Part shown: positions 1-38,139 of the stretch, one piece after another
Position numbering within the stretch: the first letter of the stretch is position 1
Layout of the letters: each line of letters starts with the position of its first letter
From: a virus
IMG/VR virus record: IMGVR_UViG_3300042555_002161
Span: 1 to 38,139 of that record
Reading direction: 5' to 3' (one strand)
DNA length: 38,139 nt
Made by a program: the position numbers and the translations under genes
Notes under the pieces: model-generated
What the model was told of the DNA's origin: nothing
The model's input: only the letters and a program-made list of their open reading frames with translations
Databases searched by the model: none

Positions 1-195
1 CGCTTGAGTAGCTGCTGGCTGAAGCCGTGGCCACCTTTGATCACAAAGATGTTTCGGTGCTTGCGAATCCGGCAGAAGTTGTACACCTCTTGCGTCAGGT
101 AGCCCGAATCGATCGCAGTGGCAGCGACTTTCATGCTGATGCCAAACGCGTTGGTGACCGGCTGGGCAAGGTATTCGTCTAGCTTTTCCCAAACC
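1..195. repeat. terminal overlap, copy 1 (circular closure)
   Basis: These 195 bases recur at 37945-38139 with four differences (positions 33, 54, 63, 69). All four fall in third codon positions of the terminase frame and are synonymous (Gly, Arg, Arg, Arg). Joining the copies gives an uninterrupted 646-residue TerL. This is best read as the assembly overlap of a circular or permuted genome, with the two ends drawn from slightly different alleles of the phage. It is unlikely to be a functional terminal repeat, since it lies inside a gene. Confidence 0.9.
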
Positions 196-1430
196 TCACT
201 GCGTGTTGGGTCGCCCGGTATGTAGTGCCAGTCGATGGTCCAACGGTTGCCGCCTTCACCAAAGCCGCGCAGCTGGACCTCGATGCGATCCTTTTGCACG
301 TCGACACCGGCGCAGATAAACAGGCAACCAACAGGAACCGTGCGCAGTGCATACGGCTCGGCGCGCTCTTTGATTTCCTGCCAGTCGAGCTTTTCGTTTT
401 CATCTTCGAAGCATTCACCAAGCACGGAGCCGTAGAACACCTTGAGCCGGGCCGGGTCGGACTTGACGCGGAGATAATCAGCCGCGTGCTGCGCCCAGGT
501 ATCACCCAACCCCAGCGGCGTGTAGAGCGCGTTGATGTGGAAGCCTGCGATCTCACGATCGGGGAACTTTGGCACCCACACACCACCAGCGAGCATGGCG
601 GTTTTGTGGTGCTCATCAATCAACACGCTGCATTCACCGCAGCGGTATTTCGCCTTCTCTGGCTCGCCTTCGGGCCATGTGACGTTTTCCCAAATCAGCG
701 GCTGCCGGGCTTCACAGTGCGGGCAGGCGACGTGGTATGAACGCTGGTCAGACTCAAGCCAATCTTTCTCAATGCGGCTCAGCGATTTGATGGTCGGTGA
801 GCTGATCTTAAAAATCTTGCGGCGCGGAAACGTGGTGGTGCGTTTCTTCGCCAGGTCAACCGGGTCGCCTTCTTCATCGACCTCGGCTGGGTATTTGTCG
901 ATCTCATCAAGCAGCAGGTACTTGATCGGCATCGAGGCCAATGAAGCGGCGCTGTTGGCGCCACCGACGATCAGCATGCCGTCGCCGGCAAACTCTTTCA
1001 TGGTCATCGTGTTGCCACCATCACGCGATGCACTCGAGGCAATGAGCTTCGAAAGCTGCGGGCTGGCTTCGATCATCGATGCCAGGCGTTGCTTTGACCA
1101 CCGCGTGCCGACTTCTACCGTCGGCAACACCGCCAACATCGGGCCGGGCGCGTGATCCATTGCGTAGCCCAGCCAATTCAGCCCGACTTCAGTGCCCCCC
1201 ACTTGCGTGGATTTCTTGAACACCACCTCGCGGCACGGATGCTGCGATGACAGGCAATCCATAATTTCGCGCAGAAACGGCACCCGCGACGTCCGCCACG
1301 GCCCTGGCTCACTCGCACCCTTCGCCGTGAGCTTGCGGTGCTTGTCAGCCCATTGCGAGACGGTGAGCGGCGGGTTGGGTCGAATGGCAGCGGCAAATAT
1401 CTTGCCTACAAACGAGCCGCCGTCAGGCAT
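1..1430 (-). CDS. terL: terminase large subunit, N-terminal part (continues at 38139)
   Basis: Packaging motor ATPase and nuclease of the lambda gpA family. Starting at the ATG at 1430 the frame is open to the window edge. The translation has a Walker-A-like stretch KSTQVGGTE, a Walker B LLLDEID, a zinc-ribbon-like segment (ACPHCE...YRCGEC) and the first nuclease aspartate in GVDVQKDRIEVQL. The frame continues through the terminal overlap into 37434-37944, giving 646 residues, close to lambda gpA (641). The start ATG overlaps the methyltransferase stop by one base (TAATG), so translation is probably coupled. It cuts and pumps concatemeric DNA into proheads at the portal. Partial only because the contig ends here. 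Confidence 0.93.
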   Translation of the reverse strand, partial: MPDGGSFVGKIFAAAIRPNPPLTVSQWADKHRKLTAKGASEPGPWRTSRVPFLREIMDCLSSQHPCREVVFKKSTQVGGTEVGLNWLGYAMDHAPGPMLAVLPTVEVGTRWSKQRLASMIEASPQLSKLIASSASRDGGNTMTMKEFAGDGMLIVGGANSAASLASMPIKYLLLDEIDKYPAEVDEEGDPVDLAKKRTTTFPRRKIFKISSPTIKSLSRIEKDWLESDQRSYHVACPHCEARQPLIWENVTWPEGEPEKAKYRCGECSVLIDEHHKTAMLAGGVWVPKFPDREIAGFHINALYTPLGLGDTWAQHAADYLRVKSDPARLKVFYGSVLGECFEDENEKLDWQEIKERAEPYALRTVPVGCLFICAGVDVQKDRIEVQLRGFGEGGNRWTIDWHYIPGDPTRSEVWEKLDEYLAQPVTNAFGISMKVAATAIDSGYLTQEVYNFCRIRKHRNIFVIKGGHGFSQQLLK

Positions 1431-2113
1431 TAGGTCACCACCTCAAATAGCTTTTGCTGCCGTTGGGCGTTTTCGATTCGCTCACAAGCAATGTCGAAAT
1501 TACGCTCCATCAACTCGATTCCCGTGTATTTCAGTCCGCGCTTAACCGCAGCAATTCCTACGGGAGCAGACCCCATGCAAGCGTCTATAACTGTTTTAGG
1601 GTCGCTGGCAAGGCTCACGCACCAATCCATTAACGCTATCGGCTTCTGAGTCGGATGCACCCGTGGCGCGGCGCTCTCAGAATCCCGCAACATCCCATTC
1701 CACATATGCCGAAACATACGCACAGAAGTTTTTAGGTTTGTCCACGCCAGCTCACAATCGGCAAAACAGTTTTTACCGTTTACCTTGTCCCATACAAGCC
1801 AGCCGCGAGAAGGCGCAACCGTAAAATAATTGCCGCCCCAAATAATTGTTTCTTTTGCCGCGCCAATGCAAAGCGCGATTCGATCTGCGGACATAGGTTC
1901 TTTATCCCAATCAAAATCGCCATAGTCTGTCGTTTTTGCCAACTTGCGTCTTGACGCTACTCGATGCGCGTTCTCGCCAACACCATAAGGGGGGTCGTGA
2001 ATGCCCAGATCGTGCTTTGCGAGAGTCGGCAAAATTTCACGACAATCGCCAAGGTACAGCGTGGCATTGCCTATTACTTCCATCCTTTTGTAAGCCATCA
2101 CGCCGTCAGGCAT
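1430..2113 (-). CDS. DNA methyltransferase inserted between terS and terL
   Basis: S-adenosylmethionine-dependent DNA methyltransferase. Motif IV is DPPYG at about residues 40-44. Near the C-terminus come HPTQKP and a motif-I-like DACMGSAPVG, followed by GLKYTGIEL. The order IV then I is that of beta-class amino-methyltransferases, so N6-adenine or N4-cytosine is the likely product. Motif I is unusual: the usual GSGT/GSGS is GSAP. Three starts are possible: 2113 (overlapping terS by 8 bases), 2098 or 2086, where the conserved IGNATLYLGDC begins. It probably protects phage DNA from host restriction or marks it. Lambda-type phages normally have terS directly next to terL; flanking 13-base repeats suggest insertion (see findings). 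Confidence 0.85.
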   Translation of the reverse strand: MPDGVMAYKRMEVIGNATLYLGDCREILPTLAKHDLGIHDPPYGVGENAHRVASRRKLAKTTDYGDFDWDKEPMSADRIALCIGAAKETIIWGGNYFTVAPSRGWLVWDKVNGKNCFADCELAWTNLKTSVRMFRHMWNGMLRDSESAAPRVHPTQKPIALMDWCVSLASDPKTVIDACMGSAPVGIAAVKRGLKYTGIELMERNFDIACERIENAQRQQKLFEVVT

Positions 2114-2735
2114 CGCTCACCAGCTCGCCGGCATCATCCAGCGTGACCGCAGCGTTTGCAAAATCCGTCAAGACCTTGCGCACTTCCTCCTCCAAAATTA
2201 ATTCACGCTTTGCAGCATCCGGCTCGCCGTTGATCAGTGGCATCACACGGGCGCTGATACCACCGAGCCCCTTGGAGACCACGGCCGCCAGCGATTCAAT
2301 ATCGCGCTTCACCTTCTCGCGGCGAATCAGCAAGCTCTCTTGCTCTTCGCGTTTAATCTTTGCCAGCTTGGCCAGCTCAGATTCTTTGTCAGCACGGGCG
2401 CGGTTGAATTCCGCATAGGTTGAATCAGCGTTGCCACCCGCTCCTCCCGGTAGTTCAGAGCCACCAGGAGGAGTCTGCCTTGCTTCAGGTGGAGGTGCTT
2501 TTTCAGATGCAAACAGCGCGACTTCGATCACTTTATTTTCGCGCTCCCGCGCATGGCGAATGACCACGCCCTGCTTTGCTGGATCTGCTGACTGATCGAT
2601 CAACTCGATCGACTTCTCAAAGTCAACTTTGCCGTCCGCATCGAACGCCATACGACCGGCCTTCTCCCACCGGCTCACTGTCGACTTGTGTACTCCGCGA
2701 TGCGCCGCGAACTCGGCGCGCGTGCCAGTTGGCAT
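2106..2735 (-). CDS. terS: terminase small subunit
   Basis: DNA-recognition subunit of the packaging enzyme, Nu1-like. The first 30 residues form a helix-turn-helix (RAEFAAHRGVHKSTVSRWEK). A proline/glycine-rich linker follows (around residues 85-105), then a charged helical region (residues 110-150) suited to oligomerisation, and an acidic C-terminus. It stands directly upstream of the methyltransferase and terL and ends in an 8-base overlap with the former. The roughly 320 bases upstream hold clustered GTTGC repeats that could be its binding sites. 209 residues is slightly longer than lambda Nu1 (181). Confidence 0.85.
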   Translation of the reverse strand: MPTGTRAEFAAHRGVHKSTVSRWEKAGRMAFDADGKVDFEKSIELIDQSADPAKQGVVIRHARERENKVIEVALFASEKAPPPEARQTPPGGSELPGGAGGNADSTYAEFNRARADKESELAKLAKIKREEQESLLIRREKVKRDIESLAAVVSKGLGGISARVMPLINGEPDAAKRELILEEEVRKVLTDFANAAVTLDDAGELVSDA

Positions 2736-2747
2736 GGTGCCCCCGTT

Positions 2748-2798
2748 GTTGCGTTGCGCGTTGCATGGTGCTGTGGGTGAAGTTGCGTAAGGTGCAAC
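2748..2798. repeat. GTTGC repeat cluster upstream of terS (candidate cos/TerS binding region)
   Basis: GTTGCG occurs at 2748-2753, 2753-2758 and 2782-2787, GTTGCA at 2760-2765, and an inverted GCAAC at 2794-2798. The last two form GTTGC-(7)-GCAAC. The cluster lies in the untranslated stretch before terS, where lambdoid phages carry cosB and cosN. I cannot identify a cleavage site. It could instead be a regulatory operator. Confidence 0.3.
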
Positions 2799-2861
2799 TA
2801 CTTGAAACTAGCTAAACAACGGGGCTCGAATTACCGCACTGGGAAAGCTCAGGGAGGACCC

Positions 2862-3035
2862 GTGAAATTTATTGGCTGTCAGCGGTGCGGCTGACGCAAC
2901 TACCACAACATGGCAGAAACTATAGACCGAATGGCGTATGAGCGGCGTGGCATTTTGGATAACCCTAGCACTGGCGCGGCGTTTCAGGTGGTCACTTTGG
3001 AAACGCATAACATTGGCGGGCATCTTCAGGCATAA
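2862..3035 (+). pseudogene. small antisense reading frame interrupted by TGA
   Basis: The 320-base stretch between the Q-like gene and terS has no minus-strand gene I trust. On the plus strand a GTG at 2862 follows a strong Shine-Dalgarno GGGAGG. The frame reads ten residues ending CQRCG, meets a TGA at 2892-2894, then stays open in the same frame (RNYHNMAETIDRMAYERRG...) to a TAA at 3033-3035. A second start, ATG 2910, would give 41 residues. A weak hairpin (CCCGT/ACGGG) follows at about 3049-3064. It may be a gene broken by one nonsense codon, or a chance frame. No function recognised. Confidence 0.3.
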
Positions 3036-3056
3036 GTGCTTGGAACTGCCCGTCAT

Positions 3057-3440
3057 TTAACGGGTTTGATCTTTGCGTATTGCAATAAAATTCTCATGCG
3101 CACGGCGCAGGATCGTTGGCACACGATGCCGGTCGCAATGTGGATCAATGCGACGCGCGATGTCGATGTTGCTCACTGATTGCAGGTGGTAGTGCAACAG
3201 CGCAACACATTGCTCACGCAGCTGCTCACGCATGGCGCGAATGGTGCGATTGGTGACCTCGGCCTCGGCTGCGATGGTTGGTATCGCAATGCCACTATCA
3301 GCCCTCATCTCACGCTTGAGCGCGGCTTCGTCAGGGTGCATCTCGACCGAAACTGGTGAGCCGGTCGCACCACGACGCCAGCGATCCCACTCACACACCT
3401 TCACGCGCACTTCGTCCTCAAATGGGTACGGCTCAGCCAT
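3057..3440 (-). CDS. probable late antiterminator, Q-like
   Basis: A 127-residue protein in the slot of lambda Q: last early gene, directly before the packaging and structural genes. The N-terminal VRVKVCEWDRWRRG resembles the WG.W core of phage antitermination Q proteins. Its C-terminal half (CVALLHYHLQSVSNIDIARRI... then a second helix) looks like a sigma-region-4-type helix-turn-helix, as in that family. By family knowledge it would modify RNA polymerase at the late promoter so that it reads through terminators, several of which are visible downstream. The start ATG at 3440 overlaps the stop region of the upstream initiator-like gene. The assignment rests on position and weak motif resemblance. 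Confidence 0.5.
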   Translation of the reverse strand: MAEPYPFEDEVRVKVCEWDRWRRGATGSPVSVEMHPDEAALKREMRADSGIAIPTIAAEAEVTNRTIRAMREQLREQCVALLHYHLQSVSNIDIARRIDPHCDRHRVPTILRRAHENFIAIRKDQTR

Positions 3441-4261
3441 CAGTCATCCTCACGTTCGTTGAAGTGCGTCTGGCACAGCCAAGTGCCACCGCGTTTGTAC
3501 TTTGCCAACGCACCGCACACCGCGCATGAGTCAGGCTTGGTGTTGACCATCGCCACTGCCTCACGCCACTCGGCATTGGTGAGGTATGAGCGTGGCCCTA
3601 CGAGGTATTGCCCACCGTCACGCAAGGCAGCGTCACTCTTGGCGATCACGTTGGCCACATGCGCCAAGACCAGATCAATCTCACGGTCGAGCTTCATGCG
3701 CTCCCACCTTCGTCTGCATTCGGCCTTGTACTTTTTGTGCATCGATTGTGGCCATGCTTGCCAGAAGCGATCGAATGGCAAAACACCAGCGTCGATAGAC
3801 GCGCTAGGGTTTATGGGAAGACTATGGGAAAACCCTTTATATAGGTGACCCTGATTTAGGTGCACGTCCTGCACCCAATTAGGTGCACCACGTTCACCGC
3901 CTTCTGCCAAATTAGGTGCACCACGTTCACCGCCTTCTGCCAAATTAGGTGCACCACGTTCACCGCCTTTCACGTCTTCCGGCCATGCAAGCGTGTACTC
4001 GTTACGTGACCACTTTTGCCCGCCAAATCCATGCCGGCGAATAGTCAGCCAACCGTTTTCCTTTCCCAATTTCACCTGCGTCAATACAGCACGCTTGGAC
4101 AAACCCGTTTCCGCAACCAACTGCTCGATGGTCGGAAAACACGGCTCACCCGCATCGTTGACATGACAAGAGAGCGTCAACAAAACGTGGCGCGTGGTAC
4201 TCGGCAGATCACTTTTCAGTAACCGCTGCCGCCATGACCAAGCTCGTCGTTCGTTGCTCAC
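3440..4261 (-). CDS. replication initiator-like protein with internal repeats
   Basis: 273 residues. The N-terminal 90 residues form a winged helix of the phage replication (HTH_36/lambda O-like) type: FPTIEQLVAETGLSKRAVL followed by a wing. A low-complexity linker carries an 11-residue repeat (GGERGAPNLAE, about 2.7 copies), then a conserved helical region (FDRFWQAWP...), and a C-terminal zinc-binding motif CAVC...LC..H. The start is GTG at 4261, overlapping the dnaB stop (GTGA). In lambda the O protein binds iterons inside its own gene; the DNA coding for the linker here is likewise iteron-like. It probably recruits the phage DnaB to the origin. Confidence 0.68.
   Translation of the reverse strand: MSNERRAWSWRQRLLKSDLPSTTRHVLLTLSCHVNDAGEPCFPTIEQLVAETGLSKRAVLTQVKLGKENGWLTIRRHGFGGQKWSRNEYTLAWPEDVKGGERGAPNLAEGGERGAPNLAEGGERGAPNWVQDVHLNQGHLYKGFSHSLPINPSASIDAGVLPFDRFWQAWPQSMHKKYKAECRRRWERMKLDREIDLVLAHVANVIAKSDAALRDGGQYLVGPRSYLTNAEWREAVAMVNTKPDSCAVCGALAKYKRGGTWLCQTHFNEREDD
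3853..3969. repeat. iteron-like 33-bp tandem repeat, candidate replication origin
   Basis: Exact 33-bp units run 3878-3910 and 3911-3943, with a partial third unit 3944-3969; a diverged copy lies at 3853-3876. Each exact unit carries the palindrome GGTGCACC (3882, 3915, 3948), and the diverged copy has GGTGCAC at 3859. An AT-richer stretch follows at about 3805-3845 on the downstream side of the gene. The arrangement, iterons within the initiator gene flanked by an AT-rich segment, matches lambda ori. Confidence 0.6.
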
Positions 4262-5679
4262 ACTCCACCTCTTTCCGCATACTGCTTTTGGGCGCGGAAT
4301 TGCCGCCCTGGCGCTTCACCTTCGTTGTAAAACTTCGTCAGTCTCGGCTCGTAATCCATGTGCACCGTGCCGATGCCGCCGTTGCGTTGCTTACCCACAA
4401 TCACCTTGGCGTCGTACATATCCTCTTCTTTTTGCGTGGCCACATACTCACGATGCAGCAGCAAAATGGTGTCGGCATCACTCTCGATTGAGCCGGAATC
4501 GCGCAGCTCGGAAATCACCGGCATTTTCTTTTCTTTGGCCGCGTCACGGTTTAACTGTGACAGCGCGATCACCGGGCAATTCAGCTCTTTGGCCAATCGT
4601 TTTAGGCCGGAGGTGACCGCGCCAATTTCCACGGCCCGATTGTCATAGCGCCCTTCCGAGTGAGCGAGCTGCACATAGTCGACAATCAGCAGCCCAAAGC
4701 CACCCACGCGCTTGGATTGCACCCGCGCACGCGCCACCAGCTCTTGGATGGTCAGCCCACCGGTTTGATCGATGTGGAAGTTGGCACTGTTAAGCTGCGT
4801 CATTGCCGCGTTGATGCGATCCCAATGCTTCCCATCAAGCCGATGCTCGCGGAATCTGCCGCTCGGAATACCGCTCTCACCTGAGAGAATCCGCACCGCC
4901 AGCTCGATGTCTGTCATCTCCATTGAGAACATGCCCACCGCCACCTTCGATTGCAGCGCCACGTTCGTTGCCACATTCACCGCGAAGGAAGTCTTGCCGA
5001 CCGCAGGCCGCGCACCGACCACGATCAACTGGCCAGGCTGCATCGGGTTCATCAGCCGATCAAGGTCTTTGTAACCCGTGCGGATGCCCGTAGGAGCCTC
5101 TGCATCGTCAAGGTGGGACATCAGCTCAACCAGCGCATCAGAAAGGCTGCGAAACGTGCCCTCGCCGCGTTTAGAGCGGTTGTCAACATCCGCCAACAAA
5201 CTCTGCGCTTGGTCCAGCAGCTGCCGCGCATTCTTGCCGTTTGGATCGTAGGCAATATCGGCCATTTTCTCGCCAGCGCGGATGATGGCGCGCATCACCG
5301 CACGCTCATGCACCACTTCCGCGTACACGCGCGCATTGCTTGAACTCACCGACGTCTGCGACAAATCCAAAATGTACTCAAAGCCGCCCTGCACACGCTT
5401 CAACTGGTCTCGGTCTTTCAGCCACTGGCTGACGGTAATCGCATCGGCCAATTTGTTTTCAGAGATCAACGCATGCGCCGCTTTGAAAATCAGCTGGTGC
5501 TCGCCGGTGTAGAAGTCAGCCTCAGCCACCACGCCCACCACAAAATCAAAGCAGCCGTTATCGTAGAGAAGCAAGCCCAGCACTGCGGCTTCCGCTTCCA
5601 GCGAATAGGGCGGCATCTTCAGCGCGGACATTGGTGCGCTTTCTGCCAGCATGTTGCGATCATCCACGCGATCATTCAC
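4258..5679 (-). CDS. dnaB: replicative DNA helicase DnaB
   Basis: Hexameric 5'-3' replicative helicase. The N-terminal primase-interaction domain (PPYSLEAEAAVLGLLL) is followed by a RecA-like domain with Walker A GARPAVGKTS at about 222-231, Walker B LLIVDYVQL at about 330-338, and the conserved ALSQLNRDA and RDSGSIESDAD motifs. The start is a GTG at 5679 with GGGGTG six to seven bases upstream; GTG 5688 is also in frame. Length (473) is normal for DnaB. A phage-encoded helicase removes the need for a lambda P-type loader, and none is visible. The stop overlaps the start of the initiator-like gene. Confidence 0.97.
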   Translation of the reverse strand: MNDRVDDRNMLAESAPMSALKMPPYSLEAEAAVLGLLLYDNGCFDFVVGVVAEADFYTGEHQLIFKAAHALISENKLADAITVSQWLKDRDQLKRVQGGFEYILDLSQTSVSSSNARVYAEVVHERAVMRAIIRAGEKMADIAYDPNGKNARQLLDQAQSLLADVDNRSKRGEGTFRSLSDALVELMSHLDDAEAPTGIRTGYKDLDRLMNPMQPGQLIVVGARPAVGKTSFAVNVATNVALQSKVAVGMFSMEMTDIELAVRILSGESGIPSGRFREHRLDGKHWDRINAAMTQLNSANFHIDQTGGLTIQELVARARVQSKRVGGFGLLIVDYVQLAHSEGRYDNRAVEIGAVTSGLKRLAKELNCPVIALSQLNRDAAKEKKMPVISELRDSGSIESDADTILLLHREYVATQKEEDMYDAKVIVGKQRNGGIGTVHMDYEPRLTKFYNEGEAPGRQFRAQKQYAERGGV

Positions 5680-5749
5680 AGGCAACACCCCAAAAATCGC
5701 GCGGAAGTTTCACCGCCGACGCATGCGCGCCGTTCATTGTTTTACGCAT
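5672..5749 (-). CDS. tiny open frame bridging to dnaB (25 aa)
   Basis: An ATG at 5749 lies directly after the stop of the preceding gene, and the 25-residue frame (MRKTMNGAH..., ending GVACE) stops at 5672, just past the dnaB GTG. The tight join on both sides suggests a translational bridge feeding ribosomes to the dnaB start, whether or not the peptide matters. No homology recognised. Confidence 0.35.
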   Translation of the reverse strand: MRKTMNGAHASAVKLPRDFWGVACE

Positions 5750-6031
5750 TCACTGTCTCCGCAGTCGCTTGATTTGCCGCGCTCTAAGCGCGATTGGTGC
5801 CCGCTGGCGGGCTTGTTCGATTCGACGGTCTTGCGGTATCACCGCGCCAGGCTTGATGCGCCAGAAACGTTCGCCGCATAGCCTGAAAGCCTCTTCAATG
5901 CAACCCTGCTGACGCAGATCGGCCAGCACACGGCGCGGCTCTGGCACCTGGTACGCGATTTCAAGGCGCTTAGCCGATACCGGCTGCTGTGCCGATTCGA
6001 TGAACTTAAACACGCGCTTGGCCCACGTCAT
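5750..6031 (-). CDS. small winged-helix protein of the replication region
   Basis: 93 residues. The first 70 have the rhythm of a winged helix (VFKFIESAQQPVSAKRLEIA... RRVLADLRQQGCIEEAF...GERFWRIKPG), and the C-terminus is strongly basic (RRIEQARQR...RQIKRLRRQ). ATG at 6031 overlaps the previous stop (ATGA). It may help the initiator or regulate early transcription; no named family is recognised. A related fold is seen in the gene upstream. Confidence 0.6.
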   Translation of the reverse strand: MTWAKRVFKFIESAQQPVSAKRLEIAYQVPEPRRVLADLRQQGCIEEAFRLCGERFWRIKPGAVIPQDRRIEQARQRAPIALRARQIKRLRRQ

Positions 6032-6450
6032 TTGTCACCATTGCCCCACTGCCAGCGCATTGCAGGCCGGCCAAGGTTATACCCATCCGTTTGCACAAGC
6101 ACGCGCTTGGCCACGCCAGCGCGTTGCAGCCGGTACAGCGCATGCATGGCGTTACTAAAACGCTTTGCTTGCACCTTTTCGAGAATCTCCATTGCCGTGA
6201 ATGATGTCGCGGGATGGGCAGCCAATAAATCACGCACACGTTGCGGCATGGTCGGCTTGCCCAACCGGCTCGCATAAAACGATGGTCGTTGCGACTTCGC
6301 GCGCACAACCTTTACGTCTTTTTTCTCCGCCGTTGGCTCATCGACCATTGGCTCAACGTCCATTGGCATCAGCATTACGCGCCGCGTCGGCTGCACCGGC
6401 GCGCACGGCTTGAACGTGCCCACACACAGATCCGCAATCGACGGCATCAT
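6028..6450 (-). CDS. winged-helix-containing early protein
   Basis: About 140 residues. The N-terminal half is disordered and proline/valine-rich. The C-terminal half reads as a winged helix (MPQRVRDLLAAHPATSFTAMEILEKV... NAMHALYRLQRAGVAKRVLVQ). The start is ATG 6450 or 6447, inside the end of cII with GGAGTGGGA upstream. Its place between cII and dnaB is that of lambda O-region genes. Function unknown; a DNA-binding role in replication or transcription is inferred. Confidence 0.6.
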   Translation of the reverse strand: MMPSIADLCVGTFKPCAPVQPTRRVMLMPMDVEPMVDEPTAEKKDVKVVRAKSQRPSFYASRLGKPTMPQRVRDLLAAHPATSFTAMEILEKVQAKRFSNAMHALYRLQRAGVAKRVLVQTDGYNLGRPAMRWQWGNGDK

Positions 6451-6740
6451 TCGTCCCACTCCAAGGTCTTTGGCGCGCCGTTTTCCAACAACTGCGCTCT
6501 AGCCAACGTTAAGATCGACTCGACGTATTCCGGGTTGTAGCACTTGTATTCGCACGGGACAACCTTAAAGCCAAGATGCGCCAGCATCAACGAGACTTGC
6601 TCAAGGTGCTCATTTTTTAATCGCGAAATCGTCGGCTCGCTGACTCCCATCGCAGTCGCAATGACTGCGCCGGATTGAGTTGCTAAGGCTCGCATCACGA
6701 GCGAGACCGTTACTCTCGCTCGCTCTTTTGCCGTTTTCAT
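6447..6740 (-). CDS. cII: CII-like transcriptional activator
   Basis: 97 residues with the length and layout of lambda CII: an N-terminal helix, helix-turn-helix GAVIATAMGVSEPTISRLKN, then a short helix (EQVSLMLAHLGFKVVP). CII activates the repressor and integrase promoters when lysogeny is favoured and is unstable. It lies downstream of cro and upstream of replication genes, as in lambdoid phages, and overlaps the preceding gene by four bases (ATGA). I did not find an obvious TTGC-N6-TTGC activator site. Confidence 0.75.
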   Translation of the reverse strand: MKTAKERARVTVSLVMRALATQSGAVIATAMGVSEPTISRLKNEHLEQVSLMLAHLGFKVVPCEYKCYNPEYVESILTLARAQLLENGAPKTLEWDE

Positions 6741-7345
6741 GATTGACCCTTTATGATGTTCTGAATCGTTGTGTGACTCACACCAAACTGTCGCGCAAGC
6801 TGGCTTTTATTTACCGATGACCCCATGCGCAGAATCGCTTCGCGCTCGGTGGGCGCAATCTTGTATCTGGTTGGCAGATGGCCGGCTGCTGTTATCTCAT
6901 CAACCGTCTTGCCTGCCGCCAAACGTCGGCTAACAGTGGCCTCTGACAACCCGGTCAACTTTGCAAGATCGGTTGCCAACACCGAGCCTGCCGAAGACGG
7001 GCGCGGCTTTACCTTCGTACTATTTCTGCTTTGCTCTTTTGCTGTGGCCCAACGACAATTGTCAGGTGTGTAATGCCCGTCATTCTCAATACGATCCAGC
7101 GATCGTCCTAACGGGCGCGGGCCCATATCGGCCAAAAAATTTCGAAGATCAAACCAACGCTCGCAGACCTTAATTCCCCGACCACCGTAACGAGCAAAAC
7201 CCACGTCAAGCGGGTCATAACAGCGGCTAAACATACCGCGCCAAGAGCTTAGTGAAAGATGTATTTCATCGTCTTTCATGCCGTGAAATCCTTGTTGCAC
7301 TAGGTTTCTGGCGCGTTCGGGCAAATCAACCGAGACTGTGTTCAT
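6737..7345 (-). CDS. HNH-like domain protein with C-terminal helix-turn-helix
   Basis: About 202 residues from ATG 7345. Residues 35-110 carry the phage domain WRGMFSRCYD...YGGRGIKVCERW...FLADMG.RP, then SLDRIENDGHYTPDNCRW and ATAKEQSRN, a degenerate HNH-type (beta-beta-alpha) fold seen in many phage genes. Two helix-turn-helix segments follow (DLAKLTGLSEATVSRRLAAG; KSQLARQFGVSHTTIQNII). It could nick DNA at specific sites or act as a regulator. It directly follows a C4-like RNA and its terminator, so expression may be attenuated. It ends in an ATGA overlap with cII. Confidence 0.65.
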   Translation of the reverse strand: MNTVSVDLPERARNLVQQGFHGMKDDEIHLSLSSWRGMFSRCYDPLDVGFARYGGRGIKVCERWFDLRNFLADMGPRPLGRSLDRIENDGHYTPDNCRWATAKEQSRNSTKVKPRPSSAGSVLATDLAKLTGLSEATVSRRLAAGKTVDEITAAGHLPTRYKIAPTEREAILRMGSSVNKSQLARQFGVSHTTIQNIIKGQS

Positions 7346-7370
7346 GTTCACCACCAATCAAATCAGAAAC

Positions 7371-7520
7371 AAAAAAAACGCCGCAGCCAAAAAGGCCACG
7401 GCGTCAAGGTCGCGTATGCACTCAAGCACTGCGACTTCGGCCCAGGGGGAGGAGTTGCCGAAGAAAGAAGCCACTGGCGGGCGGCCAGTGGCAAGAGTTG
7501 CGCTGTTGAAACCCACCGCC
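7371..7520 (-). ncRNA. C4-like antisense RNA with intrinsic terminator
   Basis: Read on the minus strand: hairpin 1 (stem 7470-7477/7485-7492, eight perfect pairs, GC-rich loop), a six-base linker, hairpin 2 (stem 7435-7441/7457-7463) whose loop contains the pyrimidine run CTCCTCCCCC able to pair with a Shine-Dalgarno, then an intrinsic terminator (CGCCG 7399-7403 with CGGCG 7379-7383, then eight U at 7378-7371). The order and location in the immunity/early operon fit C4 RNAs of P1/P7-type phages, which block an mRNA by short base pairing. An open frame across it (to 7358) ends in terminator-encoded hydrophobic residues and is probably not a protein. The outer ends are approximate. Confidence 0.55.
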
Positions 7521-7635
7521 GCCGGCGCGAACGGTGAGCCCTTCAAAGGAGACATGGCGCAAAGGATATGGGTGGGGTTACCGATCATGGGAGAATCAAA
7601 TTGCGACATCATCAACCCCCACGAAAGGAACCCCA

Positions 7636-7794
7636 ATGAAGCTCACAGTTGCCGAATTGATCGAGGCACTAAAAAAGGAAAACCAAAAAGCCACCGTCAT
7701 CTTCGGATCGGGCAATCTCACCCTATACCGGCTCAACGACCGGACAGGAGAGCTGCAATTCGAATTCAACGAGCTGTACGAAATCACGAACTAA
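7636..7794 (+). CDS. small phage protein (52 aa), opposite to the early operon
   Basis: ATG 7636 follows AAAGGA at the right distance. The product begins MKLTVAELIEALKKENQKAT and has a short beta-rich C-terminus, resembling the many small phage proteins that start with TVAELI and have unknown role. It lies on the plus strand amid minus-strand early genes and overlaps the end of the 7784-8086 gene by 11 bases, tail to tail. No promoter is obvious. Confidence 0.6.
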   Translation: MKLTVAELIEALKKENQKATVIFGSGNLTLYRLNDRTGELQFEFNELYEITN

Positions 7795-8086
7795 CCCTCA
7801 TCGGATGCTTTGCCAGCCATTCAGCAATCCGCTGGTGGAGCACTGCCACATCGGCACATGGATATGACTCAAGCGGCGTTTCTTTATCCGGGTGGTACAC
7901 GCTCAACCAAAATGCGCCGTTCGCCAGAACCGAGGTCACCAGTTTCAAGCCATCACGCGGATACGCATCGGTGAAATACATTGGGTGTATTGCCACGCCG
8001 CTCTCCCCAAACGCAAAAGACGATAAAACACGGGCGTTTTCAGGCATTTTTGCTTCGAGAAGCCGGTCTTTATTAGGGTTTGTCAT
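7784..8086 (-). CDS. early protein of unknown function (100 aa)
   Basis: The second gene after cro; its ATG at 8086 shares a base with the cro-like stop (TAATG), implying translational coupling. Soluble, mixed alpha/beta (FAFGESGVAIHPMYFTDA... AFWLSVYHPDK), ending in an amphipathic helix. No family recognised. Position suggests an immediate-early role. Confidence 0.7.
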   Translation of the reverse strand: MTNPNKDRLLEAKMPENARVLSSFAFGESGVAIHPMYFTDAYPRDGLKLVTSVLANGAFWLSVYHPDKETPLESYPCADVAVLHQRIAEWLAKHPMRVSS

Positions 8087-8277
8087 TACGCGGCCGCCTC
8101 TTGGGAATTTAATGGCCGTGTCGCCCGAAGCGCGCCGGCGGTTATCAGTTCAATTTGAAATTGCCGGCCGATCGGCACCTCATCGCCCCAGTCATAAACG
8201 GACGGAGGCTTAATGCCCAGCGCTGCCGCGAGGGCTGATTTGCTGCCGAAATGCGCGATGGCGTCAGATGTCTTCAT
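8086..8277 (-). CDS. Cro-like regulator
   Basis: 63 residues from ATG 8277. The helix-turn-helix is DAIAHFGSKSALAAALGIKPPSVYDW, of the Cro/YdaS type. It is the first gene of the minus-strand early operon and diverges from the repressor gene across the operator region. It probably represses the repressor promoter and its own. No Shine-Dalgarno precedes ATG 8277, and the predicted -10 ends eight bases before it, so the mRNA may be leaderless. An upstream in-frame ATG (8295) lies inside an operator and before the predicted transcript start. Confidence 0.75.
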   Translation of the reverse strand: MKTSDAIAHFGSKSALAAALGIKPPSVYDWGDEVPIGRQFQIELITAGALRATRPLNSQEAAA

Positions 8278-8284
8278 GGCGCTA

Positions 8285-8323
8285 ATTTTAGGCATACCTA
8301 CATTTGCAAGTCAAGGTATGCCT
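8285..8323 (-). promoter_or_regulatory. cro promoter with paired operators (immunity region)
   Basis: Two inverted near-palindromic sites, AGGCATACCT (8290-8299) and AGGTATGCCT (8314-8323), have centres 24 bp apart. On the minus strand TTGACT (8314-8309) and TAAAAT (8290-8285) make a -35/-10 with an 18-bp spacer, so each operator covers one promoter element. The same pair with the same spacing recurs at 9661-9694. The repressor's own promoter must lie here too; a weak candidate is TTGCAA at 8304 with TTTATT near 8328. Confidence 0.75.
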
Positions 8324-8349
8324 AAGATTTATTTTGCTAGCCTAAAAAA

Positions 8350-8838
8350 ATGAAGAACCTCGCCCACCGGGTAGAAGAGTGCTTGGCCGAATATGCCGTT
8401 CGAGAGAACGTCAAAGTTTCTGCTGCACGCGCTCGCCTGGCGAAGGCGGTGGGCATAAAAACCCCTTCCATATACGATTGGACCAACGGCAAGACCAAGC
8501 AACTCAGTGGTGGCAACTTAAACCGCGCCTCCGCCTTTTTTCAAGTCAGCCCCAAATGGTTTGAAACGGGCGACGGACCAAAGTACATCGCCGAAAGCAC
8601 CGAAGACGCGGTTGCTAGCGATCCCTTTGAAGCGCTTTTGCTTCGCGCCATTGAGCTTAAGCGCCGCGGCGTTCTTCGAGAGAAAGATCAGGACCACATA
8701 GCCAACAACTTGAGCTATGTGCTTGAGCAGGCCGAACGCAGCAAGCCGGTGGTCACGAGCAAACATATCACCAGCGTCGAACGGGACGCCTACAACGAAA
8801 CCGGGCAATCGCAAAAAAAGCAATTGGCCACGGGATAG
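8350..8838 (+). CDS. phage repressor (CI-type, no autoprotease domain)
   Basis: 162 residues. Helix-turn-helix RARLAKAVGIKTPSIYDWTN lies at about residues 28-47, followed by the NLNRASAFFQVSPKWFETGDG stretch common in phage CI-like repressors. The C-terminal 85 residues are helical and charged and show no S24 serine/lysine peptidase motifs, so the LexA-type RecA-triggered self-cleavage of lambda CI is not expected. It diverges from cro and presumably binds the AGGYATRCCT operators at 8290-8323 and 9661-9694. No Shine-Dalgarno is visible before ATG 8350, as with leaderless cI mRNA of lambda. Confidence 0.75.
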   Translation: MKNLAHRVEECLAEYAVRENVKVSAARARLAKAVGIKTPSIYDWTNGKTKQLSGGNLNRASAFFQVSPKWFETGDGPKYIAESTEDAVASDPFEALLLRAIELKRRGVLREKDQDHIANNLSYVLEQAERSKPVVTSKHITSVERDAYNETGQSQKKQLATG

Positions 8839-8890
8839 AGCGAACGCGCAGGATTGTGTTTTTGGCCTTTATCACCGTGGCGGATGGCGC

Positions 8891-8919
8891 TTACGCGATT
8901 GGGGCAAAAGTGTTATAAA
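8891..8919 (+). promoter_or_regulatory. candidate promoter for the zinc-ribbon moron gene
   Basis: TTACGC (8891-8896) and TATAAA (8914-8919) are separated by 17 bp, about 30 bases before the ATG at 8950. The -10 is good, the -35 weak. With the terminator at 9619 it would make an independent unit. Confidence 0.45.
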
Positions 8920-8949
8920 ACGAAGATTGTTTAACTAATTGGTGTGCCC

Positions 8950-9600
8950 ATGTCGTTGAAACCGTGCAGAGAATGTAAAAAAGAGATCAGCACCGAGGCA
9001 AAGCTATGTCCGAACTGCGGCTGCAAGACGCCTACTTCTTCAGGAATTGGCGTGCGCGGGATTATTGGCTTGTTAGTTGTCGCTGGCATTGCCTACACTT
9101 GCACAACGCGGGTAGAGGAGACGGCCAAAATTGAGCGAGCACAAGCCGAAACGCAAGCGGTGGTGGCCGCTACGCCACCTACGTGGGAATACTCGACCAG
9201 CACTGACAAGCTAGATGGTACTGTTGCAAAAATTGCCAGCCTGCGAAGCACCAACGCTCTGGCGTTTGATTTTCCGTACAACAAACCTGACAACAGGGGC
9301 AGGCTGTACCTTCGCCAAAGCAAACAAAGTGGCTTAAACATAATGATTTTTGTTGATCACGGCCAATTCCTCTGTTCGACCTACGATTGTCGCGTTCGCG
9401 TGCGATTCGATGACAACCCTGTAGAAACATGGACTGGCAGCGGGCCAACCGACCACAGCAGAAAAACCATTTTTCTTAGTAATGAAAAAACCTTTTTGAC
9501 CAAGCTACGAAATGCCAAGCGGGTTCGAATAGAGCCCAACTTTTACCAGGTCAGCGGCGTGATTTTGGATTTCAAGGTTGATTCCCTTGTGTGGCCCTAG
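8950..9600 (+). CDS. zinc-ribbon, single-pass membrane protein (lysogeny moron)
   Basis: About 216 residues from ATG 8950. The N-terminal zinc ribbon CRECKKEI...LCPNCGC is followed by one transmembrane helix (GVRGIIGLLVVAGIAYTC, about residues 32-50), a short coiled segment, and a C-terminal domain of some 140 residues, beta-rich, with SRKTIFLSNEKTFLTKLRNA. Such zinc-ribbon membrane proteins are frequent in prophages. It follows the repressor, has its own candidate promoter and a strong terminator, and would be expressed in the lysogen. It may alter the host envelope or exclude other phages; this is inference. Confidence 0.65.
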   Translation: MSLKPCRECKKEISTEAKLCPNCGCKTPTSSGIGVRGIIGLLVVAGIAYTCTTRVEETAKIERAQAETQAVVAATPPTWEYSTSTDKLDGTVAKIASLRSTNALAFDFPYNKPDNRGRLYLRQSKQSGLNIMIFVDHGQFLCSTYDCRVRVRFDDNPVETWTGSGPTDHSRKTIFLSNEKTFLTKLRNAKRVRIEPNFYQVSGVILDFKVDSLVWP

Positions 9601-9618
9601 CAACCCACCCTGCTTAAG

Positions 9619-9641
9619 ACCCGCTGATGCGGGTTTTTTTT
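9619..9641 (+). terminator. intrinsic terminator after the moron gene
   Basis: Stem ACCCGC/GCGGGT with a four-base TGAT loop, followed by eight T. It separates the lysogenic unit from the early promoter beginning at 9672. Confidence 0.9.
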
Positions 9642-9658
9642 CGCTCTCCTAAAATAAA

Positions 9659-9699
9659 TTAGGCATACCTATTGACATATATTTAGGTATGCCTATACT
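9659..9699 (+). promoter_or_regulatory. early plus-strand promoter with paired operators
   Basis: TTGACA (9672-9677), a 16-bp spacer and TATACT (9694-9699) form a near-consensus promoter. AGGCATACCT (9661-9670) and AGGTATGCCT (9685-9694) flank and overlap it with centres 24 bp apart, exactly as at the cro promoter. It is thus very probably repressed in the lysogen by the 8350-8838 protein, and drives the gene series from 9737 towards the integrase. Confidence 0.85.
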
Positions 9700-9736
9700 T
9701 ATCTCCGTCGCCCGTTTTGGGCTTTTAGGAGGCAAT

Positions 9737-10000
9737 ATGCGAAGCACAAGAAACGCTGCCATAGCTGCGGCGATGGCGATAACGACTGCCCCGCTCGCCA
9801 TCATGCGCGGCACAGAAGTTCCCGCATCAATTCGCCGCAATCCGGTTGACGGCATCCCAAACGTTGACTGGGGTCACGCTCCTTCTTTAACCGATCTCGG
9901 TTACGGTCGCACCAAGAGCCGGCAGACCACCGCGCAAAACAAACGCGCCGCACGTAAAGCCAAAAACGTAAAGCGCCATCGTCGCGCGTGCCGGGGTTAA
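9737..10000 (+). CDS. basic early protein of unknown function (87 aa)
   Basis: First gene of the plus-strand early operon. ATG 9737 has a perfect AGGAGG (9727-9732). The N-terminus is alanine-rich and hydrophobic (NAAIAAAMAITTAPLAIM), and the C-terminus highly basic (NKRAARKAKNVKRHRRACRG). Lambda N stands in this slot and is also small and basic, but I see no arginine-rich N-like motif at the N-terminus, so I leave the function open. Confidence 0.6.
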   Translation: MRSTRNAAIAAAMAITTAPLAIMRGTEVPASIRRNPVDGIPNVDWGHAPSLTDLGYGRTKSRQTTAQNKRAARKAKNVKRHRRACRG

Positions 10001-10002
10001 CC

Positions 10003-10098
10003 ATGCGCCCATCCCCCGAGCAGCTCGACGCCGCCATCGGTTGGCTGTCCTTCATTGGACTAATTGCCCTGTTTTGTCTACCGGCGGTCACACCATGA
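10003..10098 (+). CDS. 31-residue membrane peptide
   Basis: ATG 10003 follows GGGG seven bases upstream and the frame ends in an ATGA overlap with the next gene. The product begins MRPSPEQLDAAIGW and then has a hydrophobic span WLSFIGLIALFCLPAV that could cross the membrane once. Fully nested in a tightly packed operon, so probably real. Function unknown. Confidence 0.5.
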   Translation: MRPSPEQLDAAIGWLSFIGLIALFCLPAVTP

Positions 10099-10418
10099 AC
10101 ACCCGCCAAACCCCGCAGGTCACAATCCCTGCCACCTTCCCCATTGGCGGCAGCTACCACTGCAAAACGCGCCCTGTGCTCGGCACACCGCACACGCTTT
10201 ATTGCATCTACCGCACCATCGATGGCCTTGAGCTGGGCCGCCAGATTTCATGGCCGTGCGGTGATGATGCCCGCCGTTTGGAGCATCGCTACGAATCATG
10301 GATGCGCGCCACCAAGGGCCGCACACCGCTTGAGCTTTGGGCGCCAGATGTGAAAGCCCGGAGTGGTGCTAAACGCGCAGCGGAAATCAAAACACCAGCC
10401 GAGTGGGTGAGCTTATGA
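10095..10418 (+). CDS. unknown early protein (107 aa)
   Basis: Start at ATG 10095, in a four-base overlap with the preceding peptide. Soluble; the middle has ISWPCGDDARRLEHRYESW, and the C-terminus is basic. No family recognised. It ends in an ATGA overlap with the next gene, part of a chain of coupled genes. Confidence 0.6.
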   Translation: MNTRQTPQVTIPATFPIGGSYHCKTRPVLGTPHTLYCIYRTIDGLELGRQISWPCGDDARRLEHRYESWMRATKGRTPLELWAPDVKARSGAKRAAEIKTPAEWVSL

Positions 10419-10663
10419 GCCGCACCCGCCCCGATCGCTACATCCTGCAAGACCGCCGTACCCACATGTACTGGTGCGAAGGCATGCGTGACGAACGCAA
10501 ACGCGGCTGGCACCTGCTACGCACCAGCGCCACCACCTACGCCACGCGCACAGAGGCGTTTCGCGCCCTGCGCGCCATTCAGATTGATGCGGTTGGCCGC
10601 GCCCGGGTGCAGTGTCACGCCATCCCGCTGGCCGCGCCACTATTTGAGCACACCACATGCTGA
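10415..10663 (+). CDS. unknown early protein (82 aa)
   Basis: ATG 10415 overlaps the previous stop. Rich in arginine and aromatic residues (RPDRYILQDRRTHMYWCEGM), with a helix ATRTEAFRALRAIQIDAVG. Possibly nucleic-acid binding; no family recognised. Confidence 0.55.
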   Translation: MSRTRPDRYILQDRRTHMYWCEGMRDERKRGWHLLRTSATTYATRTEAFRALRAIQIDAVGRARVQCHAIPLAAPLFEHTTC

Positions 10664-11004
10664 CCATCCTTACGCTGCCCACCATGTTTGATGCGTTGTG
10701 CGCACAGTCGAAGCGCCAACCCGTCGTCGTTATTGCCGAGTGCCGCGACGGCCGCACCTACATCGGCAACACCGCCATCGGCATCTATGACCACGGCATT
10801 TTCAAACGCCTACTGCCAGACGGCTGGACCTGTGGCGTCGGTGATGCGGCTGCGGCGGTCTACGAGGCGCTGGAGCAAGAATGCGCCAGCGACGAAACCG
10901 CCCCTGTGGGCTTTTACACCACCCGCACGTTTCGGGAGGTCAACACACTCGCTAACTACGCCATTAAGGCGCTGTGCGAGCAGCTTGAAGGGATTGCGGC
11001 ATGA
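10657..11004 (+). CDS. unknown early protein (115 aa)
   Basis: ATG 10657 overlaps the preceding gene by seven bases. Compact and slightly acidic, with an N-terminal beta-rich part (PVVVIAECRDGRTYIGNTAI) and C-terminal helices (EVNTLANYAIKALCEQLEG). No family recognised. Confidence 0.6.
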   Translation: MLTILTLPTMFDALCAQSKRQPVVVIAECRDGRTYIGNTAIGIYDHGIFKRLLPDGWTCGVGDAAAAVYEALEQECASDETAPVGFYTTRTFREVNTLANYAIKALCEQLEGIAA

Positions 11005-11657
11005 CCGCCTCCCGCAACCTCATCACGCCCAAAAAGAAGTGGCAACCGTGGGAGATTGAGCTAGTCACTGAGCTATACCCACACGTCGAGTGCATCGTCA
11101 TTGCGTGGTTTTGCAATTGCAGCATTGGCGCGGTGTACCAACGAGCCGCGGTGCTTGGTCTAAAGAAAGACATCGCTACCGTTGCTCAGGTCGCACGCGA
11201 ACGCATGACGCCTGACCACCCTGGGCGCGCTCACCAGTTTAAGAAAGGCCAGGTGCCGTTTAACAAGGGCCGCAAGGGCATCTGCCACCCGGGCAGTGTG
11301 CCGACGCAATTCAAGAAGGGCGTGAAGCCGCATACGTGGAAGCCGATAGGCAGCGAGCGCGTGAGCAAAGAGGGCTACCTGCAACGCAAGGTGACCGATA
11401 CCGGCTACCCGCCGCGTGATTGGGTGGCGGTGCATATCTTGGTGTGGCAAGAGCACGCCGGCCGCACGTTGCCGAAGGGGCATGCGGTGATCTTTCGAGA
11501 CGGCAACAAGCGTAACTTTGACCCCGCCAACCTGGAGTGCATCACCCGCGCCGAGCTGATGGCGCTCAACACCATTCACCGCTACCCGCAACCCTTGAAA
11601 CACGCCATTCGCTTGGTCAACAAACTACAGAGGACGATCAATGAAAAACAAAAGTGA
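11001..11657 (+). CDS. HNH endonuclease
   Basis: 218 residues. The N-terminal 55 form a homeodomain-like helix-turn-helix (WEIELVTELYPHVECIVIAWF... IGAVYQRAAVLGL). Next are basic Gly/Lys repeats (HQFKKGQVPFNKGRKG, TQFKKGVKPHTWKP), then an HNH nuclease core: VHILVWQEHAGRTLPKGHAV, then FRDGNKRNFDPANLECI. Such enzymes are common in phage early regions as free-standing homing-type nucleases or packaging helpers. It ends inside the start of the next gene. Confidence 0.82.
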   Translation: MTASRNLITPKKKWQPWEIELVTELYPHVECIVIAWFCNCSIGAVYQRAAVLGLKKDIATVAQVARERMTPDHPGRAHQFKKGQVPFNKGRKGICHPGSVPTQFKKGVKPHTWKPIGSERVSKEGYLQRKVTDTGYPPRDWVAVHILVWQEHAGRTLPKGHAVIFRDGNKRNFDPANLECITRAELMALNTIHRYPQPLKHAIRLVNKLQRTINEKQK

Positions 11658-11919
11658 AGATCTGCGCAACCATCTTTTTGCCACGCTTGAAGCGCTGCAA
11701 GACAAAGAGACCCCGATGGAGCTTGATCGCGCCAAGACCATTGCCGACGTCGCCCAAGTGATTATTAATTCGGCCAAGGTCGAAGTCGAATTTGCGCGTG
11801 CTACTGGATTGGACGCCGACCGCCTGCCGTTTTTTGCAGATACGCCACGTCTGACATCGGCGACAGAGCCCAAGGCAGCTCAGGGCGATCAACCGCGCAT
11901 TGTGCACAAGATCAAATGA
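11641..11919 (+). CDS. conserved-type small phage protein (92 aa)
   Basis: Helical, with MKNKSEDLRNHLFATLEALQ followed by MELDRAKTIADVAQVIINSAKVEVEFARATG. This pattern is common beside HNH genes in phages and has no known role. A disordered tail follows. It overlaps the genes on both sides (ATGA downstream). Confidence 0.65.
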   Translation: MKNKSEDLRNHLFATLEALQDKETPMELDRAKTIADVAQVIINSAKVEVEFARATGLDADRLPFFADTPRLTSATEPKAAQGDQPRIVHKIK

Positions 11920-12155
11920 CCACTATCAACCTAAACCCTAGAGAGTTTTGGAGTCTTGCCGTCGGCGGCGCAATCCTGTGCTTTTGCGCGGGCGTGTTGA
12001 TGGCCTGCATCACGGTTGCTGTCGTGTTGATACCAATGCAAGAGCAGCAACTCGCCAGCGCCCATGCCAAGGGTGCCATGCTCAAAATCGCGGCATCCAA
12101 GGCGCGTTGTCAACAGTGGGAATTGAAAGCGAGGAAGGCGGTGTGCGATGAGTGA
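11916..12155 (+). CDS. small membrane protein (79 aa)
   Basis: One clear transmembrane helix (SLAVGGAILCFCAGVLMACITVAVVLIP, residues about 13-40) and a basic cytoplasmic-type tail. ATG 11916 overlaps the previous stop. Role unknown. Confidence 0.6.
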   Translation: MTTINLNPREFWSLAVGGAILCFCAGVLMACITVAVVLIPMQEQQLASAHAKGAMLKIAASKARCQQWELKARKAVCDE

Positions 12156-12441
12156 CCGGTACGTCCGAGAACCGGCGCAAGTCTCAGCGCTGCGCGAAGC
12201 GTTGCAGAAGTGCCGCGACCACATCGTACTGCACGATGACGAAGGACTGGCGATCCACTCCGACCTTATCCAAGCCGCCGATGCAGCCCTTACCGCCACC
12301 GACTCCACCGCAGCTGAGTGCCGGAAGAAGATTGAGAACGAGGTGCTGGAGAGGGCGGCGCGACACTTTGAAGCAATGGGTGACGGCAAGGAAATGTTTG
12401 CAACGACTGTTGCCTTTGAATTGACGGCAATGAAAGGATAG
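12148..12441 (+). CDS. unknown early protein (97 aa)
   Basis: Helical and mildly acidic (VSALREALQKCRDHIVLHDD... KKIENEVLERAARHFEAMG). ATG 12148 overlaps the preceding gene by eight bases. No family recognised. Confidence 0.55.
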   Translation: MSDRYVREPAQVSALREALQKCRDHIVLHDDEGLAIHSDLIQAADAALTATDSTAAECRKKIENEVLERAARHFEAMGDGKEMFATTVAFELTAMKG

Positions 12442-12444
12442 ACA

Positions 12445-12843
12445 ATGACCGATAGAGAAGCATTTGACGCTTGGCTTTCCAGCGCAAATTCATACGAGCG
12501 AAACTTGTGGGAAGCATTCCAAGCGGGGCAAGCAAGGGGAGCGCAGCAAGAGCCTGTTGCGTATCGGTTCAAAAACAACCGTGGCAATGGAAAGTTTGAC
12601 TACGCATATTACGACGCCGACCAAGTGGCAACGGCTTACCGTGATAACTGTTTGGAAATCACACCGCTATTCGCATCCCCACCAGCGCAGCCTGACTCTG
12701 TGACTGTGCCGAGAGAGCCGACATCGGAAATGATTGCCGCTGGCGCAGATGAAATACAAAACGCCTATGCGTCCGACATGGGATTGAGCGCATCGGCAAG
12801 ATATTGTTGGGAAGCAATGATAAGCGCACAGGAGAAGGTATGA
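12445..12843 (+). CDS. unknown phage protein with PREPT motif (132 aa)
   Basis: Begins MTDREAFDAWLSS and contains VPREPTSEMIAAGADEIQ, two signatures of a patchwork family of prophage early proteins. These often also contain a segment like PVAYRFKNNRG...PLFASPPAQP, as here. No biochemical function is established that I know of. Confidence 0.65.
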   Translation: MTDREAFDAWLSSANSYERNLWEAFQAGQARGAQQEPVAYRFKNNRGNGKFDYAYYDADQVATAYRDNCLEITPLFASPPAQPDSVTVPREPTSEMIAAGADEIQNAYASDMGLSASARYCWEAMISAQEKV

Positions 12844-13256
12844 GCTTACAAGATGACAAATTGTGGTGGATTCCAGAACTAACCGACGCCGCGTGGTGCG
12901 CTCGCATTCGTGAAGATTATCTAGAGGATGCAGCCGATTTAGATGACCACTCCATTCAAAGCAAATACGCCAAAGGCTTGAAATATGCCGACACATGGGA
13001 TCACCTTGGCGATGCGCGAGAACAGTTTGAAAAGCTGGCAGACGCTTACTTTGCACTCACCGCCGAACTCGCCGCAGCCAAGAAAGATGCTGAGAGGTGG
13101 AAATACTGGAAGCCGCGCATGATCGCTGCCGATTTTGAATGGGGTCAATTCAAGGAGCCGGTATTGGTATTTAGTTTGAACTGCAAAGTATCTTCTGACA
13201 TTGACAAATCAACCGACGAGGCTATCGCAGCCACGGGAAGCAACCATGTGGACTAA
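12840..13256 (+). CDS. unknown early protein (138 aa)
   Basis: Start at ATG 12840 (ATGA overlap, GGAGAAGG upstream). Acidic N-terminal half, then a helical stretch EQFEKLADAYFALTAELAAA and KKDAERWKYWKPRM, a combination typical of prophage proteins of unknown role. Overlaps the next gene by 11 bases. Confidence 0.6.
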   Translation: MSLQDDKLWWIPELTDAAWCARIREDYLEDAADLDDHSIQSKYAKGLKYADTWDHLGDAREQFEKLADAYFALTAELAAAKKDAERWKYWKPRMIAADFEWGQFKEPVLVFSLNCKVSSDIDKSTDEAIAATGSNHVD

Positions 13257-13458
13257 AGACGCACCGACTGGGGCCGGGTATTACTGGTGCCGATGGCGAA
13301 GCAGCGAAGAGTGTGAAGTCGTCGAAGTGTTTATGGACGGGGGTGTTTTGTCCGTCGCGTGGATTGCCGAGCCATATCCAGAGCCGATTAACACGCTCAA
13401 GTGCGAATGGTGGAGCGAACCAATCCAAGAACCGGGCAACCCAAAGGAACCAAAGTGA
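13246..13458 (+). CDS. unknown early protein (70 aa)
   Basis: ATG 13246. Short, tryptophan-rich, beta-type (GYYWCRWRSSEECEVVEVF, LKCEWWSEPIQEP). Such WW-rich proteins are frequent in phage early operons and lack a known function. The stop overlaps the next start (GTGA). Confidence 0.55.
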   Translation: MWTKDAPTGAGYYWCRWRSSEECEVVEVFMDGGVLSVAWIAEPYPEPINTLKCEWWSEPIQEPGNPKEPK

Positions 13459-14150
13459 AAGAACGTCCAGTTTTATTCAGCGCCCCGATGGTTCGCGCGA
13501 TCCTCGACGGGCGGAAAACGGTTACGCGGCGGATCGTAAAGGATCAGCCCGATTACCCGGTATTCATCGCGGGCGATCCGGTAACGCCCCGATTTAGTGT
13601 CGAAGGACGCGAGGCCGAGGCCGTGGGGCAATTCTTGACGCGATGCCCGTACGGCATCCCCGGCGATCGCCTATGGGTTCGCGAAACGTTCGTTATCGAG
13701 GATACCCGCGAATATTGGGCCGAAATCAAATCGCGCGACGGCCTGCCCGCGGATCGGCCGGTTAAATGGATCGACGACGACTATTTCGGCCGCCGCCCGC
13801 TGATACCGCATTACCGGGCGACCGAACCGGAACCGCATATCGTACGCGAGGAAACAATGACCGGCCCGGACGATGATCGCACCCGCTGGATGCCGTCTAT
13901 TTTTATGCCGCGATGGGCCTCGCGGATCGATCTCGAAATCGTCGGCGTCCGCGTCGAACGATTGCAGGAAATCACGCACGAGGATGCGATCGCCGAGGGA
14001 TGCCCGGGCGGGCATGGATCGATAGCGGGCTACGCATATTCGGCGACGCCGATCGAGCATTTCCGGGCCGTATGGGAAACGATCAACGGCGCTGGAAGCT
14101 GGGAGGCTAACCCATGGGGGTGGGTAGTCGAGTTTAAGCGCATCACCTAA
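13455..14150 (+). CDS. ASCH-like phage protein
   Basis: 231 residues from GTG 13455 (AAAGGAA upstream). MKERPVLFSAPMVRAILDG with RKTVTRRI at the N-terminus and PGDRLWVRETF at about residue 75 are hallmarks of a widespread phage family with an ASCH/PUA-like fold, presumably RNA or modified-nucleotide binding. The middle and C-terminus (ITHEDAIAEGC, HFRAVWETING) also fit. Codon choice differs from the neighbours: CGATCG/GCGATC and GAA/CGA-rich runs suggest recent acquisition. Confidence 0.75.
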   Translation: MKERPVLFSAPMVRAILDGRKTVTRRIVKDQPDYPVFIAGDPVTPRFSVEGREAEAVGQFLTRCPYGIPGDRLWVRETFVIEDTREYWAEIKSRDGLPADRPVKWIDDDYFGRRPLIPHYRATEPEPHIVREETMTGPDDDRTRWMPSIFMPRWASRIDLEIVGVRVERLQEITHEDAIAEGCPGGHGSIAGYAYSATPIEHFRAVWETINGAGSWEANPWGWVVEFKRIT

Positions 14151-14593
14151 TGACCCTCACCGACGCCATCCTCGATGTGCTCCAAGACCTCAAGCGCCGG
14201 CGGCCGCTTGATCAGGTCCCCACGCTTACGATCGATGAAGCGGCGGAGTATATTGGCGTTTCCGTTTCACAGTTCCGCGACCAGGCACCAATCCACGGGC
14301 TGCAGTCGCGCAAAGTCATGGGCCGTGTGATGTACCGCCGCGCCGATCTTGACCAATTAGTAGAGGCACTATGGCTGGATACCGTAAACGATCAAAAGGC
14401 ACGGCAGAGTACTGGGAGCTTACGTGGCGCGAGCACGGCAAGCCGTGCACACAGAGCCTCGGTCGCGTCGACAAGTTGCGAGAGTCCGAAGTCCGCGAGC
14501 TCGCACGCCGCAAAGGTCGTGAGCTTATCCTCAGCGAGCACGCCGTCGTCAAGCCGCAGCTCAGCTTCGCCGAGTGGTGCCGACAATACCTAG
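14150..14593 (+). CDS. helix-turn-helix protein, candidate excisionase, overlapping int
   Basis: The first 80 residues are a MerR/excisionase-type DNA-binding domain (LTIDEAAEYIGVSVSQFRDQ ... KVMGRVMYRRADLDQLVEAL). The frame then runs on for 223 bases inside the integrase gene, where the residues become serine-rich and look like a shadow. So either the true protein carries an unstructured tail, or an indel has removed a stop just before int (a TAG lies in another frame at 14361). Adjacent to int, so an excisionase role is plausible. Confidence 0.55.
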   Translation: MTLTDAILDVLQDLKRRRPLDQVPTLTIDEAAEYIGVSVSQFRDQAPIHGLQSRKVMGRVMYRRADLDQLVEALWLDTVNDQKARQSTGSLRGASTASRAHRASVASTSCESPKSASSHAAKVVSLSSASTPSSSRSSASPSGADNT

Positions 14594-15399
14594 AGTGGCA
14601 CGGTGCCGAGTACCCGCATTCGCACGTCCGTGTGGCGCAGATTGTCGAGCAGCATTTGCTTGAACATTTCACTGGCACGCTTGAAGGCATTTCGCAGATT
14701 GATGTGGAGCGTTACAAATTTGCGCGCACCGATGCAGGGGCCGCACCAGGCACCGTCACCAAAGAAATGCGCACGCTTAAAGCCATGCTGAACCGCGCCG
14801 TCGCACTTGGCTTGCTCGCGCGCAGCCCGGCACAGTTAGTCAAAACCCCACGCAGCCTAGACAACAAAAAAGGCTTCACCTACTTCACCGCCGATGAGCT
14901 GCAAACGATTTATCAAGATGGCTGCGTCGACGATTGGCACCGCTGGGCGTGGCAGCTATACGCCAGCACCGGCGCGCGGTTGCAAGAGCTGCTCAACCTT
15001 AAATGGGCAGACGTCGGCACCAACACCCTGCACCTGGTCAGCACAGGTGAGGAGCGCACCAAGAGCGGCGAAGGCCGCGACGTGCCTTTAATGGCCAGCG
15101 CCACCGAAGCACTGGCATTCTTTCGCACATGGGAAGGCAAGAGCGATCTCTACGTGCTGCCGCGTGTGTACCGCACCAGCCTCTCACGCATCGCGGCACG
15201 GTGCATTCGGCGGGCAAAGCTGAAGGGCAGTTTGCACACGTTTCGGCACACATTCGCCAGCAACTTGGCGCTGGATCCGCGCATACCGATTTCAGCAATC
15301 AAAGAGTGGATGGGCCACTCAACCATTCGCGTGACGGAGCAATACATGCACCTGCGCGAAGGTGTCAGCAGTGAGATTTTGAGAGGGATGCGGTTATGA
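14371..15399 (+). CDS. int: tyrosine-type integrase
   Basis: 342 residues. An N-terminal arm/core-binding region (FAEWCRQYLEWHG... TVTKEMRTLKAML) is followed by the catalytic domain with R203 (STGARLQELL), a candidate K231, H289-x-x-R292 (HTFRHTFASNLA), H316 (EWMGHSTI) and the nucleophile Y325 (TEQYMHL). It recombines attP, 360 bases downstream, with a host tRNA-Glu gene. The start ATG 14371 lies within the preceding gene; the stop overlaps the next ATG. Confidence 0.96.
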   Translation: MAGYRKRSKGTAEYWELTWREHGKPCTQSLGRVDKLRESEVRELARRKGRELILSEHAVVKPQLSFAEWCRQYLEWHGAEYPHSHVRVAQIVEQHLLEHFTGTLEGISQIDVERYKFARTDAGAAPGTVTKEMRTLKAMLNRAVALGLLARSPAQLVKTPRSLDNKKGFTYFTADELQTIYQDGCVDDWHRWAWQLYASTGARLQELLNLKWADVGTNTLHLVSTGEERTKSGEGRDVPLMASATEALAFFRTWEGKSDLYVLPRVYRTSLSRIAARCIRRAKLKGSLHTFRHTFASNLALDPRIPISAIKEWMGHSTIRVTEQYMHLREGVSSEILRGMRL

Positions 15400-15647
15400 A
15401 CACATGCGGCACATGCCGATTCTTTGGTAAGAAGGAAGACGGCACAAACTACGACGACGACCAGCACGTCAGCGGCTTACCGGCCAGCCATAGGCGTTGT
15501 GGGTTTATGCCCCATCAAGACAAATGGGATTACGAACAAGGCAAACCCAAACCACTACCCAAGGCGTTTGTCGTTGACGGCAGCGATTACTTCGCAGCTC
15601 TATGCGTCACGACCGATTGGGGATGTCCAGACTGGCGCGCAAATTAG
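15396..15647 (+). CDS. small cysteine-rich protein (83 aa)
   Basis: Overlaps the int stop by four bases. Contains CGTCRFFGKK near the start, then single cysteines around residues 35, 70 and 77 (CGFMPHQ, LCVTTDW, CPDW), compatible with a metal site. No family recognised. Last gene before attP, so translation is coupled with integrase. Confidence 0.6.
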   Translation: MNTCGTCRFFGKKEDGTNYDDDQHVSGLPASHRRCGFMPHQDKWDYEQGKPKPLPKAFVVDGSDYFAALCVTTDWGCPDWRAN

Positions 15648-15713
15648 TGCCGACATTTTGCCGCCTTTCTATGGTGAAATACGGCGAAATATGGCGTTTA
15701 AGCCATAAAGACA

Positions 15714-15739
15714 AACGGCCTGCCCGAAGGCAAGCCGTT
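15714..15739. terminator. hairpin between int operon and attP
   Basis: AACGGC-ctgcc / ggcaa-GCCGTT with a CGAA loop: 11 paired positions including one mismatch, then GATTTT. It would stop int-operon transcripts before they cross attP. Just upstream (15673-15692) is a tandem near-repeat GGTGAAATAC/GGCGAAATAT that may be an integrase arm site. Confidence 0.65.
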
Positions 15740-15757
15740 GATTTTGCTACGTATTGC

Positions 15758-15805
15758 TGGCGTCCCCACGGGGATTCGAACCCCGGTTACCGCCGTGAAA
15801 GGGCG
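15758..15805 (-). other. attP: attP core: 3' half of tRNA-Glu(UUC)
   Basis: The minus strand from 15805 to 15758 reads as a tRNA from the anticodon stem to CCA: CGCCCTTTCACGGCGG (anticodon loop CUUUCAC, anticodon UUC), variable loop, T-arm GGGGTTCGAATCCCC and acceptor end GGGGACGCCA. No 5' half is present on its upstream side (above 15805), so it is not a gene. It is the typical shared core by which a tyrosine integrase inserts into a tRNA gene and restores its 3' half. Confidence 0.9.
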
Positions 15806-15865
15806 ATCCAGCACTTTATAAATCAGGCACTTACGACAGAGTGCCGATATTTTGCTGAGGCAACC

Positions 15866-15946
15866 ATGAAAACATTGCTTACCTTTGGGCACCGCCGGCG
15901 GTGCGGGATCTGCTGCGGCTGGTTTGCCGCTGAAAAATATTTTTAG
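15866..15946 (+). CDS. possible 26-residue cysteine-rich peptide
   Basis: ATG 15866 has GAGG seven bases upstream. The peptide (MKTLLTFGHRRRCGICCGWF plus six residues) is basic and has three cysteines. It lies in the otherwise empty stretch between attP and the first accessory promoter (15648-16041 holds the terminator, attP, this frame and a promoter). It could be a chance frame. Confidence 0.2.
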   Translation: MKTLLTFGHRRRCGICCGWFAAEKYF

Positions 15947-15993
15947 TTTATTTGCAAAACGTGCTTGACACGTTCGCCAAAAGCGAACAGAAT
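15947..15993 (+). promoter_or_regulatory. accessory promoter 1 with palindrome in the spacer
   Basis: TTGACA (15965-15970), 17-bp spacer, CAGAAT (15988-15993). The spacer holds a perfect inverted repeat GTTCGC-(5)-GCGAAC (15972-15988), a natural operator for a dimeric regulator. The 25 bases 15947-15971 match 17400-17424 at 24 positions, so promoters 1 and 2 are related. Drives 16042-17387. Confidence 0.8.
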
Positions 15994-16041
15994 GCAGTCA
16001 TCGGAAGCAATCGTGCAAGCCGATACCTCTTGGAGAACACC

Positions 16042-16398
16042 ATGACTACATACTACTCCACCATCCAGTCCACCGGCTCGCGCGCCAGCTGCGGAGGCCT
16101 CGGCAGAATCAGCACACACCAAATTTCGCGCAAAGACATCGTGCGCATAGCTTTCGAGGTTTCCCAGCGCTCAGGCTGGACGGCAGAAGAGCACGTCGGC
16201 ATCAAGTTGATCGAAGCCGAAGACGGCAGCCTAAACTACGAGCGCGAGCTCACGGAAGAAGAATTGTTCCAAGCTTCGGTCGAGCGCTTGGGTGACGACG
16301 GCAAAATTTATGAGGTTTATGACCAGTCTAGCGACGTAGAAATGGCCGAGTACCGGCTCCGTTGCGAGGAATTCGGCCTTGAGCCGATTGAGGCTTAG
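16042..16398 (+). CDS. acidic small protein, candidate anti-CRISPR/anti-defence (118 aa)
   Basis: First gene after accessory promoter 1; ATG 16042 has TGGAGA upstream. The product starts MTTYYSTIQSTGSRASCGGL and is strongly acidic in its second half (ELTEEELFQASVERLGDDG): by my count about twice as many acidic as basic residues. It shares an operon with an Aca2-type repressor, the classic neighbour of anti-CRISPR genes. No known Acr is recognised in the sequence, so the function is an inference from context only. Confidence 0.55.
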   Translation: MTTYYSTIQSTGSRASCGGLGRISTHQISRKDIVRIAFEVSQRSGWTAEEHVGIKLIEAEDGSLNYERELTEEELFQASVERLGDDGKIYEVYDQSSDVEMAEYRLRCEEFGLEPIEA

Positions 16399-16408
16399 GG
16401 GAGTGCAA

Positions 16409-16594
16409 ATGCGAGCAATCAAAGGCGGTATCTACCATCTGTCCGGCAGTCTCAACGTTGCCAAAGTTGTTGTGTCAGGTTCTAAGTATGTTCGTTATGA
16501 AGTTTTTCGTGGCGGTATACGCCTGATTGAGCCCGATTGCAGGCTCAATCAATCGGACTTTTTACGGCTTTACTTTCCCGTCCTTGGCTGCTGA
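16409..16594 (+). CDS. small unknown protein of accessory operon 1 (61 aa)
   Basis: ATG 16409 with GGGGAG six to ten bases upstream, 10 bases after the preceding stop. Basic, beta-rich (IYHLSGSLNVAKVVVSGSKY). No family recognised. Candidate second anti-defence gene by position. Confidence 0.5.
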   Translation: MRAIKGGIYHLSGSLNVAKVVVSGSKYVRYEVFRGGIRLIEPDCRLNQSDFLRLYFPVLGC

Positions 16595-16654
16595 TCTACA
16601 CACGAATAGGTCTAGCATTCATTTGTTTTCGAAATCGCATAAAAGGGGGCGGCT

Positions 16655-16924
16655 ATGACACATAAAAACCGTGGCCGCATCACCGTCGCTCTTGGCGGTG
16701 CTTGGCGGATCTACACAACACGCATACCCGCCACCGGCAGAGCTATAGGCACTGTAGTCAGCAACGGCGAGACTGGCGCGCTGGTCTATATCGAGCGCAC
16801 CGGCATCTACGTCCGGTGCAATGCGGGAGCGGTTAGCTCTCTCCCGCAAAGCAAAGTTGTTGCTGCGGTCACTAAGGCTCGCATGTCCGGTCAACCGCAG
16901 AAATCGGTTAGATTGATCGGTTAA
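16655..16924 (+). CDS. small unknown protein of accessory operon 1 (89 aa)
   Basis: ATG 16655 with a strong AAGGGGGCGG upstream. Beta-rich N-terminal two thirds (RITVALGGAWRIYTTRIPAT, ALVYIERTGIYVRCNAGAV), then a basic helix (PQSKVVAAVTKARMSG). Ends one base before the Aca2-like start. Unknown; third candidate anti-defence gene. Confidence 0.55.
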   Translation: MTHKNRGRITVALGGAWRIYTTRIPATGRAIGTVVSNGETGALVYIERTGIYVRCNAGAVSSLPQSKVVAAVTKARMSGQPQKSVRLIG

Positions 16925-16925
16925 A

Positions 16926-17387
16926 ATGACCGCCACCGAACTGCAAGCGCTGCGGCGCTTGCTTTTTTTCACCCAGCAAGAGGCTGCCTCGATGATTTCA
17001 GGCACGTCTCATCGCGCCTGGCAACATTGGGAGGACGGCAAACGTGCCGTACCCGCCGACGTCGTTGAACGCATGCGGGAACTGGCTGACTGGCGCGAGC
17101 GCGCGATCGACGCGATGCTTGACGCGATCCAAGACAACATCGACGCTCACGACGGGCAGCAGCCGGAATCTATCCCGTTGGTCTGGTATTTCAATGCCGG
17201 CGATTGGAACGGCGGCCCAATCTTGTGGCGGCCACATCAATCAGCGTGCGCGGCCATGTTGGCGCTCAACGACCGCGTGCGTCTGGTGCCGTTTGACAGC
17301 GCGGCCTATGCCGCGTGGCTTGGCGACAAGGCCGACTCTAGCGAACACCGCGCCATGTGGGCTACCATCGCTCAAAAAACCCGCTGA
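16926..17387 (+). CDS. aca2: YdiL/DUF1870-type HTH regulator, Aca2-like
   Basis: 153 residues. The first 60 match the Aca2/YdiL pattern: MTATELQALRRLLFFTQQEA, then ISGTSHRAWQHWEDGKRAVP and ADVVERMRELADW. Aca2 proteins repress acr operons by binding inverted repeats in the acr promoter. Here the matching palindrome GTTCGC-N5-GCGAAC lies in the promoter of the same operon (15972-15988). The C-terminal 90 residues are longer than in usual Aca2 (about 120 total) and resemble the second domain of YdiL. It is the last gene of the operon, as is usual for aca genes. Confidence 0.72.
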   Translation: MTATELQALRRLLFFTQQEAASMISGTSHRAWQHWEDGKRAVPADVVERMRELADWRERAIDAMLDAIQDNIDAHDGQQPESIPLVWYFNAGDWNGGPILWRPHQSACAAMLALNDRVRLVPFDSAAYAAWLGDKADSSEHRAMWATIAQKTR

Positions 17388-17399
17388 TACATCCATCAT

Positions 17400-17446
17400 T
17401 TTATTTGCAAAAAGTGCTTGACACACTATCCCGATTGTGGGATAGT
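17400..17446 (+). promoter_or_regulatory. accessory promoter 2 with long palindrome
   Basis: TTGACA (17418-17423), 17-bp spacer, GATAGT (17441-17446). A perfect inverted repeat ACTATCCC-(6)-GGGATAGT (17425-17446) fills the spacer and the -10. The upstream 25 bases (17400-17424) are nearly identical to those of promoter 1, but the operator is different, so a different regulator is expected, plausibly the protein at 18031-18309. Confidence 0.82.
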
Positions 17447-17466
17447 AAACACATGGCAGCACGGTA

Positions 17467-17488
17467 CTAGATCACCGATCTGATCTAG
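17467..17488 (+). promoter_or_regulatory. hairpin in the leader of accessory operon 2
   Basis: CTAGATC/GATCTAG with an eight-base loop, between promoter 2 and ATG 17526 in an otherwise untranslated 80-base leader. It could be a second operator or an RNA control element; Aca2-type proteins are known to act on RNA as well as DNA. Confidence 0.4.
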
Positions 17489-17525
17489 CCTGACCCCGGC
17501 AGGTTGCACCGGATGGAGATGCAAA

Positions 17526-17783
17526 ATGAAAAAAGCACAATTCCCCGCAGAAATTCAAAACGCAATAGCTGCCGGATTCGTTATTGATGATTCGTTGAAC
17601 GATGTTCGCGTCACCGGCGAGTTGAGTTACTACGACCACAACGGGAATCCGGACAATCCATCGATGGTCTATAGGTTGTGGGATGATGCACCGGACGGCG
17701 AAATCGCCGGAATGCGTTTCGAGGTCTATGACGACGGCAGGGTTGAATCAGACCGAATTGATGCAAACGGCGCGATTCTCTGA
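17526..17783 (+). CDS. acidic small protein, candidate anti-defence (85 aa)
   Basis: First gene of accessory operon 2; TGGAG lies nine bases before the ATG. Very acidic (WDDAPDGEIAG, EVYDDGRVESDRID), mixed alpha/beta, starting MKKAQFPAEIQNAIAAGFVI. No family recognised. Small, acidic, and followed by an HTH gene, so it fits the profile of anti-CRISPR-type proteins; unproven. Confidence 0.55.
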   Translation: MKKAQFPAEIQNAIAAGFVIDDSLNDVRVTGELSYYDHNGNPDNPSMVYRLWDDAPDGEIAGMRFEVYDDGRVESDRIDANGAIL

Positions 17784-18034
17784 TGCGCATTTTCGCATCT
17801 CTGATGCGCCGGGCCGATGCGCTTCGGCGTGTCGAGTCCGACCCGGCCCGCGCTGAATGGTGGGCTGGGTATATTCGCGGGCTGCGTCGTGCGCACCACG
17901 GCAATAATTTCGGCACTGAGGCAGAACATCAAATGTGGCTGGATGCGGCAGACTCGACCGATACGCTCCGCGCATCGTTAGGCGCGGGCTATCGCGCCGG
18001 CCTGACGCTGACCGCAATCGATCCTCCCAAATGA
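17783..18034 (+). CDS. unknown protein of accessory operon 2 (83 aa)
   Basis: Start ATG 17783 shares a base with the previous stop (TGATG). Helical, with WWAGYIRGLRRAHHGNNFGT and a C-terminal ATLRASLGAGYRAGL-type stretch. No family recognised. Ends in an ATGA overlap with the HTH gene. Confidence 0.5.
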   Translation: MRIFASLMRRADALRRVESDPARAEWWAGYIRGLRRAHHGNNFGTEAEHQMWLDAADSTDTLRASLGAGYRAGLTLTAIDPPK

Positions 18035-18309
18035 GCGCTGCGGCCATCATTGAGTCGTGGATGCAGGTTGTCCGGTTTGAGGGCTGGACCGACACCGATT
18101 GCCTCAACGACCTCAACCGCTCAATGCGGACACGGTACACACTGTCGCGGCTCGGTGAGTGGCGCAACTGCAAACGACCGATGCCGCCGGAGGTGCGGCG
18201 GTACATGCTCGCTATAGGCATCGGCGTTTTGCTCAAAAAACACGGCATCCCTGCTGACACGTACGATGACGGCAGCAATTTTGATGCACTTGCGGATGAT
18301 TTGACGTAG
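18031..18309 (+). CDS. helix-turn-helix protein ending accessory operon 2 (Aca-like candidate)
   Basis: 92 residues from ATG 18031. Residues 24-58 read as a helix-turn-helix with the sequence LNRSMRTRYTLSRLGEWRN, then CKRPMPPEVRRYML, similar in rhythm to small phage repressors whose recognition helix precedes a W/P-rich turn (EWRNGKR.. type). It is the terminal gene of a short operon whose promoter holds a 22-bp palindrome, so autoregulation is likely. It is not the same family as the protein at 16926. Confidence 0.5.
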   Translation: MSAAAIIESWMQVVRFEGWTDTDCLNDLNRSMRTRYTLSRLGEWRNCKRPMPPEVRRYMLAIGIGVLLKKHGIPADTYDDGSNFDALADDLT

Positions 18310-18390
18310 AGGGCAAACGCGCCGATTCTAGCCCTCAACGCGCCGCGTGGGCGGCTACCATACCACCGCCGGGCTGATCGCGTCGCTACG

Positions 18391-18407
18391 GGCCGCCTGA
18401 CGCGGCC
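18391..18407. terminator. GC-rich hairpin between convergent operons
   Basis: GGCCGC-ctgac-GCGGCC without a clear U-tract, in the 102-base gap where accessory operon 2 meets the end of the lysis genes. It could end transcripts from either side. Nothing else is seen in the gap. Confidence 0.35.
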
Positions 18408-18411
18408 TACG

Positions 18412-18918
18412 CTACTTCTCCTCTAATCCGCTGGCTCGGTACCACTCCTGCCAGCCGATGAGATGGTCTCGCCATCGGTTGCAGGTTTCGTAGTTTGCGA
18501 CGACGACGCCGAGGGTTTGAGCGTTTGAAGGCTCCCAGGCGGGAAGAGCAGCTTCGCCTGCGGGCGTGGGTAGGTCTTCTGGGTTGGCGGCGCGGTTGTG
18601 CTCGCGCACCCAGTCAGGGCCAGTGCAAGTAGCGCGGCCATTGTCAGTTTCAGCATAACGGATCACCTCCTTTATAACGTCACGGTAAACAATGCGCACC
18701 TTCTCGGCGCGCGCTTCTCCTGCATCAGCAACCTTGGCGGTCTCGATGCGGGCTTTCTTTTCGTCCGCGCGGATCCGCACAACGTCTTTCACGATGGCCG
18801 TGGCCTGTTGGCCTTGTTGGTATTGCCCGCCCTTGATAAAGCCGGTGGCAAATGCGGCGGCGATCACCAGCGCGATCGCGAGCACGCGGTATGGCCATGG
18901 GATCAGCGCGGTAATCAA
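18412..18918 (-). CDS. Rz: i-spanin (Rz)
   Basis: Inner-membrane half of the spanin complex that fuses the membranes at the end of lysis. It has an N-terminal signal-anchor (WPYRVLAIALVIAAAFATGFI, residues 8-28), then a charged coiled-coil periplasmic part (IVKDVVRIRADEKKARIETA...). ATG 18918 overlaps the preceding stop. The outer-membrane partner Rz1 is encoded inside it in another frame, the standard embedded arrangement. Last gene of the late operon. Confidence 0.85.
   Translation of the reverse strand: MITALIPWPYRVLAIALVIAAAFATGFIKGGQYQQGQQATAIVKDVVRIRADEKKARIETAKVADAGEARAEKVRIVYRDVIKEVIRYAETDNGRATCTGPDWVREHNRAANPEDLPTPAGEAALPAWEPSNAQTLGVVVANYETCNRWRDHLIGWQEWYRASGLEEK
18423..18656 (-). 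CDS. Rz1: o-spanin lipoprotein (Rz1), embedded in Rz
   Basis: 77 residues, nested in the Rz gene in a different frame. Signal peptide MLKLTMAALLALALTGC with a lipobox LTGC (modified cysteine 17), then a proline-rich mature part (APPTQKTYPRPQ, LLFPPGS), as in Rz1. It anchors in the outer membrane and binds Rz across the periplasm. Confidence 0.88.
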   Translation of the reverse strand: MLKLTMAALLALALTGCASTTAPPTQKTYPRPQAKLLFPPGSLQTLKPSASSSQTTKPATDGETISSAGRSGTEPAD

Positions 18919-19355
18919 AACTGCCTCGAATTGGTAATGGTGATCTCAACCTCTTCATCCGCGTTCTCTGCCGCATCCAGCTTGGCAAAGAGCGCCTCGA
19001 ATGCCTCACGGCTGCGGCTGACACTCTCGCCGCCCAGCCCCAAAGACATGCCGGGAAGCAAGCAGCCTTCGGTGTCGGCATCGGTGTTGCCCGGGTGAAT
19101 GCGGATGCCCTCAAAGCCAGGCACACCCACGAGCAACGGCAGGTCACGCTTGAAGCGGTTGCTGTAGGTGATTTGCACTTTGTAGTTGCCGACGGGGATG
19201 GCCGTTGCGCCTTTGACCTTCCAGCTCTCGACCGGCTGGCCCTCGACTTCGCGCACCACGTCTTCAAGAATGAAGCAGAACCAATCGCCGTCGATGTAAA
19301 GGTCGCCAATCGTGCAGGTGGTGCCAGATGGTGTGCGCTCAAGTAATAGATTCAC
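18915..19355 (-). CDS. DUF5675 protein, candidate peptidoglycan enzyme/endolysin
   Basis: About 146 residues; the start is GTG 19355 (AAGGAG five bases upstream) or 19361. The DUF5675 pattern is clear: IGDLYIDGDWFCFILED, then AIPVGNYKV and GIRIHPGNTDADTEGCLL. The H...G...D...GC set resembles the active site of L,D-transpeptidase (YkuD-like) enzymes, with Cys as likely nucleophile. It sits between the holin-like genes and Rz/Rz1, exactly the endolysin position, and no lysozyme, transglycosylase or amidase of the usual kinds is present. It could act as the cell-wall-degrading enzyme; no signal peptide is visible. Confidence 0.7.
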   Translation of the reverse strand: MNLLLERTPSGTTCTIGDLYIDGDWFCFILEDVVREVEGQPVESWKVKGATAIPVGNYKVQITYSNRFKRDLPLLVGVPGFEGIRIHPGNTDADTEGCLLPGMSLGLGGESVSRSREAFEALFAKLDAAENADEEVEITITNSRQF

Positions 19356-19656
19356 GGTCACTCCTTCTATCTTTGCAGTCCCACGCTTTTGCGCGGTTGA
19401 GCATTTCTCTCAAATCGCCGCGCACCATCGCCAAGGCCACCAGGGCCAAGCCAATGTGCAGGATGATCTCCACTTCGTCGCCACCACCCCACGGCCACCA
19501 GTACGCCAGCGCGTGGCCAGCTGAACCTGCCGCAGTGAGCACAAAGCCCCAGCGTTCGCAGCCTGCCGTGTGGCGGTCTATGTGTTTGTTGATATAGAGC
19601 AGCATACACAGGCACACCATGACCAAAGCAGTGCTGTTGAGGATCTGCTCAATCAT
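19339..19656 (-). CDS. holin-like membrane protein (105 aa)
   Basis: Three hydrophobic spans: residues 8-24 (STALVMVCLCMLLYI), 38-54 (FVLTAAGSAGHALAYWW) and 62-80 (VEIILHIGLALVALAMV), then a charged tail. Size and topology fit a class I holin or antiholin. ATG 19656 overlaps the preceding stop; followed by the DUF5675 gene. Confidence 0.6.
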   Translation of the reverse strand: MIEQILNSTALVMVCLCMLLYINKHIDRHTAGCERWGFVLTAAGSAGHALAYWWPWGGGDEVEIILHIGLALVALAMVRGDLREMLNRAKAWDCKDRRSDRESIT

Positions 19657-19988
19657 TTGTCACCCCCCGCCTTGGTGGTGCCCCGCAACTTATCAAGCCA
19701 CGCCCACGGGTCGTTTGCGAACCCGCGCCAGATCGCCAGCAAGCCAGGCACGATGAACATCCCACCAATGCCGAAGATAAACGCCAGGGCGTTGTTCACG
19801 ATCGGCGGCAAGGTGTAGACCTGCATCACAAGTGATGGCCCCAGCACTGCACACACCACGCCGGCCAAGAGTGCCGCGAACATTTCTTTTTTTGTCATGG
19901 GCGGGCTGTAGCTAATGCCCAGCGCCGCGCCAACGAAGCCGAGCACGGCGGTGATCAGCTCAAAGCCGTGCCAGTTGATGTCTTTCAT
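19653..19988 (-). CDS. holin-like membrane protein (111 aa)
   Basis: Start ATG 19988 with AGAGGAG upstream. Hydrophobic spans at about 10-28 (ELITAVLGFVGAALGISY), 38-58 (MFAALLAGVVCAVLGPSLVM) and 68-92 (NNALAFIFGIGGMFIVPGLLA), with a basic C-terminal tail. Two neighbouring holin-like genes suggest a holin/antiholin pair; which is which cannot be told from sequence. Confidence 0.6.
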   Translation of the reverse strand: MKDINWHGFELITAVLGFVGAALGISYSPPMTKKEMFAALLAGVVCAVLGPSLVMQVYTLPPIVNNALAFIFGIGGMFIVPGLLAIWRGFANDPWAWLDKLRGTTKAGGDK

Positions 19989-20488
19989 ACTTGCTCCTCT
20001 ATGAATTGCACCGCACCCCACTGGCGCATTGCCTCTTTCACCACCGCGGTTGGCGTGGCGTCGATGTCGCCAAGCCCATCGTCGTCCAGCTTTAGGGCGC
20101 TAAGGACCAGCTCGGCGCATTGCCAGATGTCGTCGCGCCCTTTTGCGAGCGCACCGATGCCAGCGAGGATGGCTTGCCATTTCGAGTACGGCGCACCGAT
20201 ACGTTCGAACAGAAACTCGATAGCCTCCTGCGTCAATGGGCTGGGCTTGCGCACCCAATAAAACGGGATCTCACGCGATAGCGGAAAAATGCGAACGCCA
20301 GTGCCGACAGCTTCGATGATGAAGACGCGACCGTTCGCAACCCAAGCAAGCCCGACATGCGAGTACTCAGAGCGCGTGAACATCCGAACGAAGTTCACTT
20401 GGATGTCGTGCCAGCTACCCCACCCGCCGTTCGACCACGCGAGCAGATCGCCCGTTTTGATTTGCGGTCGGGCGTCGGCGTATTTCAT
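19985..20488 (-). CDS. permuted papain-like (NlpC/P60-related, YiiX-type) hydrolase
   Basis: 167 residues from ATG 20488. GDLLAWSNGGWGSWHDIQVN, then FTRSEYSHVGLAWV gives the catalytic His, and DDIWQCAELVLSALK the catalytic Cys. His before Cys is the circularly permuted papain-like order (YiiX/LRAT-type NlpC/P60). No signal peptide. It lies between tail/adhesin and lysis genes, so it may be a tail-associated wall enzyme for DNA entry or part of lysis. Confidence 0.7.
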   Translation of the reverse strand: MKYADARPQIKTGDLLAWSNGGWGSWHDIQVNFVRMFTRSEYSHVGLAWVANGRVFIIEAVGTGVRIFPLSREIPFYWVRKPSPLTQEAIEFLFERIGAPYSKWQAILAGIGALAKGRDDIWQCAELVLSALKLDDDGLGDIDATPTAVVKEAMRQWGAVQFIEEQV

Positions 20489-20904
20489 CGCGGCCCGTTC
20501 CACACTTCGTTCGCAGCCGCTGGCACGCTCACCGCTGTCTTGTTGGCCGCGCTGATATAGCCGAGCGACACCAAGCTACTGAGGAAGGTCTGCGTATCAA
20601 CCGAATCTAGTTGCGCGTAGGTCGTGAGGTCGAAATTGCGGAGCATTTTTTTCAATGCAGCGCGGACCGGCGCTGGCTTTGCAAGATCGATCGAGTCCGC
20701 TTCGAGTGTGTCGAATATCTCCGGCACGAGTGCATCGAGACGGTTGTAGAGCGCTCGCTTGGATACCGCGTAGTCGGCTGGTGGCGTGATTGGCGCATCT
20801 GCCACTTCTTCAAACCGCCCCGGATAGTTCACCTGTACAAAAGCAAGGTCGGCAATCACGGTGTTGATGACGTTGCCGTTTTCGTCTTTGATGTTGTATC
20901 GCAT
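20485..20904 (-). CDS. unknown tail-region protein (139 aa)
   Basis: Begins MRYNIKDENGNVINTVIADL, a pattern found in small proteins after tail-fibre genes, then helical (KRALYNRLDALVPEIFDTLE). Start shares bases with the adhesin stop (TAATG). It could be an accessory or chaperone for the adhesin; not recognised. Confidence 0.55.
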   Translation of the reverse strand: MRYNIKDENGNVINTVIADLAFVQVNYPGRFEEVADAPITPPADYAVSKRALYNRLDALVPEIFDTLEADSIDLAKPAPVRAALKKMLRNFDLTTYAQLDSVDTQTFLSSLVSLGYISAANKTAVSVPAAANEVWNGPR

Positions 20905-21965
20905 TATGTGAGCCTCTCAATAATTACTAAGCCGTTGCCACCTCTGCCGGATGTCGCGGCAGCGCTGCCGGAAGTTGCACCACCAGAACCGCCGCCGACC
21001 AATGGTGTGCCGCTTGTGTTTGACGTTGTTCCACCAGAACACCCGCCCGAACCGCCTAAAAACGTCCCGCTAGGGGTCGCAGAACCGCTGCCGCCTTGCT
21101 GTCCACCTGTGCCCGCGCCCGCCCCCGGCGATGTGGTTGAACCCGTAGTGCTGCGTCCATCTGCGCCAGAACCGTTCAGCGCCCTTAATGGATCATTTGC
21201 TATGCCAAAAATTGCGCTTGGGAATATTGCTAGGTTCACAGTGCCGTTGTTGGTTGTTGACCCCAAGCGATTAGCGCCCGCCAATCCATTGCCGATGTTG
21301 GTGCCGACGACACCATTGCCGCCCGCTGCGCCTGTGCCACCGCCGCCGCCAGCAGCATCACCGCCGCCGCTTGCGTTACCGCCCGCGCCACCAATACCGC
21401 CACCGCCGCCCGCGCCACCAGTTGCGCCCGCCGTGCAAGCTGAGTTTCCACCTGCGCCACCAATACCAAAGGGCGAACCAGCACACCCGCCGCCGCCTGC
21501 GTTATTTGCGCCAACGTTGTGCGTAGTATTGCCGCCTGCTCCACCTGCAAAATTCAAAATGTTGCCGCCCGAAGCAGTGCCACCCGCGCCGCCCGTTTGA
21601 CTAACGCCGCCCTGCGTTCCCCCTGCGCCGCCGTTCGCGTTCATTGTGGTTAAGCCGCTGCCAGACACGGTTGTATTGCCGCCCGCGTTGCCGTTTGCCG
21701 TTGTTGCGGGCGCACCACCTGCGCCGATTGTGTTGGTTAAGACTGTGCCCGCAGTTAAAAACACCTCTGTTTCGCAAAAGCCACCACCGCCGCCGCCTGA
21801 AGCGTTAGCGCCCAAGTTTGCCCAAGTAGAACCACCGCTGCCGCCCGCGCCGATTGCTTGAATGCGATAGGTTCCCGTCACGGGCACTGTGAATGTGCCA
21901 GACACGGCGAAGAACATCGCCGAATAACTAATTGATCTGTTTGCAAATTGTGATGCTGTACTCAT
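20904..21965 (-). CDS. glycine-rich adhesin, polyglycine-II type
   Basis: 353 residues. N-terminal beta domain (FAVSGTFTVPVTGTYRIQAI), then long stretches of GGAGG/GNGG-type repeats interrupted by short variable loops (residues about 35-345), ending GRGGNGLVIIERL. This is the signature of glycine-rich phage receptor-binding domains that fold as packed polyglycine-II helices (as in T4-like gp38 adhesins). The variable loops between glycine runs are likely receptor contacts. Good AAGGAG upstream. Repetitive GC-rich DNA gives a false proline-rich frame on the other strand. Confidence 0.75.
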   Translation of the reverse strand: MSTASQFANRSISYSAMFFAVSGTFTVPVTGTYRIQAIGAGGSGGSTWANLGANASGGGGGGFCETEVFLTAGTVLTNTIGAGGAPATTANGNAGGNTTVSGSGLTTMNANGGAGGTQGGVSQTGGAGGTASGGNILNFAGGAGGNTTHNVGANNAGGGGCAGSPFGIGGAGGNSACTAGATGGAGGGGGIGGAGGNASGGGDAAGGGGGTGAAGGNGVVGTNIGNGLAGANRLGSTTNNGTVNLAIFPSAIFGIANDPLRALNGSGADGRSTTGSTTSPGAGAGTGGQQGGSGSATPSGTFLGGSGGCSGGTTSNTSGTPLVGGGSGGATSGSAAATSGRGGNGLVIIERLT

Positions 21966-21975
21966 GTTTTTCTCC

Positions 21976-22719
21976 TTATCTCAATGACCAGCCGAACGTG
22001 GCGTCGATGTATTTCCATTCGCCCGCCAGATAGGGAATGTCGACCGTGTAGTCTTCAGCAAGCCCCATGATGTTTGAACCGTTTCGTGCAAATGAAACGG
22101 CAGTAAGCGTTGCAGGGCCCCGCGCCAGGCGGAATGGCACGACGTCATTGACAGCAGGACTCGCTGGCAGCGTGATGATGGCGTTGGCCGTCACGGCGTA
22201 GTCATTCACATTCGCCACGGCGGTGATGTTTCCGCTGACAATCGAGAGAGCGAAGCCCGCCGATCGCGGGCCGGTGAGCGAGATGGTCCAATCGGTAAAG
22301 GTGCCAGAGCCAAGCGTCTGCGTCACCTGCACCGTCATCGAGCCGGTGCCTGAGTTGTAGGCGGTGATGATGCCGTACATATACGTGGTGGCGGCCGCTG
22401 ATGTTCTGGCAACCACAACCGGCTGACCAACTGCCCACGCTTTGCCGGTCTGCGCGGTGAAGGTTTGCGCGCCCGCGCCTACGGTGAGTGATGTGGTGCT
22501 CGTGCCACTCGTGCCTGGTGCGTTCACAGCAGTGAGTGCGGATGCTGCCGCCTCATTCGCTTTGGTGACTGTGTTTGCTGCGACCGCAACGACCTGTGCA
22601 AGTGCGGGAACAAAGCGCGTGCGATGCCCGCCATTGGCAAGACCTGTTGATGGGTTGGCATCGTCGGTAACGGTGGAACCATCACCGCCTACGCTTGCTG
22701 GAAAATTAACGGACGCCAT
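21976..22719 (-). CDS. tail tip/fibre protein (247 aa)
   Basis: Low-charge, Ala/Thr/Val-rich, beta-type. N-terminal DDANPSTGLANGGHRTRFVP, then a helical linker (VVAVAANTVTKANEAAASAL) and beta-domains (TAYNSGTGSMTVQVTQTLG). GAGGAG precedes ATG 22719. Located between the tip proteins and the adhesin, so a fibre or adhesin-attachment protein. No named family. Confidence 0.6.
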   Translation of the reverse strand: MASVNFPASVGGDGSTVTDDANPSTGLANGGHRTRFVPALAQVVAVAANTVTKANEAAASALTAVNAPGTSGTSTTSLTVGAGAQTFTAQTGKAWAVGQPVVVARTSAAATTYMYGIITAYNSGTGSMTVQVTQTLGSGTFTDWTISLTGPRSAGFALSIVSGNITAVANVNDYAVTANAIITLPASPAVNDVVPFRLARGPATLTAVSFARNGSNIMGLAEDYTVDIPYLAGEWKYIDATFGWSLR

Positions 22720-23594
22720 TAGACTTTCTCCTCAATCTCAAAAGTTGTTTCCCACCAATCATCTGTCGGGATCGCCACCGGGTCGCTATCGGTGATGCGG
22801 CCCAGGAATGACATGCGCTGCAGCTGGCCAGCGTTATCCGGGTCCCATACAAAGAGCAGCTCGGAGGTGTTGCCCGCGATGCGTTTAATGTCGAATGCCT
22901 TTGCCATTGCCTCGGCTTCCGAGAGCGCGGCGATCTTGAATTTCGCTACACGCTTGATCGAGCGACGGCTGGCGTACGTGGTGCCGCCGATCGACTCCTC
23001 TACTTCGCTGCGGTCTTTGGTGCCGAGCGATGCGCCGTATTGCATGTTGTAAGTCGGCTGCCACTGTGCGGCCATGACCAACTTGCCGGCTTCAATGTAA
23101 CCAGCGGTATTCGCGGCATCCTGAATTTCAAAGCGCCAGTGCTGTGCCAGCGTGTTGCTGGCCAGTACAAAGATGAGCGCAGGGTTCAAGCCCGCCAACG
23201 ATTCGGCAGAGGGCTTGCCATCCCAGAATGAATCGTCCTCCCACTCCAAGACCAGGCTGTCGTAGATCGCCGTCCACACGTCCGTCAAGCCGGAATCGTA
23301 AATCGCCCCTGTCAACGCGGTGCGTGAGGCTGCATCCGGGAAAGCGCGCAGCCGATACTGGCCGCTCGTGCTGATGTTGTGTGCGATGAGGCCAAACACC
23401 TTCACGAGCCGCGCTTTGTCGAAGGTGATGTCGAAAAGCGTGTTGGCGATGGTGGCGTTGGTTGAGCGCGCCAAGGTGCCGAGCACTTCATCTTGCAGAT
23501 TCGTGAGCGGCAGTGTGCTGACCCAGCTACCACCGGCGAGTGTGGCTTTGGTGGTGTCGGCAATATTCGGAAACGCGAGGATGCAGTTAGACAT
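22719..23594 (-). CDS. tail tip protein (291 aa)
   Basis: Beta-rich protein with an N-terminal LAFPNIADTTKATLAGGSWV, a discoidin-like jelly-roll feel (LVKVFGLIAHNISTSGQYRL) and a C-terminal barrel (LLFVWDPDNAGQLQRMSFLG). Such proteins occur between the hub and fibre genes in this kind of phage. Exact role unknown. Confidence 0.6.
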   Translation of the reverse strand: MSNCILAFPNIADTTKATLAGGSWVSTLPLTNLQDEVLGTLARSTNATIANTLFDITFDKARLVKVFGLIAHNISTSGQYRLRAFPDAASRTALTGAIYDSGLTDVWTAIYDSLVLEWEDDSFWDGKPSAESLAGLNPALIFVLASNTLAQHWRFEIQDAANTAGYIEAGKLVMAAQWQPTYNMQYGASLGTKDRSEVEESIGGTTYASRRSIKRVAKFKIAALSEAEAMAKAFDIKRIAGNTSELLFVWDPDNAGQLQRMSFLGRITDSDPVAIPTDDWWETTFEIEEKV

Positions 23595-23597
23595 GGT

Positions 23598-25136
23598 TCA
23601 TCCCCAAAGTGTAAGTGTGGCTTTGTTATCTTTGAGCACCACGGTGATACCAAGCACCAAGAAAAGCACCCCGGCGTCGCACCCAAAACGTGGAAACGTG
23701 ACATTGACCACCGCGCCGAGTGTCAGCAGGGCGAGTGTGGCGGGTGGCACGATCACGGTGACTTTCAGCATTTGCCGCTGCGCTTTGTAGAGCGTGAGGC
23801 GGCGATCCGATTCGCTTTGTGCGGCGGCTTCAACATCGAGCAGCGTTTGGAATCGCAGCACCGGTGCGTTGGTGTGTTTGGTTTGGATGCTGGTGTCGGT
23901 GCTGGTGACGCGCCGATAGGCTTGCGCCAGATCCGGCCGCGCCGCTTCGACAGCATTCACGGTTTCGGTGGTGCTTTGTGTGCGCCAGTAGCGTTGATAA
24001 TCCAGCTCCACCCGATAACACGGCACACCAAGGCCATCGTCGCGTGTGGTGATGCGATCAATATCCAAAATCTGCGTTTTGGTGAGCGTGGTGACGGGTG
24101 AGCCAGACGGCGCGGCCAGCCGAAACATGCGCAACGCACCCAAGGCATCCACCCAAAAGATAGCGCCGATGGATGCCGCCACGGCGTTCATACAATCGAG
24201 CGCACTTTCGGTGCCGCTCAGGGCATAACCGACCACGGCGTTGTTGGCGGTATCGAGCGCGGTGACGTCGCTGGCGTTGATGTCACCACTCACAAAGCCT
24301 GCATCGAGCGCGATGGCTTTGAGCACCTGCGCGGTGGTCCAGTTGGTCGCTGTGCCCGCTGCATCCACGTCCGCTGTGATGATGCGTGCAGGGCTAGACC
24401 CCAGCCGCACATAGGCGGGCGCACTGGCAGGCTGCCACACGCGGTAGCTGCCGACCGCCGGTGCGGTGGTCTCCATATCGGCCTGTGAGGCATAGGCCGC
24501 GCCGGCAGTAAGCGCCAAGCCGCCGTCATAACAAGCTGTCACTGCGGCCTGCTGGTCACTCACCAAGTAAATCAGCCGCGACGTATTGATGATTTGCAGC
24601 GGCACCTTTTTGCAGCGGCCATAAATGCGTGGCTTCGGCTTGCCTTTCAGATCCGCCACACCTTCAAGACCATTCGGCAGGCTGTTGTTGCCGGCAAAGA
24701 AATTCGTTTGCAGCGGCTTTTGCAGGCTGGCCTGCCGATCGGAGAAGGTGATATTGAGCCGATTAAAGCTGGCCTCAATACTCGCCTGCACACCTTTGAA
24801 GATGGTCGAGAATCCTGACGGATACGCGGCGGCATCAGATCCGCGCCGGATAGTGACATCACGACCACTCACGCCATCGTTTGCCCAGGCATCGAGCGCG
24901 CCATCGATATTCACCAGCTCAAGCTGACCAAACGCGGCCTCTGATACGCCAAAGGTGGCACCTGAGCGCACGGCATTCACGCTATACACACTCTGCGATG
25001 CTAGGCGCGGCAGGAAGGCGATATTCGCGGGCGTATCGCTAGGCTTGGTGACGAACTTGCTCACGTCGGTCACGTAGCGCGTGTTTTCGCTGGTGCCGTC
25101 GTGGTACTTCATCTCAATGGCCAATACATCAGGCAT
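23598..25136 (-). CDS. tail hub/baseplate-type protein (512 aa)
   Basis: Start ATG 25136, overlapping the tape-measure stop by eight bases. The N-terminal part (MPDVLAIEMKYHDGTSENTR, later GRDVTIRRG and FSDRQASLQKPLQ) and KGKPKPRIYGRCKKVPLQII resemble tail hub proteins that stand just after the tape measure. No classical lambda J-like protein is present, so this is the likely central hub. Mid region has an enzyme-like or adhesin-like insertion (LTAGAAYASQADMETTAPAV). Confidence 0.65.
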   Translation of the reverse strand: MPDVLAIEMKYHDGTSENTRYVTDVSKFVTKPSDTPANIAFLPRLASQSVYSVNAVRSGATFGVSEAAFGQLELVNIDGALDAWANDGVSGRDVTIRRGSDAAAYPSGFSTIFKGVQASIEASFNRLNITFSDRQASLQKPLQTNFFAGNNSLPNGLEGVADLKGKPKPRIYGRCKKVPLQIINTSRLIYLVSDQQAAVTACYDGGLALTAGAAYASQADMETTAPAVGSYRVWQPASAPAYVRLGSSPARIITADVDAAGTATNWTTAQVLKAIALDAGFVSGDINASDVTALDTANNAVVGYALSGTESALDCMNAVAASIGAIFWVDALGALRMFRLAAPSGSPVTTLTKTQILDIDRITTRDDGLGVPCYRVELDYQRYWRTQSTTETVNAVEAARPDLAQAYRRVTSTDTSIQTKHTNAPVLRFQTLLDVEAAAQSESDRRLTLYKAQRQMLKVTVIVPPATLALLTLGAVVNVTFPRFGCDAGVLFLVLGITVVLKDNKATLTLWG

Positions 25137-28100
25137 TGGAGGCCACCACTTTCTGCCGCGCTTGGCCGAGCACAACGGTGTCGCTCATGGCTTCTGCGGC
25201 TTTGGTGAAGCCTCGAATCACACCATTGATAACGATTGGTTCTGGAGTGACCGGCCTTGGTGCGGTAGTGCTGGTGCGCATCACGCCAATCAGCTCGCGC
25301 ACATCCGCACGCAGCCCTGCAGTGTTGGCGGCCACCTGTGTGGAGGAATCGGCGATGCTGCGATAGACCAGCGTGTTGCTTTCCGCGATCGCGCGTTGCT
25401 CATTTGCCCATGCCTCGGCATCCGTATTGAGCAGTTCAAGTTCACGGATGTAACGATCCTGCAAATCGATCATCTCTGGCGTGAGCGCGTTGGTTAGCGT
25501 TGCGAGTGAAGACTCCATTGAATCCGCATAACCATTCAGCGCTTGTGCTAGGGCGAGCTGCTGGTCACCCATGCTTTCAAAGCCGACCAAATCACCCTGC
25601 ACCTGCTGGAAGATCGCCGCGTATGCGCCCGCGCTACCGTAGAAGCCCTGCGCTTGTTGAAGGTAGCTCTGTGATGCACTTTGCAGTCCGCTGGCGGCGT
25701 TACGATCGCCACCACGGGCCCGTGCGAGCAGCGATTGATACTCAGACGCCGAAGCAGCAAGCTGTGCCTCTGGCGAGAGTGGCGAGAAGCTGCCCACCAA
25801 CAACGAGCGGCCGTATTGGCCAAGGCTCTTGAAAGTTTCACCGAGCTGCTGCGCTTGGCTGGCCAGCGTGCGTTGCGCGGCGATCTGCGTGCGCATGCCA
25901 TCGAGCTGTTGCTGTTGGGCTTGCTGAAGGCGATCAAGGTTGTATTGATACTGCGCGCCAAGCGCATCACGCAGGCTACCAGCACCGGCGATACGGTCAG
26001 ACACCGAGCCTGAAAGTGAATTGATGTAACCACTCCGCGCGGTGTTGACGTTGCCCTGTAGGTACGCACCGTAGTTGTACCCGGCGCGGCCCTGCATGAT
26101 GCCCGCGATGGTGGCGTTGTTACTGCCTTGAAACGCGGCGATGTTTTTGAGGTTATCGAGCGCTTCGGCGATTTTTTCAGCAGCAGCCGTCGCCGCATCG
26201 GACAAGCGTTGGGTCGCGCTGATTTCGTCTTCACGCGCATGGATCAGCCTCAAGATGGCGGCGGTGGATTCATCCACCCCGTTCAGCTCGATTGCCCGAC
26301 GCGCTGCAAGTGCACCGGCGGAATTGCCTTCCAACTCCAGCAAGCGGATCTGAAGGTTTGTGTTGGTGGTGGCCAAAGCAGCGGCAGCGGCGTTGGTCGC
26401 GTTTAGATCCTCTTGCGCGTAGATCAACTCCATCAACGGACGCAGCGAGGCATCGAGCGCGGCAAGCTCAATGGCGCGCTGGGCGGCCAGTGCGCCAGTA
26501 GCGTTGCCCTCTAACTCCATCAACCGGATGCCCAGCTCGACAACCTTGTTTTGTTTCTGCACGCCATCAACCAGCGTGTTGTAGTAAGCGTCAGCCACGG
26601 TTGCGCCGTTCAACAACGCCTCCCAAAGCGCCCGCCCGGATGCCGTGGTAAGGTCCTGCGCATCCACCAGCGCGCGGTAGGCTTCGCGGGTGGCTGGCAA
26701 TGAGCCGCCCAGCCCGGCGAGCGTCTCGCGCAGCTTATCTGTTGCCGCCGCTGCCGTCTCGCTGGCCGGCACGAACAGCCGCTCATAGTTCATGTAGGCA
26801 TCACCGACGCGCTTCAACGTACCGATCAGCTCCTCGCCATCTTTTTGAAACGCGCGCAATGCCTCGATGGTGAGATTCTTGATGGTGCCTTCTGACAACA
26901 CGCCAAGCACTGTTGCCATATTGCCGATCTGCTTGATGAGATCCTCCGACTGGCCCGCGAAGCCTGCAACATAGTCTGCAAAGGTAGCGTCGAGGTCTCT
27001 AAAGACGGCCTCGTACTTGATTTGCAGAAACTCTTTCGAGAGTTGCTCGCTGGCGGTGGGGTCGCCCTTCGGGAAGGAAAACTCGCGGCCAGTGACGCCA
27101 TTCAAACGCCCTGCGGCGGCGGCGATCTGCGCGGGCGTCATGAGCCCGCCGATTTGTGTATCCAGCCCCCCCAAGCCGAGCTGAAAGTTGCGGAAGCCTT
27201 GATTGGCGGCGTCGTTGCCTTGGGCATACTGAAAACCCTGCATGCCAAAGATGGAGTCGCTGGCGTATCCCTGCGCGGCTGAGCCGAAGCCGAGGCGGTA
27301 CTTGGGGTTTTCGCCTTTGTCGCGGAACGCGTTGTAAGCCTGATACGCGGCGAGCGCGGCCAGGACGTAGGGACCAGCGGCACCAGCAACGCTACCAGCC
27401 TGAAAACCGAGCGAGCCACCGCCCGCGCCAAGATTGGCGAACGTGCCGCCGAGCCCGACCGAGGATCCGAATGTTGCACCGCTGCCGAAGTTGCCGAGCA
27501 TGCTGCCAAGGCTGCCCAGGCCCAACAGCGACGAGGCCCCTGATGCCGCACCCGCCGCGCCCGTGGCGGCGCTGGCGAGCCCCGACATACCTAGCCCGCC
27601 CGCGACACCGGCGACCAGCTGCAACACGATCGGCTTGGCAAACGCCTGGTAAATGAAATCCGACACGGTGCGCTTGAACATATCGCGCAGCGACGTCGTG
27701 AATTGCTTCCAGCTCGACAGGCTGCGGTCGATCAGCTTGGTCCAGATGTCGCTGAAGCCTGACTCGATGCGGCCAAGATAGCCCTCCCACTCCTTTTGCT
27801 GCGCTTGGAAAAACGAGGGCTGTTTGTCGCCGATGGCTTTGAGGCCCTCTTCGTACTCTTTCTCCATTGCCTCGATGTAGGCAACCCAGCCTTTGATGTC
27901 GGTCTCTTTGGCTTTTTCCTCGCCTTTCCAGTAGGCGTCCGCGACCTCAGCCAGCGATTTGTTGAGTTCGTCGGCCTCGGCAAAAACTTGGTCGGCATAC
28001 GCCACCCAGCCCTTGATGTCGAGCTGCCGCAGGCGCTCGTTGTGCTTGGCATTTTCGTCGGCGGCGGCCTTTTGGTCGGCGAGCAGTTTGGTGATGGCGT

Positions 28101-29160
28101 TGGCCTTGGCTTTGCCTTCGGCATCAGCGGCGGCCTTGGCGTCGGCACCGGCTTGTGCCGGCGGCTTGTTCATATCAGCCAGCAAGCCGCGCATTTTGGC
28201 GAGCTCGGCATTGGCCGCAGCCAGCCGGGCATCGAGCTTGGCATCAGAATTGAACAGCCAATCGAGGATGCCGCCTTCTTCAGCGCGAGCGGCTTTGAGA
28301 AGCTCGATTTTTTCAGACATCTCGCGGATGTCTTTATTGAGTTTCTGCGAAGTCGAGAGCATGTCATCGGTGAACAAAAACGCACCGACGGCACCAAGCC
28401 CAACCCATGCGGCTTTTAGCTTGCCGGATTCGATCAACGCTTCTTTCATGGCGTCGCTGGCTTTGACCAGCCCGGGCGCGAGGTCATTCACCAACGAAAT
28501 GCCGAGATTGCCCGTCGACATTTGAAGCGTTTTTAGATTGTCATTGAATTGCTCAGCAGCCTTGGCGGTCTCGCTGGTCATGGTCAACCCAAGCGCCTGC
28601 GCCTCTGCGCGCAGCTTGGCGATGCCGTCTGCCCCCATGTTCAGGAATGGGATCAGATCCTGACCAGCTTTTTTGAACAGCTCGGTCGAGAGTGCGGCTT
28701 TGGTTGCCCCGTCGGGCAGGATGGCGTATTGCTTGGCGAGCTGCTCGAGGGCAGAGAGAGTGTCGCCCTTGATGTTGACGCCCAGCTCCTTGAATAGCTT
28801 GGCTTGTTTGGAGGTGGGATCGCTGGCGGCGATCATGCTCTCTGAAAGTGCCTTGATGCCTTTGCCGAGCGTTTCATTTGAGACGTCCGCCAGCTTGGCC
28901 GCGTAGGAAAGCTCAGAAAGCTGCTCGACGGCAATGCCGGTCTTCTGGCTCATCTTGTTAAGCGCCTCGCCAGTATCGAGCGCATTTTTGATGATGATGC
29001 CAAACGCACCGATACCTGCACCACCAGCGAGACCGGCAAACATGCCCTGCCAACGTTCGAACTGGCCCATGGTCGTTTGCAGATTCTTCTGCATCGACGC
29101 AAAGGCACCGCCGGTGCGGTCTTCGGCGGTCAGGATGGTTTTGGATTCGCGGATGGCCAT
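25129..29160 (-). CDS. tape measure protein
   Basis: 1343 residues, the longest gene. N-terminal coiled helices (TGGAFASMQKNLQTTMGQFE), a TMP core (GEALNKMSQKTGIAVEQLSE), Ala/Lys-rich coiled coil (residues ~330-450), a small-residue and hydrophobic mid-region (GLGMSGLASAATGAAGAASG) and a helical C-terminus. Internal duplications are visible: DIKGWVAYADQV/DIKGWVAYIEAM, and a roughly 60-residue repeat containing LELEGNxxGALAAxRAIEL. At about 0.15 nm per residue the tail would be near 200 nm. It sets tail length and enters the host with DNA. Confidence 0.95.
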   Translation of the reverse strand: MAIRESKTILTAEDRTGGAFASMQKNLQTTMGQFERWQGMFAGLAGGAGIGAFGIIIKNALDTGEALNKMSQKTGIAVEQLSELSYAAKLADVSNETLGKGIKALSESMIAASDPTSKQAKLFKELGVNIKGDTLSALEQLAKQYAILPDGATKAALSTELFKKAGQDLIPFLNMGADGIAKLRAEAQALGLTMTSETAKAAEQFNDNLKTLQMSTGNLGISLVNDLAPGLVKASDAMKEALIESGKLKAAWVGLGAVGAFLFTDDMLSTSQKLNKDIREMSEKIELLKAARAEEGGILDWLFNSDAKLDARLAAANAELAKMRGLLADMNKPPAQAGADAKAAADAEGKAKANAITKLLADQKAAADENAKHNERLRQLDIKGWVAYADQVFAEADELNKSLAEVADAYWKGEEKAKETDIKGWVAYIEAMEKEYEEGLKAIGDKQPSFFQAQQKEWEGYLGRIESGFSDIWTKLIDRSLSSWKQFTTSLRDMFKRTVSDFIYQAFAKPIVLQLVAGVAGGLGMSGLASAATGAAGAASGASSLLGLGSLGSMLGNFGSGATFGSSVGLGGTFANLGAGGGSLGFQAGSVAGAAGPYVLAALAAYQAYNAFRDKGENPKYRLGFGSAAQGYASDSIFGMQGFQYAQGNDAANQGFRNFQLGLGGLDTQIGGLMTPAQIAAAAGRLNGVTGREFSFPKGDPTASEQLSKEFLQIKYEAVFRDLDATFADYVAGFAGQSEDLIKQIGNMATVLGVLSEGTIKNLTIEALRAFQKDGEELIGTLKRVGDAYMNYERLFVPASETAAAATDKLRETLAGLGGSLPATREAYRALVDAQDLTTASGRALWEALLNGATVADAYYNTLVDGVQKQNKVVELGIRLMELEGNATGALAAQRAIELAALDASLRPLMELIYAQEDLNATNAAAAALATTNTNLQIRLLELEGNSAGALAARRAIELNGVDESTAAILRLIHAREDEISATQRLSDAATAAAEKIAEALDNLKNIAAFQGSNNATIAGIMQGRAGYNYGAYLQGNVNTARSGYINSLSGSVSDRIAGAGSLRDALGAQYQYNLDRLQQAQQQQLDGMRTQIAAQRTLASQAQQLGETFKSLGQYGRSLLVGSFSPLSPEAQLAASASEYQSLLARARGGDRNAASGLQSASQSYLQQAQGFYGSAGAYAAIFQQVQGDLVGFESMGDQQLALAQALNGYADSMESSLATLTNALTPEMIDLQDRYIRELELLNTDAEAWANEQRAIAESNTLVYRSIADSSTQVAANTAGLRADVRELIGVMRTSTTAPRPVTPEPIVINGVIRGFTKAAEAMSDTVVLGQARQKVVASNA

Positions 29161-29921
29161 TAGCTTGACGCCCTTGAATTGAGCTGCTCGACAAACAAAC
29201 GATCAAAATCGCGCGCGGCGACGCGATCAACGATGCCTTGGAAATCAAAGCGGGCTTTGTAAGTAGCGCGGCTGGTGTAAATAATTACGGGCTTGACCGC
29301 GCTGCCATACCCAAAGCGAAACACCTGCCAGATACCGAGCGGCAACTTGCCGCCACCTGGGCGACCGACAAAGTAATCAGCCTGTTTTTTCTTGGTGCGC
29401 CGTTTCTTTTTGCCCGGTAAATCCTTCAGCCTTTGCGCACGGTTTGCCGAGTAGCCCGAATACATCTCGGCCGCACGCAAGGCACTCAGGATCTTCATGA
29501 TCTGGCCTTTTGAGATGTTGCCGTAGCCATCCATCTCGGCGGCACTGCCTGGCACGGCATACATCCCCTGCGGCAGCAACGAGTACGCCTGCAGCGCCTT
29601 TTCAAACCGCTTGAGGCGACGCTCGCCGCCGCCGATTTGCGGGCCCAGAAAGTTGATGGCTGGTGTGCCTTTGACCGACTCATCCTTGATGCCAACCTCT
29701 GCCTCAAGCCGGTTGACATTGGCGGTGCGCACATAGGTGCTGTTCAGCGCGTAGGGCGTGGGCCGATCAAATGCTTTTTCCATCTCTTTGCGCAGCTCTT
29801 CTTGCGCAGCTTTGGCCGTCTTGGTCAGGGCAATCGCCGCAGACAACCGCATGTGTTTTTGGTCGGCATTGTGCAGTGCCATTAGCTCTTTCATGTTGCT
29901 TTGAACTTTGATGACAATCAC
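29160..29921 (-). CDS. minor tail protein Z-like
   Basis: 253 residues from GTG 29921, directly after the previous TAA. The N-terminal SAAIALTKTAKAAQEELRK, later FDRPTPYALNSTYVRTA and ATPAINFLGPQIGGGERRLK-type segments match lambda gpZ-like proteins; a basic stretch (LPGKKKRRTKKKQ) lies near residue 175. In lambda Z lies before U; here the gene stands between the chaperones and the tape measure, a rearranged order. Confidence 0.65.
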   Translation of the reverse strand: MIVIKVQSNMKELMALHNADQKHMRLSAAIALTKTAKAAQEELRKEMEKAFDRPTPYALNSTYVRTANVNRLEAEVGIKDESVKGTPAINFLGPQIGGGERRLKRFEKALQAYSLLPQGMYAVPGSAAEMDGYGNISKGQIMKILSALRAAEMYSGYSANRAQRLKDLPGKKKRRTKKKQADYFVGRPGGGKLPLGIWQVFRFGYGSAVKPVIIYTSRATYKARFDFQGIVDRVAARDFDRLFVEQLNSRASS

Positions 29922-30703
29922 TTAGTGCCTCGCAATGTGAATCTGCGGTTTTTGCTTTGCGGCTTGCGCTTCGTGGTGGTCATTCAGCAAGAGATCATCG
30001 AGCTTGACCAATGCCTGCACTTCCCACGGTTTTGGATCGCGGCCTGTCAACCTTGCCCACGATTCAATCTCGCGCCAGGCAATCGGCGAGACATCCATGC
30101 CGTTGCTTTGCCGCCGCCCCGCCAACTCACCAAACCAGCCCCACAGATAGGTGAGGTGGTATGGCAGATCTGGCTGCTCATCCAGCTCGATGATTGCCGC
30201 TGCGCTGCCCTGCTGTGCCGCACTTTCGAGGTGGTGGCGTTTGGTGTGGCCGTCCGGCTCGCGCCGGTTAAGTTTGAAATCGGCGCGAGCGTAGTCAAAC
30301 AACGGCCTGAGACTCAGCCCAAAAAATTAGCTTCCTCGGCGATGGCGGTGTTGAGCTGGCTGACAATCCACGGGTGCTTTTTGTAGAGATCCAAGGCCAG
30401 CTTGGCGTCAAACTTGACCACTTCGCCCTTGACCTTCACACCTTTCCAGTCCAGCGTGCACATGGCGCAGAATTCGGCGGTGCGCTCTTCAAGCTCATCG
30501 AGCGTGAGGCTGAATTCTTTACCGCGCTTTTTCTCGCGCTGCATCTCGGCGAACTTTTTGCGCTGGTGGGCCTGCACGACGTCGCTGTACAAGCCAACGA
30601 CTTGAATGCTGATGCCAGTCTCTTCACCGGCTTTTTTGATGTCAATCCACGCGCCTTTGTTGTTCAAATCGCGCGGGTCGTAGGTGCCTAAATCGAGTTC
30701 CAT
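29922..30703 (-). CDS. tail assembly chaperone G-T fusion by -1 slippage
   Basis: The long form of the tail chaperone. The G frame ends AAT TTT TTG GGC TGA; T TTT TTG (30326-30320) is a classical -1 slippery heptamer. After slippage the frame reads GLSLRPLFDYARADFKLN... without stop to 29922. The T-like part (about 130 residues) has LPYHLTYLWGWFGELAGRRQ. In lambda the G and GT proteins, made at a fixed ratio, guide the tape measure during tail assembly. No independent start for T is convincing (only TTG 30302). Confidence 0.8.
30314..30703 (-). CDS. tail assembly chaperone G-like (short form)
   Basis: 129 residues, mainly helical and charged (MELDLGTYDPRDLNNKGAWI, later QREKKRGKEFSLTLDELEER). 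Located between tail tube and tape measure, the G slot. Terminates four bases after the slippery heptamer and is also read on as the G-T fusion. Confidence 0.8.
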   Translation of the reverse strand: MELDLGTYDPRDLNNKGAWIDIKKAGEETGISIQVVGLYSDVVQAHQRKKFAEMQREKKRGKEFSLTLDELEERTAEFCAMCTLDWKGVKVKGEVVKFDAKLALDLYKKHPWIVSQLNTAIAEEANFLG

Positions 30704-30737
30704 TGTTGTCTCCGTCTTTCAGTTGGTGCCGCCCGAC

Positions 30738-30779
30738 CCGCTGACTGCGTTGTGCGGAGACACAATGGGCAGTCAGCGG
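30738..30779 (-). promoter_or_regulatory. long hairpin after the tail tube gene
   Basis: An 11-bp perfect stem (30738-30748/30769-30779) topped by TTGTG/CACAA (30750-30754/30761-30765). No U-tract follows, so it is not an intrinsic terminator. It occupies most of the 110-base gap between tail tube and G. Likely a 3' stabiliser or processing site for tail-tube mRNA. Confidence 0.6.
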
Positions 30780-30813
30780 CGGCGTGCTGGGTTGCAGGCA
30801 AAAATGCCTGTGA

Positions 30814-32028
30814 TTAAGGTGCTGCGCTGTCTTGCACGCGGAGCGTGGTGACGTCTGTGCTGGTGGTGCCCGGGCTGTTTAGCAAGGCAGTGAACGGCAA
30901 CGTGACGGTCTTGACACCTTCGCTGTCATCACGGTCAGCCGCACCCAATTTCAGGCGATCGATGGTGATGGCGATAAAGCTGGCAGTGGCGGTGTTGTCT
31001 GCCGTGAAGGCAGCGTAGAGCGCCAATTCGGTCTCGTTGATGAAGGCATCACGCAGGGTGACGCTATCAAAAATGGCCGTGAGCTGGCCGGTGACCATGT
31101 GGCGTCCGTTGACAATATCAACGTACTTGTTGAGACCAACCACCGGCCCTGCCATGCTGTTGTTGTTCGTCACGTTGATGGTCAAACCAGTGACGTTGGC
31201 AATGGCACCTGCGGCATTGCGTAGCACGCCATTGACCGCGGCGAGCACACCCGTCGAGGTGGCCGCTGTTGGTGACGTGAGCGCCTCAGATGTAGCGGGA
31301 AGCATATCGAGGCCCATGATCGGGAACTCGATGGTGGCGATGTTGGTGGGTGGCAGGCTGATGTTGAAGCCACCCACTTTGCAATCCCAATACGACTCCG
31401 ACGCGGTTGGCGAGAGCGTTGGATACCAGTGCTCAAAGGTGTAGAAGTCGTTGGTGTGCGCCGTCTGCGGGCAGAATGTCACCTTGCCCTGCACCGTGAC
31501 GGTGGTGGAGGCGATTGGGCCTTCGGCCACCATTGCCACACCGTTAAGGACCACAACGGTCAACACTGTTGCCGTGACGCTGATCACGAGCAGGTTTTTG
31601 TTGATGTTGGCCGCATTCAACGTGCCCACAGTCAAACGAACCACATGCCCCGCCTTGATGTTGCCGGCCAAAAAGTCGCCAGAGGCGCGCGTGATGGTGT
31701 ACGTGGGGCCTGAACCTGCGATGGTGACCGAGAGGCCGGTAATCGCGGTGACGGCAGCAAAATCGCGCCGCATTGCCGACTGGATCAGCAACGAATAGGT
31801 GCCCGCCGAGATTTCGCCCGAGATTGAGCCTTCGACCTTGCGTGGGCCGTGGCGGAAATCTTGGACTTGGTAGTCGCTGCGGATCTCGTTGGACTGGTAG
31901 GTGTCCTTTTTGAGATTCAGGGTGGATTGCACGCGGCGCAACAACTGGCCGCTGCCGCCGCTGGCGATTGTCCCCAGCGCGGATTGCTTCTTGACTTTTA
32001 ACTGCATATCTACGCCGGTAATGGCCAT
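30814..32028 (-). CDS. major tail tube protein
   Basis: About 404 residues. The start ATG 32028 is preferred since AGGAG lies seven bases upstream (ATG 32034 abuts it). Conserved tail-tube features: TLNLKKDTYQSNEIRSDYQV, QDFRHGPRKVEGSISGEISA and a C-terminal beta part with AFINETELALYAAF. Longer than lambda V (246), with what looks like an inserted Ig-like domain (roughly residues 90-165, TITRASGDFLAGNIKAGHVV). Follows an intrinsic terminator and is followed by a hairpin. Confidence 0.85.
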   Translation of the reverse strand: MAITGVDMQLKVKKQSALGTIASGGSGQLLRRVQSTLNLKKDTYQSNEIRSDYQVQDFRHGPRKVEGSISGEISAGTYSLLIQSAMRRDFAAVTAITGLSVTIAGSGPTYTITRASGDFLAGNIKAGHVVRLTVGTLNAANINKNLLVISVTATVLTVVVLNGVAMVAEGPIASTTVTVQGKVTFCPQTAHTNDFYTFEHWYPTLSPTASESYWDCKVGGFNISLPPTNIATIEFPIMGLDMLPATSEALTSPTAATSTGVLAAVNGVLRNAAGAIANVTGLTINVTNNNSMAGPVVGLNKYVDIVNGRHMVTGQLTAIFDSVTLRDAFINETELALYAAFTADNTATASFIAITIDRLKLGAADRDDSEGVKTVTLPFTALLNSPGTTSTDVTTLRVQDSAAP

Positions 32029-32045
32029 AATCATCTCCTATAAAT

Positions 32046-32076
32046 AAAAAAACCCGCAGGGCTGGCGCCAAGCGGG
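32046..32076 (-). terminator. intrinsic terminator just before the tail tube gene
   Basis: Minus strand: CCCGC (32076-32072), loop with an inner TGGCGCCA palindrome, GCGGG (32057-32053), then seven U (32052-32046), only about 10 bases before the tail tube Shine-Dalgarno. Late transcription must read through, presumably by Q-modified polymerase; alternatively it marks an mRNA end protecting upstream transcripts. Confidence 0.8.
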
Positions 32077-32115
32077 CGTTGTGCAACGAAAAAATTGTTA
32101 CGGTTTAGCGCGTAG

Positions 32116-32565
32116 TTACCTTGCTACGTCTGGTGCGTCTTCATCAAAGCGATACAAAAACTGCCAGCGCATACGCGCCATGCCGGCGGGCTTTTCAGCG
32201 TCGCCATACAACTCAAAATCGGTCTGCACGAGCGTGCCGTACTTGGCACCGCCTGGCGAGGTATTCGCCAGCGCGATCTGCACTTCTTTGCAGATGGTGT
32301 TGACCTGCTTGCGCACGTCAGCCTGACTTGGCAGGCGCTTGGCATAGGCTGTGATCTCAAGATCAAGCAGCCCCTGCATTTCACGCGGCCGACCAAGCGT
32401 CATGGCCTCTGTTGACTCACCGATCTGCAAAATGGTGATGCCGGGTAAGTCAGCATCCTCGAGCGGGTTGTCTTCATCAATAAACACCCGCGTGCTGGTG
32501 GTGGTGAGGCCGGTGACCAGCGTGGCCACAGCGGTGATGATTTGGTCGCGCAGATGGTCGGCCAT
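32116..32565 (-). CDS. tail terminator, gpU-like
   Basis: 149 residues: an N-terminal helix (LRDQIITAVATLVTGL), then the beta-alpha fold of tail terminators (ITILQIGESTEAMTLGRPRE, LLDLEITAYAKRL) with VRKQVNTICKEVQIALA helix. Lies between the gpFII-like gene and the tail tube. It would cap the tail tube and join the head. Confidence 0.7.
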   Translation of the reverse strand: MADHLRDQIITAVATLVTGLTTTSTRVFIDEDNPLEDADLPGITILQIGESTEAMTLGRPREMQGLLDLEITAYAKRLPSQADVRKQVNTICKEVQIALANTSPGGAKYGTLVQTDFELYGDAEKPAGMARMRWQFLYRFDEDAPDVAR

Positions 32566-32870
32566 TACGTGGTTTTCTCCAACATCAGGCGAATCTCAGC
32601 GCCGTTTGGCGGGATGTCTTGCACATTTTTGATACGGTATGTCGTGCCCGCGATGGCCAACGTGGCATTCTTGGTCGGGCGGCTGGCGTACTGCGAAGCC
32701 CAGGTGCGATAGGCGATCTGGCTGCCGGTGATTTCGCTGAACGGCTCGACATACTCCGTATCAAAAATGCCCTTCACCGCGACCGGGCTGCCGCTGACAG
32801 GCGTGTAGCTGCCTGCGGTGCTGAAGTCGGTGTCATCGTAGAAATCGGCGAGCGATTCGGTGAAGGGCAT
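32565..32870 (-). CDS. head-tail joining protein, gpFII-like
   Basis: 101 residues with the lambda FII-type pattern: ADFYDDTDFSTAGSYTPV..., PVAVKGIFDTEYVEPFSEI, then TLAIAGTTYRIKNVQDIPPN and LMLEKT at the end. It closes the head and provides the site for the tail. Stop overlaps the next ATG by one base. Confidence 0.8.
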   Translation of the reverse strand: MPFTESLADFYDDTDFSTAGSYTPVSGSPVAVKGIFDTEYVEPFSEITGSQIAYRTWASQYASRPTKNATLAIAGTTYRIKNVQDIPPNGAEIRLMLEKTT

Positions 32871-32884
32871 GGCTTACTTGCTTT

Positions 32885-33070
32885 CTATTCGCCGCGCGAT
32901 TGGCGCTTTTTGACAGCCTGCAAATCGGCGAGCTTGACGCGATTGGCAGACGCCAAGGTCAGCGCAACATCTGCCGGCAAATCGAGCTTTTCGCCAATGT
33001 CTTTTGCTTCGCCGTCAATGAAAAATGGGTCGATCACTTCGACCGGGACCAGCTTTTGTTCTGAAGCCAT
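32885..33070 (-). CDS. small head-region protein (61 aa)
   Basis: ATG 33070 with AAAGGAGA upstream. KLVPVEVIDPFFIDGEAKDI then ALTLASANRVKLADLQAVKK. Short proteins of this look often follow capsid genes; position corresponds to lambda FI. Function unknown. Confidence 0.6.
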   Translation of the reverse strand: MASEQKLVPVEVIDPFFIDGEAKDIGEKLDLPADVALTLASANRVKLADLQAVKKRQSRGE

Positions 33071-33090
33071 GTTGTATCTCCTTTAAAGCA

Positions 33091-33115
33091 GCCGAGCGTT
33101 TGCGTTACGCCCGGC
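33091..33115 (-). promoter_or_regulatory. hairpin after the capsid gene
   Basis: Nine-pair stem (33091-33099/33107-33115, one G-U pair) with a seven-base loop in the 91-base gap after the capsid stop. No U-tract follows. Probably a 3' stabiliser of capsid mRNA, parallel to the hairpin after the tail tube gene. Confidence 0.5.
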
Positions 33116-33161
33116 CGCGATTGATGCGATTGAAAAACGTTCTTTAGATCAACTACCCTGA

Positions 33162-35090
33162 CTAAGCCGTGAGGCCGTCTGTCATTGCGGCGAACGAGGC
33201 AGGCTGACGCACCAGGCAATCGAAGAATTGATTGATCGTGATGCGGACTTGACCCGTTGTGGCTAGCGTGTATGGGTCAACCACGACATCGAGGCCACCG
33301 AAGTAAGCCAGGATGAAGTCAGCCCAATTGCTGGAGAACACTGCCGAGGAACACACGCCGGAGCTGCTGCCCTTGGTGCCGGTGTTTGGCAGGTTGTTTG
33401 TGACCAGGGCGCGATAGCCGTTGACGGGTTGTGCGCCGTTGTCCCAGATGAAAGGTAGGTTGGCGGCTTTTTGCACTGTCTTCAACCAGCCGCGGGTGCG
33501 GGTGTTGAAGGCATAGCCAGCACCGACGTCCGGCTCGGCGTTGGCGTTTGCACAAGCGGACTCCAAGCCGACCATGTGGCCCCAGTTGAACTGCGCACCG
33601 TTGGTGCCGCCGACTACTGCGCCGATACCGGCTGTGGCGAGGATGCCGCGTGGCTGTGGCGATGTACCCGTGCCGTTGAAACCGAAGTTTTCGATTTGCA
33701 CGGCCAGCGCATCAACCAAGTCTTTTTGCAGCATGGCATCGACTGAGCCATTAACTTGCTGTATGGCCTGTTTCGATGGCTCAACAAATGCACCGACGCG
33801 TTTTGGCGAGAGTGTCATCAGGGTGGTGTTTGGCTGCGTTTCGGTGAATGCTGCGATTTCCGTCACGTTGCTGATTGCACCAGACGATGTTTTGCGTGGG
33901 ATCGCAATGTTGCCGGTAAGACCGTACAGCGCGGTGGCACCAAGGCGGCCAAACACCAGGTAGTTGCGCAGCACGTCGACAAACTCATCCATCATGACGG
34001 TGGTTTGCACGAGGTTGCCAGCTTCGCCTGCGGTGCCGACGTTGAAGTCACGGCGCAGTGCATCGCCTGCGTTTTTCTGCAAAAGCGACAACGGCATGTA
34101 GAAGCCATCCGGCTTTTGGCCGGTGCGCTTGGCGATGGCGTCTGAGACTTCACGCTCAAAACCTGCGGCTTTCCAATCGCCACCGATCGAGGCAAGCACG
34201 GCGCGAGAGAGGCTGTAGTTTGCCTGCTCTTTTTTGGTCAGATCGATCACATCGGTGCGGGCATCGGTGTGTTTGGTGGTGATCTTGGCCATGACTTCGC
34301 GGAGGAAGTCTTCGGTGTTGCCACCACGTTTAGCGACATCGGCGGCGACGGCTGGGCCACCGTAGTCACGGTACTGTTCGCCGAGCGTGAGCAAGGCAGT
34401 GATGCGGGTGAGTGCTGCGTTTTCGCCAGCGGCGCGTGCTGCTGCTGCGGCGGCTTCTTGTGCTTGGGTATCCATAATGCGAATCTCCTGAGTTTTTTCG
34501 GCGTTGGCCGGATTGGGGGTGGCGCGTGTTCGCGCCGTGGCGGGTTTGCTGACTTCGGTTTGCACTTCTTGCTGCAAATCTGCGGACCGACCAACGCCAA
34601 CCGTTGGGTCTGCAGGTATGGCCACGAGAGAGACCTCTAGTGGTTCCCATTCGGTGACACGGTAGGTTTCGTGTCCGTCTTTCTCTTCAGCGAGCACCAT
34701 CTTTTTGACGATGTAGCCAACCGAGACATGACTGCGGATGCCGTCTTGCACATCCTGAAAAATCTCTTGGGCGAGTGGCGAATTGCCAAAGCGCACCATG
34801 GCGCGACCAACCTTGTCGCCGCCGATGTAGGCTTTTTCGATCACGCCGATTTGTTTGCGGGTGTCGTGATCCAACAGCAACGGGTGCTTGTTGTTCAGGC
34901 GCGAGAGATCGGCGCTTTTGCCGCTGTGGTCGAGAATCTCGGTGCCAAACCAGCGCTGGTACGGCTCTTCTGATGAGAAGGCAAGCTCGACGGTGCGGGC
35001 ACTGGTATCAATGGCGGCGCGGTCTAGCTCAAAGTGGCGGTACTCGCGCTGCGTTTTGATGGTTTCTTTGCGTTCGATCACTTCGGACAT
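33162..35090 (-). CDS. prohead protease-major capsid protein fusion (HK97-type)
   Basis: 642 residues. Residues 1-165 are an HK97 (U35) prohead protease: NKHPLLLDHDTRKQIG (His 69 or 75) and IRSHVSVGYIV (Ser 120/123), followed by EPLEVSLVAIPADP. Residues 206-642 are a major capsid protein with an N-terminal delta/scaffold segment (AALTRITALLTLGEQ) and an HK97 fold (MPLSLLQKN, ETQPNTTLMTLSPKRVGAFV, PRGILATAGIGAVVGGTNGA). The two are one frame. An internal ATG at 34475 (residue 206) has a strong AGGAG eight to twelve bases upstream, so a capsid-only product of 437 residues is likely. The main start has AAGGAGCC upstream. Confidence 0.9.
   Translation of the reverse strand: MSEVIERKETIKTQREYRHFELDRAAIDTSARTVELAFSSEEPYQRWFGTEILDHSGKSADLSRLNNKHPLLLDHDTRKQIGVIEKAYIGGDKVGRAMVRFGNSPLAQEIFQDVQDGIRSHVSVGYIVKKMVLAEEKDGHETYRVTEWEPLEVSLVAIPADPTVGVGRSADLQQEVQTEVSKPATARTRATPNPANAEKTQEIRIMDTQAQEAAAAAARAAGENAALTRITALLTLGEQYRDYGGPAVAADVAKRGGNTEDFLREVMAKITTKHTDARTDVIDLTKKEQANYSLSRAVLASIGGDWKAAGFEREVSDAIAKRTGQKPDGFYMPLSLLQKNAGDALRRDFNVGTAGEAGNLVQTTVMMDEFVDVLRNYLVFGRLGATALYGLTGNIAIPRKTSSGAISNVTEIAAFTETQPNTTLMTLSPKRVGAFVEPSKQAIQQVNGSVDAMLQKDLVDALAVQIENFGFNGTGTSPQPRGILATAGIGAVVGGTNGAQFNWGHMVGLESACANANAEPDVGAGYAFNTRTRGWLKTVQKAANLPFIWDNGAQPVNGYRALVTNNLPNTGTKGSSSGVCSSAVFSSNWADFILAYFGGLDVVVDPYTLATTGQVRITINQFFDCLVRQPASFAAMTDGLTA
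34475..34494 (-). promoter_or_regulatory. internal ribosome binding site and start for the capsid
   Basis: Reading minus strand: CTCAGGAGA, then eight bases, then ATG at 34475, in the frame of the fusion and exactly at the protease/capsid border (MDTQAQ). It allows abundant capsid without protease. Confidence 0.7.
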
Positions 35091-35117
35091 GGCGGCTCCT
35101 TACGGGAATGCAGGCCT

Positions 35118-35140
35118 AAAAAAAGCCGCTCTAGGCGGCT
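35118..35140 (-). terminator. intrinsic terminator just before the protease-capsid gene
   Basis: Stem AGCCGC (35140-35135)/GCGGCT (35129-35124), five-base loop holding the portal stop codon, then a U-tract to 35118. As with the tail tube, the terminator stands immediately before a major structural gene. Confidence 0.8.
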
Positions 35141-36729
35141 GCTACTTTCTTGGGTGGGGTTGCGGTGCCACCGGAATCTGGCGGCGGATTGGGATCTGCA
35201 GGCTTGACGGCTGAGCCAAAATCCAGCTCGACGTTTGCGGCGGCAGCCGCGGCGTTTTCGATTGCAATCTTTGCCAACTCATCTTCGAACTCGAGGCCCT
35301 GCTCATCACCAATGGTTGTGCTGGATTTCAAGCCAGCACGCCGCAGCATCAGATTTGCCTCGGCATCTTTGACGGGATCAACCCATTTCCAGCGACGGCC
35401 CTGCCAACGTGGAATGCTGAACTTTTCGTAGCGATCGACTGGCATGGCCGACGATGCGCTGAATTTAATGGCCTGCGACGTCAGCGCCATCAACAACCAG
35501 TCTTGGTAGATCGGAATCAGGAAAGAATCAATAAACCAGTTCTGCAGTACGGTCCAGTTATCGCGCTCCTCGAGTACGGCGCTGCGGATGCTGGAAAAAT
35601 TCACGCCTTCAAGATCGCTGGACATGGTGTTGTAGGCCACGCCAAGGCCAGACGAAATGCGGCGCAGCGCGGCTTTCACAAACGGCTCATAGTTGCCGTG
35701 CGGGTAATCTGGGTCAAACGATTTGAAATCGTAGCCTTCGGGCAAGACGTCAAACTTGCCGGGCTCGGCATCTTGGTACAAGCTGCCGTTGGCATCTTGC
35801 GACTCCGCCAGCGCGCTGCCGTTGCCTTCGGGAGATGTGAAAAAGCCCATCTTGCTGGCACCAACACGCGCGGCCACGACGGCGGCCTCTTCGAATGCGC
35901 CAAGCTGATAAAGCGAAAGGCCAGCGGCGTGCATCCACGGCACACCACGCAGCTGCTCAGCGCGCTCGGTAATAAACAGGTGAAAGATGTCGTTAGCCAG
36001 CACCCGATCTTTGGTGACGGACTCTTGCATTTCGCCGTAGTCGCTGGGGTTGCGCCCGTGCAAGTGATAGGCCACAACGCGGCCAACGCTGTCGTATTCG
36101 ACGCCCATGCGTACCACGTTGCCGTTGTTGTATTTGCCTTTTGCGCGGATGTCGAGACGGTCAATATCGAGCACTTGTAGTTGGTAGCCATATTTGCTGC
36201 CACCACCACGCACACGGCGCACGAGGGCTTCCCCATCACGGGCGACGGTTTGCACAATTAGCCGACACATGGCCGGAAATGCGAGCTTGCCGGTGACGTC
36301 ACAGTTTTTTGGCAAGCACCAATCTGAAAAGTGCCGCTCGATTACACTATTGCCGACGGCATCTGGCTGCGCATCTTTGCCGTACCCATTCACGCCATTC
36401 ACATTCAGCCGGAAACCATCAGGCCCCACGATGTGGGTGCCGACCATCTGCAAAAACTTGCGCGCGTATTCGTTGTTCTGCGCCAGGGTGCGACAGCGGC
36501 CACGCAGTGATGGCAGGGTGCTTTCAAGGTCTTGGTTGATGCCGGTGTTGCTGTTATTCCAAAAGCTCGTGAGACGCGAGACGATAGCTGCATCAAACCC
36601 ACGGCGCACCGGGCGATGCTGAAAACCCGCTGCAGCGACCGGCGCATTGCTACGCTGAGCCGCGCGCTCAGCGTTCCACTTTGCCAAGACTGTGCTGCCT
36701 TTTTGGGGGAAGTTGAACACGGCTGACAT
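35131..36729 (-). CDS. portal protein, lambda gpB type
   Basis: 532 residues, similar to lambda B (533). RRGFDAAIVSRLTSFWNNSN, RCRTLAQNNEYARKFLQMVG and GTHIVGPDGFRLNV at the N-terminus, then VRRVRGGGSKYGYQLQVLDI, later HLFITERAEQLRGVPWMHAA and LGVAYNTMSSDLEGVNFSSI. The dodecameric portal is the channel for DNA and the docking site of the terminase. GGGGG precedes ATG 36729. Its stop is part of a terminator. Confidence 0.95.
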   Translation of the reverse strand: MSAVFNFPQKGSTVLAKWNAERAAQRSNAPVAAAGFQHRPVRRGFDAAIVSRLTSFWNNSNTGINQDLESTLPSLRGRCRTLAQNNEYARKFLQMVGTHIVGPDGFRLNVNGVNGYGKDAQPDAVGNSVIERHFSDWCLPKNCDVTGKLAFPAMCRLIVQTVARDGEALVRRVRGGGSKYGYQLQVLDIDRLDIRAKGKYNNGNVVRMGVEYDSVGRVVAYHLHGRNPSDYGEMQESVTKDRVLANDIFHLFITERAEQLRGVPWMHAAGLSLYQLGAFEEAAVVAARVGASKMGFFTSPEGNGSALAESQDANGSLYQDAEPGKFDVLPEGYDFKSFDPDYPHGNYEPFVKAALRRISSGLGVAYNTMSSDLEGVNFSSIRSAVLEERDNWTVLQNWFIDSFLIPIYQDWLLMALTSQAIKFSASSAMPVDRYEKFSIPRWQGRRWKWVDPVKDAEANLMLRRAGLKSSTTIGDEQGLEFEDELAKIAIENAAAAAANVELDFGSAVKPADPNPPPDSGGTATPPKKVAAA

Positions 36730-36732
36730 TTG

Positions 36733-37272
36733 TTACCCCCGAATGCGGATCACGTTCTTTGTGCCAAGGCCGTTTGCGAGACGGGCTTCGTTTTCTTCTG
36801 CGGCAACCAATCGCGAATACCGCGTTTGCAGCATGATCAGATCTGCCATCGGCGTGCGCTTTAAGGTACGGTCACCGATGCTGTATTCCTGCTGGTCACG
36901 GCTGGCGCGGCCTTCGATGACGGCTTCGATGGCTTCGAGCGTCTTGCGGGCGTGGCTGCGGTTGTCCAGAGGCGCAGAGGTTGTACGAGGATCTGGCTTG
37001 ATCGTGACTTGCCCTTGTCCTACGGAGTAAGACGCGCCCGCTTTCTCCACCCACGAATACCATGAGTATTCACCGGCAGTCCAATCGTCGGTGGTAGTGG
37101 GGCCGACTTGCACGCGGTGCAAACCATCACTAGCCGCGCTTGTCAGCAAAATGGCTGTGCCAGAAACACGCGGCACTAGGCGAAACTTAAGCGTCCAGCC
37201 ATCTGCCGGCGTGTAATTAGCCACTTCGGTGCTGAAGTCTAGGGTATCGCCCGCAACAATCTCAGATTTCAT
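36733..37272 (-). CDS. head protein with gpW-like C-terminus (179 aa)
   Basis: The first 95 residues are Ig-like beta (LDFSTEVANYTPADGWTLKF, AGEYSWYSWVEKAGASYSVG). The C-terminal 80 residues are helical (ARKTLEAIEAVIEGRASRDQ, then QEYSIGDRTLKRTPMADLIM and LQTRYSRLVAAEENEARLAN) and resemble the small head-tail joining protein W, whose gene lies here in lambda. Probably a fusion carrying the W function. AGGAGG precedes ATG 37272. Confidence 0.6.
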   Translation of the reverse strand: MKSEIVAGDTLDFSTEVANYTPADGWTLKFRLVPRVSGTAILLTSAASDGLHRVQVGPTTTDDWTAGEYSWYSWVEKAGASYSVGQGQVTIKPDPRTTSAPLDNRSHARKTLEAIEAVIEGRASRDQQEYSIGDRTLKRTPMADLIMLQTRYSRLVAAEENEARLANGLGTKNVIRIRG

Positions 37273-37437
37273 GTTTTTTTGCCTCCTATGCGGGCGATCT
37301 GCACGGTGGTGGTTTGCGCACCAAGCCGCGCGGCGCTGGTGCTCCTATTTGCTCCGCCAAGCCGGGCTATCTCTGCGCTGAATCGTGTCGATTTTTCGCG
37401 CAGCGGCACTGGCATCTGCGATTGGCACATAGCTCAT
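37269..37437 (-). pseudogene. small gene after terL, apparently frameshifted
   Basis: ATG 37437 overlaps the terL stop (ATGA) and has AAGGATGG upstream, but its frame stops after 30 residues (MSYVPIADASAAARKIDTIQ...) at 37345. A second frame, open from ATG 37430 to 37269 (53 residues, ending AEIARLGGANRSTSAARLGA... VQIARIGGKKT), overlaps the next start by ATGA. The two halves look like one protein split by a single base; an AAAAA run lies at the likely point (37393-37397). It may be an assembly or sequence error, a mutation, or programmed slippage. Location fits a small joining protein. Confidence 0.45.
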
Positions 37438-38139
37438 TTATTTTTCCATCCTTGCACAAAGCCGCCTTTGCGTTTGATGATGCGCGGCTTGTTGGTGGGT
37501 GTTTCATGTGGAACGACTGCCAGCGCCTCTAGGCCGGTTTTCTCGGGTAGCGGCGCGGCAAATAGGTCCTGTTGCTGTCTGCCGGCGGGCTCAAATACGT
37601 CGCGCAGTTTTTTCCAATCCGACTCACGCATGGCCTGCACACGCACCACGGGGTGATGCGCAATGGCCTCGGCATAGTTGGCGGTGTCGAGTGCCTCGTT
37701 GTGCCGGTCTTTCAGCTTCACATAGGTGCGCTTGCGCGGATCGAACACCTCAGAGGTGTACTGCATGAAGTAGTCATCCGGCAGCTCGTGGCTAAAGTGC
37801 TCTAGGCGATGCGCGGCGGGGTGTTTGCCGTCGCTGTGCAGCCGTGCATAGAGCATTTGTTTGCCGGTGTTGACCGAGACTTCGTAAACCTCTGCGCCGC
37901 CCTTCACCACGCCGCCGTTACGCTTGAAATCCTTTTTCGATGGCCGCTTGAGTAGCTGCTGGCTGAAGCCGTGGCCGCCTTTGATCACAAAGATGTTGCG
38001 GTGCTTACGAATGCGGCAGAAGTTGTACACCTCTTGCGTCAGGTAGCCCGAATCGATCGCAGTGGCAGCGACTTTCATGCTGATGCCAAACGCGTTGGTG
38101 ACCGGCTGGGCAAGGTATTCGTCTAGCTTTTCCCAAACC
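37434..38139 (-). CDS. terL: terminase large subunit, C-terminal part (continues from position 1)
   Basis: Carries the second half of the nuclease domain (SMKVAATAIDSGYLTQEVYN, with the conserved aspartate) and the gpA-type C-terminus (KKDFKRNGG..., HFSHELPDDYFMQYTSEVFD, LDTANYAEAIAHHPVVRVQA). The first 195 bases repeat window positions 1-195. Ends with a lysine-rich tail (KRKGGFVQGWKNK) at 37434. Confidence 0.93.
   Translation of the reverse strand, partial: VWEKLDEYLAQPVTNAFGISMKVAATAIDSGYLTQEVYNFCRIRKHRNIFVIKGGHGFSQQLLKRPSKKDFKRNGGVVKGGAEVYEVSVNTGKQMLYARLHSDGKHPAAHRLEHFSHELPDDYFMQYTSEVFDPRKRTYVKLKDRHNEALDTANYAEAIAHHPVVRVQAMRESDWKKLRDVFEPAGRQQQDLFAAPLPEKTGLEALAVVPHETPTNKPRIIKRKGGFVQGWKNK
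37945..38139. repeat. terminal overlap, copy 2 (circular closure)
   Basis: Matches 1-195 at 191 of 195 positions; see the entry at 1-195. Confidence 0.9.

Follow-up and report, generated by a model that had tools for sequence, protein, structure and literature searches.

In the DNA analysed here, the genes of the two terminase subunits, terS and terL, are separated by a gene for a DNA methyltransferase. How did this gene come to lie between them, and what may it do there? The window is the whole stretch that was analysed, one virus record of 38,139 bases taken whole (IMG/VR record IMGVR_UViG_3300042555_002161). Its gene content includes a tyrosine integrase, a helix-turn-helix repressor-like gene, a DnaB helicase, a lambda-type portal and a prohead-protease/capsid fusion. 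It is a tailed phage, and this gene content makes it probably temperate. The ends of the window are nearly identical (1-195 and 37945-38139, an overlap of 195 bp with 4 mismatches), and both lie inside terL. Apparently the cut is artificial, made in a genome that is circular or circularly permuted and shows strain variation. A replication-initiation-like gene and the DnaB helicase (3440-5688) share the strand of the terminase region and precede it, which makes the replication and packaging genes neighbours in one gene row.

The features of the junction are listed here in the direction of reading.

Positions 2106 to 2735, minus strand: terS, terminase small subunit, 209 aa (PHROG 57, E 7.5e-26; 97% identical to terS of the close relative L003).
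Positions 2101 to 2113, minus strand: first copy of the 13-bp repeat, ATGCCTGACGGCG, covering the end of terS and the first codons of the methyltransferase reading frame.
Positions 1430 to 2113, minus strand: methyltransferase reading frame, 227 aa, the inserted gene (Pfam N6_N4_Mtase, E 1.9e-9; PHROG 67, E 2.4e-37).
Positions 1431 to 2100, minus strand: the 670 bp of foreign DNA enclosed by the 13-mers, with a GC content of 50.4% (57.3% for the window), missing from L003.
Positions 2096 to 2098, minus strand: the codon at which the methyltransferase probably started originally (MAYKRMEVIG...), from DPPY spacing and homologue starts.
Positions 1556 to 1585, minus strand: motif I, which binds AdoMet; its sequence, DACMGSAPVG, is unusual for this family.
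Positions 1439 to 1444, minus strand: Shine-Dalgarno-like GAGGTG in the methyltransferase tail, 8 nt before the terL start, a putative ribosome-binding site.
Positions 1418 to 1430, minus strand: second copy of the 13-bp repeat, the first 13 bases of terL.
Positions 1 to 1430, minus strand: N-terminal part of terL, terminase large subunit of the GpA family (Pfam GpA_ATPase, E 1e-92; GpA_nuclease, E 2.9e-56).
Positions 37434 to 38138, minus strand: remainder of terL, the contig being cut inside this gene.

The three genes overlap. The stop codon of terS (TGA, 2108-2106) is inside the upstream copy of the repeat, and terS shares 8 bases, ATGCCTGA, with the methyltransferase frame, which in turn shares 1 base with terL (TAATG). 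The 13-mer reads CGCCGTCAGGCAT on the plus strand. Its two exact copies are 683 bp apart, and the whole window holds no further exact copy. The repeat and the overlaps of 8 bases and 1 base had been proposed in the first-pass annotation, and both are correct to the base. When 2000 pairs of 60-bp segments were drawn at random from this genome at distances of 400-1200 bp, the longest sequence shared by any pair was 12 bases, and the chance of a shared 13-mer falling exactly at gene boundaries is far lower still. The absence of any match beyond the repeat, also part of that annotation, holds on both sides: the downstream extension score is 0, and the upstream sequences, GAGCTGGTGAGCG and GAGGTGGTGACCTA, have a weak gapped resemblance that is within chance (P about 0.09). 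On this value, an imperfect repeat reaching further upstream than the 13-mer was rejected.

The state of the junction without the gene is observed directly in a close relative. When IMG/VR was scanned with each of the two genes, a single very close relative emerged, contig IMGVR_UViG_3300044716_000881 (L003). It has about 94% nucleotide identity to the window and protein identities of 99% for terL and 97% for terS. L003 does not have the methyltransferase. It has a single 13-mer, and its terS stop overlaps the terL start by 8 nt. The junction reads ...GAGCTGGTGAGCG-ATGCCTGACGGCG-GCTCGTTTGTAGGC..., the left side being the terS side of the window and the right side its terL side. Removal of 683 bp from the window gives exactly this natural arrangement. 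The restored overlap after such a removal, and a relative with one 13-mer at the join and no methyltransferase, had both been anticipated from the window, and L003 supplies both. A search for more close relatives by the terL start motif returned the L003 contig alone. At close range there is one contig with the gene and one without it, so L003 could itself be a revertant. L003 has another difference near the terminase pair. About 2.6 kb (2653-5289), including a 672-aa reading frame, are found between terL and the next shared gene, and about 120 bp (37374-37251) occupy this place in the window, a second insertion or deletion beside the pair.

The inserted gene is foreign in its composition. Its GC3 of 0.522 is the lowest of the 30 genes tallied. 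Its GC content of 50.4% falls among the lowest 2% of segments of equal size, whose mean is 57.3%. Relatives of the enzyme are encoded on 597 confirmed viral stretches, in varied gene contexts. The best homologues are 55-57% identical, and no donor was found. The first-pass annotation had named the gene a moron. Its position between adjacent genes, its composition and the occurrence of the family in many phages agree with this name, and the gene is like the morons of Hendrix and colleagues (criteria in PMC2920897) in position, GC difference and spread. However, morons carry their own promoter and/or terminator in that account. No sigma-70-like site was detected in positions 1000-3500, where this promoter type was searched for, and neither of the two terminator-like hits is in the insert. 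Instead, the gene is tied into the operon by its overlaps.

The N-terminus of the enzyme appears to bear a mark of the insertion. Counted from the first ATG, 39 residues precede the DPPY motif; the ATG at 2098 leaves 34. In homologues this stretch is commonly about 25-34 residues long, 34 being one of the two commonest values. The start MAYKRMEVIG is also close to those of homologues, for example YKRKEVIG in L028. None of 80 homologues begins with MPDG, and the possibility that the native start was already similar to the 13-mer was rejected for this reason. On this spacing and this absence, the best reading of the first five residues, MPDGV, is that they are the footprint of the duplication.

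The best reading of the sequence is that the gene encodes an orphan β-class N6-adenine/N4-cytosine DNA methyltransferase, recently captured. The match to Pfam N6_N4_Mtase (PF01555) scores 38.3 bits, with a gathering cut-off of 26.7. The motifs are in the β-class order, with DPPY (motif IV, residues 40-43) located before motif I (residues 177-186). The AlphaFold model (mean pLDDT 87.8) resembles CcrM, M1.HpyAVI and M.BceJIV, and its Foldseek match to CcrM has an E value of 4.5e-10. The enzyme shares with these β-class members of PHROG 67 and N6_N4_Mtase the fold, the motif order and intact DPPY, GGNYF and HPTQKP motifs.

Motif I differs from that of these enzymes. In most relatives this motif is DPFMGSGTTG or DTHLGSGS, and 76 of 80 have GSG. 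The enzyme has GSAPV instead of GSGTT or GSGS. Compared with the canonical DPFxGSGTT, the Asp, Gly and Ser residues are kept, and GTT is replaced by APV. This replacement takes several base changes, which makes a sequencing error unlikely. It also means that the enzyme may be weak or dead. The gene could then be a decaying passenger with no catalysis, kept only as it is recent and harmless to terS and terL, and the polymorphism for its presence is indeed recent. The Pro and Val residues are unique among the 81 sequences compared (found in none of the 80 relatives). On the other hand, the third position of motif I varies in other members as well (Cys, Ala, Gln or Phe), the frame of 227 residues is intact, and the fold is preserved together with the remaining conserved motifs. 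We consider decay a doubtful, though not negligible, reading, and the methyltransferase is rather likely, though by no means certain, to be active.

The direction of the change was examined in a wider survey of viral contigs and bacterial genomes, whose loci with terL were screened with a terS profile. Both genes of this terminase family are present in 163 loci, and a methyltransferase is located between them in two of these, the window and L008; many of the 163 are near-duplicates, and the count is not a rate. In four loci (L013, L105, L182 and L186) a Phd/VapC-like toxin-antitoxin pair is found instead, and in the remainder the two genes are adjacent or nearly so. The nearest outgroups (L096, L097 and L098, with 53-54% terL identity) do not have the gene, and their terS is directly beside terL or overlaps it; L099 is also without it. 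In L097 the two genes share the same 8 nt, GTGACTGA, and the next bases are CGGC, again as in the window phage. A terL tree, built from 39 rows after dereplication, places the methyltransferases of the window and L008 on separate branches with empty loci between them, and two separate changes are needed; the toxin-antitoxin cases need one. With the outgroups and most relatives lacking the gene and the two cases on separate branches, a gain in the window lineage is the simplest history, and the empty junction is almost certainly ancestral, as judged from these comparisons.

The alternative history is that the common ancestor of the window and L003 had the methyltransferase, and L003 lost it by deletion between the 13-bp repeats. 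A deletion between direct repeats 683 bp apart would give exactly the L003 arrangement, and the distant relative L008 has a methyltransferase at the same place. However, the outgroups and nearly all relatives are without the gene, the L008 gene is on its own branch, and the repeat would still demand an earlier insertion. Loss in L003 is therefore an unlikely account, and insertion into an empty junction is the reading used below.

The methyltransferase in L008 (2441-3154) is 39% identical to that of the window and has 4-base overlaps on both sides, without a direct repeat. It is apparently an independent and older entry; a shared origin of the two genes at the junction was rejected, as the tree demands two changes. 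The toxin-antitoxin pairs (L013:2365-3020, L105:3493-3894, L182:4493-4894 and L186:2824-3225) belong to a clade of Roseobacter-type prophages. In the relatives of this clade terS and terL overlap, and the pairs are a second kind of cargo at this junction. The Phd and VapC families were profiled in L013, and the other three loci were matched to it by position and a VapC-like start of the reading frame. No repeat comparable to that of the window was found at the L008 or toxin-antitoxin junctions. The nearest isolated phages (ZRG1, WO and the Rc phages) were rejected as an aid in dating the insertion, being too distant.

The position of the gene within the packaging operon raises another possibility for its function, that methylation at cos or pac times the cutting by terminase, like Dam in phage P1, a precedent cited in PMC4190342. 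Neighbouring methyltransferase and terL genes also recur in unrelated phages (L075 and L076). However, the near-identical phage L003 and nearly all relatives do without the gene, and for the same reason Murphy et al. thought a regulatory role unlikely in the lactococcal 936 phages (PMC4190342). In addition, most relatives of the enzyme sit in other gene neighbourhoods. A packaging role is improbable on these grounds. In L075 (1680-4664) and L076 (499-2497), a member of the same methyltransferase family immediately precedes a terL that belongs to another family (PHROG 2), and a reading frame in L075 (1680-2207) resembles, by eye alone, a small terminase subunit. The TJE1 methylase was rejected as a further terminase neighbour, as it is not beside a terminase gene in the annotated stretch examined.

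A transposon-like or homing element, with the perfect direct repeat on both sides of the insert as its target-site duplication, was rejected as very improbable, since the insert is one gene with no transposase, integrase, recombinase or endonuclease and no terminal inverted repeats.

The preferred explanation, which we hold with good though not full confidence, is that a foreign orphan methyltransferase was inserted into the terS/terL overlap, that this overlap was duplicated, and that the likely role is anti-restriction. The foreign gene would have entered the 8-nt overlap, and the 13-bp stretch that holds all of it is duplicated at both ends of the insert, so that terS keeps its stop, terL keeps its start, and both proteins are unaltered. 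The insertion, the duplication, the empty site, the foreign composition and the predicted fold are shown by the sequences and the model, and the gain, the transcription with the operon, the enzymatic activity and the anti-restriction role are inferred from them. The inserted frame would have adopted the former start codon of terL, gaining the N-terminal MPDGV, and a new sequence with a good ribosome-binding site would have come to lie upstream of terL. As terS and terL share those 8 bases, an insertion that spares both genes must duplicate them. Any route, for example template switching or the repair of a staggered break, leaves both genes whole only if at least 8 overlap bases are duplicated. 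This need for duplication follows from the sequence itself and calls for no special enzyme, and the 13-bp repeat may thus reflect survival and not mechanism.

The methyltransferase should be read with the late packaging operon. The putative ribosome-binding site in its tail, GAGGTG, is a better match than the terS tail upstream of terL in L003. The predicted RNA fold around the methyltransferase start is more stable than shuffled sequences (z −2.7), and that around the terL start is not. The overlaps suggest that terS, the methyltransferase and terL may be translationally coupled, which the first-pass annotation took as intact. The likeliest job of the enzyme would be to protect the DNA of its own phage against restriction in the next host by methylating it ahead of packaging. 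By analogy with the 936 phages, we favour this anti-restriction role somewhat.

In the lactococcal 936 phages, the terS/terL gap is a hotspot for insertions, among them orphan methyltransferases and HNH endonucleases (PMC4190342), and at least one reading frame is present there in 65.55% of ninety 936 genomes (PMC4759559). Homologues of these orphan methyltransferases protect phage DNA from restriction enzymes (PMC4190342, PMC4759559). The first-pass annotation had described terS and terL as the most conserved gene pair of the phage. The pair is conserved, but the gap between its genes is a documented hotspot for cargo in 936 phages (PMC4190342). As in 936-type phages (M.Phi145I, M.Phi93I and M.Phi93DAM; PMC4190342, PMC4759559), an optional orphan methyltransferase occupies this gap, and other members of the 936 group are without one, like nearly all relatives of the window. 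In contrast, the 936 phages have a Gram-positive host, carry HNH genes as well, and are unrelated to the window phage with its GpA-type terminase. The direct repeat that duplicates the overlap is present in the window, and the available portions of PMC4190342 and PMC4759559 do not describe one for 936 phages.

This kind of insertion is already known from these dairy phages. What is new is the precise before-and-after pair and the duplication that spares the overlap. The window and L003 are a clean pair for gene gain in a phage, with about 94% DNA identity, the gene present or absent, and breakpoints that can be read to the base. The pair shows that a gene can enter an overlapping pair of essential genes and leave both undamaged. 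It also adds one more group, unrelated to the others, to the phages that use the terS/terL gap for probably protective cargo. More speculatively, overlap duplication might be a general route by which cargo enters overlapping, coupled gene pairs with both neighbours unharmed. If so, the newcomer would adopt the old start region and supply a new one to the displaced gene, and recent cargo in phage operons at large would be recognisable by short direct repeats that span the overlap of a stop and a start.

Follow-up and report, generated by a model that had tools for sequence, protein, structure and literature searches.

Positions 15947 to 17387 of a 38,139-base virus record (IMGVR_UViG_3300042555_002161, positions 1-38,139; hereafter, the window) probably form a cassette of the acr-aca2 type that counters host defence and represses its own promoter. 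The small genes it carries rank as good candidates for novel defence inhibitors, because the promoter, the operator, and the repressor are arranged as in known anti-CRISPR operons. Judged from its sequence, the cassette appears to be new in what it adds to this architecture: its payloads are new, a tandem cassette with a different regulator follows it, and its regulator gene probably contains an attenuator.

We propose that, upon phage entry, the promoter would be free of repressor and therefore on, and the payload would be made at once. The Aca2-like protein, encoded by the last gene, would then bind the palindrome between the -35 and -10 hexamers and shut the promoter. A hairpin in the first aca2 codons would probably end many transcripts, leaving the payload in excess over the repressor and delaying shut-off. 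Among the payload proteins, P0001 and P0002 would inhibit host defence, and P0003 would serve as an accessory or co-regulator. The first cassette is followed by a second one that has the same layout and what is probably another regulator.

Locus, promoter, and regulator

The locus consists of two back-to-back small-gene cassettes, each with its own promoter and palindrome (Table 1). Elsewhere, the window contains an integrase gene (14371-15399), a portal gene, and a DUF5675 gene. The tRNA-Glu sequence is probably attP, the attachment site, and the phage host is probably betaproteobacterial. A tRNA-Glu sequence likewise lies upstream of the cassette of a related locus, L003. The four genes of cassette 1 (16042-17387) are all open, and a purine-rich stretch precedes the ATG of each of P0001, P0002, and P0003. 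An earlier, sequence-only reading had described the promoter, palindrome, gene order, and helix-turn-helix (HTH) protein of cassette 1, all of which were found in place; it had overlooked cassette 2 (17400-18309), the aca2 3' remnant (18312-18382), and the hairpin (16943-16962).

Table 1. Features of the two cassettes and their flanks (window coordinates)
Feature	Position	Strand	Remarks
tRNA-Glu sequence	15758-15830	-	between integrase and cassette 1; 3' half at least looks genuine
Promoter box TTTATTTGCAAAACGTGCTTGACAC, cassette 1	15947-15971	+	conserved; repeated at 17400-17424 (96%)
Sigma-70-like promoter TTGACA-17-CAGAAT	15965-15993	+	-35 at 15965-15970, -10 at 15988-15993
Operator palindrome GTTCGC-CAAAA-GCGAAC	15972-15988	+	between hexamers; Aca2 half-sites as in ZF40
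5' leader hairpin AUCGG...CCGAU	15999-16026	+	sequence conserved in L002, L003, L012
P0001, 118 aa, acidic orphan, first candidate inhibitor	16042-16398	+	no relatives found
P0002, 61 aa, basic, second candidate inhibitor	16409-16594	+	without family match
P0003, 89 aa, basic	16655-16924	+	widespread accessory family of small-gene phage operons
P0004, 153 aa, Aca2/YdiL-family regulator	16926-17387	+	last gene of cassette 1
Terminator-like hairpin GCAAGCGC-TGCG-GCGCTTGC + T7	16943-16969 (stem-loop 16943-16962)	+	aca2 codons 6-15
Promoter box, cassette 2	17400-17424	+	96% repeat of cassette 1 box
Promoter TTGACA-17-GATAGT	17418-17446	+	cassette 2
Palindrome CTATCCC-GATTGT-GGGATAG	17426-17445	+	between cassette 2 hexamers
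P0005, 85 aa, acidic, cassette 2 payload	17526-17783	+	matches no known Acr or function
P0006, 83 aa, shared penultimate gene	17783-18034	+	71% identical in L012
P0007, 92 aa, probable HTH regulator of cassette 2	18031-18309	+	without family match
aca2 3' remnant (recombination scar)	18312-18382	+	identical to L003 aca2 3' end and following bases

A sequence scan bore out the proposal of a near-consensus promoter with GTTCGC-N5-GCGAAC between its hexamers. The promoter matches 10 of 12 consensus positions, and a palindrome of this form has a single match in 38 kb and none in 100 dinucleotide shuffles. As for Aca2, the inverted repeat lies within the core promoter of the regulator's own operon. 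The acrIF8-aca2 promoter of phage ZF40 contains TGTTCGC-GATT-GCGAACA, which we read, from its place in the promoter, as IR1, the site tightly bound by Aca2 (PMC8434428). The arms GTTCGC/GCGAAC are identical in the window, in the three relatives with an intact promoter (L002, L003, and L012), and in ZF40; the spacers are CAAAA in the window, AAAAC in L002 and L003, CATTT in L012, and GATT in ZF40.

Other Aca2-type loci have a palindrome with different arms at the equivalent place, including the Pasteurella phages Pmp12 (TGTTCTA) and CFP3 (TGGTCG) and the plasmids of P. toruni (ATGGTCG) and Serratia (GGTCGC), while the Shewanella, P. damselae, and L039 loci have no clear promoter palindrome. When sigma-70-like promoters were scanned for 6-bp palindromes, shuffles of Aca2-type regions scored 0 to 8%. 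Scanning the viral contigs for the promoter box returned already known loci, apparent chance matches, and nothing else. The leader hairpin was also considered as an RNA structure; its folding energy was not better than that of shuffles in the window or L012, and no claim is made for it.

Family and structure searches agree with the earlier assignment of the HTH protein, P0004, to the Aca2/YdiL family. PF08965 (Aca2_YdiL) matches it with an E value of 4.8e-21 and 75.6 bits (curated cut-off, 23.8), and its best relatives with a solved structure are Aca2 chains in the PDB (E values of 2.5e-12 to 1.3e-11). Arg30, the key DNA-contacting residue of Aca2 (PMC8434428), is retained together with Trp32 and Trp35, and it is invariant in the alignment with ZF40 Aca2. 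A tblastn search of 50,697 phage records with P0004 recovered five, namely, two records of ZF40, from which the characterised Aca2 comes, and three Pasteurella phages. The regulatory half of the interpretation is well supported, because an Aca2-family protein stands last in the operon and ZF40 half-sites, kept in relatives, lie between -35 and -10. P0004, whose gene closes an operon in which no upstream gene is a proven acr, is thus very probably an Aca2-type autorepressor.

Payload genes and their exchange

P0001-P0003 are small genes directly upstream of an aca gene on a mobile element, and such neighbors of aca genes can turn out to be anti-CRISPRs, which themselves sit among other anti-defence genes (PMC7648647). 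Consistent with the earlier statement that none is a described Acr, the three proteins had no match to one in searches of Pfam, NCBIfam, PHROGs, and PADLOC, a negative that is not decisive because no sequence is common to all Acr families. No homologue with an unrelated, established function emerged either, as none of the payloads is related to a protein whose function is known, and family searches recognized no toxin family beside the HTH gene. P0001, which has a net charge of -12 and a pI of 4.5, has no homologues in the viral contigs, the phages, or the 399 genomes from the order that were searched, and no function can be inferred for it because it has no relatives. Neither P0001 nor P0003 matched the PDB; the single-sequence structure model of P0001 was unusable (pLDDT 46). 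On sequence grounds, P0001 and P0002 appear to be the likeliest inhibitors of a host defence, ahead of P0003. The earlier description of all three genes as lacking a recognized family stands with regard to function, but P0003 has many relatives that resemble accessory proteins or regulator partners.

These P0003 relatives occur in 20 viral loci and in the Acidovorax phages Alfacinha1, Alfacinha3, and AP1, within operons of small genes whose other members vary. In seven loci (L014-L019 and L043), the P0003 domain continues into a fused C-terminal stretch that resembles a ribbon-helix-helix DNA-binding domain, a call made by eye and having no Pfam or NCBIfam match; at several others, an HTH gene comes next. 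No relative was found in plasmids or, by single-sequence scan, in genome contigs, and a profile search found one in 4 of 399 genomes. The structure model of P0003 (pLDDT 81.5) had no convincing fold match in the PDB or BFVD (best second-look Z score, 3.4). Genes that recur in operons of this kind usually encode regulators or regulator partners. P0003 was ranked below P0001 and P0002 as an inhibitor because it is the constant member of operons with varying genes, and it is probably an accessory or co-regulator. We consider it rather unlikely that P0003 is itself the inhibitor and that, when fused, it represents an Acr-Aca fusion of the AcrIIA1 or AcrIF24 kind: Acr proteins fused to HTH domains do exist, as exemplified by AcrIIA1 (PMC9410906), and P0003 sits immediately before regulators, but upstream genes that vary around a constant P0003 form the pattern of a regulator or accessory.

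Two Acidovorax phage operons with a P0003 relative (L007:3060-4241 and L008:2900-4889) end in an XRE-type HTH gene and carry the palindrome ACTCTC-N5-GAGAGT near the promoter, with the spacers ATAAC and AATAT. They are separate candidate anti-defence operons. In general, only a minority of P0003 and P0006 operons have promoter palindromes, as counted with a strict promoter pattern that does not recognize the weaker -35 hexamers found in ZF40 and in the Acidovorax phages.

Among the relatives of cassette 1, a constant promoter, operator arms, and regulator enclose four unrelated payloads, namely, the three genes of the window, an 86-aa protein in L003, a 102-aa protein in L002, L004, and L013, and a 144-aa protein in L012 (the contigs of L004 and L013 do not show the promoter). 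The L013 payload is 60% identical to that of L002 and L004, and no similarity was found between the four groups. Such swapping of payloads between fixed regulatory parts is the behaviour of acr-aca loci. L012 and L013 are contigs of a Rhodocyclaceae metagenome-assembled genome (MAG) and are related to the window through the cassettes only. Because the L012 contig carries PRTRC ParB, ThiF, A, and B genes, the cassettes occur not only on phages but also on an element that is plasmid-like or integrative; the presence of both cassettes there also argues against a virion function.

At the Aca2-like loci of phages and plasmids examined, one small hypothetical gene lies directly upstream of the regulator. 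For instance, the Pasteurella phages Pmp12 (L009:2560-3450), Pm86 (L064:1100-1950), and CFP3 (L065:1100-1890) each pair one hypothetical small gene with an Aca2-like gene; palindromes lie in their promoters and hairpins at the junctions. Shewanella, Photobacterium, and Serratia plasmids (L066-L069) have one hypothetical gene of 68 to 96 aa directly before a DUF1870 gene, and these small genes are candidate plasmid anti-defence genes. The Rhodocyclaceae MAG also contains a divergent cas1-like gene (L049:1943-2968) that matches type II and I-E models weakly; its surroundings contained no recognizable cas operon in a search of the MAG that covered cas1 alone.

Cassette 2 has its own promoter palindrome and a last gene that is HTH-like and different from that of cassette 1. 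The L012 counterpart of this palindrome, CTATACAGATGCCCGTATAG, has one pair changed on both sides, a compensatory difference. In L012, the second-type cassette sits upstream of the Aca2 cassette and contains a different payload (158 aa), P0006, and a homologue of P0007 (46% identity over 41 residues). An HTH function for P0007 is suggested by a YTLSRLGxWxN stretch and by its position in the operon. In the window and in L012, L056, and L059, the gene after P0006 is HTH-like, whereas L062 and L063 have P0006 joined to a ribbon-helix-helix-like C-terminal stretch. The fused forms of P0003 and P0006 come from other phages and one genome. A scrap of an aca2 3' end similar to the scar in the window lies ahead of the second-type cassette of L012 (L012:2271-2306). 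The repeated promoter boxes and aca2 3' scraps suggest that recombination at these boxes and at aca2 ends brings cassettes together.

A hairpin inside the start of aca2

With both strands counted, the window has three hairpins of comparable strength with a T run, including the one in aca2. When the first 20 aca2 codons were recoded synonymously, an equally good hairpin arose in 254 of 200,000 recodings. Five relatives keep the hairpin, excepting its loop. In a comparison with L012 and L013, roughly one in two of codons 16-60 is changed, whereas among codons 7-15 only codon 9 is, and its third base lies in the loop.

Hairpins followed by a T-rich stretch also occur at the payload-regulator junctions of Pmp12 (AAGCCCGC-N5-GCGGGCTT), its near twin Pm86 (an unrelated stem, GCCCTC-N4-GAGGGC), CFP3 (GCCCGCA-N4-TGCGGGC), and P. 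toruni (GGCGGT-N4-ACCGCC). The Serratia and L039 junctions have strong stems without a T run, and those of ZF40, Shewanella, and P. damselae have no hairpin. Altogether, 6 of 11 loci combine a junction hairpin with a T-rich stretch, against 0.03 expected in shuffles; some of the loci are related, so that a fair count is about four independent cases, and the window, whose hairpin was seen before the search began, is not an independent test.

These observations suggest that the aca2 hairpin is a built-in brake on repressor synthesis, that is, an attenuator. It is conceivable, if doubtful, that the Aca2-like protein instead binds the hairpin as an RNA site, or that the hairpin stabilizes the 3' end of the mRNA. 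ZF40 Aca2 reportedly also binds stem-loops in its own mRNA, which favors an RNA site; the T-rich stretch after the stem in 6 of 11 loci and the unrelated stem sequences speak against it. Returning to attenuation, we tentatively posit, at slightly less than even confidence, that Aca2-controlled operons commonly have an intrinsic terminator between payload and repressor, in this case within the first codons of the repressor gene, which acts alongside operator binding to set how much inhibitor is made per repressor and when shut-off comes, and that cassettes accrete in tandem at shared promoter boxes and aca2 3' ends. If true, this would amount to a second layer of control in acr-aca operons, with an attenuator keeping the repressor scarce. 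No report of an attenuator in these operons was found in a literature search that covered papers available without subscription.

Function and comparison with known systems

A counter-defence role of some kind is likely for the payload, and CRISPR-Cas is the likeliest single target. That at least one of the genes is a true anti-CRISPR is a narrower claim, which we regard as quite possible and just short of an even chance. Several observations count against the counter-defence reading: known acr genes adjoin only 3% of Aca2-like proteins (PMC9410906), the payloads match no known Acr or function, and no CRISPR target, host, or spacer was identified.

The rarity of known acr genes beside Aca2-like regulators and the absence of Acr homology in the payloads would equally suit a moron that has no counter-defence role, such as a superinfection exclusion or lysogeny trait, and is restrained by an Aca2-like repressor. 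We deem this unlikely, given that the same cassette pair is found on a PRTRC plasmid-like contig and that payloads are exchanged between conserved regulatory parts. Less probable still is a toxin-antitoxin module in which, as in MqsRA, a small upstream toxin is paired with an autorepressing HTH antitoxin. Aca2 does resemble MqsA, as evidenced by a weak match of TIGR03830 to P0004 (the link is discussed in PMC9410906); nevertheless, no toxin family was found in any payload, one antitoxin would need to pair with four unrelated payloads, and the hairpin would lower antitoxin relative to toxin.

The counter-defence reading yields a ranked short list of candidate small proteins, consisting of P0001, P0002, and P0005 of the window and the payloads that replace them in L002, L003, and L012, all from mobile elements of probable betaproteobacteria. 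To our knowledge, few defence inhibitors are known from betaproteobacteria.

Among known systems, acrIF8-aca2 of ZF40 shares with cassette 1 the order of small gene or genes and then Aca2, the GTTCGC/GCGAAC half-sites between -35 and -10, and a location between an integrase gene and opposite-strand genes, which in ZF40 are annotated as lysis genes. Unlike ZF40, the window has three payload genes without similarity to AcrIF8, a regulator of 153 rather than 116 aa, a T7 hairpin in the start of the regulator gene, and a second cassette downstream, and it lacks an IR2 of the ZF40 kind. The operons of Pmp12, Pm86, CFP3, and the P. toruni and Serratia plasmids likewise combine an Aca2-like regulator with a promoter palindrome and a hairpin at the junction; however, they have a single payload gene, and their hairpin occupies the space between the two genes instead of the start of the regulator gene (the Serratia hairpin has no T run). 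In the Acidovorax Alfacinha1 and AP1 operons, a P0003 relative is similarly a late gene before an HTH regulator, and a palindrome lies near the promoter, but the regulator is an XRE-type HTH protein of 61 to 69 aa instead of Aca2. Finally, P0004 belongs to the same fold family as the solo YdiL/DUF1870 proteins; whereas those are described as products of stand-alone chromosomal genes (PMC8434428), P0004 closes a small-gene operon of a mobile element.

Follow-up and report, generated by a model that had tools for sequence, protein, structure and literature searches.

Is the small protein that ends the second of two short gene cassettes in this phage an Aca-type regulator, and do the genes ahead of it act against host defences? 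A first-pass annotation had suggested as much, reading the region as a modular anti-defence island with a possibly undescribed regulator. The window analysed here is an entire virus record of 38,139 bases, whose gene content includes a lambda-type portal, a capsid-protease fusion, a DnaB-like helicase and a tyrosine integrase.

Two cassettes beside a tRNA-Glu sequence

The setting of the cassettes is given by the following features.

8350-8838: main phage repressor gene (HTH_3)
14371-15399: integrase gene, adjoining the tRNA-Glu sequence
15758-15830, minus strand: tRNA-Glu sequence beside the integrase gene, probable attachment site (attP)
15965-15993: cassette 1 promoter, carrying the palindrome GTTCGC-CAAAA-GCGAAC at 15972-15988
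16042-17387, plus strand: cassette 1, three small genes (118, 61 and 89 aa) and a terminal Aca2 gene (16926-17387, 153 aa)

Part of the tRNA-Glu sequence matches tRNA-Glu genes of other records at 98% identity over 50 bases, and it probably serves as attP. Both cassettes, which lie directly beyond it, would thus stand at the end of the integrated prophage. Their 3' limit is set by minus-strand genes from 18412 onwards that have, as read from their ORFs, an Rz-type lysis look. Prophage accessory genes commonly sit at such places, and the best explanation of the segment is that a temperate tailed phage carries it as a self-contained accessory cassette. Elsewhere in the window, inverted repeats (AGGCATACCT / AGGTATGCCT, 8291-8325) upstream of the HTH_3 gene are likely the operators of the main phage repressor.

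Cassette 1 looks like a textbook operon of small genes and Aca2, a known anti-CRISPR operon type. Its terminal protein matches Pfam Aca2_YdiL (4.8e-21) and, weakly, an MqsA-type family, while none of the three cargo proteins (pI 4.5, 9.7 and 11.5) could be assigned to a family at a meaningful level. A search of 185 sampled genomes gave no Aca2_YdiL homologue. The leader of cassette 1 carries a hairpin (15990-16046).

Cassette 2 follows at once.

17400-17424, plus strand: A/T-rich upstream element and -35 (TTTATTTGCAAAAAGTGCTTGACAC), 24 of 25 positions identical to 15947-15971 of cassette 1
17418-17446, plus strand: sigma-70-type promoter TTGACA-17-GATAGT (TTGACA 17418-17423, GATAGT 17441-17446; 10/12)
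17425-17446: putative operator palindrome ACTATCCC-GATTGT-GGGATAGT, 22 bp, 8 of 8 pairs, over spacer and -10
17467-17488, leader: second perfect 22-bp 8-N6-8 palindrome, CTAGATCA-CCGATC-TGATCTAG
17526-17783, plus strand: cargo gene 1 (P0001), 85 aa, pI 4.13, 17 D/E against 7 K/R
17783-18034, plus strand: cargo gene 2 (P0002), 83 aa, pI 9.67
18031-18309, plus strand: P0003, predicted helix-turn-helix autorepressor, 92 aa, pI 5.72, founder of the family in alignments A4 and A5

The earlier description of a separate promoter with a palindrome covering its -10, followed by a very acidic protein and two more reading frames joined through overlapping stop and start codons, was confirmed in every part; the junctions are TGATG (P0001/P0002, 1-bp overlap) and ATGA (P0002/P0003, 4-bp overlap). 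The palindrome is unique in the window even with three mismatches allowed (0.04 expected). Dinucleotide shuffling of the 130 bp before the first gene gave a fully paired N6 palindrome in 4 of 3000 trials, and shuffling of the 141-bp leader region did so in 44 of 20000. The second palindrome, overlooked at first reading, could form an RNA hairpin or be a second operator; elsewhere in the family, a 7-bp leader hairpin occurs in one cassette (cassette 2 of L009, see below), and the L030 leader is without one.

Cassette 2 had also been said to copy the design of cassette 1 with a different operator. The operators do differ, ACTATCCC-N6 here against GTTCGC-N5 there, and the layout is shared, but the nearly identical promoters are no proof of copying because the element is widespread: TTTGCAAANNGTGCTTGACA is present in 25 viral contig stretches. 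The resemblance is largely that of a common strong phage promoter element, and duplication, as deduced from the shared promoters, was dropped for that reason.

Family and operators of the terminal protein

P0003 has no meaningful match in Pfam, PHROGs, NCBIfam or PADLOC, and ten relatives gave isolated weak matches only in the same comparison. No Pfam HTH model is significant for any of the 11 members, the only matches of HTH type being HTH_58 (0.15) and WH_MCM3_C (0.014), each in a single member. Shared by the family, with variants, is the segment R-L-x-E-W-R-x-G-x-x-P-V-P-x-x-V-x-x-Y-M, of which 23 residues align in hhalign with the Aca2 segment WEDGKRAVPADVVERM (P = 5e-4, probability 31%); this is consistent with a helix-turn-helix, not proof of one. 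The HTH nature of the family is thus a prediction drawn from the conserved RLxEWRxGxRPVPxxVxxYM segment and this alignment. The protein had been called unrelated to the HTH protein of cassette 1, which is roughly right, the 23-residue helix match being the sole likeness to Aca2. A PDB search with the family profile returned one irrelevant match (SG122_C3, E 0.013; no single stretch significant).

The family is rare. Scanning 84,980 species genomes with a pattern gave five loci, and profile searches gave four more members in 185 genomes of one class and one more in 369 genomes; a phylum-wide sample held a member already known and no other. No further viral member appeared when viral contigs were scanned with P0003, two of its relatives (L009b and L030) and the recognition-helix pattern, nor did tblastn of these three proteins against a phage collection give any hit. 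Relatives occur on Halomonas and Pseudomonas plasmids. Two solo members (L028 and L038) with an inserted ENRNGRG segment, in genomes of 2.0 Mb, have neither small genes nor a palindrome beside them and are perhaps domesticated regulators.

Like P0003, its relatives end runs of small genes: twice in L009, and in L030 and the Halomonas loci L003, L004, L008, L010 and L011. L009 is a groundwater gammaproteobacterial MAG whose prophage carries two cassettes in series, each ended by a member and followed, as in the window, by lysis-type genes on the other strand (a reading from ORF sequences). In L030, genes of 64 and 86 aa precede a 106-aa member, and the next frame, on the other strand, is glycine-rich and a probable tail gene. 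Halomonas conjugative plasmids carry the member at the end of a run that can reach eight genes, most of them small, next to umuDC and a conjugation module. The eight-gene run beside umuDC (L003, 1103-4282, and L045) may be an early or anti-defence module of the plasmid.

Weak local matches aside, the non-HTH genes are unrelated between lineages, and each independent lineage has a different gene immediately before the HTH gene. Apart from one DUF2786/DUF7168 protein and one DUF5983 protein, the relatives' cargo is essentially unclassified. Such turnover of cargo would suit a regulator that passes from one cargo to another. The guilt-by-association check that had been proposed was borne out in so far as homologues do follow diverse small genes, in phage and on plasmids, but searches of Pfam, NCBIfam, PHROGs and PADLOC revealed neither a known acr nor any other anti-defence gene next to a family member.

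The operator geometry recurs across the family: an 8-N6-8 palindrome with seven or eight of its eight pairs formed lies on the core promoter in the window and in eight other operons.

Window: ACTATCCC-gattgt-GGGATAGT
L009 cassette 1 (ended by L009a, 3403-3687): ACTAGGCC-agattt-GGCCTAAT
L009 cassette 2 (ended by L009b, 4935-5246): ACTATCCC-acttct-GGGATATT, core at 3935-3952
L030: CATACACC-taatta-GGTGTATA
Halomonas L003, L004 and L008: ATAGTCCT-N6-AGGACTAT, with one-mismatch versions in L010 and L011

The palindrome centres lie at -46 to -51 from the first gene, or at -72 and -90 in two operons with leader hairpins. The pattern TAnnCC-N6-GGnnTA, which was formulated after the sites had been seen, arose in 4, 6, 7 and 0 of 20000 shuffles for the window, L009a, L009b and L030, respectively. 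Taken singly, palindromes with seven of eight pairs reach modest P values (41 to 159 in 3000 shuffles); what carries weight is that they recur in the same position, the five Halomonas loci being close relatives and counted as one lineage. No N6 palindrome is visible upstream of the members in L002, L005, L007, L006, L028, L029, L031 and L038; the first three have a different upstream region, and L006 is a divergent member.

The predicted recognition helix, YTLSRLGEWRN, is identical in P0003 and L009b, proteins only 37% identical overall, and these two share the operator half ACTATCCC and the longer match ACTATCCC-N6-GGGATA. The other members have other helices (YDHARFGQWRR in L009a, YKAQRLMDWRN in L030, YRLNRLYEWRA and close variants in Halomonas) and other half-sites (ACTAGGCC, CATACACC and ATAGTCCT, respectively). 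That the operator sequence follows the predicted recognition helix is, to judge by these alignments, well supported, with one pair of proteins identical in this respect. This agreement is the strongest evidence that P0003 itself would read the palindrome at 17425-17446. The presence of the operator is not enough to mark a P0003 locus: TATCCC-N6-GGGATA is found, too, in promoters of phage genes lacking a P0003 relative, of which at least two (L019 and L024) come with short ORFs resembling other regulators; a scan of viral contigs for TTGACA together with this motif gave nine loci and no convincing family member.

Cargo genes

P0001 has no match in the four libraries and no relative in phage or plasmid collections; a 42-residue likeness to the first gene of L009 cassette 2 was too weak to use. 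P0002 has a conserved domain, WAGYIRGLRRAHHG..FGTEAEH..W...GAGYRAG, which seems to be an unnamed one. Viral contigs hold relatives of 72% (L043, the domain alone) and 50% (L044, with a C-terminal extension), both near other phage genes and with no P0003 relative nearby, and Aeromonas and Shewanella plasmids hold partial relatives with C-terminal extensions; a P0002 profile found nothing in 369 genomes. A 23-residue match between P0002 and an L006 gene was too weak to use. In three proteins, from Aeromonas and Shewanella plasmids (L040 and L042) and from viral contig L044, the domain is followed by different DNA-binding-like C-termini.

L040, 2435-2818: P0002 domain, then an HTH-like tail (HTH_23/HTH_17, weak, E 0.03-0.04)
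L042, 2435-2839: P0002 domain, then a tail that is ribbon-helix-helix-like by eye
L044, 3986-4381: P0002 domain, then a tail that is ribbon-helix-helix-like by eye

Because such tails follow it, the domain may be a partner of DNA-binding proteins, and P0002 itself could serve as an effector or work alongside the repressor as its partner. In L043, two near-identical repeats (CGAATTATYGTTC) lie in the promoter before the 72% relative (3900-4000), suggesting control by another regulator.

Pfam, NCBIfam, PHROGs and PADLOC, which do not include every published Acr, gave no match of either cargo protein to a known anti-CRISPR or a defence-related model. An anti-defence role for these genes is plausible, and P0001 is the better candidate than P0002 for a counter-defence effector. 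The anti-defence half of the island proposed at first finds no support in these searches, the cargo being without such matches and no known acr gene having turned up next to the family members; that relatives of the 83-aa protein look like regulator parts was likewise counted against it.

Competing explanations and relation to known Aca proteins

The best explanation, and in our view a probable one, is that P0003 is an Aca-like terminal autorepressor that shuts its own accessory cassette. The strong sigma-70-type promoter would fire when the phage enters the cell and give one coupled message for the acidic 85-aa protein, the basic 83-aa protein and P0003. A P0003 dimer would then bind the 8-N6-8 palindrome over spacer and -10 and, as the co-variation of family and operator suggests, close its own operon once enough had been made. 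This would follow the acr-aca logic, in which small inhibitor protein is made in a burst on entry and expression stays low in the lysogen.

Three other explanations have to be weighed against it. P0002 and P0003 might together form a two-part regulator that leaves the acidic 85-aa protein as sole cargo, as the ATGA overlap of the two genes and the DNA-binding-like C-termini after the P0002 domain in L040, L042 and L044 would suggest; yet the L040 tail gives a weak HTH match (E 0.03), the ribbon-helix-helix reading was made by eye, and P0003 relatives have no convincing P0002-like neighbour beyond the 23-residue L006 match, so that we hold it to be unlikely. Less probable again is a toxin-antitoxin operon of HigBA or MqsRA order, with P0002 the toxin and P0003 an HTH antitoxin autoregulating over the palindrome. 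A toxin-antitoxin pair keeps its partner gene, whereas here the gene ahead of the HTH gene changes from one independent lineage to the next. For P0002, searches of Pfam, PHROGs, NCBIfam and PADLOC gave no toxin-family match, its L043 and L044 relatives stand apart from any P0003 relative, and the conserved toxin gene paired with an HTH gene that marks type II systems was not found. What such an operon would explain is the small gene before an HTH gene, their overlap and the palindrome on the promoter; moreover, several Aca proteins resemble HigA or MqsA antitoxins (PMC9410906), and the neighbouring Aca2 has its weak MqsA-type match.

We give equally little credence to the idea that the palindrome is the operator of another regulator, either the main phage repressor or a host protein, and that P0003 does something else. 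The presence of TATCCC-N6-GGGATA in promoters of phage genes with no P0003 relative speaks for it, but only one such site exists in the window, the main repressor region has different repeats, and the identical half-site recurs with the sole relative whose helix is identical.

Returning to P0003 as an Aca-like autorepressor, acr-aca operons have inverted repeats in the core promoter through which Aca proteins repress (PMC9410906, PMC8434428). The acr-aca2 operon (for example, acrIF8-aca2 of phage ZF40; PMC8434428, PMC9410906) shares with cassette 2 a strong sigma-70-type promoter, small genes, an inverted repeat over the core promoter and a terminal HTH gene. In contrast to Aca2, P0003 is without the Aca2_YdiL domain (PF08965, called DUF1870 in PMC9410906; no match at E<=1), has 92 aa rather than 125-153 aa, is predicted to use an ACTATCCC-N6 rather than a GTTCGC-N5 operator, and is linked to no known acr gene. 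Aca1 and Aca3-Aca12 (PMC9410906, PMC9765179) have in common with P0003 the terminal position and the inferred autorepression over an inverted repeat; most known Acas have 55-79 aa, and Aca12 has 140 aa. P0003 and its ten relatives have no match at E<=1 to the Pfam families listed for Aca1-Aca10, which for Aca1, Aca3-Aca7, Aca9 and Aca10 are HTH_24, HTH_8, HTH_XRE, HTH_31, HTH_3, HTH_19, HTH_23, KORA and HTH_28 (PMC9410906), and as far as Pfam domains tell P0003 falls outside Aca1-Aca7, Aca9 and Aca10. HigBA and MqsRA likewise have a small gene before an HTH autorepressor and a palindromic operator, but the cassette 2 family has no conserved partner gene or toxin-family match.

P0003 thus agrees with the Aca class in being a small predicted HTH protein whose gene closes a series of small genes on a mobile element, with an inverted repeat in its own core promoter (17425-17446, and in eight other operons); linkage to a verified or homologous acr gene was not found beyond the indirect one given by the adjacent cassette, which ends in Aca2. 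The regulatory half of the proposal of an undescribed Aca-type regulator is well supported by family, operator geometry and helix agreement, and the acr link is not. We have accordingly filed P0003 as a predicted terminal autorepressor of a small-gene cassette and not as a demonstrated Aca. The best reading of the sequences is that it works like an Aca and belongs to a sequence family of its own, found in phages and conjugative plasmids and undescribed in Pfam, PHROG, NCBIfam and PADLOC, although it may coincide with one of the 36 computational Aca candidates of AcaFinder (PMC9765179). A bolder version, in which the family is a new Aca-type class with helix-predictable operators in a fixed 8-N6-8 frame, acting with the 83-aa partner and RNA control by the leader hairpin, we regard as rather doubtful.

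Aca genes are a main bait for anti-CRISPRs and other counter-defence genes, and each new Aca family opens neighbourhoods that existing baits have missed. The P0003 family has a recognisable sequence signature and operator geometry, occurs on phages and conjugative plasmids, and stands here in tandem with an Aca2 cassette. Its cargo, two genes here and more in L009, L030 and the Halomonas plasmids, is short, mostly unclassified and ready for direct testing, and the agreement of helix and operator is a prediction that one binding experiment could check. If P0003 does represent a new Aca-type class, it would be usable as a bait for new counter-defence genes, such regulators marking where viruses and plasmids hide them.
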